A stretch of 56,590 nucleotides of DNA from a bacterium (GTDB lineage: Bacteria; Acidobacteriota; Polarisedimenticolia; J045): positions 1 to 56,590 of the forward strand of contig JAJFTU010000225.1 of assembly GCA_021372775.1 (NCBI GenBank), written 5' to 3'. The notes below the pieces were generated by a model. That model made no database searches. It was given only the letters and a program-made list of their open reading frames with translations, and was not told the DNA's origin. Positions 1 through 56,590 of the stretch are shown piece by piece. The translations under genes and the position numbers were made by a program. The stretch's first letter is position 1, and every line of letters begins with the position of its first letter.

Positions 1-176
1 CGGCGGACCGCGACGCCGTCCACCGGCCGCGCGGTGTACGGCGCCCAGGTGAGGACGCTCGCGTCCCATCGCGCGGCGTCGAACCGCCTAAGCATCGACA
101 GCAGGTGGTTGCCCGTCCCGCCGCCCAGGTCTCCGAGCAGATAGAGCAGCCGCCGCGGCGCCGCTTCGCCGTTCAT
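1..176 (-). CDS. Glycosyltransferase, N-terminal fragment cut by window edge
   Basis: Only the first 58 codons are inside the window. The translation begins MNGEAAPRRLLYLLGDLGGG; the LLYLLGDLGGGTGNHLL pattern followed by a variable loop is typical of the N-terminal Rossmann lobe of GT-B glycosyltransferases (GT4-like). The ATG overlaps the TGA of the preceding phosphatase gene by 4 bp (ATGA), so it is the last visible member of the leftward exopolysaccharide operon. It would transfer a sugar to a growing glycan at the inner membrane. Substrate and full length cannot be judged; the family call rests on a short stretch. Confidence 0.6.
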   Translation of the reverse strand, partial: MNGEAAPRRLLYLLGDLGGGTGNHLLSMLRRFDAARWDASVLTWAPYTARPVDGVAVR

Positions 177-775
177 CGCGCGCTCCGTCCGCGCGCCGCG
201 CGCACCGCCTCGACGAGACGCCGCGTCGCGTCGTCGATCAGGGCGAACGCCGCGGCGAACCGCTCCGGCGGACCGCCGTAGGGGTCGGCGATCGCGGCGA
301 CCGGCGGCGACGCCAGCGCGCCGAGCAGGTGAATCCGCCGCCGCGCGTCGCCGCGACGCCGGCGGACCGCGCGACGCTGCCACGGCTCCATCACGAAGTA
401 GATCGTGCCGGGGCTGTCGGAGAGCGCGCCGAGCGGCGTCGCGCGGTGGGCCGACAGGTCGAGGCCGCGCTCCCGCGCGGCGACGACCGCGGCGCCGGGC
501 GGCGCCGCGCCGGCCGTCGCGTGCAGCCCCGCCGAAGCCACGGAGCACTCGGGAAGCATTTCCGCGCAGCGCGCGGCGGCGTAGGCGCTGCGGCAGATGT
601 TGCCGAAGCAGACGAAGACCAGCCGCTCCGGCGGGGCGGCGAACCGGGGCGGCCGCGGCGGCGCGACGCGGTCCCGCAGCGCGCACTCCCAACGCCGGAG
701 ACGCCGCCGCAGCGCGGCCTCGAACGAGGCGAGCGCCCCGCCGCGCAGGCTCGGATGGTCCTGCGGCCCGTTCAT
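173..775 (-). CDS. Low-molecular-weight protein tyrosine phosphatase (Wzb/Etp-like)
   Basis: Encodes 200 residues. The active-site P-loop CFGNICRS (CX5R) lies near residue 53, and the late DPYGG segment supplies the general acid Asp of the family. About 45 residues precede the catalytic domain, which is longer than the usual 150-residue enzyme. The ATG was chosen because it overlaps the TGA of the ATP-grasp gene by 4 bp and sits directly before the conserved domain; a reading extended further upstream would duplicate the ATP-grasp coding region. Known role of the family: dephosphorylating BY-kinases that control capsule or exopolysaccharide export. The kinase is three genes upstream in the same operon, which supports that partner by inference. 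Confidence 0.85.
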   Translation of the reverse strand: MNGPQDHPSLRGGALASFEAALRRRLRRWECALRDRVAPPRPPRFAAPPERLVFVCFGNICRSAYAAARCAEMLPECSVASAGLHATAGAAPPGAAVVAARERGLDLSAHRATPLGALSDSPGTIYFVMEPWQRRAVRRRRGDARRRIHLLGALASPPVAAIADPYGGPPERFAAAFALIDDATRRLVEAVRAARGRSAR

Positions 776-1974
776 CGGCGGCGACGCGCCGCGCCGAACA
801 GCCAGCGGCGGCATTCGTGGAGAAACGGACGCGGATCGTCGCGGCGGAGCGTGTCGAAGTCGAGCGCGCGTCCCTGGCGCGTGCGGCGCAGGTCCCGCAG
901 CGCCGCCGGCAGCGCCGCGGCGCCGCCGCGGCGAAGGCGGATGAGGAAGTGATCGAGGTCGCCGAGCAGCCACCAGAGGCGCACGTTCCAAATCGGCGCC
1001 GGCGGCGCCGCCGCCGCGCCGAGCAGTTCCTGCTCCAGCCACAGCCGCGGGAAGTCGATCCCCGCGGCGACGGCGAGCTGCATCGAGCCCCAGAAGCGGC
1101 CGTTGATCTCCATCAGCCACGCCCGCCCGTCGGTCGGGTCGCGCTTGAACTCGACCATCGCGACGCCGCTCCAGCGCAGCGCCGCCAGCAGCCGTCGCGC
1201 GTGCTCGAGCAGCGCCGGGTCGGGCGGCGCCGCCTCGCAGAGCGTGCTCACGCCTCCCCAGGGCGGCTTCTCGCGCAGCCGCCGATGGGCGAAGGCGCAC
1301 GAGACCTCGCCGTCGCGGGCGAGCAGGAAGACGCCGCATCCCTCGCCCGGCACGAGCCGCTGCGCCAGAAACGGCCGTTCCGCGAAGGCGCCGTCGCGGC
1401 GCAGCGCCGCGCGCAGCTCTCCGCGGTCCCGCACGATCGCCACGGACGCGCCGCGCCAACGCCCGTCGGCGAGATAGCGCGAGCGCGCCGGCTTGAGGAC
1501 CAACGGGAAGCCGAGCCGCTCGAGCCGCGGATCGTCCTCGAGGCCGGGTCCGCCTTCGAAGCCATCGGGGACCGGCACGCCGAGTTCCGCGGCGAGCGCC
1601 ATCAGCCGGACCTTGTCGTGGGCGAGATCGAGCGCCTCGGCCGGCGGCGCGACGAGCTTCGTCCCCCGCGGCAGCGCGTCGCCGTGCTGCCTGAGCGCGG
1701 CGGTCGGCACGTCGGCCGCGGGCAGGACCGCCGCGGCGCCGTGCTCCGCCGCGGCGCGGCCGACCGCCGCGGCGAACTCGCGCGGCTCGTCCTCCGGCGA
1801 CGGATGCAGGAAGCGCTTCGCGGCGAAGCGCGACGCCCAGCCGACTCCCCCGCCCCGCGGCGCGCCGGCGACGATCGCGCAGCCGCGACGCCCCAACGAG
1901 CGGATCGCCGTCAGCGACGCCCTCGTCGTCGCGTCGGGCACGACGACGCAGGTTCCGGCGAGGGGATCGCTCAC
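772..1974 (-). CDS. ATP-grasp carboxylate-amine/thiol ligase-like protein
   Basis: A 400-residue protein beginning at a GTG whose first bases overlap the TGA of the upstream glycosyltransferase (GTGA). The N-terminal third resembles a pre-ATP-grasp Rossmann lobe. The central ATP-binding part carries FPLVLKPARSRY (phosphate-binding lysine) and FLAQRLVPGEG, and the metal site is MEINGRFWGSM near residue 300, with the Glu and Asn that hold Mg in ATP-grasp enzymes. It should activate a carboxylate as acyl phosphate and join it to an amine. Embedded in an exopolysaccharide operon it may decorate a sugar with an amino acid, but the substrate is unknown. Confidence 0.75.
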   Translation of the reverse strand: MSDPLAGTCVVVPDATTRASLTAIRSLGRRGCAIVAGAPRGGGVGWASRFAAKRFLHPSPEDEPREFAAAVGRAAAEHGAAAVLPAADVPTAALRQHGDALPRGTKLVAPPAEALDLAHDKVRLMALAAELGVPVPDGFEGGPGLEDDPRLERLGFPLVLKPARSRYLADGRWRGASVAIVRDRGELRAALRRDGAFAERPFLAQRLVPGEGCGVFLLARDGEVSCAFAHRRLREKPPWGGVSTLCEAAPPDPALLEHARRLLAALRWSGVAMVEFKRDPTDGRAWLMEINGRFWGSMQLAVAAGIDFPRLWLEQELLGAAAAPPAPIWNVRLWWLLGDLDHFLIRLRRGGAAALPAALRDLRRTRQGRALDFDTLRRDDPRPFLHECRRWLFGAARRRR

Positions 1975-3107
1975 CGCGCCGTCGGCGTCCAAGCGACCAG
2001 CTTCTCGCGGCGCGCCCAGCGGAGCCACGCGACGAGGATCGACAGGTTGACGAGGACGAAGTAGTGCGCGGCGCGCGCCGGCCGGAAGCCCAGCAGCCGC
2101 GGAAAGAAGGTCGCCGCCGCGCTGTAGGCGTAGAGCGCGGCCTGCAGCGCGAAGAGCGCGGCGAACGTCGGCGAGCCCGGCGCCGACGCGGCGCTCGCGC
2201 CCAGCGCCGCGAGGAGGGCGAACGGAACGAGCCAACGGCAGAGCTTGTGCGAGACGAGCTGCCACCAGAACAGCGGCGCGCGGAACGGGTTGACGCGCGG
2301 GAACTCGGCGAAGAACGCGGTGAGTCCGCGCAGCACCGTGCGTACCTTGCGCTGCAGTTCCGCGCCGGGGCGGGCGACGTCCTCGTAGTAGCCGAACGCC
2401 CCCTCGCCCTGCACCGCGCGCAGTCCGAGGCGCGAGGCCGCGATGACCGAACGGAAGTCGCTGGGGAGACGGTCGGAGAAGTCGTTGCACACTTCGCGCC
2501 GCACGGCGAAGAACGAGCCGCTCATGCCGACGAGCGAGCCGGCGTTCGTCTCGAGGCGCCGCAGGAACATCTCGTACCGCACGTAGAGTCCCTCGCCCGC
2601 GGGACGTCCGTCGCGCGTCACGAAGCGGTCGATCGAGCTCACGCAGCCGATCCGCGGGTCGGCGAACGGGCGGACGATCGCGGCGACGCCGTTTGCGTCG
2701 AGCCGCGTGCCGACGTCGGTGAAGACGATCACCTCCCCCGTCGCTTCCGCCAACGCCGCCTTCTGCGCCGCCTCCTTGCCGCCGCGCGCGGCGAGCCGGA
2801 CGAGGCGCACGCCCCGCGCCGCGTACTCGCGCTCGACCAGCGCCGGTCCGTCGTCGGCGGAGGCGTCGTCGGCGACGATGATCTCCAGCCGCTCCGGCGG
2901 ATAGTCCTGCGCGAGCGTGTTGTCGAGCTTGGCGCGCAGCCGCGCCGCGCCGTCGTGGACGGCGACGATCACGGAGACGCGCGGTTCGACGCGGCCCGAC
3001 GGCGGCCGGCGGCGGCGCAGCGCCCCCAGCGCGCCCAAGACGGCGGGGTAGCCGACGTAGGCGTAGGCGACGAGCAGGGCGGCGAGGCAGAAGACGATCG
3101 CCGGCAT
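1971..3107 (-). CDS. Membrane-associated family 2 glycosyltransferase
   Basis: A 378-residue protein with an N-terminal membrane helix (residues 3-25), a GT-A domain (RVSVIVAVHDGA, then IIVADDASADDGP) and two or three C-terminal hydrophobic segments. This arrangement matches processive or membrane-anchored GT2 enzymes of polysaccharide synthesis. The usual DxD metal motif appears as FTDVGTRL, so one Asp of the pair is changed. A Q(R/Q)RRW-like site is only weakly visible as LQRKVRT. The start lies 4 bp after the kinase gene, so translation is probably coupled. It is likely to use a nucleotide sugar on the cytoplasmic face; donor and acceptor are unknown. Confidence 0.85.
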   Translation of the reverse strand: MPAIVFCLAALLVAYAYVGYPAVLGALGALRRRRPPSGRVEPRVSVIVAVHDGAARLRAKLDNTLAQDYPPERLEIIVADDASADDGPALVEREYAARGVRLVRLAARGGKEAAQKAALAEATGEVIVFTDVGTRLDANGVAAIVRPFADPRIGCVSSIDRFVTRDGRPAGEGLYVRYEMFLRRLETNAGSLVGMSGSFFAVRREVCNDFSDRLPSDFRSVIAASRLGLRAVQGEGAFGYYEDVARPGAELQRKVRTVLRGLTAFFAEFPRVNPFRAPLFWWQLVSHKLCRWLVPFALLAALGASAASAPGSPTFAALFALQAALYAYSAAATFFPRLLGFRPARAAHYFVLVNLSILVAWLRWARREKLVAWTPTAR

Positions 3108-3111
3108 CGGA

Positions 3112-3924
3112 TCAACCGTTCCGTTCCGCGCCGGCTTGTTCCTTCTTCCGCTGGTAGTAGCGGGAGTAGTAGTAGTGGTAGTGCGAGCGGCCGTCCACGA
3201 TGTTCGGCGCGAGGTCGTTCAGGACGACGCCGAGAACGCGCGTCCCCTCCAGCAGCGCCAGCGTCTCGGAGTACAGCTCCACCGGCGTCACGCCGGCCCT
3301 GGCGACGACCAGCACGCCGTCGGACAGGCGGCCGAGGGCGGTCGCGTCGCCGAACGGCGTCACCGGCGGCGTGTCCACGACGATCCAGTCGAACCGCTCC
3401 CGCAGGCGGACGAAGAGCCCGCGGCATTCCTCGGAGTCCATCAGCGCCGCCGCGTCCCGCGCCGCGCGGCCGCGCGGCATGATCCGCAGCGGGCTCTCGC
3501 GCAGGGAGACGATCGCGCCGTCGAGGTGCATGCGGATCTGCAGGACGTCGGCGAGGCCGCGCGACGGCGGCGGCGAGAGCCACGCCGTCGGCTCGGCCCG
3601 CCGCAGGTCCGCGTCCACGAGCAGCACGCGCTCGCCGTTGCGGGCGCCGAGCGCCAGCGCGAGGTTGAGCGCGACGAACGACTTCCCCTCTCCCGGCAGC
3701 GCGCTCGTGACCACGACGACGCGGGAGGACCCGCCGCTCTCCGCGACGAGGAGCGAGGCGAGGCGCTGGAAGCTCTCCGCGTTGGGGTCGGCGAGCGGCG
3801 CGCCGAGCAGGACCTCCGGCGCGCGGACGAGTTCGTAGGGCGCGCCGGCGCGATCCGGCGGGACGGCGGAGGAGGGCGACTTCGCGCCCGTCGTGACGTT
3901 CTCTCTCAACGGCGTGCTCGCCAT
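3112..3924 (-). CDS. BY-type tyrosine kinase (CpsD/CapB-like), stand-alone
   Basis: A 270-residue P-loop protein. Walker A is LPGEGKS, the A' motif LLVDADLRR, and Walker B WIVVDTPPV. The C-terminus contains a tyrosine cluster (HYHYYYSRYY), the autophosphorylation tail of bacterial tyrosine kinases. It belongs to the split arrangement in which the kinase is separate from the Wzz-type transmembrane activator; the activator gene is immediately upstream with a 6 bp gap. Family knowledge: cycles of tail phosphorylation and dephosphorylation control polymer length and export. The phosphatase in the same operon would be its counterpart. Residues 1-40 are low complexity and may be disordered. Confidence 0.9.
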   Translation of the reverse strand: MASTPLRENVTTGAKSPSSAVPPDRAGAPYELVRAPEVLLGAPLADPNAESFQRLASLLVAESGGSSRVVVVTSALPGEGKSFVALNLALALGARNGERVLLVDADLRRAEPTAWLSPPPSRGLADVLQIRMHLDGAIVSLRESPLRIMPRGRAARDAAALMDSEECRGLFVRLRERFDWIVVDTPPVTPFGDATALGRLSDGVLVVARAGVTPVELYSETLALLEGTRVLGVVLNDLAPNIVDGRSHYHYYYSRYYQRKKEQAGAERNG

Positions 3925-3930
3925 GGCGCG

Positions 3931-5448
3931 TCAGCGGGGAAACGCGACCGCCGCGAGCGCCAGGAGCGCGACGGAAGCGACAGTGACCAAGGCGGCGAGC
4001 CAGCGACGGACGCGCCGCTGCCGCCGCGCGGTCTGCGTCTCGACCCGGCCGACGACGACGAGCACCGGCACGGACGACGCGGCGCGCAACCCTTGCCGCG
4101 AGCGGATGCGCGGCTGCAGGAACGTTCCGACGACCAGCGGCCCGACGCAGAGCACGAGCCCGGCCATGACGCTGAACGGGAAGACGATCATCGGCGAGGG
4201 GCTGATCGGGAAGAGCGGCGGGATCGCCCGCTCGATCACCTGGAACTGCTCCCCTTGGCGCGCCTGCTCGACCTTGTGCGTGCCGCGCGCGTTCTCGAGG
4301 CTCGTCTGGTAGTTCTTGTAGCGCTCCTGCAGGACGTCGTAACCCTTCGTCAGCTCGGCGAACTGCTGCTCGACCCGCGGCGCGCTTTCCAGCCGCTGGT
4401 TGAGCCGCGCGAGGTCGGCCCGGATCTGCTCGCGCTCGCGCTTCAGCCGCTCGATCTCGCGCGCCGAGCCGGCGACCTGCGCCGCGAGCGGCTCGCCGGC
4501 GAGCGACGACGACGCCTCGCCGCCCGACGCGGCCGGCGCCGGCTGCGCGGCGAGCGCCTCGTCCAGTTCCTTCGACTTGGCGCGCACCGCCGGATGGGCG
4601 TCCGTGTAGCGCGCGCGCAGATCGGCGAGTTCGCGCCGCAGACGGGCCGTGCGCGCCTCGGGCGTCTCCGCGTTGTCGGCCGGCGTCGCGGAGGGAAGGG
4701 GAAGCGACGAGGCCAGCGCCTTCTGCGCGGTCAGCAGTTCGTACCGGTTCTGCTCCTGCGCGAGGGCCCGCTCGGTCGCTTCGAGGTCGCGGCGCCGCCC
4801 CTCGAGAAGCTGCAGGTTCGGCTCGCGCTGGTCGCTCAGTTCGTAGAGGTGCTGCGACTTGAACGAGGCGATCGCCTGCTCCTGACGCTCGAGCTGCGCC
4901 CGCGCTTCGTCGGCGAGGCTTTCCAGGACGGTGGTCGTGGTCTCCGCCTGCGCCGTGCGGAGCTTGACGTTCTCCTCGATGAACAGAGAGGCGAGCATGT
5001 TCACCGCCGCGGCCGCCCGCTGCGGGTCGGCGTCGCGGTAGGCGAGGCCGAAGACCCCCGCGCCGCGCTGGGCGTCGAAGCGGATGACCGAGGCCTCGAG
5101 GCGCGAGGTGATCGCCCCCAGCCAGTGCTCGCGCTCGGCGCGCGCCTCGTCCACGCCGTAGATCTCCGACGCGACCTTGAGCAGGTAGGGACGGCTCAGC
5201 ACCGACTCGCGCAGCGACGCGACGCGCATCGAGATGTCGTCCGGCGTCTGGTTCCGCACGAACTCCAGCGGCAGCCGCGACGGGGCGACGAAGATCTTGG
5301 TCTCCGCCTCGTAGGTGCGCGGCAGGAAACGCATCGCGGCGCGCCCGCCGGCGAAGCCCAGCGCGAGCCCCAGCAGCATGAGCCACCACGAGCGGGCGAT
5401 GCGCTCGAACGTCTCCGCCAGCAGGACGGTCTTCTGCCTTCCGTTCAT
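3931..5448 (-). CDS. Wzz-type polysaccharide chain-length/co-polymerase protein
   Basis: A 505-residue protein with membrane helices near residue 20 (SWWLMLLGLALGFAGG) and after residue 410 (PMIVFPFSVMAGLVLCVGP), plus a last helix at the C-terminus. Between them lie a Wzz domain and long Glu/Arg/Leu-rich coiled coils (about residues 150-390). The chosen ATG begins MNGRQKTVLLAETFERI and has a purine-rich GGGGGGGA about 10 bp upstream; an upstream ATG adds 30 residues of low-complexity sequence and is less likely. It is the first gene of the leftward operon and probably activates the downstream BY-kinase. It lacks a fused kinase domain. A Pro/Gly-poor cytoplasmic loop precedes the last helix. 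Confidence 0.88.
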   Translation of the reverse strand: MNGRQKTVLLAETFERIARSWWLMLLGLALGFAGGRAAMRFLPRTYEAETKIFVAPSRLPLEFVRNQTPDDISMRVASLRESVLSRPYLLKVASEIYGVDEARAEREHWLGAITSRLEASVIRFDAQRGAGVFGLAYRDADPQRAAAAVNMLASLFIEENVKLRTAQAETTTTVLESLADEARAQLERQEQAIASFKSQHLYELSDQREPNLQLLEGRRRDLEATERALAQEQNRYELLTAQKALASSLPLPSATPADNAETPEARTARLRRELADLRARYTDAHPAVRAKSKELDEALAAQPAPAASGGEASSSLAGEPLAAQVAGSAREIERLKREREQIRADLARLNQRLESAPRVEQQFAELTKGYDVLQERYKNYQTSLENARGTHKVEQARQGEQFQVIERAIPPLFPISPSPMIVFPFSVMAGLVLCVGPLVVGTFLQPRIRSRQGLRAASSVPVLVVVGRVETQTARRQRRVRRWLAALVTVASVALLALAAVAFPR

Positions 5449-5854
5449 CGGGGTGCAATCCCCCCCTTTCGGCGCGCCGCGGGCCGCGACGGGCAGTCGG
5501 AATTTACGGGGAACTCGAACCCGCGCCACGAAAGCCATGTCCGATGCGGCGCGGAATTCGGTCTCGTCGCGCGGCCGGCGGCGGGCGGCGCTCCGGGGCG
5601 CCGAGCGAGGGACGGTTTGCGCCGGCCATTCCCGGCTCGGCGGCGAGGCCCGCCGGAACCCATTCCGCAGACCGACGCCGGGCGCGGTCGGCGGCGGCGC
5701 GGGCCCTCAATTAACGCCCCGGATGGGGGCGCCCTCGGGATAAACTGTTGTAACTTAGGTCCACTTCGAGAGGATGCAGGGGGTCGCGACGGATCGCCTC
5801 GGCGGCAGGTCGGGGCGGGACGTTTCGCCTTAGTTTCATTTTGGGAGAAGACGC
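5449..5854. promoter_or_regulatory. Divergent intergenic region between polysaccharide operon and signalling cassette
   Basis: No credible gene was seen in these 406 bp. The unusually AT-rich patch at 5737-5757 (GGATAAACTGTTGTAACTTA) is the best place for a promoter of the rightward roadblock gene, and the leftward Wzz operon must also start within the gap. A short hairpin is possible at 5715-5732 (CGCCCC/GGGGCG). No clear -35/-10 pair was identified for either direction, so the assignment is positional. Confidence 0.35.
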
Positions 5855-6244
5855 ATGGACGACGAAGGGATCGGCGGGCTCCCCCGCCCGGATGCCGTCA
5901 AGGGCATTTTGGCCGCCATGCAGCAGGACAACCCGGAGATCGCCGGGTGCGCCCTGCTCTCGGACGACGGGCTGATGATCGAGTGCCTTCTGCCCGACTC
6001 GCTCGAGGAGGGGTTCATCCAAGGGATGGCGGCGATGCTCGCCAGCGTCGGCGAAAGAACGTCGAACGAGATGGGCCTCGGGCCGATGGAGCAGATCATC
6101 GTGCGCGGCCGGGACGGGTTCGCCGTGATGGTCGGCGCGGCCGAAAAGACCTATCTCTTGGTCATCACGTCGTCGACGGCGAAACTGGGCTTGGCTCTCC
6201 TCGACGCGACCCGGGCCGCGGCCGAGATTAGAAAGAAGATGTAG
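5855..6244 (+). CDS. Stand-alone roadblock/LC7 domain protein
   Basis: A 129-residue soluble protein with one roadblock/LC7 fold. AVKGILAAMQ is the first helix, GCALLSDDGLMIE the first strand pair, and YLLVITSSTAKLG the final strand and turn. ATG follows AAGACGC with a weak purine stretch (TGGGAGAAG) upstream. In other bacteria such proteins (MglB-like) regulate small GTPases of the MglA family, but no MglA-like gene is present in the window; the next gene, 65 bp on, is a ParA-type ATPase. The same strand motif (SSxAKLG) recurs at the C-terminus of the response regulator four genes later, suggesting a shared interaction surface. First gene of the cassette. Confidence 0.85.
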   Translation: MDDEGIGGLPRPDAVKGILAAMQQDNPEIAGCALLSDDGLMIECLLPDSLEEGFIQGMAAMLASVGERTSNEMGLGPMEQIIVRGRDGFAVMVGAAEKTYLLVITSSTAKLGLALLDATRAAAEIRKKM

Positions 6245-6309
6245 CCATGGCTTCCAACTCTTCATCCCGACGGCGCGCGCCGCGCCCACAAGCGAGCGGG
6301 AGGAACACG

Positions 6310-7122
6310 ATGCCTGTCAGACTTTCGGTGGTCAGCCAGAAGGGTGGTGCGGGTAAGACGACGGTGGTGCTCAACTTGGGCCTCGCGCTGGCCAAGCGGC
6401 ACCGCGTCCTGATCGTCGATCTCGATCCGCAGGGCGGGATCGCCCTGTCGCTCGCCAAGCCGGACCAAGCGTGGGCCGGCCTCGCCGAGCTGCTCATGGG
6501 GAGCGCCTCGATCGACCAGGCGATCATCCAGACCAAGGAAGGGAACCTGTCGATCCTCTCCCGCGGCCGCCTCGATCCGGCGGACGTCTGCGAGTTCGAG
6601 CTCGCGCTCCATCAGGAAGGCGCGCTGGGCCGCGTCCTCGCCGACGTCGAGAAGGGGTACGACTTCGTGCTGATCGACACGCCGGCCGGCATGGGGATGA
6701 TCCCCCGCGCCGCGCTGCAGGTGACGAACTTCGCGATGGTCACCTTCCAGGCCGAGCCGCTGGCGATGCGCTCGATCGGCCAGGTCCTGCGCGTCATCGA
6801 GCGGGTCAAGGCCGACGAGAACCCGCAGCTCGAGCTGGTCGGGATCCTGCCGACGATGGTCGACGCCGAGAACCAGAGCTCCAAGACCGCGCTCTGGACG
6901 ATGTGGTCCGGGATGCAGGGCGTCCTCGACAACCACATCCCGCGCTCCGACGTCTTCAGCAAGGCCAGCGAAGTCGGCATTCCGATCGCCTTCCTCGGCG
7001 GGCCGTCGCGTCCGGAGGTCCGTCGGTTCGACGCTCTCGCCGTCGAGGTCGAGAACATCATCGACAGGTTCACGCCGAAGGAGACGGAGGAGCCGGAGGG
7101 CGCTTACCGTGAGCTCGTCTGA
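6310..7122 (+). CDS. ParA/MinD-family ATPase of the roadblock cassette
   Basis: A 270-residue deviant-Walker ATPase: SVVSQKGGAGKTTVV near the N-terminus, the A' motif IVDLDPQGG, and Walker B FVLIDTPAGMG. It is distinct from the chromosomal ParA near 45 kb. The ATG chosen has a good GGGAGGAACACG ribosome site; an in-frame ATG 63 bp upstream, just after the roadblock stop, would add 21 Ser/Arg-rich residues and cannot be excluded. The family makes ATP-dependent dimers that position cargo on nucleoid or membrane. No terminal amphipathic MinD helix is evident. Placement between two roadblock-type proteins suggests that it is their partner, by inference. It overlaps the next gene by 14 bp. Confidence 0.85.
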   Translation: MPVRLSVVSQKGGAGKTTVVLNLGLALAKRHRVLIVDLDPQGGIALSLAKPDQAWAGLAELLMGSASIDQAIIQTKEGNLSILSRGRLDPADVCEFELALHQEGALGRVLADVEKGYDFVLIDTPAGMGMIPRAALQVTNFAMVTFQAEPLAMRSIGQVLRVIERVKADENPQLELVGILPTMVDAENQSSKTALWTMWSGMQGVLDNHIPRSDVFSKASEVGIPIAFLGGPSRPEVRRFDALAVEVENIIDRFTPKETEEPEGAYRELV

Positions 7123-8260
7123 TCTCGAGTTCGCGCGTTCGATCGCCGAGAGGCTGAAGGCGCAAAAGGACGCCGCGAAGCCGGCCCAGTCCGGCGGCGG
7201 GTACGTGCGTTTCTCGTTCGGCGCGCCGCCGCCCGCGGCGCGCCGGGCGGCGCCCGAGCCTTCGGCGGCCGAAGAGCCGAAGGCGGCGCCGGCGGAGGCG
7301 CCGGTCGTCGCGGTCGACGAGACGCCGGTCGCCGTCGAGGAGACGCCCGTTCCGGTCGCCCCCGAAGCGCCGGCCGACGAGCCGGACCTGGCGGCGGCGT
7401 TCGAGCGGCTCATCGAGACGCCGGCCGCGCCGGACGTTTCGACGCAGGCCGTCGAAGTGGTCGAGGCCGAAGCCGAAGCCGAGGCCGCCGAAGCGGTCGT
7501 GGTCGAGGCCGAAGCGCCGGCCGTCGAAGCGGTCGTGGTCGAGGCCGAAGCCCCGGTCGTGGAAGCGGTCGAGCCCGAGTCCGAAGCCCCGGTCGTCGAA
7601 GCGGTCGAGCCCGAAGCCGAAGCACCGGTCGTCGAAGCGATCGAACCCGAAGCCGAAGCCCCGGTCGTCGAAGCGATCGAGCCCGAGGCCGAAGCCCCGA
7701 TCGTCGAAGCGATCGAGCCCGAAGCCGAAGCCCCGATCGTCGAAGCGGTCGAGCCTGAAGCCGAAGCGCCGATCGTCGAAGCGATCGAGGTCGAGGCCGC
7801 GAAGGAAGCGGAGGCCGCGCCCGCGGTCGCCGCCGTCGAAGCGTCGTCGCCGAAGGCGCCGGCGCTGCCGGAGCTCCGCCTCGAAGGGCTGCCGGCGTTC
7901 GGGCCGCAGGCGTGGGACGCGCTGCTCGATTGGTGCATCGCCGCGGCCGGCGCGTCGGAAGCGTTCGCGATGGAAGGGCAAGGCCTCCCGATCGCCGTCC
8001 GGGGAACCGACGAGGAAGCCCGGCTCGGCGCGGTCGGAACGCGGGCCGTGATGGCGCTCGGCCAGGCGAAGTTGATGGGGCTCGCCGAAGAGGCGCCCGA
8101 GCAGTTCGACGTCTACGCCGGCGACAAGGTCCTCTCCGTGATCGCCGTCGATTTCGGCGCCGACCAGGTCATCACCGTCGGCGTCGTCGGAACGCGTCCC
8201 GTCGCCCCGGAGGCCCGCCGGAAGATCGGCGCGGTCCTCCACGGCTGGATGGGCGTCTGA
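7109..8260 (+). CDS. Acidic repeat protein with C-terminal roadblock-like domain
   Basis: A 383-residue protein starting at GTG after GGAGGGCGCTTACC. Residues 1-30 form a possible helix and residues 40-115 an Ala/Pro/Glu linker. Residues 131-226 are eight tandem 12-residue units of type EPEAEAPVVEAI, strongly acidic. Residues 250-383 are a globular domain (DALLDWCIAAAGASEAFAME, VLSVIAVDFGADQ) that looks like a diverged roadblock/LC7 fold. The start overlaps the ParA-like gene by 14 bp, so the two are probably translated together. The repeat tract may be an extended spacer or a multivalent ligand for a basic partner. No close family is recognised; the function is unknown. Confidence 0.75.
   Translation: MSSSDLEFARSIAERLKAQKDAAKPAQSGGGYVRFSFGAPPPAARRAAPEPSAAEEPKAAPAEAPVVAVDETPVAVEETPVPVAPEAPADEPDLAAAFERLIETPAAPDVSTQAVEVVEAEAEAEAAEAVVVEAEAPAVEAVVVEAEAPVVEAVEPESEAPVVEAVEPEAEAPVVEAIEPEAEAPVVEAIEPEAEAPIVEAIEPEAEAPIVEAVEPEAEAPIVEAIEVEAAKEAEAAPAVAAVEASSPKAPALPELRLEGLPAFGPQAWDALLDWCIAAAGASEAFAMEGQGLPIAVRGTDEEARLGAVGTRAVMALGQAKLMGLAEEAPEQFDVYAGDKVLSVIAVDFGADQVITVGVVGTRPVAPEARRKIGAVLHGWMGV
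7499..7786 (+). repeat. Eight tandem 36-bp coding repeats
   Basis: Eight consecutive 36 bp units, each encoding 12 residues. The first two units read VVEAEAP(A/V)VEAV; the next six read EPE(A/S)EAP(V/I)VEA(V/I). Synonymous differences (gaagcgatc/gaagcggtc, cccgag/cccgaa) show that the array is not freshly duplicated, while the exact period of 36 bp points to expansion by slippage or recombination. Confidence 0.9.
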
Positions 8261-8272
8261 CAGGCAGGCCGA

Positions 8273-8302
8273 GGCCGCCGTCCTTCGGGCCGGCGGCCTT
8301 TT
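8273..8302 (+). terminator. Short intrinsic terminator
   Basis: Perfect 8 bp stem GGCCGCCG/CGGCGGCC with a 10 nt loop followed by TTTT, 12 bp after the repeat-protein stop. The T run is short, so termination may be partial and allow readthrough into the histidine-kinase gene 21 bp later. Confidence 0.55.
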
Positions 8303-8322
8303 GACCGCGCCGGACGGTGGCG

Positions 8323-9408
8323 ATGAGCGACGAGGGAAGCGGATACGGCGTCGAGCGCGCGGCGGACGCGGCGTCCGGACGCGCGGCGCCGCTGGACGAG
8401 ATCCTCGACGCGATCGACGTCGGCCTGATTCTCCTCGACCCCCCGCGCTCCGCCGTCGTTTCGATCAACGTGCCGGGAAAGCGGCTCCTCGCCGCGGCGG
8501 GCGCGCCCGTCGACTTCGACGGGCTGCGGCGCCTCTTCCTCCCCGCGGTCGGCGACTGGACGATCCCGACCGGCCCGACCCGCTCCGGCACGCTGCGCCT
8601 CGGCGCGACGCTCGTCGGCTACAACACCTATCCGGCGGGGGACGGGCTGATCTGCATCGTCGCGCGGGACGTCACCGAGCGCGCGCGCCTCGAGTCGATC
8701 GCGCAGGCCGTCAACATCATGGACCACACGGGCTACATCTTCTCGTGCATCCGCCACGAGATCGGCAACCCGCTGAACTCCATCAAGACGATCCTCTCCG
8801 TCCTCGACGCGAACCTCGACTCCTACCCGCGGCCGGCGCTCGCCGACAACCTGCGGCGCTGCCTCGGCGAGGTCCAGCGGATCGAGACGCTGCTGCGCTC
8901 GCTCAAGAACTTCAGCCTCTACGAGCACCCCGCGCCGGAGCTGCTGGAGCTGCCCTCGTTCATGGAGCAGTTCCTGCGCCTGGTGCAGCGGCAGCTCGAG
9001 GGGCGCAAGATCGCCGTCTCCACGGCCTTCGCCGACGACGCGCGGCTGGCGTTCGTCGATCCGCGGGCCCTCACCCAGGTGATGCTCAACGTCGTGGTCA
9101 ACGCGATGGACGCCCTCGCCGGGCGGGAGTCGCCGCGGATCGAGATCGCGGCGACGCGCTCGGGCGAGTACGTCCTGCTCAAGGTCGCGGACAACGGCGT
9201 CGGAATCACCCCCGAGCAGCGCCGCAACCTGTTCCGCCCGTTCTACACTTCGAAGCCGCACGGCACCGGCCTCGGGCTGGTGATCGTGCGCAAGCTGCTG
9301 ACGAAGATGAACGGCCACATCGACGTCGAGGGGCGCCCCGGCGCGGGCGCGACGGCGACGCTGGCCATTCCCGCCCACCCCGAAGCGCCGGCGAGGCCCA
9401 TGCGATGA
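8323..9408 (+). CDS. Sensor histidine kinase
   Basis: A 361-residue soluble kinase without membrane segments. The N-terminus (about 25-115) looks like a degenerate PAS sensor. The phosphorylation helix has CIRHEIGNPLNSIK (His near 145), the N box is NVVVNAMDAL, and the G boxes are VADNGVGI and GTGLGLVIVRKL, with FRPFYTSKPHG as the ATP lid. An in-frame GTG two codons upstream (8317) is an alternative start. It overlaps the response-regulator gene by ATGA, so the pair should be a cognate two-component system. It should autophosphorylate on His and pass phosphate to Asp54 of the next protein. Lack of a membrane anchor suggests a cytoplasmic signal, perhaps from the adjacent ParA/roadblock proteins. 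Confidence 0.88.
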   Translation: MSDEGSGYGVERAADAASGRAAPLDEILDAIDVGLILLDPPRSAVVSINVPGKRLLAAAGAPVDFDGLRRLFLPAVGDWTIPTGPTRSGTLRLGATLVGYNTYPAGDGLICIVARDVTERARLESIAQAVNIMDHTGYIFSCIRHEIGNPLNSIKTILSVLDANLDSYPRPALADNLRRCLGEVQRIETLLRSLKNFSLYEHPAPELLELPSFMEQFLRLVQRQLEGRKIAVSTAFADDARLAFVDPRALTQVMLNVVVNAMDALAGRESPRIEIAATRSGEYVLLKVADNGVGITPEQRRNLFRPFYTSKPHGTGLGLVIVRKLLTKMNGHIDVEGRPGAGATATLAIPAHPEAPARPMR

Positions 9409-10616
9409 AGACTGTCCTCCTGGTCGACGACGAAAAGGTCTTCCTCTCCAGCCTCAAGGAGGGGTTGCAGTCGTTCGGCAAGCGGCTGCGCGTGCTGACG
9501 GCGCGCGACGGCAAGGAGGCGATCGGCGTGCTCGCGCGCACGACCGTCCACCTCGTCGTCACCGACCTCAACATGCCCGGCGTGGACGGCATGGCGCTCC
9601 TCGCCCACATGAGCCGCAAGCACCCCAAGGTGCCGGCGATCGTGATGACCGCCTACGGCTCGCCGGAGACGGAGCAGAAGGTCAACGCCCTCGGCGCGCT
9701 GCGCTACATCGAGAAGCCGATCGACTTCAAGGAGACGGCGCGGCTGGTCTTCGACGTGCTCGAGCTGCCGACGAGCTACATCCGCGGCATCGGCGTGCCG
9801 AGCTTCGCGCAGCTGATCGAGGTCGAGCGCAAGACCTGCATCGTGCGCGCCACCTCGTACGAGACGCCGCCGCGGACCGGCGTGCTGCATTTCGTCGACG
9901 GCGAGCTGGTGCACGCCGAAATCGGGGCGCTCGCCGGCGCCGAGGCGGCGTACGAGATCCTCGCCTGGGGCGAGGCGAGCCTCGAGCTCGAGGAGCTGCT
10001 CGGCAAGGCCGCGGAGCGCACGATCCACGCCCCGCTCGCCAACCTGGTCATGCAGAGCCTCGTGATCGCCGACCAGAAGCGGAGCGAGGCCGAGGCGGCC
10101 GCGGGAGAAGGAGCCGCCGCCGAGCGGCCGGCCTACGAGGCGCCGAAGCTGGAGGAGGAAGCGCCCGCGGCGAAGGAGACCGAGGCCGAGCCGGCGGACG
10201 AGGGGGCGCCCGACGAGGGGGCGACGCTGGCGATCGCCGAGGCGGCCGCCGGGCAGGTGCAGGAGATCCTCGCCAACCTGCGGCAGCTCGTCCCGGGAAC
10301 GGAGACCCTCGGGCTGGTCGCGGCCAACGGCGTCGCGGCGCAGGTGCTCTGCGCCCCGGGGCACGACGCGGACGAGGCCCGGGAGCGGATGGCGCCGCTC
10401 GTTTTCGCCCTGGTCGAGTCGGCCGAGATGAACGCCGCGAGCTTCGACAAGGACCGCTTCCGCCGCGTGACGGTCGAGTGCGGCGGCGGGCACGTCTCGG
10501 CGATGCGGGTCAACGACCAGTTCTACCTCTTCGCCGTGACGTCCTCGCGGGCCAAGCTCGGGATGATCTACTCGGCGATGGACGCCACCGCCCGCTCGCT
10601 GGCGCTGGTTCTCTAG
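9405..10616 (+). CDS. Response regulator with DUF4388 (PATAN) and roadblock domains
   Basis: A 403-residue protein. Residues 1-120 are a receiver: LLVDDEK acid pair, phospho-acceptor in VVTDLNMPG (Asp54), IVMTAYGS and IEKPID (conserved Lys). Residues 130-210 match DUF4388/PATAN (TGVLHFVDGELVHAE, AAYEILAWGEASLELEE). An acidic Ala/Glu linker follows (215-275), and residues 285-403 are a roadblock/LC7 domain ending in YLFAVTSSRAKLG. There is no DNA-binding domain, so output is probably by protein interaction. The roadblock end resembles the stand-alone roadblock protein that opens the cassette, and phosphorylation could switch its pairing; that is inference. ATGA overlap with the kinase. Confidence 0.88.
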   Translation: MKTVLLVDDEKVFLSSLKEGLQSFGKRLRVLTARDGKEAIGVLARTTVHLVVTDLNMPGVDGMALLAHMSRKHPKVPAIVMTAYGSPETEQKVNALGALRYIEKPIDFKETARLVFDVLELPTSYIRGIGVPSFAQLIEVERKTCIVRATSYETPPRTGVLHFVDGELVHAEIGALAGAEAAYEILAWGEASLELEELLGKAAERTIHAPLANLVMQSLVIADQKRSEAEAAAGEGAAAERPAYEAPKLEEEAPAAKETEAEPADEGAPDEGATLAIAEAAAGQVQEILANLRQLVPGTETLGLVAANGVAAQVLCAPGHDADEARERMAPLVFALVESAEMNAASFDKDRFRRVTVECGGGHVSAMRVNDQFYLFAVTSSRAKLGMIYSAMDATARSLALVL

Positions 10617-10881
10617 CGGCGCGGGACGGCCGCCGCGCGCGCCGCCCGAGGCCCCGTTTCGGACGCTCGCCGACGTTGGTTCTCGGACGGCGCGGCGCCG
10701 GCCGCGGGGCCCCGTCCACCCGCGGACAGGTGTCCGGACAGGTGTCCGTCCGCGGACGCGGGACGCGCCGCCGGCCCGGCGTCCGGAGGCGGGCGACGCC
10801 GCAACTCCTTCATTCACCGACCTTTGGGCCTGACGCCGGGACGGGCCGGCGGCCGGCACGCCCTTTGCGTCTCCGGCGGGC
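10617..10881. other. Intergenic gap before the XPB-like operon
   Basis: 265 bp with no credible gene. Apart from the palindromic structure at 10720-10755 the gap is featureless GC-rich sequence; no -35/-10 pair was recognised. Confidence 0.5.
10720..10755. promoter_or_regulatory. Nested palindromic operator-like structure
   Basis: Two head-to-tail copies of GGACAGGTGTCC (10724-10735 and 10736-10747), each a palindrome GGACA-GG-TGTCC, are enclosed by outer inverted arms CCGCGGAC (10720-10727) and GTCCGCGG (10748-10755). The 12 bp repeat distance is close to one helical turn, as expected of cooperative binding sites for a dimeric repressor. It lies about 130 bp upstream of the XPB-like gene. 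The protein that binds is unknown. Confidence 0.5.
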
Positions 10882-12135
10882 ATGTGCGGCGCGCCGTCCA
10901 GCTTCCCGGAAGAGAAGGTCCTCGTCGCTCCGGCGCCGCGGCCGTGGGCGGCGGCCGCGCTCGCGGCGTGGCGGGAAGCCGGCGGCCGGGGGGTCGTCGC
11001 GCTTCCCGCGGGGATCGGCCGGGCGGGGCTGGTCTTCGCCGCCGCGGCGGAGGCGCGCCGCGCGCTGATCGTCGTCCCCACCCCGCGCCGGGCCGCCCGC
11101 TGGCGGGAGGCGGCGGGGCGTTGGCGGGACGCGGCGGCTGCGGCGGCGGGTCCGGATCGCCGAACGCCGGACGGCGCATCGGGCGGCTCGGCGCCCGGCG
11201 CCCGCACGACCCGGGCCGCGGACGACTCGGCGATCATCGCGACGCCGACCGAAGCGCTCGCCGTGGTGGGCGGCGACGGCGGCGAGTTCGATCTGCTGGT
11301 CTTCGACGCCGTGCCGGCCCCGGGCGGGATGCGGGTCGAGCTTCATCCCGACGCGCTGGAGACGCTCGCGGCGTGCGGGGCGGCGAGACGCCTCGGCCTC
11401 TGCCGCGCCGACCTCCCGGACGCCGCGCGCCGCCCCCTCCCGCCGGCGCTCGGACCGCGCGTCTTCGAGCTGGCGTTCCGCGCCGGGGCGGCCCTCGACG
11501 TGGCCGCGGTCGGCCTCGCGCTGGGGCCGGAGGAGCGACGCGCCTACGCCGCCGACGCGCGCTTGTTCGGGCCGCTCCTCGCGGAGTTCGAGCGGCGCGG
11601 GCCCCGCGCCTCGTGGGAGGAGTTCGTGCGGGAGACGTCGCGGGGGGAGTCGGGCCGGGAGGCGCTCGCGGCGTGGCGCCGCGGCCGGCGGCTTCTCGCG
11701 GGCGCGCGGAGCGCCGCCGCCGCCGCCCGTGAGCTCCTCCGCGCGCACCGCGGCGCGCGGACGGTCGTCGTCGCGGCGGGGCGGCAGGCCGCCTACGCCC
11801 TCGCCTTGGACAACCTCCTCATGCCGCTGACCAGCGACGTCGCCGCCGCGGAGCGCGAGGAGGCGCTGCGCCTCTTCGGCGAGGGGAGGCTGAGGGCGCT
11901 GGTCTTCGCCAGCGTCCCGGAGCGGCTCCCGGCCGCGGCGGAGGCCGAGGTCGCGCTCGTCGTCGGCGGGGAGCGGGACGTCGTCGCCGCGCTTCCCCGC
12001 GTCGAACGGCTGCTGAAGCCGCGGGAGAGCGGCCGGGCGCTGCTTTACGCGCTGGCGACCTCCCCGACGTTGGGCGCGGCGGGCGCCGAAAGGCGAATCG
12101 CGGCGGCGGGCCGAGCGGCGGCGGCCGCCTCGTGA
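10882..12135 (+). CDS. XPB-like superfamily 2 helicase with degenerate motifs
   Basis: A 417-residue protein whose landmarks fall in the order of bacterial XPB helicases but with altered catalytic residues. Motif I is LPAGIGRA (residues 41-48) where the family has LPTGAGKT. Motif II is LLVFDAVP (138-145) where DEVH or DEAH is expected. Motif III is GLCRA where GLTAT is usual. The second RecA lobe has RTVVVAAGRQAAY, PLTSDVAAAEREEALRLFGEG and PRVERLLKPRESGRALLY, the last matching the QRLGRILRP region with Gln and Arg replaced. ATP hydrolysis is therefore doubtful. The next gene, overlapping by 4 bp, is DUF790/Bax1-like, the known partner of XPB, which supports the family call. First ATG after the operator-like site. 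Confidence 0.65.
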   Translation: MCGAPSSFPEEKVLVAPAPRPWAAAALAAWREAGGRGVVALPAGIGRAGLVFAAAAEARRALIVVPTPRRAARWREAAGRWRDAAAAAAGPDRRTPDGASGGSAPGARTTRAADDSAIIATPTEALAVVGGDGGEFDLLVFDAVPAPGGMRVELHPDALETLAACGAARRLGLCRADLPDAARRPLPPALGPRVFELAFRAGAALDVAAVGLALGPEERRAYAADARLFGPLLAEFERRGPRASWEEFVRETSRGESGREALAAWRRGRRLLAGARSAAAAARELLRAHRGARTVVVAAGRQAAYALALDNLLMPLTSDVAAAEREEALRLFGEGRLRALVFASVPERLPAAAEAEVALVVGGERDVVAALPRVERLLKPRESGRALLYALATSPTLGAAGAERRIAAAGRAAAAAS

Positions 12136-13679
12136 GATCCCCCGCCCCGTTCACCGTGCGGGACGGCGTCCTCGTTCCGCACTACTTCCGCGAGGCGGAC
12201 GAGGCGTGGATCGCGCGCCTGCTCGCGGCGCGGCGCGCGGCGGTCGGCGCGCCCCGCCGGGCGCTGCCGGACGACGGCGCGGCGGCGGGAGCGCCGGCGG
12301 CCAAGCGCCGGCTGATCGAAACGCTGCTCGACGACCTCGCCGCGCGCCGAGCCTTGGCCGCCCCGCCGCGCGCGGCGCGGCGGGCGCTCTTCCTCGCCCG
12401 CGCCGCTTCGGACGCGCCGCGGGACGAGGTCGTCGCCGCGGTCGCGGCCGAGATGCGGCTCGAACCGGACGCGCTGCTCGCCGCCGCGGTCGCCGACCTC
12501 GCCGACGAACGGCTGGTCGAGCCGCTGCCGGCCGGCCTTTCCCCGCCATGGCTCGCCGCGCGGGGAAACGAGCGGCTGCTGCAGCTTGCGCTGGAGCGGG
12601 CGCGGGCCGTCGAACTGCGGCTCGCCGGGCGGGGCGAGGAGGTCGCGCGCGCGGCGCGGGATCTCGACCTCGCCGTCGAGGCGGCGAGGGACGGGGCGGG
12701 CGGCCTCCGCCTGCGCCTGGCCGGGCCGCTGGCCCTTCCCGGCAGACGCGCGCGCTGCGCCGGAGCGCTCGGCGAGCTCGCCGCCTGCCTCGCGTGGTCC
12801 GGGGGGTTCGCGCTCCGCGCGCGGGTCGAGTGGAACGACGCCCCCGCCCTGTTCGAGCTCCGCGCCGGGGAGGTCGAGCTGCCGCGGAATCGGCCCTCCG
12901 GGCGCGGCCGCGCAGTCGTCGAGGCGCTGACGCGCGAGGGGCCGCCGCGCTTCGCCGTGCGGCGCGACCCGCCGCCGCTCGAGGTCGGCGGAGCGCTCGT
13001 CTTCCCCGACCTCGAGGTGCGGGACGCCGCCGCGCCGGGCCGCCCCTGCTTCGTCCACGCGCTCGGCCTCTGGACCCCGGCGTATCTCGCGCGGCGCCTC
13101 GCGCTGCTCGGCGAGCCGGCGGCGCGCGGCCTGATCGTCTGCGTGGACGAGTCGCTCGGCGTCGGCGGAGGCGGCGTTTCGCCGGAGGGTTTCGTCCGCT
13201 ACCGCCGCACGGTCGCGCTCGGCGCGCTGGCACGGGCGATGGCGGCGGCGCGCGGGCCGCCTTCCCCGCCCCCCGCGCGGCGCGCGCCGCGCCGTCCGGC
13301 GGCGCGGAGGGGCGGAGCGTGGTATTCCGTTGGCGCGGAGGACGCGCGATGCGCGAGATCACGGTCCACTCGTGGGCGGAACTGCAGCAGGAGGTCTTCG
13401 CCGGAAGCTGGAGCGAGACGATCGGGCGCTACCGGTCGCCCTTCGTCTTCCGCGGCAACAACGACGCGCGGGCCGACCTGCGGACGGGGCTGGTGCGGCT
13501 CGGCGGGCCGCCGGCGCGGCAGGAGCTCCACCTCCTCCGGAACTTCCGCAAGTACGCGCGGCAGGACGCCGTCCCCGGCGACTCGATCTGGAACTGGCTG
13601 GCGCTGGCGCAGCACCACGGCCTGCCGACGCGCCTCCTCGACTGGTCGTTCTCGCCGCTCGTCGGGCTCCACTTCGTGA
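12132..13679 (+). CDS. DUF790/Bax1-like protein with altered nuclease residues
   Basis: GTG start overlapping the helicase stop (GTGA). About 390 residues look genuine: an N-terminal part beginning FTVRDGVLVPHYF, helical middle, and a C-terminal nuclease-like domain with PPRFAVRRDPPPL, GALVFPDLEV (Asp near 293) and ALGLWTPAYLARRLALL. These match DUF790 (XPB partner Bax1), where the equivalents are an iPDF strand, EivGFWTpeYL and a Lys after it; here Glu is replaced by His or Ala and Lys by Arg. The frame then runs 331 bp into the FRG gene, yielding an Arg/Ser-rich tail that is almost certainly either read through after stop loss or a frameshift artefact. A natural end near 13260-13350 is expected. 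Confidence 0.6.
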   Translation: MRSPAPFTVRDGVLVPHYFREADEAWIARLLAARRAAVGAPRRALPDDGAAAGAPAAKRRLIETLLDDLAARRALAAPPRAARRALFLARAASDAPRDEVVAAVAAEMRLEPDALLAAAVADLADERLVEPLPAGLSPPWLAARGNERLLQLALERARAVELRLAGRGEEVARAARDLDLAVEAARDGAGGLRLRLAGPLALPGRRARCAGALGELAACLAWSGGFALRARVEWNDAPALFELRAGEVELPRNRPSGRGRAVVEALTREGPPRFAVRRDPPPLEVGGALVFPDLEVRDAAAPGRPCFVHALGLWTPAYLARRLALLGEPAARGLIVCVDESLGVGGGGVSPEGFVRYRRTVALGALARAMAAARGPPSPPPARRAPRRPAARRGGAWYSVGAEDARCARSRSTRGRNCSRRSSPEAGARRSGATGRPSSSAATTTRGPTCGRGWCGSAGRRRGRSSTSSGTSASTRGRTPSPATRSGTGWRWRSTTACRRASSTGRSRRSSGSTS

Positions 13680-14140
13680 CCGAGGACATCCGCCGCTACG
13701 GCGTGGACGGCGTGCTCTGGTGCCTCGACCACGTCCGCGCGCAGGACTGCCTGCCGCCGGCGCTGCGGAACGCGCTGGCGCGCGAGGGGTCGGAGGTCTT
13801 CACCACCGAGATGCTCGCCGCCGAGGCGCGGACGCTCGAGCAGTTCGACGCCCTCGGCGCCGCGTCGCCGTTCGTCGTCTTCCTCGAGCCGCCGTCGCTC
13901 GACGAGCGGATCGTCAACCAGTTCGCCCTCTTCTCGCTGATGTCCGGCGCCGGCACGGGGCTCGACGCCTGGCTCGGGACGCGCCCCGACCTCTGCCGCC
14001 GCATCGTCGTCCCGGCCGACCTGAAGTGGGAGGTCCGCGACAAGCTCGACCAGCTCAACATCACCGAGCGGGTCCTCTTCCCCGGCCTCGACGGGCTGTC
14101 GCGCTGGCTGACGCGCTACTACGCGCCGACGCGCCGCTGA
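13349..14140 (+). CDS. FRG domain protein
   Basis: A 263-residue protein. It starts at ATG after GGAGGACGCGCG. Family hallmarks are SPFVFRGNNDARADLRTGLVRL near residues 30-55, WLALAQHHGLPTRLLDWSFSP near 85-105, and VNQFALFSLMSG near 190. The FRG domain (Phe-Arg-Gly) is common in proteins near phages and mobile elements; its biochemical activity is not established. It is the last gene of the XPB-like operon and is followed by a strong terminator, so co-transcription is likely. The upstream gene's frame overlaps its first 331 bp. Confidence 0.85.
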   Translation: MREITVHSWAELQQEVFAGSWSETIGRYRSPFVFRGNNDARADLRTGLVRLGGPPARQELHLLRNFRKYARQDAVPGDSIWNWLALAQHHGLPTRLLDWSFSPLVGLHFVTEDIRRYGVDGVLWCLDHVRAQDCLPPALRNALAREGSEVFTTEMLAAEARTLEQFDALGAASPFVVFLEPPSLDERIVNQFALFSLMSGAGTGLDAWLGTRPDLCRRIVVPADLKWEVRDKLDQLNITERVLFPGLDGLSRWLTRYYAPTRR

Positions 14141-14156
14141 GGCGCCCGCGGAACGA

Positions 14157-14186
14157 CGAAGGGCGCGGCCTTGGCCGCGCCCTTCG
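14157..14186. terminator. Bidirectional hairpin between FRG gene and transaldolase
   Basis: A perfect 14 bp inverted repeat, CGAAGGGCGCGGCC and its complement, separated by only TT, lies 16 bp after the FRG stop and 26 bp after the transaldolase stop on the other strand. No long T run follows, but position between convergent genes and stem strength fit a shared terminator. Confidence 0.7.
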
Positions 14187-14212
14187 CTTCGTCCGGCGAT
14201 CCGCGCCGGAGG

Positions 14213-14857
14213 TCAGTGCGGGATCTTCGCCGCGTCGGCGAGGAACTTCGCCAGCCCCGCGTCGGTCAGCGGGTGCTTGGCGAGCTGCTTCAGCACGCCG
14301 AACGGAATCGTCGCGACGTCGGCGCCGATCAGCGCCGCGTCCACGACGTGCATCGGGTTGCGCACGCTGGCGACGATGATCTCGGTGTCGAAGCCGTAGT
14401 TGTCGTAGATCGCGCGGATCCGGCGGATCAGCTCCATCCCCTCTTCGCCGACGTCGTCGAGCCGCCCGACGAACGGGCTGACGTAGGTCGCGCCGGCCTT
14501 CGCCGCGAGCAGCGCCTGCAGCGGGCTGAAGCAGAGGGTCAGGTTGGTCTTGATGCCGTTCTCGGCGCACCACTTCGTCGCCTTGAGCCCTTCGGGAATG
14601 ATCGGGATCTTGACGACGATGTTCTCGTGGATCTCGTGCAGCGCCTCCGCCTCGCGGCGGATGCCGTCGCAGTCGGTCGCCGTGACCTCGGCGGAGACCG
14701 GGCCGTCCACGACGGCGAGGATCTCGTCGAGGACCTCGCGGAACGGGCGGCCGGTCTTGGCGACGAGCGACGGATTGGTGGTCACGCCGTCGAGCAGCCC
14801 CATCTTGGCGGCTTCCTTGATCTCGGCGACGTCGGCGGTGTCGATGAAGAATTTCAT
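14213..14857 (-). CDS. tal: Transaldolase, TalC/fructose-6-phosphate aldolase-like subfamily
   Basis: A 214-residue enzyme beginning [16 protein letters not shown]. The Schiff-base lysine is in NIVVKIPI (Lys83). [39 protein letters not shown] and ASVRNPMHV are all as in short transaldolases. The size matches the TalC group rather than the long classical enzymes. It moves a dihydroxyacetone unit in the pentose phosphate pathway, or cleaves fructose 6-phosphate; the two activities cannot be separated by eye. It is 38 bp downstream of gyrA, probably in the same leftward transcription unit, and ends at the shared hairpin. Confidence 0.92.
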
Positions 14858-14895
14858 GTCGTGTCCTCTGGGCCGCGGCGGCTGTCGCGCCGCGG

Positions 14896-17367
14896 TCAGT
14901 CCTGGCCTTCCCCGCTCCCCGACTCCTCGGTCGGGACGACCTGGGAGCGGGTCACGGAGACGACTTCGTCCTCGTCGGTCTTGAGGCGGATGATCCGCAC
15001 CCCCTGCGACGAGCGGCCGCAGCGGCGGATCTCCACCACCGGCGTGCGCAGCGTCTGCCCGTCCTTGGTGGCGACGACGAGCTCGTCGTCGTCGTGCACC
15101 GGGATCGAGGAGACGACCGGCCCGGTCTTGTCGGTGATCTTGAGGTTGATCAGCCCGAGCCCCGCGCGCCCCTGCACGCGGTACTCGTCGGCGTCGGTCC
15201 GCTTGCCGTAGCCGTGGCGGGTGATGGTGAGGATGTCCTCGTCCCCGCGGACCACGGTGGCGCTGACGACCTCGTCCCCCTCGCGCAGCTCGATCCCCTT
15301 CACGCCGCGCGCCGTGCGGCCCATCGCGCGGACCTCGGAGAGCGGGAAGCGGATCGCCATGCCGTCGTTGGTGGCGATGAAGACGTGGTCGTTCTCCCCC
15401 ACGTTGTGGACGGAGATCAGCTCGTCGTCGTCGTCCAGCGTGAGGGCGATCAGCCCCTGCGCGCGGATGTTGCCGTAGGCGGCCAGCTCGGTGCGCTTGA
15501 CGACGCCGCGGCGGGTGATCGTCACGATGTAGCGCCCCGCCTGCTCGAAGTCGCGCACCGCGAGCAGGCCCTGGACCGTCTCCCCCGGCTCGAGCCGCAG
15601 CAGGTTGACGATCGGCTTGCCGCGCGCCGCGCGCCCCGCCTCCGGCACCTGGTAGACCGGCAGGGCGTGGACCCGCCCGCGGGAGGTGACCCAGAGGCTC
15701 GTGTCGTGCGTGGAGACGACGCGGACGCGCTCGATGTAGTCGTCCTCGCGCGTCTCCATCAGCTTGATCCCCGCGCCGCCGCGCCCCTGCGAGCGGTACT
15801 CCGTCAGCGGCGTGCGCTTGACGTAGTCGGCGTGGGAGAGCGTCAGCACGACCTTCTCGTCGGCGATCATGTCGAGGGTCTGGATCTCCCCTTCGTCCTC
15901 GACGATCTCCGTGCGGCGTTCGTCGCCGTACTTCTCGCGGATCGCCTTCAGCTCGGCGACGACGATCTCGTCCACCAGCGCCGTGGAGCCGAGCACCCGC
16001 TTGTAGTACTCGATCTTCCCCAGCAGCTCGGCCAGCTCCTCGAGCAGCTTCTCCCGCTCGAGCTGCGTCAGCCGCTGCAGCCGCATGTCGAGGATCGCCT
16101 GCGCCTGCACGTCGCTGAAGCCGAGGCCGAGCAGGCCCTCCTTCGCCGCCGGCGCGTTGGCCGAGCGGCGGATCAGCGCGATGACCTCGTCGAGGATGTC
16201 GAGCGCCTTCTTCAGCCCCTCCAAGATGTGCGCCCGCGCCTCGGCCTGCCGCAGCAGGAACTGCGTCCGGCGCACGACGACCTCGCGGCGGTGCCGGAGG
16301 TAGTGCCAGAGCATCTGCTTGAGGTCGAGGACGTGCGGCCGGCCGTCCACGATGGCGAGGAAGATCGCGCCGAAGGTGATCTGCAGCTTGGTCTGCTTGA
16401 AGAGGTTGTTGATGACGACGTTGGCGACCGCTTCCTTCCGCAGTTCGAGGACGAGGCGGATCCCCTCGCGGTCCGACTCGTCGCGGATGTCGGCGATCCC
16501 CTCGAGCTTCTTGTCCCGGACGAGGTCGGCGATCTCCTCGATCAGCTGGACCTTGTTGACCTGGTACGGCAGCTCGGTCACGACCAGCCGGTCGCGCTGG
16601 TTCTTCGCCCCCTCCTCGAACTCGATCCGGCCGCGGACGAGGATCCGGCCGCGCCCGGTGCGGTAGGCGGAGCGGATCCCGGCCCGGCCGTAGATCACGC
16701 CGGCGGTCGGGAAGTCGGGGCCGACGACGAACCCCGCGAGGTCATCCACCGTGCAGTCGGGGTTGAGGACGAGGTGCTCGGCGGCGTCGATCAGCTCGCG
16801 CAGGTTGTGCGGCGGGATCTTCGTCGCCATGCCGACGGCGATGCCGTCCGCGCCGTTGGCCAGCAGGTTCGGGAAGCCGCAGGGCAGGACGAGCGGCTCC
16901 ATCTCCGTGTTGTCGTAGTTCGGCGCGTAGTCGACCGTCTCCTTCTCGATGTCGGCGAGAAGCTCCTGCGCCAGCGGGTCCATGCGGATTTCGGTGTAAC
17001 GCATGGCCGCCGGCGGATCGCCGTCGATCGAGCCGAAGTTCCCCTGCCCGTCCACGAGCGGGTAGCGGAGCGAGAAGTCCTGCGCCAGCCGGACGATCGT
17101 GTCGTAGGCGGCGGCGTCGCCGTGCGGGTGGAACCGCGCGATGACGTCGCCGACGGTCTTGGCGCTCTTGCGGTACGCCTTGTCGGACGTGTTGCCGGCC
17201 TGCTGCATCGCGTAGAGCACGCGGCGATGCACCGGCTTCAATCCGTCGCGCACGTCGGGCAGCGCCCGGCCGATGATCACGGACATCGCGTAGTCGAGAT
17301 ACGCCGTGCGCATCTCGTCTTCGATGTTCACCGGCTGGCGCGCGGTCACGCTTCCGTCGTCTGCCAT
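14896..17367 (-). CDS. gyrA: DNA gyrase subunit A
   Basis: 823 residues. The N-terminal breakage-reunion domain has [16 protein letters not shown], the catalytic Tyr in [10 protein letters not shown] (about residue 122), and the long coiled-coil tower ([18 protein letters not shown]). The C-terminal beta-pinwheel contains the GyrA box SQGRGGAG, which identifies it as gyrase rather than topoisomerase IV, and ends in an acidic tail. With GyrB it introduces negative supercoils. It follows gyrB by 48 bp. The quinolone region keeps the usual GDAAAYD, so the typical Ser83 is Ala here. Confidence 0.98.
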
Positions 17368-17415
17368 GTCGTCCTGACCTCGCTGGGCCGGCGCCGCGCG
17401 GGGCGGCGCCGCGGG

Positions 17416-20968
<3,553 letters not shown>

Positions 20969-21067
20969 GGGGCGCCTTCGCGGGCGTTCGGGTTTCGGCC
21001 GTCCCGCCGCCCGGCCGGAGAGGCGCGCCCGGCGCGGACGACCATCGCCCGCGCCGCCGCGATTCCG

Positions 21068-22186
21068 CTACTGCAGGGCCATCGGCATGACGACGTACTT
21101 GTCGTCGCGCGTGTCGCCCGCTTCGCGCACCGGCTCGAACAGCCCCTGCCCCATCTCGCGGCCGAGGCTGACGCGGACCCGCTCCGTGCCGGCGACGTTG
21201 AGGAAGTCGAGCAGGTACTGGGCGTTGAAGCCGATCGCCAGCGGCTCGCCGGAGTACTGGATCGGGATCTCTTCCATCGCCTCGCCCAACTGCTGCTGCT
21301 CGACGGAGATCTTGAGCAGGTCGATGCCGAGGTCGAGGCGGATCTGGCGCGTGTTCTCTTGGCTGAGGACGGAGACGCGCTCGATGGCGCTCTTGAAGGC
21401 GGAGACGCCGATCTCGAACACTTTGTCGTTCCCCGCCGGGATGACCTTGCGGTAGTCGGGGAAGCGGGTCTCGCCGAGGGTCGTCCAGAGTTCGCGCTCG
21501 CCGAACTGGGCGAAGAGGGAGCTCTTCTCGAGCCAGAAGTAGCTGTCGCCGTCGTGCTCCGCGCCGAGCCGCTGCAGCTCGGCCAGCGCCTTGCGCGGCA
21601 CGACGACCTTCTCGATTTCCTTGTCGGAGACGTTCTGGCCGACGCGGCGGGACAGCGAGAGGCGGTGCCCGTCGGTGGCCACGATCGTCGCCACGTCGCC
21701 GTTCCATTCGAGCAGCGCCCCGCCGAGGGCGTAGCGCGGATCGTCGGAGGTCACGGCGAAGATCACCCGCTTCACGGCGTCGGTGAGCTGGTCGGCGGCC
21801 AGCAGGGCGGCCGGCTTCCCTTCGCGCTGGCGGAAGGTCGGGAACTGGTCGGAGTCCTGCGTGGCGAGGCGCGAGCGGAAGCTCTCGCTGACGATGTGGA
21901 GGCTGGAGCCGTCGTAGCGCAGCTCGACCTGCCCCGGCAGCAGCTTGCGGGCGAGCTCGTTGAGGCGCCGCGCGTTCACCGCCAGCTTGCCCGGGTCCGC
22001 GACCTCGGCCTCGATCGACGAGCGGAAGCCGACTTCCAAGTCGGTCGCCACGATGTTCAGCCGGCCTTCCTCGAGCGCCTCGATCAGCACGTTGGAGAGG
22101 ATCGGGATCGTCCCCTTCTTCTCGATGATGCCCTGCAGCAAGCCCAATTCGCGGAACAAGGCGCCTTGGTCGAGCCGGATCTTCAT
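21068..22186 (-). CDS. dnaN: DNA polymerase III beta sliding clamp
   Basis: 372 residues with three successive clamp folds. It opens MKIRLDQGALFRELGLLQGI; typical segments are NVLIEALEEGRLNIVATDLEVG, TDGHRLSLSRR and the final YVVMPMALQ. It encircles DNA as a dimer and tethers polymerase and repair factors. It is transcribed leftwards after dnaA, from which it is separated by the oriC candidate. Confidence 0.97.
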   Translation of the reverse strand: MKIRLDQGALFRELGLLQGIIEKKGTIPILSNVLIEALEEGRLNIVATDLEVGFRSSIEAEVADPGKLAVNARRLNELARKLLPGQVELRYDGSSLHIVSESFRSRLATQDSDQFPTFRQREGKPAALLAADQLTDAVKRVIFAVTSDDPRYALGGALLEWNGDVATIVATDGHRLSLSRRVGQNVSDKEIEKVVVPRKALAELQRLGAEHDGDSYFWLEKSSLFAQFGERELWTTLGETRFPDYRKVIPAGNDKVFEIGVSAFKSAIERVSVLSQENTRQIRLDLGIDLLKISVEQQQLGEAMEEIPIQYSGEPLAIGFNAQYLLDFLNVAGTERVRVSLGREMGQGLFEPVREAGDTRDDKYVVMPMALQ

Positions 22187-22459
22187 GCGTGGCCTCCGGA
22201 GGTGCGCCGCGCTCCCGCTCGGGGGGACGCGCGCGGCGTCGATTGTAAAGCATTCAAGACCGGGTTGTATGTCTCTAGAAGCTTTAGAAGGGCTGTGGAT
22301 TGTGCGCGCCCCGGCGGAAGGGGCGAGGGGTCAGCGGTTTGGCCGTCCACCGTTCCGGGCGCGGGCTGTGGAAAGCGCTGTGGAGAAGCCCGCCTCGGGG
22401 TCCGCGCGGCGGCCGTCCACAGGGCGGGCGTCCTCAGCCCTGTGGACGCTGTGGATGGA
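22187..22459. other. Candidate replication origin (oriC) between dnaA and dnaN
   Basis: 273 bp containing six copies of the DnaA-box core TGTGGA: TGTGGATTG (22294), TGTGGAAAG (22367), TGTGGAGAA (22379), an opposite-strand copy CCGTCCACA (22413-22421), and TGTGGACGC/TGTGGATGG in tandem (22441-22458). Next to them 22240-22290 is strikingly AT-rich for this genome (TTGTAAAGCATTCAAG, TTGTATGTCTCTAGAAGC) and is a fair unwinding element. Location between dnaA and dnaN is a known oriC position. It must also carry the dnaN ribosome site. Confidence 0.75.
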
Positions 22460-23806
22460 TCAGCGCAACTGCTCTTCGATCTGGGAGATGGTCTTGTCGG
22501 CGGCCGGATCGGCGGAGCGCAGCTGTTCGATCTTGTGGCAGGCGTGCAGCACGGTGGTGTGGTGCTTGTTGCCGAACGCCCTGCCGATCGTCGGCAGGCT
22601 CTCCTTGGCGATCTTCTTGCCGAGGTACATCGCGATCTGGCGCGGCCAGGCGATCCGCTTGGCGTTGTTGCGCGCCTTGAGGTCGGAGACCTTGAGGCTG
22701 AAGTGGCGCGCGACGACCATCATCACCGTCTCCAGCGTCACCGGCTCCGGCTCGTTCGGGACGAGGGAGTTGACGACGTCGCGGGCGAGGGCGAGGTCGG
22801 GGGCGGCGCGGCGGACCGAGCACTGGGCCATCAGCGTCGTCAGGCAGCCCTCGAGCTCGCGGACGTTGCTGGTGATCGCGCCGGCGATGAACAGGGCGAC
22901 GTCGGAGGAGAGGGACCAGCCGCGCGCGGCGGCCATCTTGTTGAGGATCGCGACCTTCGTCTCGAGGTCGGGCGGCTGGATGTCGGCGAGGAGCCCCCAC
23001 TCGAAGCGGCTGCGCAGCCGTTCCTCGAGCGCGGGGATCGAGCGCGGCGGGCAGTCGGAGGTGAGGACGATCTGGCGCCCGGCGTCGTAGAGGGCGTTGA
23101 AGGTGTGGAAGAACTCCTCCTGCGTGCTCTCCTTGCCGGCGAGGAACTGGATGTCGTCGATCAGCAGCACGTCCACCGAGCGGTAGCGCTCGCGGAACTG
23201 CGGCGTCTCCTCGAAGCGGATCGCGGTGATCAGCTCGTTCATGAACTGCTCGGAGGTGAGGTAGCGCAGCCGCGCGGCGGGGGAGCGCTGGAGGACGCGG
23301 TTCCCGATCGCCTGCATCAGGTGGGTCTTGCCCAGTCCCACGCCGCCGTAGAGGAAGAGGGGGTTGTAGGCCCGTCCGGGCTGGTCGGAGACGGCGAGCG
23401 CGGCCGCGTGGGCAAACTGGTTGCACGAGCTGACGACGAAGTTGTCGAACGTGTAGCGCGGGTTGAGCGGCGAGGCGGCCGGCTGCGGCTCGGCCGGCGC
23501 CGGCTGGCGCGCCGCGGCGGGATCGGGGGCGGGAGCGAGTTCGGCGGAGACGAAGACGACGTCGTTCGCCGCGACGCCGGAGGCTTGGATCGCCGCGCGG
23601 ATCTCGCCGAGGAACTGCGTCCTGAGCCATTCGCCGAACATCCCGTTCGGCACCGAGACGCGGATCGTCGCGCCGTCTTGGGCGAGAAACTTCGTGGGAC
23701 GGAACCAGGTGTCGAAGATCGAGGGGTTCAGCCGGGGCTGGATCGCCTCGAGCACGCGGTCCCACGAAGTCGAGTCGGCGGCGGGACGGGAGAGCAGGTT
23801 TTCCAC
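22460..23806 (-). CDS. dnaA: Chromosomal replication initiator DnaA
   Basis: 448 residues. Domain I starts SWDRVLEAIQPRLNPSIFDTWF; a Pro/Ala linker covers about 100-125. The AAA+ domain has YGGVGLGKTHLMQAIGN (Walker A) and VLLIDDIQFLAGK (Walker B). The C-terminal DNA-binding domain ends in FGNKHHTTVLHACHKIEQL, a variant of the usual GgRDHSTVLHA box-recognition motif. GTG was chosen as start because GAGGAT lies 6 bp upstream and the reading further up has no DnaA similarity. It binds the TGTGGA sites just downstream and opens the origin. It probably regulates its own promoter, since box-like sites also occur upstream. Confidence 0.96.
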   Translation of the reverse strand: MENLLSRPAADSTSWDRVLEAIQPRLNPSIFDTWFRPTKFLAQDGATIRVSVPNGMFGEWLRTQFLGEIRAAIQASGVAANDVVFVSAELAPAPDPAAARQPAPAEPQPAASPLNPRYTFDNFVVSSCNQFAHAAALAVSDQPGRAYNPLFLYGGVGLGKTHLMQAIGNRVLQRSPAARLRYLTSEQFMNELITAIRFEETPQFRERYRSVDVLLIDDIQFLAGKESTQEEFFHTFNALYDAGRQIVLTSDCPPRSIPALEERLRSRFEWGLLADIQPPDLETKVAILNKMAAARGWSLSSDVALFIAGAITSNVRELEGCLTTLMAQCSVRRAAPDLALARDVVNSLVPNEPEPVTLETVMMVVARHFSLKVSDLKARNNAKRIAWPRQIAMYLGKKIAKESLPTIGRAFGNKHHTTVLHACHKIEQLRSADPAADKTISQIEEQLR

Positions 23807-24295
23807 AGCGCTATCCTCAGGAATCAGCGACGGTTGCGGCGGTCGCGGGCGCAAGACGAGCACAAGATTTCCACAGGTGTGGAAGGCTGAAATCCGGCTT
23901 TTAAGTCCTTTTTTGTGAGGGACTTGGAATTTCGTGCGGTCACGCGAGGGCAACTCGCGTCCACAGAAAGACCCCTCGTTCGCGCACCGACGGCCTCGGG
24001 CGCGCGTTGTCGTGGCGACGTCTCTGGCGGAGGTTCCGCGGGCCCCCATCCGGCCCCGAACGAAGCGGGAGACTACCACCCGGTCGGCCGCTCGATCAAG
24101 GCCGCGGGGGAGGATATTTTCGTTCGCGGGCGCCGAGTCCAGGTTTGACAGGGAAGCGGGGCGTCTCTAATCTGATCGTCCCTCACAACGACGCCCAAGC
24201 GGACGGCGCGTCGAGCGCCGAGGGCTTGGGCGCAGCTTCGTACGCGAGCGCCCGGCGCAAGGTGCGCAGGGCCGCTTGGGAGCAAGGGTTGACCG
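23807..24295. promoter_or_regulatory. Divergent dnaA-rpmH upstream region with DnaA-box-like sites
   Basis: 489 bp without a credible gene. It contains a palindrome TTCCACAGGTGTGGAA (23869-23884) that joins two opposed DnaA-box cores, and another core at 23958-23966 (CGTCCACAG). Hairpins are possible at 23903-23926 (AAGTCC/GGACTT around a T run) and 23943-23959 (CGCGAG/CTCGCG). The dnaA promoter must lie here on the leftward strand but no clear -35/-10 pair was recognised; the rightward rpmH promoter is listed separately. Confidence 0.6.
24145..24173 (+). promoter_or_regulatory. Sigma70-type promoter of the rpmH operon
   Basis: Perfect -35 TTGACA (24145-24150), exact 17 bp spacer, and -10 TAATCT (24168-24173). 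Transcription would start near 24180, leaving a leader of about 115 nt before rpmH. This is the best-matching promoter in the window and fits a highly expressed ribosomal-protein operon. Confidence 0.85.
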
Positions 24296-24430
24296 ATGAA
24301 GCGCACGTTCCAGCCGAACAACCGCCGCCGCAAGAAGGTTCACGGATTCCGCGCCCGCATGGCGTCGGCCGGGGGCCGCGAGGTTCTGAAGCGCCGCCGC
24401 GCGAAGGGGCGCAAGCGCCTGACCGTCTGA
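24296..24430 (+). CDS. rpmH: Ribosomal protein L34
   Basis: 44 residues beginning [18 protein letters not shown] and ending KGRKRLTV, a full match to the L34 family. It is a 50S subunit component and the first gene of rpmH-rnpA-yidD-yidC-jag. It is too short for usual length cut-offs, hence easily missed. The leader carries AGCAAGGGTTGACCG just before ATG, with AAGG as the ribosome site. Confidence 0.97.
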
Positions 24431-24444
24431 GCGGGGACGCGGGG

Positions 24445-24801
24445 CTGAAGTTCCCGAAGTCGTTTCGCTTGACGCGCCGGAGCGAATTCCTTCTGGTGTA
24501 CGGGGAGGGGATTCGTGTGTCCGGCGATCGTCTTGTCTTGTTCTGCCGTCCCTCGGAGCGCGGTCCGCGCCTCGGGATCACGGCGACGAAGAAGTACGGC
24601 GACTCGGTCCGCCGCAATCGGGCGCGGCGGCTGGTGCGCGAGGCCTATCGCCGCGCGCGGCCGCTCTTCGGACCGTGGGACTGCGTCGTCAACGTGCGGT
24701 TCGGGACGCGCGGGGCCGGCTTGGCCGAGGTCGAGACGGAACTGCGGCGGCTCGCCGCGAAGGCGCGGCGCCGGTTGGCGCCGGCCGAGGCGCGGCCGTG
24801 A
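24445..24801 (+). CDS. rnpA: Ribonuclease P protein component
   Basis: 118 residues if read from CTG. The conserved N-terminus [20 protein letters not shown] and the RNR signature [17 protein letters not shown] are clear. RnpA helps the RNase P RNA cut tRNA 5' leaders. No ATG, GTG or TTG is available before FPKSFRL: the frame upstream runs through rpmH without one, and the first TTG (24469) would remove the conserved FPKSFR. CTG, 14 bp after the rpmH stop and preceded by GGGG, is the best candidate. It overlaps yidD by 4 bp. Confidence 0.88.
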
Positions 24802-25088
24802 GCGTCGCGTCGCGGATCTTGTTGACGATGATCCGCGGCTACCAGCGATTCGTCTCCCCGGGGCTCGGCGCCCGTTGTCGTTTCCTTCCGTCCTGTTCGG
24901 AATACGCGGCGATGGCGGTCGAGGAGTGGGGCGCCGTCCGCGGGTCGTGGCTCGCGGCGCGGCGCTTGTCGCGTTGTCATCCGTTCCATCCCGGCGGGCT
25001 CGACCTGCCGCCGCGGCGTCGGCCGCAGCCCGGGAAGGACGTTTCGGCGGGGTTCGCTGAGAGCCCCTGCCCGCGGTTGGACGCATGA
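24798..25088 (+). CDS. yidD: Membrane protein insertion efficiency factor YidD
   Basis: 96 residues. It starts at GTG overlapping the rnpA stop. It has the family signature [26 protein letters not shown] and [18 protein letters not shown], including the conserved Cys residues. YidD assists YidC-dependent insertion at the inner membrane. The last 25 residues after PPRRRPQ are unusual and probably variable. ATGA overlap with yidC indicates coupling. Confidence 0.95.
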
Positions 25089-26839
25089 ACCGGACCGACC
25101 TCAAGAACACGATCACCGCCGTCGTGCTGTGCGTGCTGGTGATCGTCGGGTGGAGCTACTTCTTCGGGCCGAAGCCCCAGCCGCCGCGCCCCGCGCAGCC
25201 GCCTGCCGCCGCGGCGCCCCAAGCCCCGGCCGCCGCCGCCGCGCAGGCGCCTTCGGCCGTCGCGCCGGTCGCCGCCGAGGGCGCCGTCGCCCCGGCGGCC
25301 GGTTCCGCGCCCGCGGCGCCGGCGGAAGAGAAGATCGTCGGCGATCCGCAGTTCCCGCCGCTGACCGTCAAGACGCCGCACGTCGAGATCCTTCTCTCGC
25401 CGCGCGGCGGGCGCGTGCTGCAGTGGCGCCTGCTGGACTACGCCGTCGCTCCGGCCGACCCGTCGAAGGGGCACATCGACCTCGTCTCGCCCGAGGCGCG
25501 GGCCCTCGACCGGCACCCGCTGACGCTGGCGACCGGCGACGCGGCGCTCGACAAGCTGGTCAACACCGCGCCCTGCGTCGTCGAGGACGGGCCGGCGCCG
25601 GCGGACGAGGCGCGCGCGCGGAAGTTCCCCGGCGCGGCGCGCAAGATCGTCTTCCGCTGGGCGGACCAGGGGTACAAGCTCGTCAAGACGCTTTACGTCG
25701 CGGAGGACGACACCTACCTCGCGCGCGTCGAGTGGTCGCTGCTCAAGGACGGCCGCGCGCTGACCGGCGCGGCGCTTTCGTGGGGCCCGTCGCTCGGCGC
25801 GAAGCCGGAAGAGGGCGGGACGTCGAAGCGCTACGCCTACCGCGGCTACGTCAAGTATCCGGAAGGCACGAAGGTCCGCGACATGATCCCGGAGAAGAGC
25901 GGGGACATGTCGTGGCCCGGCGGCGCCTCGCCGCGCTGGATCGCGCTCGTCGACCAGTACTTCGCCCTCGCGCTCGTGCCCGACCAGGGCGGCGCGGCGG
26001 CGGTGCGCGGCTTCGGCGCGGAGAAGGAGCGGACGCTCGGCCTGACGGCGACCGCCGCGGGCGTGACGTTCTTCGCGGGGCCGAAGTCCGACAAGCTGCT
26101 GGCGCGGATCGACCGCACGCTCGGCGTCGACCTCGCGCAGCTCGTGCCGTGGGGGATGTGGGGCTTCCTCGCGCGGCCGCTCTACTTCGCGCTCGGCTGG
26201 TTCGACGGCCTGCTCGGCAACTGGGGCTTGGCGATCGTCGTCGTGACGGTGATCATCCGCCTGCTCTTCCTGCCGCTGATGCACAGCTCGATGGTCAAGA
26301 TGCGTCGGGCGCAGGCGCAGATGAGCAAGCTGCAGCCGAAGATCCACAAGATCCGCGAGAAGTACAAGGGGAAGCGCGACGTCGAGTCCCGCCGCAAGGT
26401 CAACGAGGAGATGATGGAGCTGTACCGCCGCGAGGGGATCAACCCGATGGCGCAGCTCACCGGATGCCTGCCGCTGCTGCTGCAGATGCCGGTTCTCTTC
26501 GCGATGTACACGGTGCTCACGGTGGCCACGGAACTGCGCGGCGCGCCGTTCTTCGGCTGGGTGCGCGACCTCTCGGCGATGGATCCCTACTACATCACGC
26601 CGATCGTGATGGGCGTCACGATGCTCGTGCAGCAGCTGATGTCCACGACGAAGACCGAGGATCCGCAGCAGCGCAGCCAGCAGCGGATGATGCTCGTCAT
26701 GCCGGTCGTCTTCACCTGGATGTTCCTCTGGGTGCCGAGCGGCCTGGCTCTCTATTGGCTGGTCAACAACATCGTCAGCATCGGGCAGCAGGCGCTCGTC
26801 AACCGCCACGCGGTCGAGACGGCGCCGGCGCGCGGCTGA
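25085..26839 (+). CDS. yidC: Membrane protein insertase YidC
   Basis: 584 residues. An N-terminal helix ([19 protein letters not shown]) is followed by an Ala/Pro linker (30-80), the periplasmic beta-sandwich domain (about 90-340), and the C-terminal five-helix insertase core with [16 protein letters not shown]-like cytoplasmic loop (here [18 protein letters not shown]), [16 protein letters not shown] and [14 protein letters not shown]. The core Arg of the hydrophilic groove is expected in [13 protein letters not shown]. Long Gram-negative type with a periplasmic domain. Works with SecYEG or alone. Confidence 0.96.
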
Positions 26840-26883
26840 ACGGCGGAACGGCGCGGCGCCGCGGAGGCGCCGCGGAGGATGCG

Positions 26884-27777
26884 ATGAGCGAGGAGAAGGT
26901 CAAGTTCACGGGGCGCGACCTGGCCGAAGCGATGGGCGCGGCGCGCAGGCATTTCAACGCTTCGCGCGCCGAGGTGGCCTACGAGATGGTCGGCGAAGCG
27001 AAGGTCGGTCCGCTCGAGGGCACGCCTTCGGTCGAGATCTACGCCTGGCGGCGCACGCCGGAGGACGTCGCGGAGCGCGCGGCGCAGGCGGAGGCGCGCG
27101 AGGCGCGCGCCGCGATGCGGCGCGGCGGACGCGACGAGCGCGGCGGACGGCGCGACCGCGGCGACCGCGGCGACCGGGATCGCGGGCCGCGCGGCGATCG
27201 CCGCGGCGAGGGCCCGCGTCGGCCGCGCGAAGAGGACGAGGGGCCGGTGGAGTTGGCGCCGCTGCTTCCCGCGGCGGAGACGACGGCGCCGGAGGAGATC
27301 CTGCGTCATCTCGCGGAGCGCTTCGTCGGCGGCTTCGGCCTCGATCTCGCGGTGGACGCCGTCGAGACGACGAGCGCCGGGCTGCGCGTCTCGCTGTCCG
27401 GCGAGGACGAAGGGCTCCTCTGGGAGAACGAGGGCGAGGGGCTCGAGGCGCTGCAGTATCTGGCCAACCGCGTGCTGCAGAAGGACGGCCGGGTCGAGGG
27501 GCGCGTGTCGATCGACGCCGGCGGCCGGCGCGGCCGCGCGGAGGCGCGGCTGGTCGCCGAGGCGCTGCGTCTGGCCGACGAGGTCGTCGCGACCGGCGAG
27601 GTGCGGAAGATGGCGGCGATGGGTCCGTACGAGCGGCGCCTCGTGCACGTCGCGCTCGCCGACCGGAAGGAGATCCGGACCTTCTCGACGGGCACCGGCT
27701 ACCACCGCCGGCTGCACATCGCGCCGATCGGGAAGGGCGACGCGCCGGAAGAGGCGGGGGACGCTCCGACGGAGTGA
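26884..27777 (+). CDS. jag: RNA-binding protein Jag/KhpB
   Basis: 297 residues. The N-terminal Jag domain (VKFTGRDLAEAMGAARRHFN) ends near 60. An Arg/Asp/Gly-rich linker (about 80-120, DRGDRGDRDRGPRGDRR) follows. Then a KH-like domain (EGLEALQYLANRVLQ) and a C-terminal R3H domain with MAAMGPYERRLVHVAL. KhpB binds RNA and influences cell division and envelope growth in other bacteria. The charged linker is unusually long. The ATG is preceded by GGAGG 9 bp upstream. Last gene of the operon, followed by a strong terminator. Confidence 0.92.
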   Translation: MSEEKVKFTGRDLAEAMGAARRHFNASRAEVAYEMVGEAKVGPLEGTPSVEIYAWRRTPEDVAERAAQAEAREARAAMRRGGRDERGGRRDRGDRGDRDRGPRGDRRGEGPRRPREEDEGPVELAPLLPAAETTAPEEILRHLAERFVGGFGLDLAVDAVETTSAGLRVSLSGEDEGLLWENEGEGLEALQYLANRVLQKDGRVEGRVSIDAGGRRGRAEARLVAEALRLADEVVATGEVRKMAAMGPYERRLVHVALADRKEIRTFSTGTGYHRRLHIAPIGKGDAPEEAGDAPTE

Positions 27778-27799
27778 GTCCCGCGCGGGATCGCGAAAG

Positions 27800-27833
27800 G
27801 CGGGCCGGCCGAGCGCCGGCCCGCTCTTTTTTT
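27800..27833 (+). terminator. Intrinsic terminator of the rpmH-jag operon
   Basis: 10 bp perfect stem GCGGGCCGGC/GCCGGCCCGC, 5 nt loop, followed by TCTTTTTTT. It is 22 bp after the jag stop and is a textbook rho-independent terminator. Confidence 0.93.
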
Positions 27834-27944
27834 CCGCCCGGAAACGGGGCGGACCCGGCCGGCGCGACGTCGATGGGCCGGGCGGGCAAATAGGAACGAA
27901 CGCGGACGACCAGTGTCGTTTATGCGGAAAGTGGGCCTGCAACG

Positions 27945-27988
27945 CGAAAAACGCGCCGGAACCGGGAAACCGGTCGGCGCGTTTTTCG
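27945..27988. terminator. Bidirectional terminator between jag and pepQ
   Basis: A 14 bp perfect inverted repeat (CGAAAAACGCGCCG and complement) plus an inner ACCGG/CCGGT stem. The A5 and T5 at the two sides give a U run in both directions. It is 71 bp from the pepQ stop and backs up the terminator at 27800. The rest of this 282 bp gap holds no gene. Confidence 0.88.
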
Positions 27989-28059
27989 TGTCCGTGACGG
28001 TATTTCGCTGCGGGAGGCCGGAGTAGTTCCGGCAAATCCCGGCCCGAAAATGGGGACGG

Positions 28060-29421
28060 TCAGACCCCTCGCGGCCCCTCGATGTAGGGGCGGGTCAGGT
28101 CGCGCGGCCCGTCGGCGGTGCAGACGACGTCGTCCTCGATCCGCACGCCGCCGAAGGGGAGGAAGTGCTCGACGAGCTTCCAGTCGACGAACTGGGAGTT
28201 CGGGCCGGCCTTGATCGGGTCGAGCAGCAGCGGAATGAAGTAGAGGCCCGGCTCGATCGTCACGACGTGCCCGACCTCGAGCCGACGCGTGTTCCGCAGC
28301 GCGGGGAACTCCGGCGGCGGCGGGGCGAGCTCGCCCTCGGGGTTGGCCATCTGGCCGCCGACGTCGTGGACCTGCAGGCCGAGGTGATGGCCGAGGCCGT
28401 GCGGCAGGAACGGGCGGGTGAGGCCGAGCTCGTAGGCCTTTTGCGGCGCCCCCTTGAGAACGCCGAGGCGGCAGAGCAGTTCGGCGACCTTGAGGTGCGC
28501 GGCGACGTGGAGCTCCATGAACGGGCGGCCGGGAACGACCATCTCGACCAGCTCCCGCTGGAAGAGGTCGACGCCGTGGAGCAGCTGCAGGTAGAGCGGG
28601 TCGCCGTCGGCCGGGTTGGCCCAGGTGCGCGTGATGTCCGAGGCGTAGCCGTCGCAGGTCGCGCCGGCGTCCATGAGGAAGGAGCGGTGCGGCGTCGGGA
28701 TGTCGGTCCGCTTGTTCTGGTAGTGGAGCGTCGCCGACTTTTCGTCGATCGCGGCGATCGTCTCGAACGGCATCTCGCATTCGAGGTGGCCGGTGCCGCG
28801 CAGGTAGGCCCAGTGGACCCCGCGCTCGTCCTCGCCGGCCTCGAACGCCTCGCGCGCGGCGCGGTGGCCGCGGCCGGCGCGTTCGGCGGCGACGTCCATC
28901 AGCGCGATTTCGTGCTCGGTCTTGACGGCGCGGTGCCAGTCGAGCGGGTTCATCAGCGCGGCCGGCTCGACGAGCTCGGCCGGGATGCCGAGGGCGGCGG
29001 CGGCCTCGGGGCTCGGGCCGACGTAGGCGATCTTGTTCAGCGGGCCGACGGCGGCGCCGACTTCGGCGAACGAGGAGACCTCGCGCAGCTCGACCTCGCC
29101 CTGCCAGTAGGACGGCGCGGGCGGGGCGATCTCGTACCAGTAGTCCTTCGGCGCGACGCGGACGACGAGCGGCATGCGGCCGGGGCGGGCGAGGACGCAG
29201 TGGTCCGGCCCGATCAGCGGCACGTACCGGCGGTAGTGGGCGTCGGCGCGGAAGCTGATCAACTCGTCGTCGCGGTGGTAGGTCCCTTCGGGGCCGGCGT
29301 GGAAGAGGACCCCGTCGAGCTGGAGCCCCTTGCGGGCGGCGCGCTCGAGCGAATCGCAGAGGACCTGGTCGAGAGTCTTGAGGTGGCGGCGGTAGAGCTC
29401 TTCGTTGGTCATGCGCGTCAT
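28060..29421 (-). CDS. pepQ: Xaa-Pro dipeptidase (PepQ-type, M24B)
   Basis: About 453 residues. The sequence follows E. coli PepQ closely in order: ELYRRHLKTLDQ at the start, GPEGTYHRDD, YWYEIAPPAPSYWQG, then the pita-bread metal site: FLMDAGATCDGYASDITRTW (two Asp), FLPHGLGHHLGLQVHDVGG (His), VVTIEPGLYF (Glu) and GGVRIEDDVV (Glu). All five metal ligands are present. It cleaves dipeptides with C-terminal proline in the cytoplasm. An in-frame ATG three codons later (29412) is an equally good start. It is transcribed alone, towards the double terminator. Confidence 0.92.
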   Translation of the reverse strand: MTRMTNEELYRRHLKTLDQVLCDSLERAARKGLQLDGVLFHAGPEGTYHRDDELISFRADAHYRRYVPLIGPDHCVLARPGRMPLVVRVAPKDYWYEIAPPAPSYWQGEVELREVSSFAEVGAAVGPLNKIAYVGPSPEAAAALGIPAELVEPAALMNPLDWHRAVKTEHEIALMDVAAERAGRGHRAAREAFEAGEDERGVHWAYLRGTGHLECEMPFETIAAIDEKSATLHYQNKRTDIPTPHRSFLMDAGATCDGYASDITRTWANPADGDPLYLQLLHGVDLFQRELVEMVVPGRPFMELHVAAHLKVAELLCRLGVLKGAPQKAYELGLTRPFLPHGLGHHLGLQVHDVGGQMANPEGELAPPPPEFPALRNTRRLEVGHVVTIEPGLYFIPLLLDPIKAGPNSQFVDWKLVEHFLPFGGVRIEDDVVCTADGPRDLTRPYIEGPRGV

Positions 29422-29465
29422 TGTAAGCGCGAACGCGCGGGGCGGGGCGGCGGGGACGGACGCTT

Positions 29466-30425
29466 CTAGCTCAGCAGATAGACGCCGTAGACGGCGAGGA
29501 GCGTGCCGAGCGCGGAACGCGGGCCGAGCGGCTCCTTGAGCGCGAAGCGGGAGATCGGCAGGGCGAAGATCGGCGTCGTGGCGAGGAGGGAGGCGGCGAT
29601 TCCGGTTTCGAGGCGGGCGATGCCGCTCATCGCGAAGAGGAGCGCGATCACCGTGCCGAGCAGCGTGGGGAGCGCGAGGCTCGGCCAGTTGCGCGGGCCG
29701 AGGTGGTCGATCGGGCGGCGGCGCGCGGGCCCGCCGACGAAGAAGAGCAGGGGCAGCAGCGTGAGCGCGCCGGCGGCGACGCGGATCGCCGTGCCGGGCA
29801 GGACCGGCATCTCGGTCAGCGGGCCGCGGGAGAAGAGGACCCCCGCCGCCTGCCCGAGCGCGGCGCCGAGGCCGGCGAGCGTCGCCAGCCACGGACGGCG
29901 CTTGGCGGAGGCGTCGGCGCGGCGCGCGGCGGCGCGGCGCGGGTCGGTCTCGACCATCAGCACGCCGGCGAGGACGAGGAGCATCCCGATCCAGGCGATC
30001 GGCTGCGGCAGTTCGTGCAGCAGCGGGATGGCGGCGAGCGCGGCGATGAGCGGGGAGAGGTTGAAGAGGACCAGCGCGCGCTGCACCCCTCCCTCGCGCA
30101 TCGAGATGAAGAGGCACATATCGCCGAACGTGAAGCCGAGGACGCCCGAGGCGGCGAGCGAAACCCACTGGCCCGGCGTGCCCCACGAGCCGTGCGGCCC
30201 GAAGGCGGCGATCCAGCCCCAGTAGAGGATCGTGGCGACGGCGCACTTGAAGAAGTTCGTGGCCCGCGCGCCGAGGGTCTCGACCGGGCCGCGGAAGAGG
30301 GCGACGGAGACGGCCCAGAGGGCGGCGGCGACGAGACAGTCGAGCGCGCCGACGCGGGCGGCGAGGGCGGAGACCGGCGGCGCCGCGGCGAGCGGGGCCT
30401 GAAGGAGGGCGGGAAGGAAGGGCAC
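29466..30425 (-). CDS. EamA-family (DMT superfamily) permease
   Basis: 319 residues with about ten hydrophobic segments in two EamA repeats: LVAAALWAVSVALFRG begins the first and WLATLAGLGAALGQAAGVLFSRG the second. The charged linker RRAAARRADASAKRR separates them. Characteristic ends of each repeat are PLLHELPQPIAWIGMLLVLAGV and KEPLGPRSALGTLLAVYGVY. A drug/metabolite exporter type carrier; the substrate is unknown. GTG start (VPFLPALLQ) is assigned because upstream sequence is non-conserved; no strong ribosome site was seen. It lies 44 bp upstream of pepQ on the same strand and may be co-transcribed with it. Confidence 0.85.
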   Translation of the reverse strand: MPFLPALLQAPLAAAPPVSALAARVGALDCLVAAALWAVSVALFRGPVETLGARATNFFKCAVATILYWGWIAAFGPHGSWGTPGQWVSLAASGVLGFTFGDMCLFISMREGGVQRALVLFNLSPLIAALAAIPLLHELPQPIAWIGMLLVLAGVLMVETDPRRAAARRADASAKRRPWLATLAGLGAALGQAAGVLFSRGPLTEMPVLPGTAIRVAAGALTLLPLLFFVGGPARRRPIDHLGPRNWPSLALPTLLGTVIALLFAMSGIARLETGIAASLLATTPIFALPISRFALKEPLGPRSALGTLLAVYGVYLLS

Positions 30426-30623
30426 GCGGTCTCCGGTTCTGCGGGGCGGCGCCCGGGGGGGGGCGCCGCAGGGAAGCGTAGAGCGCGGGCCGGGCGGCCG
30501 CCAAGCCGCTTCGACGAAGGAGACGACCGCCGATCCGGCGCGACGAGGCTGATCGTACTTTGCGCGGGGACGACGGGGGCCGCCGAAGGCGGGGCCGCGT
30601 CGTAGGATGCGGGCGGGAAGCGC

Positions 30624-30712
30624 GCGAGGACGGCGATGGGCGAGGGAGGCGATGCTGCCACGCCGGCGTCGGGCGCGAAGCGGCGCGGCGACGCGAGGAC
30701 GGCGATGGGCGA
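30624..30712 (+). repeat. Duplicated translation start: 20-bp direct repeats 69 bp apart
   Basis: The sequence GCGAGGACGGCGATGGGCGA occurs at 30624-30643 and 30693-30712, both copies carrying an ATG with GAGG upstream. The 69 bp period is 23 codons, so both starts are in frame. Confidence 0.85.
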
Positions 30713-33083
30713 AGCGGGCGAGCGGATCGCGGCGTCGTGCGGGGCCGGGGCGCTGGCCACGGCGGCGCAGGTCGCGCTGCAGCGGGACGTGGCCGTTTCC
30801 TGCGGCGGGGACGAGCTGAGCTGCGGCCTCGCTCTGGGCGCGTGGCTCGGGGCGATCGGCCTCGGGGCGTTCGCCGCGCGGCGGGTCGGGCGTCCGGAAC
30901 GGATCCTCGGACCGCTCTTCGCCGCGGCGGCCTTCGCGGGGCCGATCGTCTTGGCGGCGGGGCGGCTCGTCCGCGGGTTCGGCGCCGACGCGCCGGGGGA
31001 ACTGCCCGGGGTCTTGGGCGAGATCGGGTTCGCGGCGCTCGGCCTCGGCCTGCCGGGGCTCGTTCTCGGCGCGCTCTTCGTGGCCTTGGCGGCGGCGCAG
31101 GAGACCGGGCCTCGCGGCGCCGGAATCGCCAGGTTCTACGTCGCCGAGGCGGCGGGGGCGCTCGGCGGCGGGATCGTCTCGACGGTCGTCTTCGGCGCGG
31201 CGTCTCCCCTCTGGGCGTTGTGGGCGTTCGGCTTGGGGGCGCTCGCGGCCGGGTGGCCGGCGGCGCGGCGGGGTGCGCGCGGCGCGAGGGCGGCGCCGAT
31301 CGTCGCGGCCGCGGCTCTTCTGGCGGTCGGGCCGTGGGTCGGCGCGCTCGACGGGGCGCTGGAGGGGCGGCGGCTGGCGGGGATCGTTCCCGGGGCGCGG
31401 CTCCTCTGGTTCGGCACGACGCGGATGTCGGCGCTGTCGCTGGCCGAGGTTGCGCGGACGCGCCTTTGGATTTCGGGGGGCGTTCTTGCGGCGAGCTTCC
31501 CCGAGCCCGAGGCGGGCGAGCTTCAGGCGCATGTCTTGGCCTCGTTCGCGCCGCGGCCGCGGCGGGTCGTCTCGTTCGGGGGGCTCGAGGCCGGCGCGCT
31601 GCGGTTCCTGCTGCGGCATGCGGTGGAGCGCGTGACGTTGGTCGAGGCGGACCGCGCGGCGTTCGCCCGGCTCGCGGCGGCGCTGCCGCCGGAGGACCGG
31701 GCGGCGCTCGCCGATCCGCGGGTCGAGGTGGTGCGGGCCGACCCGCGCCGCTTCGCGGCGGAGCGCGGCGGGGCGTACGACCTCGCGTTGCTGCTCGACC
31801 CGGAACCGCGGACGCTGCTCAGGGCGCGCCTTTCGACGCGGGAGTTCTTCGAGGACCTGCGCGGGCGGATGGCGGAGGACGGCGTGGTCGTCGTCGCGCT
31901 GCGGACCGCCCCGAACGCGGTCGCCGGGGACACGCGCGCCTTCGGCGGCGCGGTCTTCGGCGCTCTGCGGGCGGCGTTCCCGGTGGTCCGGGCGACGCCC
32001 GGGCCGGAGGCGTTCCTCGTGGCGGGGCGGACCGCGGCGGCGACGGTCGATCCGGCGGTCCTCGCCGAGCGGTGGCGGACGGCGGGGATCGCCGGGGCGC
32101 GGTTCGACGGAGGGCTCTTCCCGTTAATGTTCCCCGCGGAGCAGTCGGCGCGGCACGAGGCGAGTCTGCGCGCGGGGGCGGCGGCGGTGGGACCGAGCCG
32201 CGACGCGCGGCCGGCGGCGTTCCAGTGGGCGGCGGCGCGGCGGGCGGCGGGGGCGGGCGGACCGCTGGGGAAGGCGGCGGCGGCGCTCTTCCGCGCGCCC
32301 TCGTGGACGGCGGCGGCCGCCTTGGCCGTCCCGGCGCTGGTCGGCGCGGCGGCGGCGCGGCTCGGCGGACGGGGGCGGCGCCGGCGCCGGGCGGCGGTCG
32401 TGGCGCTCGCGGCGACGGGGGCGGCGGCCGCGGGGTGGTCGGTTCTGGCGATGCTCGCCTTCCAAACGATGGCCGGGGAGATGTTCGGGGCGCTCGGGCT
32501 GCTGACCGGTTGCTTCATGGCCGGGCTCGCGCTCGGCGGCGGCGCCGCGCGGCGCTGGGCGGTCGGCGGCGCCGAGGGCGAGGCGGCGGCGGTCGCGGGG
32601 GGCGCAACGTTGCGCGGCTGCTCCGGTAGCGGACCGGTCGGCGGCGCCGAGGGCGAGGCGGCGGCGGTCGCCGGGGGCGTAGCGGGCGTGCGGGACGCCG
32701 CGCGGCCGGCGTCGGGAGGTCGCGCGGCGCACCGGCTCCGGTGGGTGGTGGCCGGGGCGGCACTCTGGGGAGCGGCGTTCCCGGCGCTGCTGTGGGCGGC
32801 GGGCTCGGCGGGGCGGGGCGGACTTGGCGCGGGACTCGTCGCGTTCGGCCTGCTCTTGGCCGCGTCGGGCGCCGTCGCGGGGGCGGTCTTCCAGGCGGGC
32901 GTGGGCGCGTTGACCGCGGCGGGGGCTTCGGGGGCGCGGGCGGCGGCCGCGGCGGCGGGGGCGGACCATCTCGGGGCCTCGGCGCTGGCGCTGGCCGCGG
33001 CGGCGTTCTTCGTGCCGGTGCTCGGCGTTCCGGGGACGGCGCTCTGCCTCGGGGCGATCCTCGTCGCCGCGCTCCTCGCCTAG
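30636..33083 (+). CDS. Membrane protein fused to a spermidine-synthase-like domain
   Basis: 815 residues. Several hydrophobic segments (about 30-240) precede a soluble Rossmann domain (270-480) and a second set of helices (550-815). The soluble part has RRVVSFGGLEAGALRFLLR and VTLVEADRAAF, resembling the SAM/dcSAM site of spermidine synthases; but the usual GGGDG is replaced by GGLEAG, and the catalytic Asp pair is not evident (LALLLDPEP). The fused membrane plus synthase layout is known in Acidobacteria and Deltaproteobacteria without assigned function. The start is ambiguous: ATG 30636 and ATG 30705 are both preceded by the same duplicated sequence. No operon partner. Confidence 0.6.
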   Translation: MGEGGDAATPASGAKRRGDARTAMGEAGERIAASCGAGALATAAQVALQRDVAVSCGGDELSCGLALGAWLGAIGLGAFAARRVGRPERILGPLFAAAAFAGPIVLAAGRLVRGFGADAPGELPGVLGEIGFAALGLGLPGLVLGALFVALAAAQETGPRGAGIARFYVAEAAGALGGGIVSTVVFGAASPLWALWAFGLGALAAGWPAARRGARGARAAPIVAAAALLAVGPWVGALDGALEGRRLAGIVPGARLLWFGTTRMSALSLAEVARTRLWISGGVLAASFPEPEAGELQAHVLASFAPRPRRVVSFGGLEAGALRFLLRHAVERVTLVEADRAAFARLAAALPPEDRAALADPRVEVVRADPRRFAAERGGAYDLALLLDPEPRTLLRARLSTREFFEDLRGRMAEDGVVVVALRTAPNAVAGDTRAFGGAVFGALRAAFPVVRATPGPEAFLVAGRTAAATVDPAVLAERWRTAGIAGARFDGGLFPLMFPAEQSARHEASLRAGAAAVGPSRDARPAAFQWAAARRAAGAGGPLGKAAAALFRAPSWTAAAALAVPALVGAAAARLGGRGRRRRRAAVVALAATGAAAAGWSVLAMLAFQTMAGEMFGALGLLTGCFMAGLALGGGAARRWAVGGAEGEAAAVAGGATLRGCSGSGPVGGAEGEAAAVAGGVAGVRDAARPASGGRAAHRLRWVVAGAALWGAAFPALLWAAGSAGRGGLGAGLVAFGLLLAASGAVAGAVFQAGVGALTAAGASGARAAAAAAGADHLGASALALAAAAFFVPVLGVPGTALCLGAILVAALLA
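32561..32679 (+). repeat. In-frame 75-bp (25-codon) tandem duplication
   Basis: Copies starting at 32561 and 32636 share about 43 bp nearly perfectly and encode VGGAEGEAAAVAGG twice. The insert lies in a loop between two hydrophobic segments of the spermidine-synthase-like membrane protein and disturbs no predicted helix. Confidence 0.85.
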
Positions 33084-33093
33084 AGGCCGGGCC

Positions 33094-33127
33094 GTCGGCG
33101 GCCGACGGCGAAGTGTCTGCGGCCGAC
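33094..33127. repeat. Paired palindrome element, locus A
   Basis: GTCGGCGGCCGAC at 33094-33106 and the variant GTCTGCGGCCGAC at 33115-33127, exactly 21 bp apart. It fills the 49 bp gap between two convergent genes, so it could serve as a terminator or protein-binding site. Identical architecture recurs three times near mnmE-rsmG. Confidence 0.8.
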
Positions 33128-33132
33128 GCGGC

Positions 33133-34284
33133 TCAACGCCAGACGCCTGGAATCGCCCGGCCGCAGTCGGGACAGGCGCCGTGCTTCAGCCGGTTCTTGC
33201 GGACGAGCAGCCCGAAGCGCTCGATCAAGAGCGCCTTGCAGCCGGGGCAGTAGGTCGATTCGCCAGGTTCGCCCGGCGCGTTCCCGACGTAGACGAAATG
33301 GAGTCCCTCGTCGAGCGCCGCCGCGCGCGCCCTGGCGAGCGTGGCGATCGGGGTCGGCGGCAGGTTGACGAGACGGTAGGCGGGGAAGAAGCGGGTGAAG
33401 TGGACCGGCACGTCGGGCCCGAGGTCGTCGCGCACGAAGCGGGCCAGGGCGCGGATCTCGGCCTCGCCGTCGTTGAGGGTCGGGATCAGCAGCACGACGA
33501 TCTCGGTCCACGTTCCGCGGCGGCGCAGATGGCGCAGCGTGTCGAGGACCGGCTTCAGCTCGCCGTTGCAGTGCGAGCGGTAGAACGACTCGGTGAACCC
33601 CTTGAGGTCGATCTTCACCGCGGCCGCCGCGTCGCACCAGGCGTCGAGCGGCTCCGCCTGCAGGTAGCCGTTGCTGACGACGACGGTCTTGATCCCGAGC
33701 TTCCGTCCCGCCGCCGCGATGTCGCAGACGTACTCCGACCAGACGACCGGCTCGCTGTAGGTGCAGGCCAGCAGCGGAATGCCCCGCTGCCGCGCCGCCG
33801 CGGCGAGGCGGTCCGGCGGCGCGGGGACGGGGTGGATCTGCTCCGGCCGCGCCTGCGCGATCTCCCAGTTCTGGCAGCAGCGGCACTCGAAGTTGCAGCC
33901 GACCGTCGCCAGCGAAAGGGCCTGCTCGCCGGGCAGGACGTGGAAGAACGGCTTCTTCTCGATCGGGTCGACGTTCAGCGCGACGGGGCGGGAGTGGACG
34001 AGGGTGTAGTAGCGGCCGCCGCGGTTCTCGCGCACCCCGCAGGTGCCGCGCTCCCCTTCGGAGACCCGGCAGCGGCGCGGGCAGAGGCCGCACTCGATCT
34101 CGCCGCGCGGCAGCGCCTTCCACCAGCGGGCGGGGACCGGCGCGAGGCCGGCCTGCTCGTCGCCGAAGAGGGACGGGGCGCCGGCGACGTCCTGCGCGCG
34201 GGCGAGGCGGGAGCAGGCGAGAAGCGCCCCGCCGGCGGCGAGCTGGGCGAGGAGGGCGCGGCGCTCCGGCTGGAACGCGGCCAT
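33133..34284 (-). CDS. amrS: AmmeMemoRadiSam-system radical SAM enzyme
   Basis: 383 residues. The radical-SAM cluster motif is CNFECRCC (CX3CX2C) near residue 135. It follows a Cys-rich N-terminal part CGLCPRRCRVSEGERGTCGVREN, typical of this family and pyruvate-formate-lyase activase relatives. Two C-terminal Cys pairs (YCPGC, ACPDC) form a likely zinc or Fe-S knuckle. Residues 1-31 (ERRALLAQLAAGGALLACSRLARAQ) look like a twin-arginine signal peptide. The family co-occurs with MEMO and AMMECR1 domains, both encoded upstream in the same operon. The reaction is unknown. The symbol is used by analogy. Confidence 0.88.
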   Translation of the reverse strand: MAAFQPERRALLAQLAAGGALLACSRLARAQDVAGAPSLFGDEQAGLAPVPARWWKALPRGEIECGLCPRRCRVSEGERGTCGVRENRGGRYYTLVHSRPVALNVDPIEKKPFFHVLPGEQALSLATVGCNFECRCCQNWEIAQARPEQIHPVPAPPDRLAAAARQRGIPLLACTYSEPVVWSEYVCDIAAAGRKLGIKTVVVSNGYLQAEPLDAWCDAAAAVKIDLKGFTESFYRSHCNGELKPVLDTLRHLRRRGTWTEIVVLLIPTLNDGEAEIRALARFVRDDLGPDVPVHFTRFFPAYRLVNLPPTPIATLARARAAALDEGLHFVYVGNAPGEPGESTYCPGCKALLIERFGLLVRKNRLKHGACPDCGRAIPGVWR

Positions 34285-34295
34285 CGGTCCCCCGG

Positions 34296-35294
34296 TCAGA
34301 CCACCTCGACCTTGATCCGCGCCGGATCGGCCTCGCCGAGGCCGAGCTTCGCGGCGTCGAGGATGTAGAGCGGCTCCCGCCCCTCGGCCTTGAACGAGGG
34401 GAGGCCGACCTCGCGCCGCCGGTCCTCGAGGATCTTCCAGCCGACGAAGTCGAGCGCGGCGACGTTGGTCGAGGCGAGGAAGCCGGCGAACGGCCACTGC
34501 CAGCGCGGGTTGCGCATCGGCCCGGCCTCGCACTGGCCGACGCCGCCGTCGACGACGGTGAGGCGGAGCTTGTCGTTGATCAGCGGGAACGAGGCGAGCT
34601 GGGGGATGAAGGGGCGGCCGTTGTCGGCGTGGAGCTTGTTGGGGTTGTGGACGACGCCGTACCAGTTCTTCATCCCGAGGCTGGCGCCGGCCAGCCCGTG
34701 CTCCTTGAGGACGCAGAGGTTGATCACGGCGGTGACGTCCTGGGCGAGGAACGTCGGGAAGCGCGAGGCCGAAGGGCCCCACTCGCGCACGTTCGGCTCG
34801 TAGTCGCTCTGCGTGCCGAAGACGCGGACGTCGTCCCCGCCGCGGTTGAGGGTGTAGCCGGCGGCGACGAGCTCGGCGTCGGTGCGGTCGAAGACGAGGA
34901 TGTTCCGCGCCGGCAGGCCGGCCTCCTTCAGCCACGAGACGAGTTTCGCCGCGACCTCGGGACGGGAGGAGAGGCCGCGGCGGGCGATGCAGTTGACCTT
35001 GATCGCCACGACGTCGGTCTTGCGGAAGAGCTTGCGGCAGGCGTCGCGCGGCGTCGCTTCCCCCGCGGCGCGGGCGACGGCGGCGCCGAGCGCGGCGTCG
35101 AGCTTGGCCGCGTCGAACTGGCCGTCCTTGAGCAGCCCCTCGCGCTGCGCGCGGGCGACGGTCGCGCTCCCCGGGGCCGACTTGGCGCCGGGAAGCGGGC
35201 CGGGGACGGCGGCGGCGGCGGCGCGGGCGAGCGGCGAGGCGGCGAGCGCCCCCAACGCGAGGGCTTTGATCGTGCGGCGGCGTCCTTCGTCCAT
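34296..35294 (-). CDS. DUF362 protein with Tat-like signal (first copy)
   Basis: 332 residues. RRRTIKALALGALAASPLARA at the N-terminus resembles a Tat leader. Residues 90-310 show DUF362: VVAIKVNCIARRGLSSRPEV, DRTDAELVAAGY, VINLCVLKEHGLAGASLGMKNWYG, and HADNGRPFIPQLASFP, ending in a DFVGWKILE segment. DUF362 proteins are often fused or linked to ferredoxins and are of unknown activity; here it is 11 bp upstream of the radical SAM gene in the same operon. No Cys-rich Fe-S motif is present in this copy. Confidence 0.85.
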   Translation of the reverse strand: MDEGRRRTIKALALGALAASPLARAAAAAVPGPLPGAKSAPGSATVARAQREGLLKDGQFDAAKLDAALGAAVARAAGEATPRDACRKLFRKTDVVAIKVNCIARRGLSSRPEVAAKLVSWLKEAGLPARNILVFDRTDAELVAAGYTLNRGGDDVRVFGTQSDYEPNVREWGPSASRFPTFLAQDVTAVINLCVLKEHGLAGASLGMKNWYGVVHNPNKLHADNGRPFIPQLASFPLINDKLRLTVVDGGVGQCEAGPMRNPRWQWPFAGFLASTNVAALDFVGWKILEDRRREVGLPSFKAEGREPLYILDAAKLGLGEADPARIKVEVV

Positions 35295-35330
35295 GGGTCG
35301 TTCCTTCGTCGGCCGTCCTCGAGGCGGCGG

Positions 35331-36887
35331 TCAATTCTCCTCGAAGACCTGCCCGGTGAAAACCGAGAAGCGGGCGCCGGAGCGCCAGGCGTCGGCGGGG
35401 AGGCCGGCCTTCCGCGCCAGCGCGTCGAGCGTCTGCTCGAGGGTCCAGCCCTGCTCGGGGGCGACCTGCGGGAGGAAGAGGGCGCGGCGGCCCCCCTTCT
35501 CGAGCACGATGCCGTGGCGGCCGAGCTGAATGTCGCGCCACGAGGCGATCGGGCGCGGGGCGGAGAGGACGGTGACCTCGACGGCGAGGCGCGGCAGCTC
35601 GCGCGCCTCGACCGGCTCGAAGCGCGTGTCGTGGAGCGCGGCGTCGAGCGCCGACTCGACGATCGACGTCGCCAGCGGCAGGACGGGGACGACCTGGCCG
35701 ACGCAGCCGCGCAGCTTTCCGTCGCGGGCGATCTCGCGCGGATCGCGGCGGTTCAGCGTGACGAACGTCGCCTGCAGCCGCTGGAATTCCGGCGCGTCGG
35801 GGAGCGCGTCGAGGGCGCGCGGGAGCGCATCCGTTCCGGACAGTTCCGTTTCGAGCGCGGCGCGGGCGAGTGCGGGGAGCCGGCGGCCGAGCGCCTCGGG
35901 GAGCGGCGGCTCGTCGGGGCCGACGGCGCGGTAGACCGGCGGGGCGTCGAGCGGGACGACCTTCGTCGTCTGCGGCGCGCGCGGGAAGGCGACGGCGGCG
36001 TAGTCCACCGCCTCGTCGCGCGGGTCGCCGACCTGCGAGGAATCGTAGTGGGCGAGGAGCACGCCGCGCGAGGCGGGGGCGACGCGGGCGAGGAGCTCGA
36101 GCAGCACGCCGATGGCGGAACGGCCGCAGATCGTCGCCCCGGTCGTCTCGATCACGCGGCGGAAGGCGCGGGCGTCGCGGTTCTCGATCGCCTCGATCGC
36201 CGAGCGATCGACGCCGCGCACGCGGGAGCGGGCGGCGGCGAAGCTCGGGCCGTAGGGGGTGTAGTCGAACGACGGGCCGTAGTGGGTGAAGTCGCTCGAG
36301 GCGACGAAGAGCGTCGTCGCGTCGGCGAGCGGCGCGAGGCGCGCGGCCAGTTCGGCTTCCTGCGCCGGGCTCGTCTGCCCGGCGAGGATCGGGATCAGGC
36401 AGAAGGCGCCGAGGCGGCGCTGCAGGAACGGGAGCTGGATCTCGACCGCGTGCTCGGGGGCCGCGGCCGCGGCGTCGATCCGCAGCAGACGGCCGTCGGC
36501 GAGGCGCGCGGATTCGGGGCAGAGCGGCACGTCGCCGAGCGGCGTGCGGTAGGCCGCGGCGTCGTCCACGGCGAAGCCGTCGAAGGCCCGATGGTGCGAG
36601 GGGGCGAGGACGACGACGCGGCGGACGGCGCCGCGGGGGATCTGGGCGAAGGCGGCGGCCGCGGCCGGGGCGGAGAACTGCCAGCCGGCGTGCGGAACGA
36701 CGAGGGCGAGCGGCGGCGCGTCGAGACGCGGTGCGGGCTCGTTCAGCAGACGCTGCGCCTCGGCGGCGAGCAGCGCGGGGGAACCGGGATACCAGGCGCC
36801 GGCGAGGGCCGGCGGGCGGACGCGCGCGGCGCCGGCCGCGGGAAAGACCGCGGCGAGCGCGGCGGCGGCCACGTGGAGCTTCTTCAC
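35331..36887 (-). CDS. MEMO-AMMECR1 fusion with signal peptide (AmmeMemoRadiSam A/B)
   Basis: 518 residues from GTG, preceded by AAGGAAG. Residues 1-21 (MKKLHVAAAALAAVFPAAGAA) are a good Sec signal peptide. Residues 25-300 are MEMO: LVVPHAGWQFSA, VLAPSHHRAF, EHAVEIQLPFLQ, VASSDFTHYGP and CGRSAIGVLL, with the His/Asp/Cys set of the MEMO metal site. Residues 330-518 are AMMECR1 with LRGCVGQV and RHGIVLEKGGRRALFLPQV. The two are usually separate; fusion supports physical association. The start overlaps the upstream polyferredoxin gene by GTGA. Proposed roles include metal-dependent redox chemistry, unproven. Confidence 0.92.
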   Translation of the reverse strand: MKKLHVAAAALAAVFPAAGAARVRPPALAGAWYPGSPALLAAEAQRLLNEPAPRLDAPPLALVVPHAGWQFSAPAAAAAFAQIPRGAVRRVVVLAPSHHRAFDGFAVDDAAAYRTPLGDVPLCPESARLADGRLLRIDAAAAAPEHAVEIQLPFLQRRLGAFCLIPILAGQTSPAQEAELAARLAPLADATTLFVASSDFTHYGPSFDYTPYGPSFAAARSRVRGVDRSAIEAIENRDARAFRRVIETTGATICGRSAIGVLLELLARVAPASRGVLLAHYDSSQVGDPRDEAVDYAAVAFPRAPQTTKVVPLDAPPVYRAVGPDEPPLPEALGRRLPALARAALETELSGTDALPRALDALPDAPEFQRLQATFVTLNRRDPREIARDGKLRGCVGQVVPVLPLATSIVESALDAALHDTRFEPVEARELPRLAVEVTVLSAPRPIASWRDIQLGRHGIVLEKGGRRALFLPQVAPEQGWTLEQTLDALARKAGLPADAWRSGARFSVFTGQVFEEN

Positions 36888-38425
36888 GCGCTTCCTTTCA
36901 GCGTGAGCGAGGAACGCGGATCGCGCGACTCGCCGACGCGGGTGACGCGGATCGCGGCGAGATCGTTGACGGGGCACTTCGCCTCGCAGAGGCCGCAGCC
37001 GACGCAGCGGGCCGGATCGACGTGGGGGCGCTGCAGCGCGACGACGCTGCCGTCGCGGCGCACGACCTGCGCGCGTTCGAACCAGATCGCCTTCGGGCTG
37101 GACGGGCAGACCTCCTCGCAGACGATGCAGGGGGTGGCCATCGCCCAGGGGAAGCAGCGGCCGTAGTCGTAGAAGGCGGTGCCGATCTTCACGCCCGGAT
37201 GGTCGTGGGTCCAACCCTTTTCGTCCGGGGCGAGCGGGCGGATCGCGCCGGTCGGGCAAGCGTGGCCGCAGCGGGTGCAGCTCGGCTCGCACCAGCCGCG
37301 GCGCGGCACGAGGACGGGGGTCCAGAGCCCTTCGAGGCCCGCCTCGCCCATCGCGGGCTGGAGCGCGCTCGTCGGGCAGGCGTTGACGCAGGCGCCGCAG
37401 CGGACGCAGCGGGCGAGGAACTCCTCTTCGGGGAGCGCGCCGGGGGGGCGGATCGCCTGCGGGCCGGGGCTGGAGGCGGCGCCGGCGGACGCGCGCAGCA
37501 GCGGCGTGAGCGCGGCGCCGGCGACGAGGGCGCCGAGGAGCTGGCGGCGTTCGAGCTGCACGCCGCCGTTCGGCGCGGCCGTGCGGGCGAACGGCGCGTA
37601 GCGGATCGCGTCCGAGGGGCACGAGGCGACGCAGTTCAGGCAGACGTGGCACTCGGAGACGCGGTGCTCGGCCCATGGCTCGTCGGCGCCTTGGCAGTCG
37701 CGGGCGCAGGCGCGGCAGTGGTTGCAGCGGTCGGGATCGACGGCGATGCGGAAGATCGCGACGCGCGAGGTCCAGCCGAGAAGGGCGCCGAGCGGGCAGA
37801 GGACGCGGCACCACCAGCGGGCGATCCAGCGGTTCGCGGCGAGCAGGGCGAGGAAGAGGGCGGCGGTGAGCCAGGCGGCGATGAAGACGCGCGGGCGGAA
37901 CGACGTCGCCGGGGCGGCGGCGCGCGCGGCGGCGAAGAGGCCGGCGCCGAAGGAGCGGGTGGCGAGCGAGAGCGGGTCGAAGAGGGCGACGGTCAGTCCG
38001 CCGGCGAGGGCGGCGCCGAGTCCGGCGACGAGGAGGAAGTACTTCGTGCGGAACAGCGGTCGCCAGCGGTTGAGGACGTGGCCCGGACCGCGGCGCAGCG
38101 GGCGCGAGAGATACGAGGCGAGATGGTTGAGCGTGCCGAGCGGGCAGATCCAGCCGCAGAAGACGCGGCCGAAGAGGACCGTGGCGAGGACGAGGAGCAG
38201 CGCCGTGAGGAGGGCGGCGGGGAGAACCCACGACGCGGCGAGCGTGCCGAACGCGGCGAGCGGGTCGAGGTTGTAGAGGAACCGCGCGGGGAAGCGGCGC
38301 AGCCCTTCGTCGGTCATCAGGAAGAGGCCGAGCGCGAAGAGGAGCAGGAAGTAGGCCTGGTAGACGCGGCGGAAGGTGCGCGCGAGGCGGCGGGGGCGGC
38401 GTTGCGCGCGGTCAGGCGCCGACAT
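36884..38425 (-). CDS. NapH/NapG-like membrane polyferredoxin fusion
   Basis: 513 residues. The first half has about five membrane helices with the CGWICPLG and CRVLCPLG motifs of NapH/MauN-type quinol oxidases, then two 4Fe-4S sites (CNHCRACARDCQ; CHVCLNCVASCP). A Tat-like RRQLLGALVAGAALTPLLRAS (about 300) follows. The second half carries CVRCGACVNACP, CEPSCTRCGHACP, CIVCEEVCP and CVGCGLCEAKCP. It therefore looks like NapH joined to NapG. If the internal helix crosses the membrane, electrons from quinol would reach the periplasmic side. It overlaps the DUF362 gene by 14 bp. It is the probable electron source for the system. Confidence 0.88.
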   Translation of the reverse strand: MSAPDRAQRRPRRLARTFRRVYQAYFLLLFALGLFLMTDEGLRRFPARFLYNLDPLAAFGTLAASWVLPAALLTALLLVLATVLFGRVFCGWICPLGTLNHLASYLSRPLRRGPGHVLNRWRPLFRTKYFLLVAGLGAALAGGLTVALFDPLSLATRSFGAGLFAAARAAAPATSFRPRVFIAAWLTAALFLALLAANRWIARWWCRVLCPLGALLGWTSRVAIFRIAVDPDRCNHCRACARDCQGADEPWAEHRVSECHVCLNCVASCPSDAIRYAPFARTAAPNGGVQLERRQLLGALVAGAALTPLLRASAGAASSPGPQAIRPPGALPEEEFLARCVRCGACVNACPTSALQPAMGEAGLEGLWTPVLVPRRGWCEPSCTRCGHACPTGAIRPLAPDEKGWTHDHPGVKIGTAFYDYGRCFPWAMATPCIVCEEVCPSSPKAIWFERAQVVRRDGSVVALQRPHVDPARCVGCGLCEAKCPVNDLAAIRVTRVGESRDPRSSLTLKGSA

Positions 38426-39401
38426 GGGTTTCGCCTCCGAGGGCGGGCGCGGCGGCGGCGCGGCCGAGGCCGCGTCCTTCGGCGAGCGCGATGTAGGGGA
38501 TGTCGGCGGGATCGGCGCCGAGGACGCGCGCCGACCACGCGTCGAGCGCGACCGGATCGGTGCCGGCGGCCAGGAGGTCGCGGCGCGCGACGTCCTCGAG
38601 GCGGCCGCCGGTCGGGCCGCCGCGCATCAGCACGCGCGTGGCGTCAACGATCGTGAGGGTCGGGCGGATGGCGGCGCCGAGGTCGGCGATCGCGTTGTGG
38701 ATGTCCTGGTGCAGGCGCGCCCGCGTGCCGCCGAGGAAGCCGTAGGAGTTCTTGAACACGCAGGTCAGGCGGGAAAGGGCGTGGTCCTTGACGATCGGCA
38801 GGCTGATCAGCTTGTCGGCCTCGAAGAGGTCGCCGAGGAGATCCCATCGCGCGAGGACCGTTCCGTGGAGGTCGGCGGCGAGGAACGGCGCGGCGGGCGG
38901 GATGTGGAGTTCGCCGCCCGCCTCGAGGGTCGCGCGGCGGATGCCGGAGCGCTCGGACGTGCGCGAGGCGTCGTGCACGGGGTTCTCGGCGACGACGACC
39001 CGGCGCGCGCCGGCGGCGCGGCATTGGCGGACGACCTCGCCGACGATGGCGGGGTGCGTGTTCGCCCCCTGCTCGACGTTGCGGTCCCAGGCCATGTTCG
39101 GCTTGATCAGCACGCGGTCGCCGGGGCGCACGAAACGGCCGACGCCGCCGAGCTTGTCGAGGGCGGCGCGGACGAGGAGCGCGGGGTCGGCGCCGTGCGC
39201 GGCGAAGACCGTGGGGCGCAGCGGGTCGGCGGGGACGCGGAAGTCGGGAACGGTGCGCGCCGCGGCGAGACGGCCGAAACGTCCGGGGGAGAGCCGGCCG
39301 AGGGCGGCGAGCGCGGCGGCGCCGCCGAGGACGGCCGAGGCCTGGACCAGACGGCGCAGGACGAGGCGGCGGTTGGGGCGCGGATCGTCTTGGGGGGTCA
39401 T
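38412..39401 (-). CDS. DUF362 protein with Tat signal (second copy)
   Basis: 329 residues. NRRLVLRRLVQASAVLGGAAALAALG is a strong Tat-type leader. DUF362 landmarks are VLIKPNMAWDRNVEQGANTHP, VAENPVHDASRTS, LISLPIVKDHALSRLTCVFKNSYGFLGG, and TLTIVDATRVLMRGGPTGG. It differs in sequence from the other DUF362 product of this operon, so the pair is not a recent duplication. It overlaps the first codons of the polyferredoxin gene and the stop of the upstream anchored protein (ATG within TGA context). Confidence 0.87.
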   Translation of the reverse strand: MTPQDDPRPNRRLVLRRLVQASAVLGGAAALAALGRLSPGRFGRLAAARTVPDFRVPADPLRPTVFAAHGADPALLVRAALDKLGGVGRFVRPGDRVLIKPNMAWDRNVEQGANTHPAIVGEVVRQCRAAGARRVVVAENPVHDASRTSERSGIRRATLEAGGELHIPPAAPFLAADLHGTVLARWDLLGDLFEADKLISLPIVKDHALSRLTCVFKNSYGFLGGTRARLHQDIHNAIADLGAAIRPTLTIVDATRVLMRGGPTGGRLEDVARRDLLAAGTDPVALDAWSARVLGADPADIPYIALAEGRGLGRAAAAPALGGETHVGA

Positions 39402-40174
39402 TTCGCGGCTCCCGCGAGGTAGGCGTCGAGCTTGGCGGCGACCGGGGCGAGGGCGCCCGGCGCGGCCGGGGCGTCGGGGTCGGCGAGGAGCCGGACGTAG
39501 GCCGGGCCGCGGCGGAAGTAGATCGACTGGGGAGCGGCCTGGGCCTCGTCGCCGGGGCCGGGGGTCCGGTCGGGGCCGGCGTCGCGGGCGAGGGCCTTGG
39601 CCGCGCCGGCCGCGGTGTCGAACAGGAGGAGTTCGAGGTCGGCCGCGGGGGCGGGAAGGCGCCAGTAGACGAGGCGGCGGCAGCCGATCGACGTGAGGTA
39701 GGCCGCGGCGCCGTCGACGCGCTCCTCGAGGCGATCCTGCGGAAGGTCGGCCTCGGGGCGGGGGAGCCCGGGCGCGGCGGCCGGGTCGGGCACGGTCGCG
39801 GGCCGGGTCGCGGCGGCGGTCGTTGCGGGCGCGGCGGGGGCCGAGGGCGTCGACGCGTTTGCGGCCGCGGTCGCGCGCGCGGGCCCGGCTGTCGTCGCGG
39901 GCGCGACGGCGGGCTGCGGGGGAACCGGGCCTTGGACGGCGGCGCTCGGTTCGGTCGCGGCCGGCGTCGGAGCGGCGGGCGCGGGCGCCGAGGGGAGGGT
40001 CGGCGCGGCGGCGATCGGACTCGGCGCGGCCGGCGTCGACGCGGCGGGAAGGTCGCGGACGGAGACGTCGTGGGAGCGGTTGGCCGCTCCCCACGCGATC
40101 CACGCCGTCAGAACGACGAGCGGCGCGGCGAGCAGCGGGCCGACGATCCAGCCGGAGATGCGTCGATCGGTCAT
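39398..40174 (-). CDS. Membrane-anchored Ala/Pro-rich protein, DUF6599-like C-terminus
   Basis: 258 residues. One helix (residues 8-30, GWIVGPLLAAPLVVLTAWIAWG) anchors it. Residues 40-140 are an Ala/Pro/Thr-rich linker, and residues 145-258 form a small domain: VDGAAAYLTSIGCRRLVYWRL, SIYFRRGPAYVRLLADPD and VAAKLDAYLAG. The pattern resembles DUF6599, which is seen near DUF362 and polyferredoxin genes, but the match is by eye. First gene of the operon; it is probably exposed to the periplasm. No enzymatic motif is visible. Confidence 0.55.
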   Translation of the reverse strand: MTDRRISGWIVGPLLAAPLVVLTAWIAWGAANRSHDVSVRDLPAASTPAAPSPIAAAPTLPSAPAPAAPTPAATEPSAAVQGPVPPQPAVAPATTAGPARATAAANASTPSAPAAPATTAAATRPATVPDPAAAPGLPRPEADLPQDRLEERVDGAAAYLTSIGCRRLVYWRLPAPAADLELLLFDTAAGAAKALARDAGPDRTPGPGDEAQAAPQSIYFRRGPAYVRLLADPDAPAAPGALAPVAAKLDAYLAGAAK

Positions 40175-40371
40175 CGAATCCTCGCGGGGAGGGAGGCGAG
40201 CGGTTTCAACTGTAATACCGTGGGGCGGCGCGCGGTCGGCCCGCGGGCCGATTCGGCGCGGGCGGTCGGGACGGCGGCGCCGGCGCGTTGGGCGCGGGAC
40301 GGCGCGGCGCCGGGCGCGCGGCGCGGAGGCGCGGCGCCGGGGCGGCGCGGGTCTTGGACGAGGTGGGCGCG
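40175..40371. promoter_or_regulatory. Divergent promoter region for the AmmeMemoRadiSam operon and mnmE
   Basis: 197 bp. The only AT-rich spot is 40204-40220 (TTTCAACTGTAATACCG). It offers TAATAC as a -10 for mnmE and TATTAC on the other strand for the operon. No convincing -35 was found. The rest is GGCGCCGG-type simple sequence. Confidence 0.4.
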
Positions 40372-41688
40372 ATGGTCGAGGACGAGGAGAAGGACACGAT
40401 CGTGGCGCTGGCGACGGTGCCGGGGCGGGCCGCGCTGGCCGTGGTCCGGCTGAGCGGGCCGGGGACGTGCGCCGTGTTGGGGCGGGTCTTCCGGCGTCGC
40501 GGCGGGCGGGACGTGGCGGTGCGGAGGCCGGCGCTGGGGGTCGTTCTGGGAAGGGACGGCGGCGTGGTGGACGAGGGGGTGGCCCTGCGGTTCGCCGCGC
40601 CGCGCAGCTACACCGGGGAGGACGCGGCGGAGCTGACGCTGCACGGCTCGCCGGCGGTGGTGCGGGAGGTCGTCGCGGCGTGCGTTGCGGCCGGCGCGCG
40701 GGGGGCGCGGCCGGGGGAGTTCACGCTGCGGGCGCTCAAGGCGGGGAAGCTCGACTTGGCGCAGGCGGAGGCGGTGCGGGATCTGATCGAGGCGGCGACG
40801 GTGGAGCAGGCGCGGGTCGCGGCGCGGCAGATGGGGGGCGAGGTCGGCGGCTTGGTCGGGCGGTTCGCGGAGCGGGCGCTCGATCTGCAGGCCGAGTTGG
40901 AGGCCGGGCTCGACTTCGCGGAGGAGGAGGACGTCGGGGAGGCGCCGGAGGCGTTGGGGGCGAAGTGCGCGGCGCTGGCGGCGGAGATCGAGGCGGCGCT
41001 GGCGGCGGGGGAGGCGGCGCTGCGCGTGCGGGAGGGGGCGCGGGTCGTGCTGCTCGGGCCGCCGAACGCGGGGAAGTCGTCGTTGTTCAACCGGCTGCTC
41101 GGCGAGGATCGGGTGATCGTGACGGAGGAGCCGGGGACGACGCGGGACGTGGTGGAGGAGACGATCGTCGTGGAGGGACTGCCGGTGACGGTGGTCGACG
41201 CGGCGGGGGTGGGGGAGGCGAAGGGGCGGGCGGAGGCGGAGGGGATGCGGCGCGCGGTCGCCGCGGCGCGCGGAGCGGATCTGGTGCTGGACGTCTTCGA
41301 CGCGCGGATCGGGCCGGCGGATCGGTGGCCGGGGGGGCTGCTGGTCGGGACGCACGTGGACCTGGCGGGGGCGCGTCGGGAGTGGGATGCGGTCTACGTG
41401 GGGAACGCGAGCGGCGAGGGGCTGGCCGAGCTCCGGCGGACGATCGCGGCGCGGCTCGAGGCGCCGGGCGGGGCGCCGCTGGAGAGCGTCGCGCTGGCGA
41501 CGGAGCGACATCGGGACGCGGCGCGGCGGGCGGCGGAGCGGCTGCGGGCGGCGTCGTCGGCGGCTGCGGGGGAGCTGGCGGCGTTCGAGGTGCGCGGGGC
41601 CGTGAACGCGCTGCGGGAGATCTTGGGGGAGGTGCGGCCGGAGGAGCTGCTGGGGCGGATCTTCGGCCGGTTCTGCATCGGCAAGTGA
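40372..41688 (+). CDS. mnmE: tRNA modification GTPase MnmE
   Basis: 438 residues. The N-terminal folate-binding domain is DTIVALATVPGRAALAVVRLSG and RSYTGEDAAELTLHGSP. The G domain has GPPNAGKSS (P-loop) and EEPGTTRD. The switch II motif reads DAAGV instead of DTAG, and the G4 position appears as GTHVD rather than NKxD. The C-terminal FCIGK with the essential Cys is intact. With MnmG it forms the cmnm5 modification on wobble uridine. ATG was chosen with GAGGTG upstream. mnmG lies 1.5 kb away in opposite direction. Confidence 0.93.
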   Translation: MVEDEEKDTIVALATVPGRAALAVVRLSGPGTCAVLGRVFRRRGGRDVAVRRPALGVVLGRDGGVVDEGVALRFAAPRSYTGEDAAELTLHGSPAVVREVVAACVAAGARGARPGEFTLRALKAGKLDLAQAEAVRDLIEAATVEQARVAARQMGGEVGGLVGRFAERALDLQAELEAGLDFAEEEDVGEAPEALGAKCAALAAEIEAALAAGEAALRVREGARVVLLGPPNAGKSSLFNRLLGEDRVIVTEEPGTTRDVVEETIVVEGLPVTVVDAAGVGEAKGRAEAEGMRRAVAAARGADLVLDVFDARIGPADRWPGGLLVGTHVDLAGARREWDAVYVGNASGEGLAELRRTIAARLEAPGGAPLESVALATERHRDAARRAAERLRAASSAAAGELAAFEVRGAVNALREILGEVRPEELLGRIFGRFCIGK

Positions 41689-41692
41689 GGGT

Positions 41693-41726
41693 GTCGGCGG
41701 CCGACAGAGAAACGTCGGCGGCCGAC
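41693..41726. repeat. Paired palindrome element, locus B
   Basis: Two perfect GTCGGCGGCCGAC units at 41693-41705 and 41714-41726, 21 bp apart, both extended as TGTC...GACA-like context. It begins 4 bp after the mnmE stop. Confidence 0.8.
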
Positions 41727-41990
41727 AGCGACGGTTCGGGGGGGGGGTCGGAGTCGGCTGCGGGGTGGCGGGCCGGCGCGGCGGGCAGGTCGTCGATGGC
41801 CGGGCACGGTGAAGCCGAGCCTGTTGCGCGGGAAGTGGAGGGGGAGCCCCGCGCGTTTGCGAGGTGGAATCGTGTGCGGACCGGCTGCGCTCGCGGCTGG
41901 AAGGACGCGGCGGCCGAACGCGTTTGGGGCGCGCGCTGATTTGGCCAGCATAACAGTCGGGGGTTCACCGCGGCGCGGTTGGGCGGGTTC

Positions 41991-42024
41991 GTCGGCGGCC
42001 GACACCATAATGTCGGCGGCAGAC
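41991..42024. repeat. Paired palindrome element, locus C
   Basis: GTCGGCGGCCGAC at 41991-42003 and GTCGGCGGCAGAC at 42012-42024, 21 bp apart, in the middle of the repeat island. Confidence 0.8.
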
Positions 42025-42471
42025 GGTGCGGTGGATGGCGCGGCGCGGCGGCAGGTCGAGTCCTGCGCGAGGGGAGGCGCGGCGACGCGGGAACTCGGGG
42101 GCCGCCGGGCGGCGGCCGGCTGCGGGGCGGCGTCGGGTGGGCGCGCGGGGTGCAGCCGGGATTGTCGCGGCGGGGATGCGGGGGGGCAATCGTCGGAGCG
42201 GCCGCGAGGGCGGCGACGGTGAAGCCGAGATTGTTGCGGGTCCCGGCGGTCGACGAGCCGGGCCGCGCCAGGCGGTCGCGAACCGCGCAGGGCGAAGCGG
42301 AGCGTGTCGCGGGAGGTTGCGCCGGGGGTCCCGGGCGCGGAGGCGGGGCCGGCGTTCGCCGGAGGGCGGGCGGAGGGCCGGACCGGCGGCGCTCTGCGGG
42401 CTGGTCGGTTAGGCTGCAACAGGCTCGGCTTCACCGTGGGCGGGAGCGGAGAGGGGACGAGCGGCGGAAAC

Positions 42472-42505
42472 GTCGGCGGCCGACAGCTCGATGTCTGCGG
42501 CCGAC
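42472..42505. repeat. Paired palindrome element, locus D
   Basis: GTCGGCGGCCGAC at 42472-42484 and GTCTGCGGCCGAC at 42493-42505, 21 bp apart. It lies 5 bp beyond the rsmG stop, on the 3' side of that leftward gene. Confidence 0.8.
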
Positions 42506-42510
42506 AGCCA

Positions 42511-43158
42511 TCAGGCGCGGGCCTCGAGCAGCGCGCCGGTCGGGTGGTGGCGCAGCGGATGGACCGCCGCGCGCGGGATCAGGGCGGCGATCCGGGCCGC
42601 GTCCTCCGCGGAGACCCAGGCCAGGACCTGCCGCGCCGCCCCCCGTTCCAACGCGGCGCGGATCCACCGCTCCGGCTCGGGGAAGCCGCGCATCGTCAGC
42701 ACGTCGGCTGCGGGGAGGGCCTCCGGACCGGCGATCCGAACCCGTTCCACCCGGACGCGGTCGGCCAGCCCGGACTCGCGCAGGGCGGCGCGGAGGAAGG
42801 CGGCCTTGGCGTCGCGGGCCTCGAAGAGCGTTCCGTCCAGCGCGGGGCGGCAGGTCAGCAGCGGCAGGGCGGGGTAGCCGTTCCCCGAGCCGAGGTCGAC
42901 CAGCCGACCGGACGTCGCGGCGCCGACGAGCGGCAGGGCCTCGAGCGCCTCGAGCAGATGGCGGCGCAGCCCCTCCCGCGGATCGCGGATCGCGGTCAGC
43001 GCGAAGCGGCGGTTCCAGTCGTAGAGCAGCCGGAGGTGGGCGAGGAGCGCGGCGACCAGCGCGGGGGCGGCCGGCTCGCCGAACTCCTCGAGCAGCCGGA
43101 CGGTCTCGGCGGCGGACGCGGCTTCGTCGATGCGGGGGGCCGGGGCGGGGCGGCTCAC
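42511..43158 (-). CDS. rsmG: 16S rRNA (guanine527-N7)-methyltransferase RsmG
   Basis: 215 residues from GTG overlapping the mnmG stop (GTGA). The SAM motif is [42 protein letters not shown] precedes it, as in RsmG. RsmG methylates G527 of 16S rRNA. The order mnmG-rsmG-parA-parB is classical near origins, though here mnmG-rsmG are divergent from parAB. The C-terminus is compact with [12 protein letters not shown]. Confidence 0.93.
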
Positions 43159-44990
43159 GAGAGACCCTTTCGGCGGCGGTCGAGCGCCGCGGCGAGGAGG
43201 CCGACCGCGGCCGGGGTCATCCCCGGGATCCGCGACGCCTGGCCGAGCGAGGTCGGGCGGACTTGGCGCAGCCGCTCCTGCAGTTCGTTGGAGAGCCCGG
43301 GCAGGCCGTCGAACGAGAAGCCGTCCGGAACGGCGATCCCCTCCGACCGGCGCAGGCGGTCGGCCTCGCGCGCCTCGCGCTCGAGGTAGCCGCGGTAGCG
43401 GACGAGGCTGGCGACGGTCGCGCGGTCGCGCTCCGGCAACGGGGCGGCTTCGGCGACGGCGTCGAGGAGCGGCGCCGCCTCCTCGCCGCGCCGCAGGCGG
43501 TCGCCGGCGGTCGGGGCGTGCGGCCCGTCGAGCGGGCCGGGGTCGAGCGCGGCGCGGGCGGCCTCGATCCGCTCCCAGCGTTCCCGTGCCTGGCGCTCGC
43601 GGTCCGGCGGGACCGCGCCGAGCCGCGCCGCGAGCGGCGTCAGCCGGCGGTCGGCGTTGTCGGGGGCCAGCGAGAGCCGCATCTCGGCCCGGGAGGTGAA
43701 CATCCGGTACGGTTCCAGGACGCCGGCGGTCGTCAGGTCGTCCACCATCACGCCGATGTACGAGGTCAGCCGGTCGGGCCGCCACGGCTCGGCCCCGGCC
43801 GCGGCGCGGGCGGCGTTGATCCCGGCGACGAGCCCGAGCGCGGCCGCCTCCTCGTAGCCGGTCGTGCCGCAGATCTGCCCGGCGAGGAAGAGCCCCGGAA
43901 CCGCCTTCGTCTCGAGCGTCGCGCGGAGCTGCGCGGGCGGGACGTAGTCGTACTCCACCGCGTAGCCGTGGCGGGCGACCTCCGCCCCCTCCAGCCCGGG
44001 GATCGCGTGGACCAGCTCGTCCTGCAGCTCCGGCGGGAGGCTGGTCGAGAGGCCGTTGACGTAGATCCAGGGGTGGTCGAGGCCGAGCGGCTCGAGGTGC
44101 AGCAGGTGGCGGTCGCGGTCGGCGAACTTCACCACCTTGTCCTCGAAGGAGGGGCAGTAGCGCGGACCGCGGGACTTGATCCGGCCGGTGTAGAGCGGCG
44201 AGCGGTCGAGCCCCCGCCGCACCACGGCGTGGACCGCCTCGTTCGTGTGGGCGAGGTGGACCGGCCGCTGGGAGAGGACGGGCTCGAACCGGCCGTCGGC
44301 GCCGTGGGCGAAGCTGAGCGGCTCCGGCCGCTCGTCCCCCGGCTGGGGCTCGAAGCGGGCGAAGTCGATCGACGCGCGGAGGAGCCGCGGCGGGGTGCCG
44401 GTCTTGAACCGCTCCAGCCGCAGGCCGGCCCGCCGCAGGGCTCCGGAGAGCGCCTCGGCCGGCGGCTCGCCGGTCCGGCCGCCCGGGACGACCTCCTCGC
44501 CGCGGAAGAGGCGGCCGCCGAGGAACGTGCCGGTGGTCAGGACGACGGCGCTCGCGGGGAACCGCCGTCCGTCGAGCGTCTCCGCCCCGACGACGCGGCC
44601 GCCCTCGAGGATCAGGCCGGCGGCCTCGCCGCGCTCGACCCGGATCCGGGGCTCGGCGGCGACGATCCGCCCGACGGCGGCGGGGTAGCGCTCGGCGTCC
44701 TGCTGGACCCGGGGCCCCTGGACGGCGGGGCCGCGGCTGCGGTTGAGGACGCGGAAGTGGATCCCGGCGAGGTCGGCGGCGATCCCCATCGCGCCGCCCA
44801 TCGCGTCGACCTCCCGGACGAGGTGCCCCTTGCCGATCCCGCCGATCGCCGGGTTGCAGGAGAGGCGGACGAGGGCGTCGGGGTCGTGGGTCAGGAGGAC
44901 GACGTCGGCGCCGCAGCGCGCGGCGGCGAGGGCCGCCTCGACCCCCGCGTGGCCGCCGCCCACGACCAAGACCGGCTGTAGTTCGCGCAT
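43155..44990 (-). CDS. mnmG: tRNA uridine-5-carboxymethylaminomethyl enzyme MnmG (GidA)
   Basis: 611 residues. FAD-binding [21 protein letters not shown] at the N-terminus, [28 protein letters not shown], and [17 protein letters not shown] are diagnostic. The C-terminal [30 protein letters not shown] is the helical MnmE-binding end. ATG begins MRELQPV; a longer frame upstream would translate a parS site (MFHVEQ) and was rejected. It works with MnmE and glycine on tRNA U34. Divergent to parA across the parS region. Confidence 0.97.
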
Positions 44991-45078
44991 CGTCCGCTCG
45001 CCTCGACGAGGCGGTAATGTCGCCCGCCGGCCGGGCCGCCGCAAGCGCCGGCGGCGGGCGGGGGCGCCGTCCGGCCCT

Positions 45079-45094
45079 TGTTCCACGTGGAACA
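45079..45094. other. parS site 1
   Basis: Perfect palindrome TGTTCCACGTGGAACA, the parS consensus with C-G at the variable positions. ParB, encoded 1 kb to the right, should nucleate here. Confidence 0.93.
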
Positions 45095-45106
45095 CGGCCG
45101 GCCCGC

Positions 45107-45122
45107 TGTTCCACGTGGAACA
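45107..45122. other. parS site 2
   Basis: TGTTCCACGTGGAACA again, 28 bp after site 1. Confidence 0.93.
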
Positions 45123-45149
45123 TCCCCGCGGCCAACGGGTCCTCGCGGC

Positions 45150-45165
45150 TGTTCCACGTGGAACA
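45150..45165. other. parS site 3
   Basis: TGTTCCACGTGGAACA, 43 bp after site 2. The cluster of three is the main centromere of the window. Confidence 0.93.
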
Positions 45166-45310
45166 CCGCAGGCGTCATAACGACGAAGGCGACGGTAGAC
45201 CGTAAGCGTCCGTCCGGCGATCGGAACGGGCGCCGCGTTCCGGCGGACACGGGGGAGTGTGCTATTCTCGCGCGGTTGCGCTCCCCCGAGCCGCTCGGCA
45301 GGATCCTTCC

Positions 45311-46099
45311 ATGCAGCGTGTCATCGCAGTCGCCAATCAGAAGGGCGGTGTCGGCAAGACCACGACCGCCGTCAACCTCGGAGCCGGACTCGCGCTCGCG
45401 GGGCGGCGGACGCTCCTCGTCGACCTCGACCCGCAGGCGAACACGACGCGCGCCTTGGGGTACGAGCGGGACCCGGAGCGCCGCACGATCTACGACTCGC
45501 TGATCGACGGCGTGCCGATGGACGAGACGCTCCTCGCGACGGAGCTCGAGAACCTGACCCTCTGCCCCTCGGAGAACGAACTCGCCGGGGCGGAGGTCGA
45601 GCTGATCAACCTGCCGCGGCGCGAGTACCGCATGGCGGAGCTGTTCGACGCGCTCGCCCGGCCGTTCGACTTCGTGCTGATCGACTGCCCCCCCTCGCTG
45701 AGCTTCCTCACGGTCAACGCCCTCTCCGCCGCCGACTCGGTGCTGATCCCGATCCAGTGCGAGTACCTGGCGCTCGAAGGGGTGACGCAGCTGATCGAGA
45801 CGCTCAAGCGGGTGAAGAAGGCGCTCAACCCGAGGCTGAACGTCGAGGGCGTGCTGCTCACGATGTACGACGATCGGACCAACCTCTCGCGCCAGGTCGC
45901 GGAGGAGGTCAATTCGTTCTTCAAGGGGAGCGTCTACCAGACGATCATTCCCCGGAACATCCGCCTGAGCGAGGCGCCGTCGTTCGGCAAGCCGATCTTC
46001 CTCTACGATCCGCGCTCGCGCGGCGCCGCCGCGTACCTCGAACTGGCCAAGGAGATCCTCAGCCGTGAAGGTCGAACCGAGACGCAAGGGGCTGGGTAA
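45311..46099 (+). CDS. parA: Chromosome partitioning ATPase ParA (Soj)
   Basis: 262 residues. Deviant Walker [18 protein letters not shown]' [12 protein letters not shown], Walker [12 protein letters not shown], and [11 protein letters not shown] plus [16 protein letters not shown] at the C-terminal side, all typical of chromosomal ParA. ATG preceded by AGGATCCTTCC. An upstream in-frame start (45257) would add 18 non-conserved residues. ParA moves ParB-parS complexes on the nucleoid. It overlaps parB by 35 bp. Confidence 0.97.
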
Positions 46100-47000
46100 G
46101 GGCCTCGGCGCGCTGATCCGCGAGACGCCCGGAGCCGATCCGCTGCAGGGGCCCGTCGGCGCCTCCGCGGAGGCCCCGGCGCCGGTCGCCGCGGGCGTGC
46201 CGCTGGAAGTCCCGGTCGAAAAGATCCACCCCAATCCCCACCAGCCGCGGCAGCGCTTCGACGAGGCGGAAATCGACGCCCTCGCCGAATCGATCAAGCA
46301 GAGCGGCATCCTCCAGCCGCTCGTCCTGCGCCCGGAGACCGACGGCCGCTACACCCTCGTCGCCGGCGAACGGCGGCTTCGCGCCGCGAAGCGGGTCGGC
46401 CTCGCCGTCGTCCCCGCGGTGATCGGCGAGTACGCCGACGACAAGCTGCTCGAGCTGGCGCTGATCGAGAACATCCAGCGCGACGACCTTGGTCCGCTCG
46501 AGACGGCGCGCGCCTTCCGCAAGCTGGTCCGCGAGCTCGGCCTGACCCAGGCCGAGGTCGCCGAGCGGGTCGGCAAGCCGCGCAGCTCGGTCGCCAACTT
46601 CCTCCGCCTGCTCGACCTGCCCGACGTCGTGCAGAACCTGCTCGACGACGGGACGCTCGACATGGGGCACGGCCGCGCGCTGGCCGGCCTCGAGAACCCG
46701 GAGCTGCAGGAGAAGCTGGCCCTCGCCGCCGCGACGAACGGCTGGTCGGTGCGCGAAGTCGAGGCGCGGGCCAAGCGGGCGCAGGTCGAAGGGACGGTGG
46801 CGGACGACGCCGCCGACGACCGCCGCGACCCGAACGTCGCCGCCGCCGAGAAGACGCTCGCCCGGGCCCTCGAGGCCGGCGTTTCGATCAGCATCAAGCG
46901 GAACGGCAAGGGGAAGATCGAGATCCGCTTCGCCAACGGCGAGGACCTCGACCGGCTCTACCGCGCCCTGCTGCGCGGCTCGGGCAAGGCGGGGGCGTAG
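46065..47000 (+). CDS. parB: Chromosome partitioning protein ParB
   Basis: 311 residues from GTG. It opens [18 protein letters not shown], the ParA-activating tail. The CTPase/ParB core follows with IHPNPHQPRQRFDEAEI, LVAGERRLRAAKRVG and ALIENIQRDDLGPLETA (the GERR motif binds CTP). The helix-turn-helix is LTQAEVAERVGKPRSSVANFLRLL. The C-terminal dimer domain ends in YRALLRG. It binds the parS sites upstream. Confidence 0.97.
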   Translation: MKVEPRRKGLGKGLGALIRETPGADPLQGPVGASAEAPAPVAAGVPLEVPVEKIHPNPHQPRQRFDEAEIDALAESIKQSGILQPLVLRPETDGRYTLVAGERRLRAAKRVGLAVVPAVIGEYADDKLLELALIENIQRDDLGPLETARAFRKLVRELGLTQAEVAERVGKPRSSVANFLRLLDLPDVVQNLLDDGTLDMGHGRALAGLENPELQEKLALAAATNGWSVREVEARAKRAQVEGTVADDAADDRRDPNVAAAEKTLARALEAGVSISIKRNGKGKIEIRFANGEDLDRLYRALLRGSGKAGA

Positions 47001-47003
47001 CGG

Positions 47004-47372
47004 ATGCCCCGCCGGCCGGCGGCGCGGGACGCGATCGGCGCCTGGCTGGGGGAGGGGATCCGCCTCGACAAGGGGGTCTTGGCCTTCGACGGCGGGCTGC
47101 GCGTCGACGGCCAGATCGACGGCGCCCGGATCGAGGGGCCGCTGCTCGTCGTCGGGCAGGGCGCCCGGGTCAACGGGCGGGTCAACGTCCGGCGGTTGGT
47201 CGTCTACGGGCGGGTCGAAGGGAAGGCCCACGTCGGCGAGGCGGTGCAGATCGCGGCCGGCGGCGTCTTCGCCGGCGACCTCGTGCTCGAACAGCCGACC
47301 CTCGACGTCGAGGACGGCGGCCGCTTCGAGGGGCGCGTCCGGATCGCCAAGCCGCGCGCCAAGAAAGCCTGA
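47004..47372 (+). CDS. Bactofilin
   Basis: 122 residues. The central beta-helix pattern is IRLDKGVLAFDGGLRVDGQIDG...GPLLVVGQGARVNGRVNVRRLVVYGRVEG, the DUF583 fold. A short N-terminal and basic C-terminal tail (KPRAKKA) flank it. Bactofilins polymerise without nucleotide. It begins 3 bp after parB, and in Myxococcus bactofilins scaffold ParABS; co-transcription here suggests the same link, by inference. Confidence 0.92.
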   Translation: MPRRPAARDAIGAWLGEGIRLDKGVLAFDGGLRVDGQIDGARIEGPLLVVGQGARVNGRVNVRRLVVYGRVEGKAHVGEAVQIAAGGVFAGDLVLEQPTLDVEDGGRFEGRVRIAKPRAKKA

Positions 47373-47501
47373 CGCTTCCCGCCGCGTCCGCCGTTCCCGG
47401 CGTTCCGGCCGGCGGGTCTCGCCGCTCCCGAGGAGGAGACGCCTCGCGCCGCGCCCATCAGCCCCGGGGCCGGTCCGGCGCGCCGCGTTCCGCTCTTACC
47501 G

Positions 47502-48644
47502 TCAGCCCGCGGCCGGTCCGGCGCGCCGCGCGATCGCCAGCAGCTTGCGGGCCTCGCCGCTCAGCGCCTCCCCGTCCGGCCGCTCGTCCGCCAGCCAGCG
47601 CCAGCCAGCGCCGCGCGGCGCCGGGCCGCGGAGCTCCGCCGCCGCGGCGTGGACGACGATCCGGTCGGTCGTCACGCTGTGCCGCGTCCGCCCGAGCGAG
47701 GCGCCGATCACGGCGTCGAGGCCGCAGCGCGCGGCGAGCGCGTCCGCCAGCCGCGCGGCCAGGGGGCCGTTCCACGTGGAATCGCCCGCCCCCGCTCCGC
47801 GAGCCAGCTCGACGGTCGGCGGCTCCCAGAGCCCGCCGTTCCGCTCCTCCGGGCCGATCCGGCGCAGGAGGAACCGCCCCCGCCGGTCCCGCACGATCGC
47901 AGCGGCGCGCAGGACGGCGGTCGTCTCCGGCCTTGCCCGAGCGGTTCCGAACGTCGCCGGACTGCCGGCGCCTCGCCCGGCGCAGAGCGTCGCCAGCGGG
48001 CAAGCGCCGCAGCGCGGCGCCCGCGGGACGCAGACCGTCGCCCCGAGCTCCATCACCGCCTGGTTCCAGTCCCCCGGCGCGTCCGGATCGATCAGCCCCT
48101 CGGCCGCCGCCTCGACCGCGCGCGCCGCCGATCCAGTACGACCGTCCCCTTCGACCGCGGCCAGCCGGGCGTAGACGCGGAGCGCGTTGCCGTCGAGCGC
48201 GGGCGCCGGCACGCCGAACGCCTGCGAGGCGACCGCCGCCGCCGTGTAGGCCCCCACGCCGGGAAGGGCGCGCAGCCCCGCGACGTCGCCCGGCAGCTCC
48301 CCGCCACGCTCGGCCGCGACCAGCCGCGCCGCGGCGAGCAGATTCCGCGCCCTGCGGTAGTAGCCGAGGCCGGACCAGAGGCGCAGCACCTCCTCCTCGG
48401 AGGCGGCGGCCAGCGCCCCGGCGTCGGGGAAGCGGGCCATGAACGCCTCCCAGTACGGCGTCGCCGCCGCGACCGTCGTCTGCTGCAGCATCACCTCGGC
48501 GATCCAGACGGCGTAGGGATCGCGCCGTCGGCGGAACGGCAGGTCGCGCGCCGCCCCGGCGAACCAATCGAGCAGCGCCCGTCGCGCCTCGCCGCGCCGC
48601 GCGAGAAGCCGATTGATCGGATCGGTCGGTTGCCTTACTGTCAT
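47502..48644 (-). CDS. mutY: A/G-specific adenine glycosylase MutY
   Basis: 380 residues. The catalytic Glu is in AEVMLQQT; the HhH motif is LPGVGAYTAAAVAS; the catalytic Asp is in LDGNALRVYARL. The 4Fe-4S cluster Cys set CVPRAPRCGACPLATLC (CX6CX2CX5C) is present. A NUDIX-like 8-oxoG-sensing domain follows (about 240-380). It removes adenine mispaired with 8-oxoguanine. A parS-like core lies inside the coding region at 47769-47781. It is divergent from the PilZ gene. Confidence 0.95.
   Translation of the reverse strand: MTVRQPTDPINRLLARRGEARRALLDWFAGAARDLPFRRRRDPYAVWIAEVMLQQTTVAAATPYWEAFMARFPDAGALAAASEEEVLRLWSGLGYYRRARNLLAAARLVAAERGGELPGDVAGLRALPGVGAYTAAAVASQAFGVPAPALDGNALRVYARLAAVEGDGRTGSAARAVEAAAEGLIDPDAPGDWNQAVMELGATVCVPRAPRCGACPLATLCAGRGAGSPATFGTARARPETTAVLRAAAIVRDRRGRFLLRRIGPEERNGGLWEPPTVELARGAGAGDSTWNGPLAARLADALAARCGLDAVIGASLGRTRHSVTTDRIVVHAAAAELRGPAPRGAGWRWLADERPDGEALSGEARKLLAIARRAGPAAG
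47769..47781. other. parS-like half-degenerate site within mutY
   Basis: GTTCCACGTGGAA followed by TC instead of CA; it matches 13 of the 16 parS positions contiguously. It encodes STWNG within mutY. Confidence 0.5.
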
Positions 48645-48674
48645 GTCCGTCCGCTTCACTCCGAGGAACGACGC

Positions 48675-49055
48675 ATGAGTATCCCGTTTCCCTGTCGGCG
48701 CCGCGAGAGCCGCTACCCGGTGGCCCGGATCGCCGACGCCCGGATCGAGTTCCGCTATCCGACGCCCGACGATCCCCTGCGCTCGTTGCCGCTCAACGAC
48801 CTCAGCGCCGCGGGGATCTCGTTCGTGCTCGACGCCCCGCTGCCGCAGTTCGAGCCCGGCATGGCGGTCGCGCCGGCGAGCGTCGTCGTCGCGGACGACC
48901 GGGTCGGCGGGGAAATGGTGGTGATGCACGTCACGCCGACGAACGACAAGGACGGGGTCTGCGGCGCGTTGTTCTATCCCGAAGACGATGCCGCGATCGA
49001 TCGCCTCCTGGGGCTGCTGACGCATCTCGGGCGTCCGATCCCGACCGCCGACTGA
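48675..49055 (+). CDS. PilZ domain protein
   Basis: 126 residues. The c-di-GMP motifs are RRRESRYPV (RxxxR) near residue 9-14 and LNDLSAAGISF (DxSxxG) near 45. A short strand-rich rest (VVADDRVGGEMVVMHV) completes a single PilZ fold. ATG follows GAGGAACGACGC. It binds c-di-GMP and probably acts as an adaptor; the partner is unknown. It is 25 bp upstream of the chorismatase gene and could be co-transcribed with it, linking pigment formation to c-di-GMP. Confidence 0.85.
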   Translation: MSIPFPCRRRESRYPVARIADARIEFRYPTPDDPLRSLPLNDLSAAGISFVLDAPLPQFEPGMAVAPASVVVADDRVGGEMVVMHVTPTNDKDGVCGALFYPEDDAAIDRLLGLLTHLGRPIPTAD

Positions 49056-49080
49056 CGCGGCGTCTCTCGCCGCGCGCTCG

Positions 49081-50046
49081 ATGAGTTCTCTCCGCCCGCG
49101 GTTCCCCGCCGCCGCGCCGCGCTGTCTGCTCGGCGCCGACCGAAAGGACGCGCTCGCGCGCGTCGCTTTCGGCGCGCCGCGCGACGGCGCGGACTGCGTC
49201 GTTCCCGCGCCCCGCCTCGGCGGAAGCGAGCCGATCGAAACGTGGACCGCGAAACGCGCCGCGCGTCCCGCGCGCCTCGGCGCCTTCGCCGCGCGCGACG
49301 ACGGCGACAACGTCTTCGCCTGGGCCGAAGCCGACGCCGGCCGCGCCGACGCGCTCGAGGAGGCCGCGCGCGGGCTCTACCGCGAGGCGCTCCGCGCGCT
49401 CGCCGCCGACGGCCGCGCGCCGCTCCGCTTCTGGAACTACGTGCCGCGGATCAACGAGGACGAGGACGGCGTCGAGCGCTACAAGCGCTTCTGCCGCGGC
49501 CGCTCGCTCGCCTTCGAGGACGCGTACGGCGCCGACTATCCCGCGCGTCTTCCGGCGGCGAGCGCCGTCGGCGCCGAAGGGACGCGGCTCGTCGTCTGCT
49601 TTCTCGCCTCGCGTCTCGCCGCGGAGCAGTTCGAGAATCCGCGCCAGGTGAGCGCCTACGACTACCCGGCGCGCTACGGGCCGCGCAGCCCGTCCTTCGC
49701 GCGCGCGACCGCGGCCGGCGGCGCGGTCTTCGTTTCCGGAACGGCGAGCGTCGTCGGGCACGAAACCCGGCACGCGGGGAACGCGGACGCGCAGCTCGAA
49801 GAGACGCTCCGCAACCTCGAGGCGCTGCTGACGCGGATCGACCCCGCCACGCCGGGGGAGGATCCGCTGCGGCGCTTCGAGACGCTGCGGGTCTACGTGC
49901 GGCGCGCGGCGGACGCGCCGCGCCTCGAGGCCGCGCTCGCCGCGCGGCTCGGCGCCGGCGCGCCGACGTTGCTGCTGCGCGCCGACATCTGCCGCGCGGA
50001 ACTGCTGCTGGAGATCGAAGGGACGGCGCGTCGTCCGCGCCGCTGA
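49081..50046 (+). CDS. FkbO/Hyg5-type chorismatase (hydroxybenzoate-forming)
   Basis: 321 residues. Diagnostic segments are PLRFWNYVPRINE and YKRFCRGRSLAFED (about 120-150), FLASRLAAEQFENPRQVSAYDYP, YGPRSPSFARA and FVSGTASVVGHETRHAG. These match the chorismatase family (FkbO, Hyg5, XanB2). XanB2 makes 3- and 4-hydroxybenzoate from chorismate for xanthomonadin; the neighbouring ketosynthase pair and AMP-ligase fit that role. The product regiochemistry cannot be read by eye. No strong ribosome site was seen before the ATG, so the start is provisional. Confidence 0.85.
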   Translation: MSSLRPRFPAAAPRCLLGADRKDALARVAFGAPRDGADCVVPAPRLGGSEPIETWTAKRAARPARLGAFAARDDGDNVFAWAEADAGRADALEEAARGLYREALRALAADGRAPLRFWNYVPRINEDEDGVERYKRFCRGRSLAFEDAYGADYPARLPAASAVGAEGTRLVVCFLASRLAAEQFENPRQVSAYDYPARYGPRSPSFARATAAGGAVFVSGTASVVGHETRHAGNADAQLEETLRNLEALLTRIDPATPGEDPLRRFETLRVYVRRAADAPRLEAALAARLGAGAPTLLLRADICRAELLLEIEGTARRPRR

Positions 50047-50072
50047 ACCTCGCGCGACGGCGCGAAGCGGAC

Positions 50073-50184
50073 TTCCACGTGGAACCGCGCGAGGAGACGA
50101 GACCGCGACCGCGCGAGATGGTCTCCACGTGGAACCGCGCGACGAAACGAGAGCGCGACGGCGCGAGGCGATTTCCACGTGGAA
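50073..50184. other. Cluster of three degenerate parS-like sites
   Basis: The intergenic region between convergent chorismatase and FabG genes has TTCCACGTGGAAcc (50073), TCCACGTGGAAcc (50124) and TTTCCACGTGGAAcc (50172). Each right half is followed by GCGCG, so a 17 bp unit CCACGTGGAACCGCGCG recurs every 49-51 bp. All three lack the final CA of parS. Whether they bind ParB is unknown. Confidence 0.55.
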
Positions 50185-50247
50185 CCGCGCGCGGCGCGGC
50201 GAGCGGCGCCGCGCGAAAGAGAAGGCCGCGCGCCGACCCGCGAGTCT

Positions 50248-50982
50248 TCAGACCGACGCGCCGGCGTCCACCATCAGCAGCTGCCCCGTGATCGACGCGG
50301 CGCGCTCGGACAACAGAAACAGCACCGCCTGCGCGACGTCGCCGACCGAGGTGCCGCGCCGCAGGCATTCCGTCGCGCGCAGCGCCTCCACCGCCCGCTC
50401 CGGCAGGTCGGCGACGAAGTCGGTCTCGACGTAGCCGGGCGCGACGGCGTTGGCGCGCACGTTCCGCTTGCCGCACTCCCTCGCCAGCGCGCGCACCATC
50501 GCGACCATCCCCGCCTTCGACGAGGCGTAGAGCGTCTGCCCCGCGACGCCGTGGACCGCGGAGAGCGAGGAGACGGCGACGATCGCGCCGCGCCGCCGCC
50601 GCAGCATCCCCGGCAACACCGCGCGGCAGACGCGGAAGAGGCCGCCGAGGTTGGTGTCCAGCACGGCGTCCCAGTCGTCGTCGCTCGTCAGGGCGAGCAG
50701 TCCGTCGCGGCGCATCCCCGCGCAGTGGACCAGGCCGTCGATCGGCCCGAGCCCGCGGTCGATCTCCTCGACCAGCGCCTCGGGGCGGCGCCGGTCGCGC
50801 ACGTCGAACTGAAACGCGCGCGCCTCGCCGCCGAGCGATTCCTCGAGCGCGCGCGCCGCGCTCTCCTCGCCGCGCCAGGTGAAGGCGACCTTCGTCCCCT
50901 CGGCGGCCAGCGCCTCGACGACGGCGCGGCCGATGCCGCGGCTTCCTCCGACGACCAGAACGGTTCCTTCGACGACGCTCAT
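50248..50982 (-). CDS. 3-oxoacyl-ACP reductase (FabG-like SDR)
   Basis: 244 residues. NAD(P) motif VLVVGGSRGIGRAVV (a GGxxGIG variant of TGxxxGIG), NAG-type CAGMRRDGLL, and the catalytic Ser-Tyr-Lys in VAVSSLSAVHGVAG...LYASSKAG. C-terminal NAVAPGYVETDFVADLP and ITGQLLMVDAG are FabG-like. It should reduce the 3-oxoacyl intermediates made by the ketosynthase pair. It is the last gene of the leftward cluster operon, 112 bp after the glycosyltransferase, with GAGGG as the ribosome site. Confidence 0.92.
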   Translation of the reverse strand: MSVVEGTVLVVGGSRGIGRAVVEALAAEGTKVAFTWRGEESAARALEESLGGEARAFQFDVRDRRRPEALVEEIDRGLGPIDGLVHCAGMRRDGLLALTSDDDWDAVLDTNLGGLFRVCRAVLPGMLRRRRGAIVAVSSLSAVHGVAGQTLYASSKAGMVAMVRALARECGKRNVRANAVAPGYVETDFVADLPERAVEALRATECLRRGTSVGDVAQAVLFLLSERAASITGQLLMVDAGASV

Positions 50983-51094
50983 CGCCGCACCCTCACGTCC
51001 GCGCCTCGTCCGGCTTCGCGATCTTCGCCCCTTCCGCCTCGGCCGGATCGACGCCGCGCCCGGGGCTCTCGCCCTGCGCTCCGGTCCGCGGCCC

Positions 51095-51790
51095 TCAGGA
51101 CCACGGCCAGCGGCAAAGCCGCGCGCGCGCCACGGCCCGCGCGATCCGCAGGCTGTCCACGAGCGGCCGGTAGTGGCTCGTCACCCGTCCGTCGGCGAAG
51201 CCGAGCCGCACCGGCACGGCGGTCACGCGGAACCCGCCGCGCACCGCGCGGACGATGATCGCGCTCTCCGCCTCGAACCGTCCCGCCGGAAAGCCGGTCG
51301 CCTCGATCAGCCGCCGCGCGTAGAGCCGGAAGCCGGTCTGGACGTCGGCCAGGCGCTCCCCGGCGACGCGCGAGATCGCCCACGACGAGGCGCGGTTGCT
51401 GCAGCGCCGCAGCCGGCTCATCTGCGCGAAAAGGCTGTCCCGCGTCCCGAGGACGAGGTCGGCCGGGTCGGTCTCGAAGGCGCGCAGCAGGACCGGGATC
51501 TCCTCCGGCAGATGCTGGCCGTCCGCGTCCACCGTGACCACCGCCTCGCAGCCGCGGTCGAACAGGACCTTGAACCCCGTCTTGAGCGCGGTCCCCTTGC
51601 CCATGTTGCGGGGCAGGGTCAGCGTCTCGATCCCCGCCGCGCGCGCGGCGTCCCCCGTGCCGTCGGTCGAGCCGTCGTCCACGACGAGGATCTCGGCCAG
51701 CTGGGCGCGGGCGCGGAGGGCGATGTCGGCGACGGTGGGGGCGGCCTGATAGGCGGGGATGAGCGCGGCGACTCGGCGCTCCCCGCTCAC
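51095..51790 (-). CDS. Family 2 glycosyltransferase, DPM1-like
   Basis: 231 residues from GTG overlapping the chain-length-factor stop (GTGA). The GT-A domain has VAALIPAYQAAPTV, EILVVDDGSTDGT, GKGTALKTGFK and VTVDADGQHLPEEIP with the DxD motif. No membrane helix is visible. Short dolichyl-phosphate-mannose-synthase-like enzyme. Aryl polyene clusters often contain a glycosyltransferase that helps anchor the lipid; that role is inferred from context. The substrate is unknown. Confidence 0.85.
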   Translation of the reverse strand: MSGERRVAALIPAYQAAPTVADIALRARAQLAEILVVDDGSTDGTGDAARAAGIETLTLPRNMGKGTALKTGFKVLFDRGCEAVVTVDADGQHLPEEIPVLLRAFETDPADLVLGTRDSLFAQMSRLRRCSNRASSWAISRVAGERLADVQTGFRLYARRLIEATGFPAGRFEAESAIIVRAVRGGFRVTAVPVRLGFADGRVTSHYRPLVDSLRIARAVARARLCRWPWS

Positions 51791-52998
51791 GGCCGCTCCG
51801 CGACGAGCCAAGCCGCCGCGCCTCCCGCGGCGACGTCGAGCGCCAGCACGCGCCGCGCCCCGGACGCGGCGGCGGGAACGACTCCCAGCGCCGGATCGGG
51901 CTCGCCGAACCCGGCCGGCCGCGCGATCGGCGCGCCGGCGGCGGCGAGCGCAGCCGCCCCGAGCAGGCCGCCGGCGTACTCGCCGACGATCCCCTTCGGC
52001 GCGGCGACCGGGGGCAAGGGGCGTCCGCCCCACGCGGCGCCGAGCGTCGCGGCGATCAGGCGGTCTCCCGCCCGCGCGCCGGACGCCCCGGCGACGATCA
52101 AGTCGATATCGTCCATTCCGATTCCCATTCGTGTCATGTCGTCCGAAAGCCGCCGCGCCAAGGCGGCGGCGCCGCGGCCGAAGCCGTAGCTCGGGGCGGT
52201 CGGGTCGAACGCCCCGCCGCCGCCGCGCAGGACGGCGAGCGGCCCCGCTTCGGCCGCCGCGGCGCTTCCCTCGGCCGCGACGGCGAGGACCAGCGCCCCC
52301 TCGGCGAGCAGGAAGCCGTCCCGCCGCCGGTCGAAGGGACGCGGCGCCTCCGGACCGCCCGCGGCGGGGCGGGCGAGGGCGCGGAAGCGGTCGAGGACGG
52401 CGTGCAGGAACGGCGAGGCCTCCTCGGCCGCGCCGACCAGCGCCGCGTCGAGCCTGCCGTCGCCGACGAGCGCCGCGGCGCGCGCCGCCGCGCTCAGCGG
52501 CCCGACCTCCCGCTGGGTCAAGGTGACGTTCGGCCCCCGCGCCTTGAGCGCGATCGCCAACTGGGCCGCGGCGGCGTTGGCCACGCACTCGGTGAAGAGA
52601 TAGGGGGACGCCGATTCCGGCCCCTCGAAGAGGATCTGCCGCAGCAGCCGCTCGGTGAAGACGTTCGGCCCGTAGGCGGCGGCGAGGACGCAGCCGGTCC
52701 GCGCGCCGAGCGGCTCGGGACCCCAGCCGGCCTCGGCCGCGGCGAGCTTTCCCGCGGCGACCGCGAAGCGGGACGGGGCGCTCATCCGGCGGGCCGCGGC
52801 GGGAGGGACCAGCGGGGCGAGCGTCGCCGGATCGACCAGCGCCGCCGTCCGCGCCCCGCCGGGGGCGTGGAACCCCGCCGCGCGGTCTACGTCGCGGACC
52901 GTCGGCGTCCCCGCGGCGAGGGCCGCGGCGAGCGCCGCGCGCCCGGCCCCGTACGAGCCGACCGCGCCGAGGCCGACGACCAGCGTCCGCCGCCGCAT
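51787..52998 (-). CDS. Ketosynthase-like chain-length factor (inactive KS)
   Basis: 403 residues. Thiolase-like two-domain protein: LVVGLGAVG at the start, YLFTECVANAAAAQLAIAL, LTQREVGPLSAA where an active ketosynthase has the SACAS nucleophile motif (Cys replaced by Glu), DAALVGAAEEAS, and a diverged second half without the two catalytic His. This suits a chain-length factor that dimerises with the KS encoded directly upstream. The ATG is 1 bp after the KS stop; an in-frame upstream start is less likely. It sets polyene length in type II systems (family knowledge). Confidence 0.8.
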   Translation of the reverse strand: MRRRTLVVGLGAVGSYGAGRAALAAALAAGTPTVRDVDRAAGFHAPGGARTAALVDPATLAPLVPPAAARRMSAPSRFAVAAGKLAAAEAGWGPEPLGARTGCVLAAAYGPNVFTERLLRQILFEGPESASPYLFTECVANAAAAQLAIALKARGPNVTLTQREVGPLSAAARAAALVGDGRLDAALVGAAEEASPFLHAVLDRFRALARPAAGGPEAPRPFDRRRDGFLLAEGALVLAVAAEGSAAAAEAGPLAVLRGGGGAFDPTAPSYGFGRGAAALARRLSDDMTRMGIGMDDIDLIVAGASGARAGDRLIAATLGAAWGGRPLPPVAAPKGIVGEYAGGLLGAAALAAAGAPIARPAGFGEPDPALGVVPAAASGARRVLALDVAAGGAAAWLVAERP

Positions 52999-52999
52999 C

Positions 53000-54328
53000 T
53001 CAGCGCCGCTCCCCGGGGAAGGCGACGCCGTCCGCCGGCGCGCCAAGCCGGCCCGCGGCCTCTTCGCCGCCGCTCGCGGAGCGCGCCGGCGCGCCGCCGC
53101 GCTCGATCGGCGCGGGACCGAAGACCGCCGCCGCGTTGGCGCCGCCGAAGGCGAGGTTGATCGACAGCGCCGGCCCGGGCGCGATCCCCAGCGGCCCGCC
53201 GACGACCAGCCGCACCGCGGCGTCCGGATCGATCTCCCCTTCGCCGGGGGTCGGGTGGACCTGCCCGTGGATCAGGCAGAGGACCGTCGCCGCGGCCTCG
53301 ATCGCCCCCGCGGCGCCGAGCAGGTGGCCGATCGCCCCCTTGGACGACGTGACCGGGAGCGCCGCCGCGCCCTCGCCGAAGACGCTCCGGAGCGCCGCCG
53401 CCTCGGCGGCGTCGTTGAGCGGGGTTCCGGTGCCGTGGGCGTTGACGAAGCGGATCTCGTCCGGCCGCACGCCGGCGTCGGCCAGCGCGGCCTCCATCGC
53501 TCGGGCCGGCCCCGCGCCGTCGGCGTCGGGGGCCGTCATGTGGCCGGCGTCGCAGGACGCGCCGCAGCCGAGCAGCTCGGCGAAGAGCTGCGCGCCGCGG
53601 GCCAGCGCCCGCTCCCGCTCCTCGAGCACCAGCACCGCGCCCCCCTCGCCGATGTTCAGCCCGGCGCGGCCGGTCCGGAACGGCCGGCACGGCTCGGGAT
53701 CGACCGAGCGGAGCGAGTTGAAGCCGCCGTGGGTGAGTTGGCAGAAGCAGTCCGCCCCGCCGACGACCGCGACGTCGACCGCGCCGTCCCGCAGGGCGTC
53801 CAGCGCCGCGCCGAGCGCGAGCGTCGCCGAAGCGCAGGCGGAGGAAAACGTCTCAACCGGCCCCTCGACCGCGAACTGGCGCGCGACCGCCTCGCCCGGC
53901 ACGCTGCACTGCTGCGGCGCGAACGGTCCGACCGAGAACGGCCCGCGGGTCTCGCCGGCGAGCGCCGCGTACTGCCGCTCGGCCTCGAAGAAGCCGCCGG
54001 TGCTGCTGCCGAAGTACAGCCCCGCGCGCACCCCGGCGAGGGAGCGGCCGAGGCCGGCCTCGGCGAGCGCCTCGCGCGCCGCGGCGAGCCCGAAGAGATC
54101 GGCCAGCGAGACGCGGCGGTCGAGCGCGAGCGCGGAGACGACGTCGTAGGGGGGCGGGGGAACCTCGGCCGCGAGCTGGGTGCGGTGGCGCGAGGCGTCG
54201 AAGCGCCGGATCGGCCCGAACGCCGCGCGTCCCGCGGCCAAGCCGTGCCAGAGCGGATCGATTCCCCAGCCGAAGGCGCAGACCGCCCCGAGGCCGGTGA
54301 CAACCGCGCGTCTCGCGGCGGGGCTCAT
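53000..54328 (-). CDS. Beta-ketoacyl-ACP synthase (active KS, type II)
   Basis: 442 residues. VVTGLGAVCAFGWGIDPLWHGL opens it. The nucleophile is in TFSSACASATLALG; the two His are in FVNAHGTGTPLND and SSKGAIGHLLGAAG; NLAFGGANAAAVF is the C-terminal GFGGxN-like motif. All three catalytic residues are present, so it is an active condensing enzyme. It is the first gene of the leftward pigment operon and pairs with the adjacent chain-length factor. The last 35 residues are low complexity. Confidence 0.93.
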   Translation of the reverse strand: MSPAARRAVVTGLGAVCAFGWGIDPLWHGLAAGRAAFGPIRRFDASRHRTQLAAEVPPPPYDVVSALALDRRVSLADLFGLAAAREALAEAGLGRSLAGVRAGLYFGSSTGGFFEAERQYAALAGETRGPFSVGPFAPQQCSVPGEAVARQFAVEGPVETFSSACASATLALGAALDALRDGAVDVAVVGGADCFCQLTHGGFNSLRSVDPEPCRPFRTGRAGLNIGEGGAVLVLEERERALARGAQLFAELLGCGASCDAGHMTAPDADGAGPARAMEAALADAGVRPDEIRFVNAHGTGTPLNDAAEAAALRSVFGEGAAALPVTSSKGAIGHLLGAAGAIEAAATVLCLIHGQVHPTPGEGEIDPDAAVRLVVGGPLGIAPGPALSINLAFGGANAAAVFGPAPIERGGAPARSASGGEEAAGRLGAPADGVAFPGERR

Positions 54329-54420
54329 CGCGCGCGCCTTGCGCCGCGCGGCGCGTTCGGGCCGGTCATGGTCGTTCTTCCGCTCCTTGTGGGGTCCAGC
54401 CGGTGGCTGACGGCGGGCCG

Positions 54421-54426
54421 TATACT
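54421..54426 (+). promoter_or_regulatory. -10 element of the aryl-AMP ligase promoter
   Basis: TATACT, a near-perfect -10 hexamer, 25 bp before the TTG start of the ligase gene. No good -35 is recognisable. Its position shows that GTG at 54403 cannot be the translation start. Confidence 0.55.
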
Positions 54427-54450
54427 ACCGCACCCCTCCGAGGTTCCGCC

Positions 54451-55887
54451 TTGCCCCAGAACGAACCGATTCTCGCCCCCTTCGACGCGCTGCTGCGCGC
54501 CGCGCCGACCAAAACGATCGTGTCCGGCGAGGGGCGCCGCGCCTCCGCGTCCGACCTCGACGCGCTGGCCCGGGCGGCGGCCGGGGCGCGGACGCTCGCG
54601 CCGCCGCGCGGAACGCTCGTGGCGATGGCCGCGCCGGACGGGCCGGGTTTCCTCGCGGCGCTGCTCGCCCTGCTGCGGCTCGGCTGTCCCGTCGTGCTGC
54701 TCGACGCCTGGTCGCCGGCGGCGGAACGACGCCGGATCGGGACCGCCCTGGGCGCGGCCGCGCTTCTCGAATGCACGACGCCTTGGCCGTCGGGCCCGTC
54801 GTCCTTCGTCTGGACCGCGCTGCCGACGGCGGCGCCGGCGGTCCTCGAGGACGTCGCGGTGGTCAAGCTGACCTCCGGCTCGACCGGCGCGCCGCGCGGC
54901 GTCGCCGCCTCGGCCGCGGCGCTCGCGGCCGACGACGACGACCTTTGGCGGACGATGGGGCTCGCCGACGACGACCGGCTGCTCTCCGCGGTGCCGCTCG
55001 GCCACTCCTACGGCCTGTCGAGCCTGACGCTGCCGGCCCTCCGCCGCGGCGCGCCGCTCCTTCTCCCGACCCCCGGCAGTCCGTTCGCCGCGCTCGACGC
55101 GGCGGAGCGGGATGGGGCGACGTTCTTCCCGACGACCCCGGCGTGGGTCGGCGGGCTGCTGCGCCTCTCCTCGCCGCCGGAGTGGCCGGAGACGCTCCGC
55201 CTGACGATCTCGGCCGGCGCGCCGCTCTCGCCGGAGGTCGCGTCCCGTTTCCGCGAGGCCTTCGGCCGCCCGATCCACACGTTCTACGGCTCGTCGGAGT
55301 GCGGCGGAATCTGCTACGACCGCGCCGGCGACGCCGCGGAGCGCGGCACGGTCGGCGCGCCGGTGGACGGCGTGCGGATCGAGGTCGTGCCGCTCGAACG
55401 GGGCGGGGCGGGGAAGGCGGGGGCGGTCCACGTCCGCTCGGCCGCGGTCTGCGGCGGCTACTGGCCGCACCCCGATCCGCGCCTCGAAGGCGGCCGGTTC
55501 GTCGCCGGCGACCTCGGCCGCTGGGAAGGGGAGGAGCTGGCGCTCGAGGGGCGGGTGGACGACCTGCTCAACGTGCACGGCAAGAAGGTCTCGCCGCGCG
55601 AGGTCGAGGCGACGATCCGCGAGCTGCCGGGGGTCGAGGACGTCGTCGTCTTCGGCGCGCCGCACGCCGTGGCCGGGCACGTCGTCTGCGCCGCCGTGGC
55701 CGCCGACCCGGCGCGCCTGCGCCCCGACGAGATCGCGCTCCACTGCCGCGCGCGCCTCGCCGCGCACAAGCGGCCGCGCGGCGTCTTCGTGCTCGCGGAA
55801 CTGCCGCGCACGCCGCGCGGCAAGATCGACCGCGCCGCGCTCCTTTCGCTCGGCGCGCCGCTCGTCGCGGCCGACCGCGACGCGTAG
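54451..55887 (+). CDS. Acyl/aryl-AMP ligase (ANL superfamily)
   Basis: 478 residues from TTG, which has GAGG 7 bp upstream and lies just downstream of the -10. Adenylation motifs: LTSGSTGAPRGV (A3), YGSSECGG (A5), GDLGRW (A7), GRVDDLLNVHGKKVSPREVE (A8) and RTPRGKIDR with the catalytic Lys (A10). It should activate the hydroxybenzoate made by the chorismatase, or a fatty acid, as the starter of the polyene. The opening part is Ala-rich and shorter than in typical acyl-CoA synthetases. It is divergent from the KS operon across 122 bp. Confidence 0.88.
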   Translation: MPQNEPILAPFDALLRAAPTKTIVSGEGRRASASDLDALARAAAGARTLAPPRGTLVAMAAPDGPGFLAALLALLRLGCPVVLLDAWSPAAERRRIGTALGAAALLECTTPWPSGPSSFVWTALPTAAPAVLEDVAVVKLTSGSTGAPRGVAASAAALAADDDDLWRTMGLADDDRLLSAVPLGHSYGLSSLTLPALRRGAPLLLPTPGSPFAALDAAERDGATFFPTTPAWVGGLLRLSSPPEWPETLRLTISAGAPLSPEVASRFREAFGRPIHTFYGSSECGGICYDRAGDAAERGTVGAPVDGVRIEVVPLERGGAGKAGAVHVRSAAVCGGYWPHPDPRLEGGRFVAGDLGRWEGEELALEGRVDDLLNVHGKKVSPREVEATIRELPGVEDVVVFGAPHAVAGHVVCAAVAADPARLRPDEIALHCRARLAAHKRPRGVFVLAELPRTPRGKIDRAALLSLGAPLVAADRDA

Positions 55888-55900
55888 CGGAGAACCGGCC

Positions 55901-56590
55901 GTGACCGCGAAGGAGCGGGCCCCGCTCTCGTCGTTCGTCGCCCTCTCGCTGGCGGGGCACGTCGCGGGGCTCGGCGCGCTCGCCGCGGCGCCGCGGCTCT
56001 GGCCGTGGTGCGTCGCCGCGCTCGCCGCCGACCACGTCGCGCTCAACGCGGCCGGCCTGCTGCCGCGCGCGCGGCTGCTCGGCCCGAACCTCGTCCGCCT
56101 GCCGCGGGAGGAGGCGGCGCGCGGGCGCGTGGCGCTGACGTTCGACGACGGCCCCGATCCGGAGGTCACGCCGCGCGTGCTCGACCTGCTCGACGCCCGC
56201 GGAGCGAAGGGGACGTTCTTCGTGATCGGCGAACGCGCGGCGCGGCGCCCCGACCTCGTGCGCGAGATCGCGGCGCGCGGCCACGCGCTCGGCAACCACA
56301 CCTGGTCCCATCCGGTCGGCTTCTACTTCCTCGCGCCGCGGCGGATCGCGCGCGAGATCGACGACGTGCAGCGCCTCGTCGCGGAGCTGTGCGGCGCCGC
56401 GCCGCGCCACTTCCGCGCGCCGGCGGGAATCCGCAGCGCGCTGCTCGAACCGCTCCTCGCGCGCCGCGGGATGACGCTCGCGACGTGGACCCGCCGCGGC
56501 TTCGACGCGGCGTGCGGCGATCCGCGGACCGTCGCGCGGCGCCTGCTGCGCGGCCTCGCCGCGGGAGACTTGCTCTTGCTGCACGACGGC
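55901..56590 (+). CDS. Polysaccharide deacetylase (NodB family), 3' end beyond window
   Basis: At least 230 residues from GTG. It has an N-terminal hydrophobic stretch (LAGHVAGLGALAAAPRLWPWC) and the NodB motifs VALTFDDGPDP (Asp pair), GNHTWSHP (HxxxH), FRAPAG and LLLHDG at the window edge. All metal-binding residues visible so far are intact. It follows the AMP ligase by 13 bp with GGAGAA upstream, so it belongs to the same operon. Why a deacetylase is in a pigment cluster is unclear; it may edit a glycan or lipid headgroup. Confidence 0.88.
   Translation, partial: MTAKERAPLSSFVALSLAGHVAGLGALAAAPRLWPWCVAALAADHVALNAAGLLPRARLLGPNLVRLPREEAARGRVALTFDDGPDPEVTPRVLDLLDARGAKGTFFVIGERAARRPDLVREIAARGHALGNHTWSHPVGFYFLAPRRIAREIDDVQRLVAELCGAAPRHFRAPAGIRSALLEPLLARRGMTLATWTRRGFDAACGDPRTVARRLLRGLAAGDLLLLHDG

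Follow-up and report, generated by a model that had tools for sequence, protein, structure and literature searches.

Six genes of an acidobacterium (Acidobacteriota; Polarisedimenticolia; J045; GCA_021372775.1) can with some confidence be read as an operon for an extracytoplasmic AmmeMemoRadiSam system, to which a SpeE-like membrane protein would supply SAM and a membrane module would deliver electrons. The operon is located in a stretch of 56,590 nucleotides (contig JAJFTU010000225.1, positions 1 to 56,590), which was analyzed as a whole and is called the window. The genes of interest are the following:

39398..40174, minus strand: DUF6599-like protein with a membrane anchor at the N-terminus
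38412..39401, minus strand: DUF362a, with a twin-arginine N-terminus that is atypical in the window and canonical in homologues
36884..38425, minus strand: NapH-NapG fusion polyferredoxin
35331..36887, minus strand: MEMO-AMMECR1 fusion (TIGR04336 and TIGR04335) with a GTG start and a Sec-type signal peptide
34296..35294, minus strand: DUF362b, with a Tat-like leader and a predicted LarA-like fold
33133..34284, minus strand: radical SAM protein (rSAM) of AmmeMemoRadiSam family TIGR04337, 383 aa, with a Tat-like leader (residues 1-30) and the CxxxCxxC motif C130/C134/C137
30636..33083, plus strand: SpeE-like membrane protein, six transmembrane (TM) helices, SpeE-like domain and six TM helices, convergent with the rSAM gene; candidate SAM supplier

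All six operon genes are encoded on the minus strand (40174-33133) in the order DUF6599-like, DUF362a, NapH-NapG, MEMO-AMMECR1, DUF362b and rSAM. Their junctions are overlaps of 4, 14 and 4 nt, followed by gaps of 36 and 11 nt. The original prediction of six tightly overlapping genes was thus correct for the genes, their families and their close packing, but not for an overlap at every junction, because two junctions are gaps.

The family assignments were based on profile scores. The rSAM reached 362 bits with TIGR04337 (cut-off 220) and 59.2 bits with PF04055 (threshold 29.5), and C130, C134 and C137 are conserved. The MEMO part scored 202.7 bits with TIGR04336 (cut-off 26), the AMMECR1 part 150.2 bits with TIGR04335 (cut-off 99), and the two DUF362 proteins 154 and 74.9 bits with PF04015 (gathering score 24). 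The DUF6599-like protein stayed just below the gathering score of PF20244 (25.5 versus 27 bits), and the NapH-NapG fusion was below the cut-offs of the nitrate reductase proteins (PRK09476, 101 versus 269; TIGR02163, 81.6 versus 213). Like the known AmmeMemoRadiSam system (TIGR04335/04336/04337), the operon therefore contains all three families above their cut-offs. It differs in that the rSAM, the MEMO-AMMECR1 fusion and their partners carry export signals, and in the additional SpeE-like protein and electron module. A statement that the AmmeMemoRadiSam system is exported was not found in the literature searched. The genome, which is 99.6% complete, contains one TIGR04337-like gene and one TatC. 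It also encodes a separate AMMECR1-like gene (C472:28489-29031) and a separate MEMO-like gene (C198:12570-13421); the latter match spans one TGA and is located on the same contig as TatC. Despite these two separate genes, no second rSAM was found in the genome.

The leaders were judged by motif and hydropathy rules together with conservation, and about 10 of the 65 rSAM leaders by eye. In the window they read MAAFQPERRALLAQLAAGGALLACSRLARA for the rSAM, MDEGRRRTIKALALGALAASPLARAAAA for DUF362b, MTPQDDPRPNRRLVLRRLVQASAVLGGAAALAALG for DUF362a and, from the GTG start, MKKLHVAAAALAAVFPAAGA for the MEMO-AMMECR1 fusion, while an internal twin-arginine stretch, ERRQLLGALVAGAALTPLL, precedes the NapG part of the polyferredoxin. 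The twin-arginine-like leaders that had been proposed for the rSAM and both DUF362 proteins were recovered. They can be described as putative Tat signals, with a twin-arginine, a weakly hydrophobic uncharged stretch and conservation in homologues. The leaders of the two DUF362 proteins of the window, taken on their own, are atypical Tat signals, and those of their homologues are canonical, i.e., RREFLRRL (L037), SRREFIKK (L041) and SRREFLRK (L048). Canonical twin-arginine leaders were also found in the rSAMs of operon relatives: TRREFLSSSISALCGLSLGSAVFAEN (L041), TRREFLKDCLWSGCALGALSVVM (L042) and TRREFLKLGAAGIACSACAIPLIAG (L048). The comparison across homologous operons thus showed that the leaders are kept and that the Tat motifs are canonical in L037, L041, L042 and L048. 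The proposed Sec signal of the MEMO-AMMECR1 fusion was likewise seen in the window, and relatives carry Sec or lipoprotein signals. In most loci with an exported rSAM, Sec/lipoprotein signals of MEMO-AMMECR1 were accompanied by Tat signals of DUF362b. Between the first codon of the window rSAM and its core, ATG, GTG and TTG are absent. The single possible start thus is at the leader, which must be translated, and a downstream start was ruled out. Of the 65 leader-bearing rSAMs, 59 do have an in-frame ATG, GTG or TTG between leader and core, and the evidence for the leader of these homologues is its conservation.

A scan of named genomes yielded 80 loci, and a tree was built with 120 rSAM cores. 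All 65 leader-bearing rSAMs fell into one group of 69 members (SH-aLRT 87), which spans more than 20 phyla, two of them archaeal. Three changes of the leader label were needed on the tree, compared with 40 for shuffled labels. The strict Tat motif was present in 39/65 rSAMs of the exported group and in none of the 55 leaderless relatives, with a shuffling expectation of 0.4. An origin of the leaders as a G+C artefact was ruled out by this expectation and by low-GC homologues that also have the leader. Four group members lack a leader in their own frame: L118 is truncated at the end of its contig, and L107, L134 and L150 have it in an upstream frame. The latter three form one subclade (two Omnitrophota, one unclassified), in which a hydrophobic leader and a linker occupy a separate upstream frame. 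The junction is an ATGA overlap in L150 and L134 and a short insertion in L107, as in a split gene or a frameshift. The residues conserved in leaderless rSAMs were retained in the exported group, with a minor drop only at A319, and R298 is invariant in this group and particular to it. Two side observations were made: the leaderless rSAM of G050 (L174:697-3138) has a large intein-like insertion at CxxxCxxC, and a nitroreductase-like gene recurs in the exported-rSAM loci L092, L106, L121 and L141.

Several further signs of export were independent of the leader motif. TatC was present in 15/16 genomes with a Tat-leader rSAM, compared with 5/15 genomes with a Sec-type leader (p=6e-4), and tatC is located near the rSAM gene in L121, L146 and L139 (Altiarchaeota, Aenigmatarchaeota and one Omnitrophota locus). 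c-haem is attached at the outer side of the membrane, and a CxxCH c-haem motif was found between leader and core in six homologues (L049/L113, L094, L099, L114, L178 and L179). The six motifs share their relative position and are surrounded by variable sequence. C-terminal zinc-ribbon CxxCH motifs were discounted, as they also occur in leaderless relatives. Two genomes, G010 and G005 (L199 and L200), encode a signal-bearing MEMO-AMMECR1 and neither an exported rSAM nor the SpeE-like protein, and thus export of MEMO is not tied to export of the rSAM. The proposal of a radical SAM/MEMO machine outside the cytoplasm is therefore well supported by leaders that characterize one rSAM subfamily in more than 20 phyla and whose type tracks TatC. 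Additional support came from the Sec/lipoprotein signals of the partners, the nearby tatC genes, the CxxCH motifs and the intact radical SAM residues. As judged from these sequence features, the module is very likely exported from the cytoplasm.

The gene convergent with the rSAM gene had been overlooked in the original prediction. Its product is a membrane protein that matches PF01564 through a spermidine-synthase-like domain. An AF2 model (pLDDT 88) consists of six helices, a SpeE fold and again six helices. According to the positive-inside rule, and given the 6+6 arrangement of the helices, the SpeE-like domain in the central loop is predicted to face the cytoplasm. A SpeE-like gene adjoins 35 of the 65 leader-type rSAM loci, but only one of the 55 leaderless loci; neighbour clusters made of shadow ORFs were dropped. 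Throughout the genomes of 60 relatives and the window genome, the protein was found in 16/16 genomes with an exported rSAM (G043 and G058 being included through a distant adjacent homologue) versus 3/45 others. In two of these three exceptions, G004 and G008, a MEMO-AMMECR1 of the exported type is truncated by the edge of a contig. The respective numbers in 50 named genomes were 32/34 and 0/16, with G094, G100 and G107 counted as exported because each encodes another rSAM next to the SpeE-like gene. A clear Tat leader is present in two of these additional rSAMs, and the third has a CxxCH motif and no leader readable in frame. After combination and reclassification, the protein was present in 50/52 genomes with an exported rSAM versus 1/59 others, counts that ignore kinship, in which some genomes changed class on a second look, in each case because of an additional rSAM or a truncated operon, and whose absences are weakened by the many incomplete MAGs. 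The two genomes with an exported rSAM in which it was not detected are those of L098 and L120. A functional link between the SpeE-like protein and the exported rSAM is very probable.

The genome of the window has no PF02675 match for SpeD, and SpeD is absent from 37/50 genomes with an exported rSAM; therefore decarboxylated SAM is usually not available in these genomes. Where SpeD is present, it usually adjoins a separate SpeE-size match. The absence of SpeD was taken as a sign that the SpeE-like domain handles SAM itself. The window protein scored 49 with TIGR00417, below the speE equivalog cut-off of 249.55. It has the same domain layout as the fused MFS/spermidine synthases NF037959 and PRK03612, and the scores of the homologues of L121 and L146 exceed the cut-off of NF037959. 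The window member differs in that it is below the aminopropyltransferase cut-offs, belongs to a genome without SpeD and is tied to an exported rSAM. The glycine motif is degenerate in its clade (GGLEAG in the window, GRLPLG in L037), and thus SAM binding is less sure in this clade than in the wider family, which is the chief counterargument to a supply of SAM by this protein. We give about even chances to the proposal that the protein supplies SAM at the outside, a candidate role that may address the objection that SAM is lacking there.

The strongest competing explanation, which we consider rather unlikely, accepts the export of the module and views the SpeE-like protein as an aminopropyl- or aminocarboxypropyltransferase that acts on a membrane substrate at the inner side, while the rSAM obtains its SAM otherwise. 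The domain indeed has the aminopropyltransferase fold, the family-wide residues R399, D370 and DxPxPxT..NR (alignment numbering) resemble an active site, and tight co-occurrence would equally suit a pathway enzyme. However, with SpeD missing from most genomes, decarboxylated SAM would usually not be available, SpeD usually has a separate SpeE-size match at its side where it is found, and the 6+6 helix layout is transporter-like. In addition, G005 and G010, with an exported MEMO-AMMECR1 and without an exported rSAM, manage without the SpeE-like protein.

It is improbable that the exported rSAM uses no SAM from outside and either leaves with cluster and SAM already bound and turns over once, or has the role of an Fe-S redox partner. 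We know of no established periplasmic SAM pool, which would speak for this possibility. The catalytic residues common to the cytoplasmic relatives are all kept, and the near-universal SpeE-like companion would be left unexplained. Tat transports proteins after folding and cofactor insertion (Tooke et al., 2017, PMC5449189), but relatives with Sec leaders could not take bound SAM out in a folded state. Finally, non-functional leaders and a cytoplasmic system, as might be suspected from window leaders that are not textbook Tat signals and from the usual cytoplasmic location of radical SAM enzymes, are hardly credible in view of leaders kept over more than 20 phyla with divergent sequences, a Tat/Sec swap in line with the presence of TatC, co-exported partners, CxxCH motifs and the single start codon.

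An exported rSAM would need electrons at the outer face of the membrane. The NapH-NapG fusion consists of four TM helices with cytoplasmic Fe-S motifs, R292-R293, TM5 and four outer [4Fe-4S] motifs; the internal twin-arginine helix noticed earlier was thereby located, with R292-R293 ahead of TM5. The fusion was found in the window, L037, L038 and L079, and additionally in G027 and G004. Omnitrophota and Elusimicrobia loci have a DsbD-like protein in its place, and other loci with Sec leaders have a DsbD-FMN_bind-Fer4_5 fusion near the rSAM. It is plausible, by analogy, that quinol electrons drive the exported rSAM via NapH-NapG. The reducing power of menaquinol is low for a radical SAM cluster, and quinol by itself would seem insufficient for this role. 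A polyferredoxin of the same layout from the delta-proteobacterium MLMS-1, i.e., a NapH-NapG fusion with five TM helices, a twin-arginine ahead of TM5 and Fe-S motifs on both sides, was shown experimentally to be a membrane protein that needs both Sec and Tat (Tooke et al., 2017, PMC5449189). The protein of the window differs in that its gene shares an operon with the DUF362, MEMO-AMMECR1 and rSAM genes. NapH-like and DsbD-type extracytosolic electron systems have been described as membrane modules that pass electrons to enzymes outside (Meheust et al., 2021, PMC8238504), and DsbD-FMN_bind-Fer4_5 proteins of this type adjoin some of the exported rSAMs. The main text of that study does not mention radical SAM, MEMO, AMMECR1 or DUF362.

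The invariant residues of DUF362b are K99, K197, H199, K209, N210, H222, D282 and R293; an Fe-S protein is not favoured, since no Cys is invariant. The best PDB matches of its model were LarA enzymes (E 5e-6), with a TM-score of only about 0.5, and it is a DUF362 rather than a DUF2088 protein and carries an export leader, in both respects differing from the lactate racemase superfamily. Both DUF362 and DUF2088 belong to Pfam clan CL0471 (PMC11770544). A LarC-like PF01969 match was also found in the window genome. MEMO was compared with human MEMO1 by alignment only.

The gene set, the conserved leaders, the intact rSAM residues, the association with the SpeE-like protein and the dominant absence of SpeD are properties of the sequences, from which we infer actual export, SAM transport and the electron route. 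In the favoured model of an extracytoplasmic system, the rSAM and the two putatively LarA-like DUF362 proteins would leave the cytoplasm folded through Tat, and MEMO-AMMECR1, a putative lipoprotein in many relatives, would go out by Sec. The NapH-NapG fusion would span the membrane and hand electrons to the outer face, a task that DsbD or DsbD-FMN-NapH proteins would fulfil in other lineages. The 12-TM protein would bind SAM or a SAM-derived nucleoside on the cytoplasmic side via its SpeE-like domain and move SAM outward, possibly with methionine and 5'-deoxyadenosine moving inward in return. Given SAM and electrons, the exported rSAM would perform radical chemistry on an envelope substrate together with MEMO-AMMECR1. 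With the cell envelope as the predicted site of action, RNA modification is argued against as the function of the exported subfamily.

The superfamily of radical SAM enzymes is among the largest known, and its members are taken as cytoplasmic owing to their need for SAM and low-potential electrons and their oxygen sensitivity. No description of an extracytoplasmic radical SAM enzyme was found in the literature searched, which covered a minority of the subscription papers. If the model is true, neither an enzyme of this kind nor a SAM exporter dedicated to an envelope enzyme would, as far as found, have been described before. It is tempting to speculate, at slightly less than even chances, that a widespread and ancient rSAM system exists outside the cytoplasm, with its own 12-TM, SpeE-like SAM exporter and with membrane electron donors that can replace one another. 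The cytoplasm-only view of radical SAM enzymes would be altered by a subfamily that is exported in more than 20 phyla and consistently accompanied by a possible SAM supplier, and a testable role is offered for an uncharacterised family that is now annotated as spermidine synthase. MEMO and AMMECR1 are conserved and have human homologues, and their function is unclear; the exported system would provide a handle on it.
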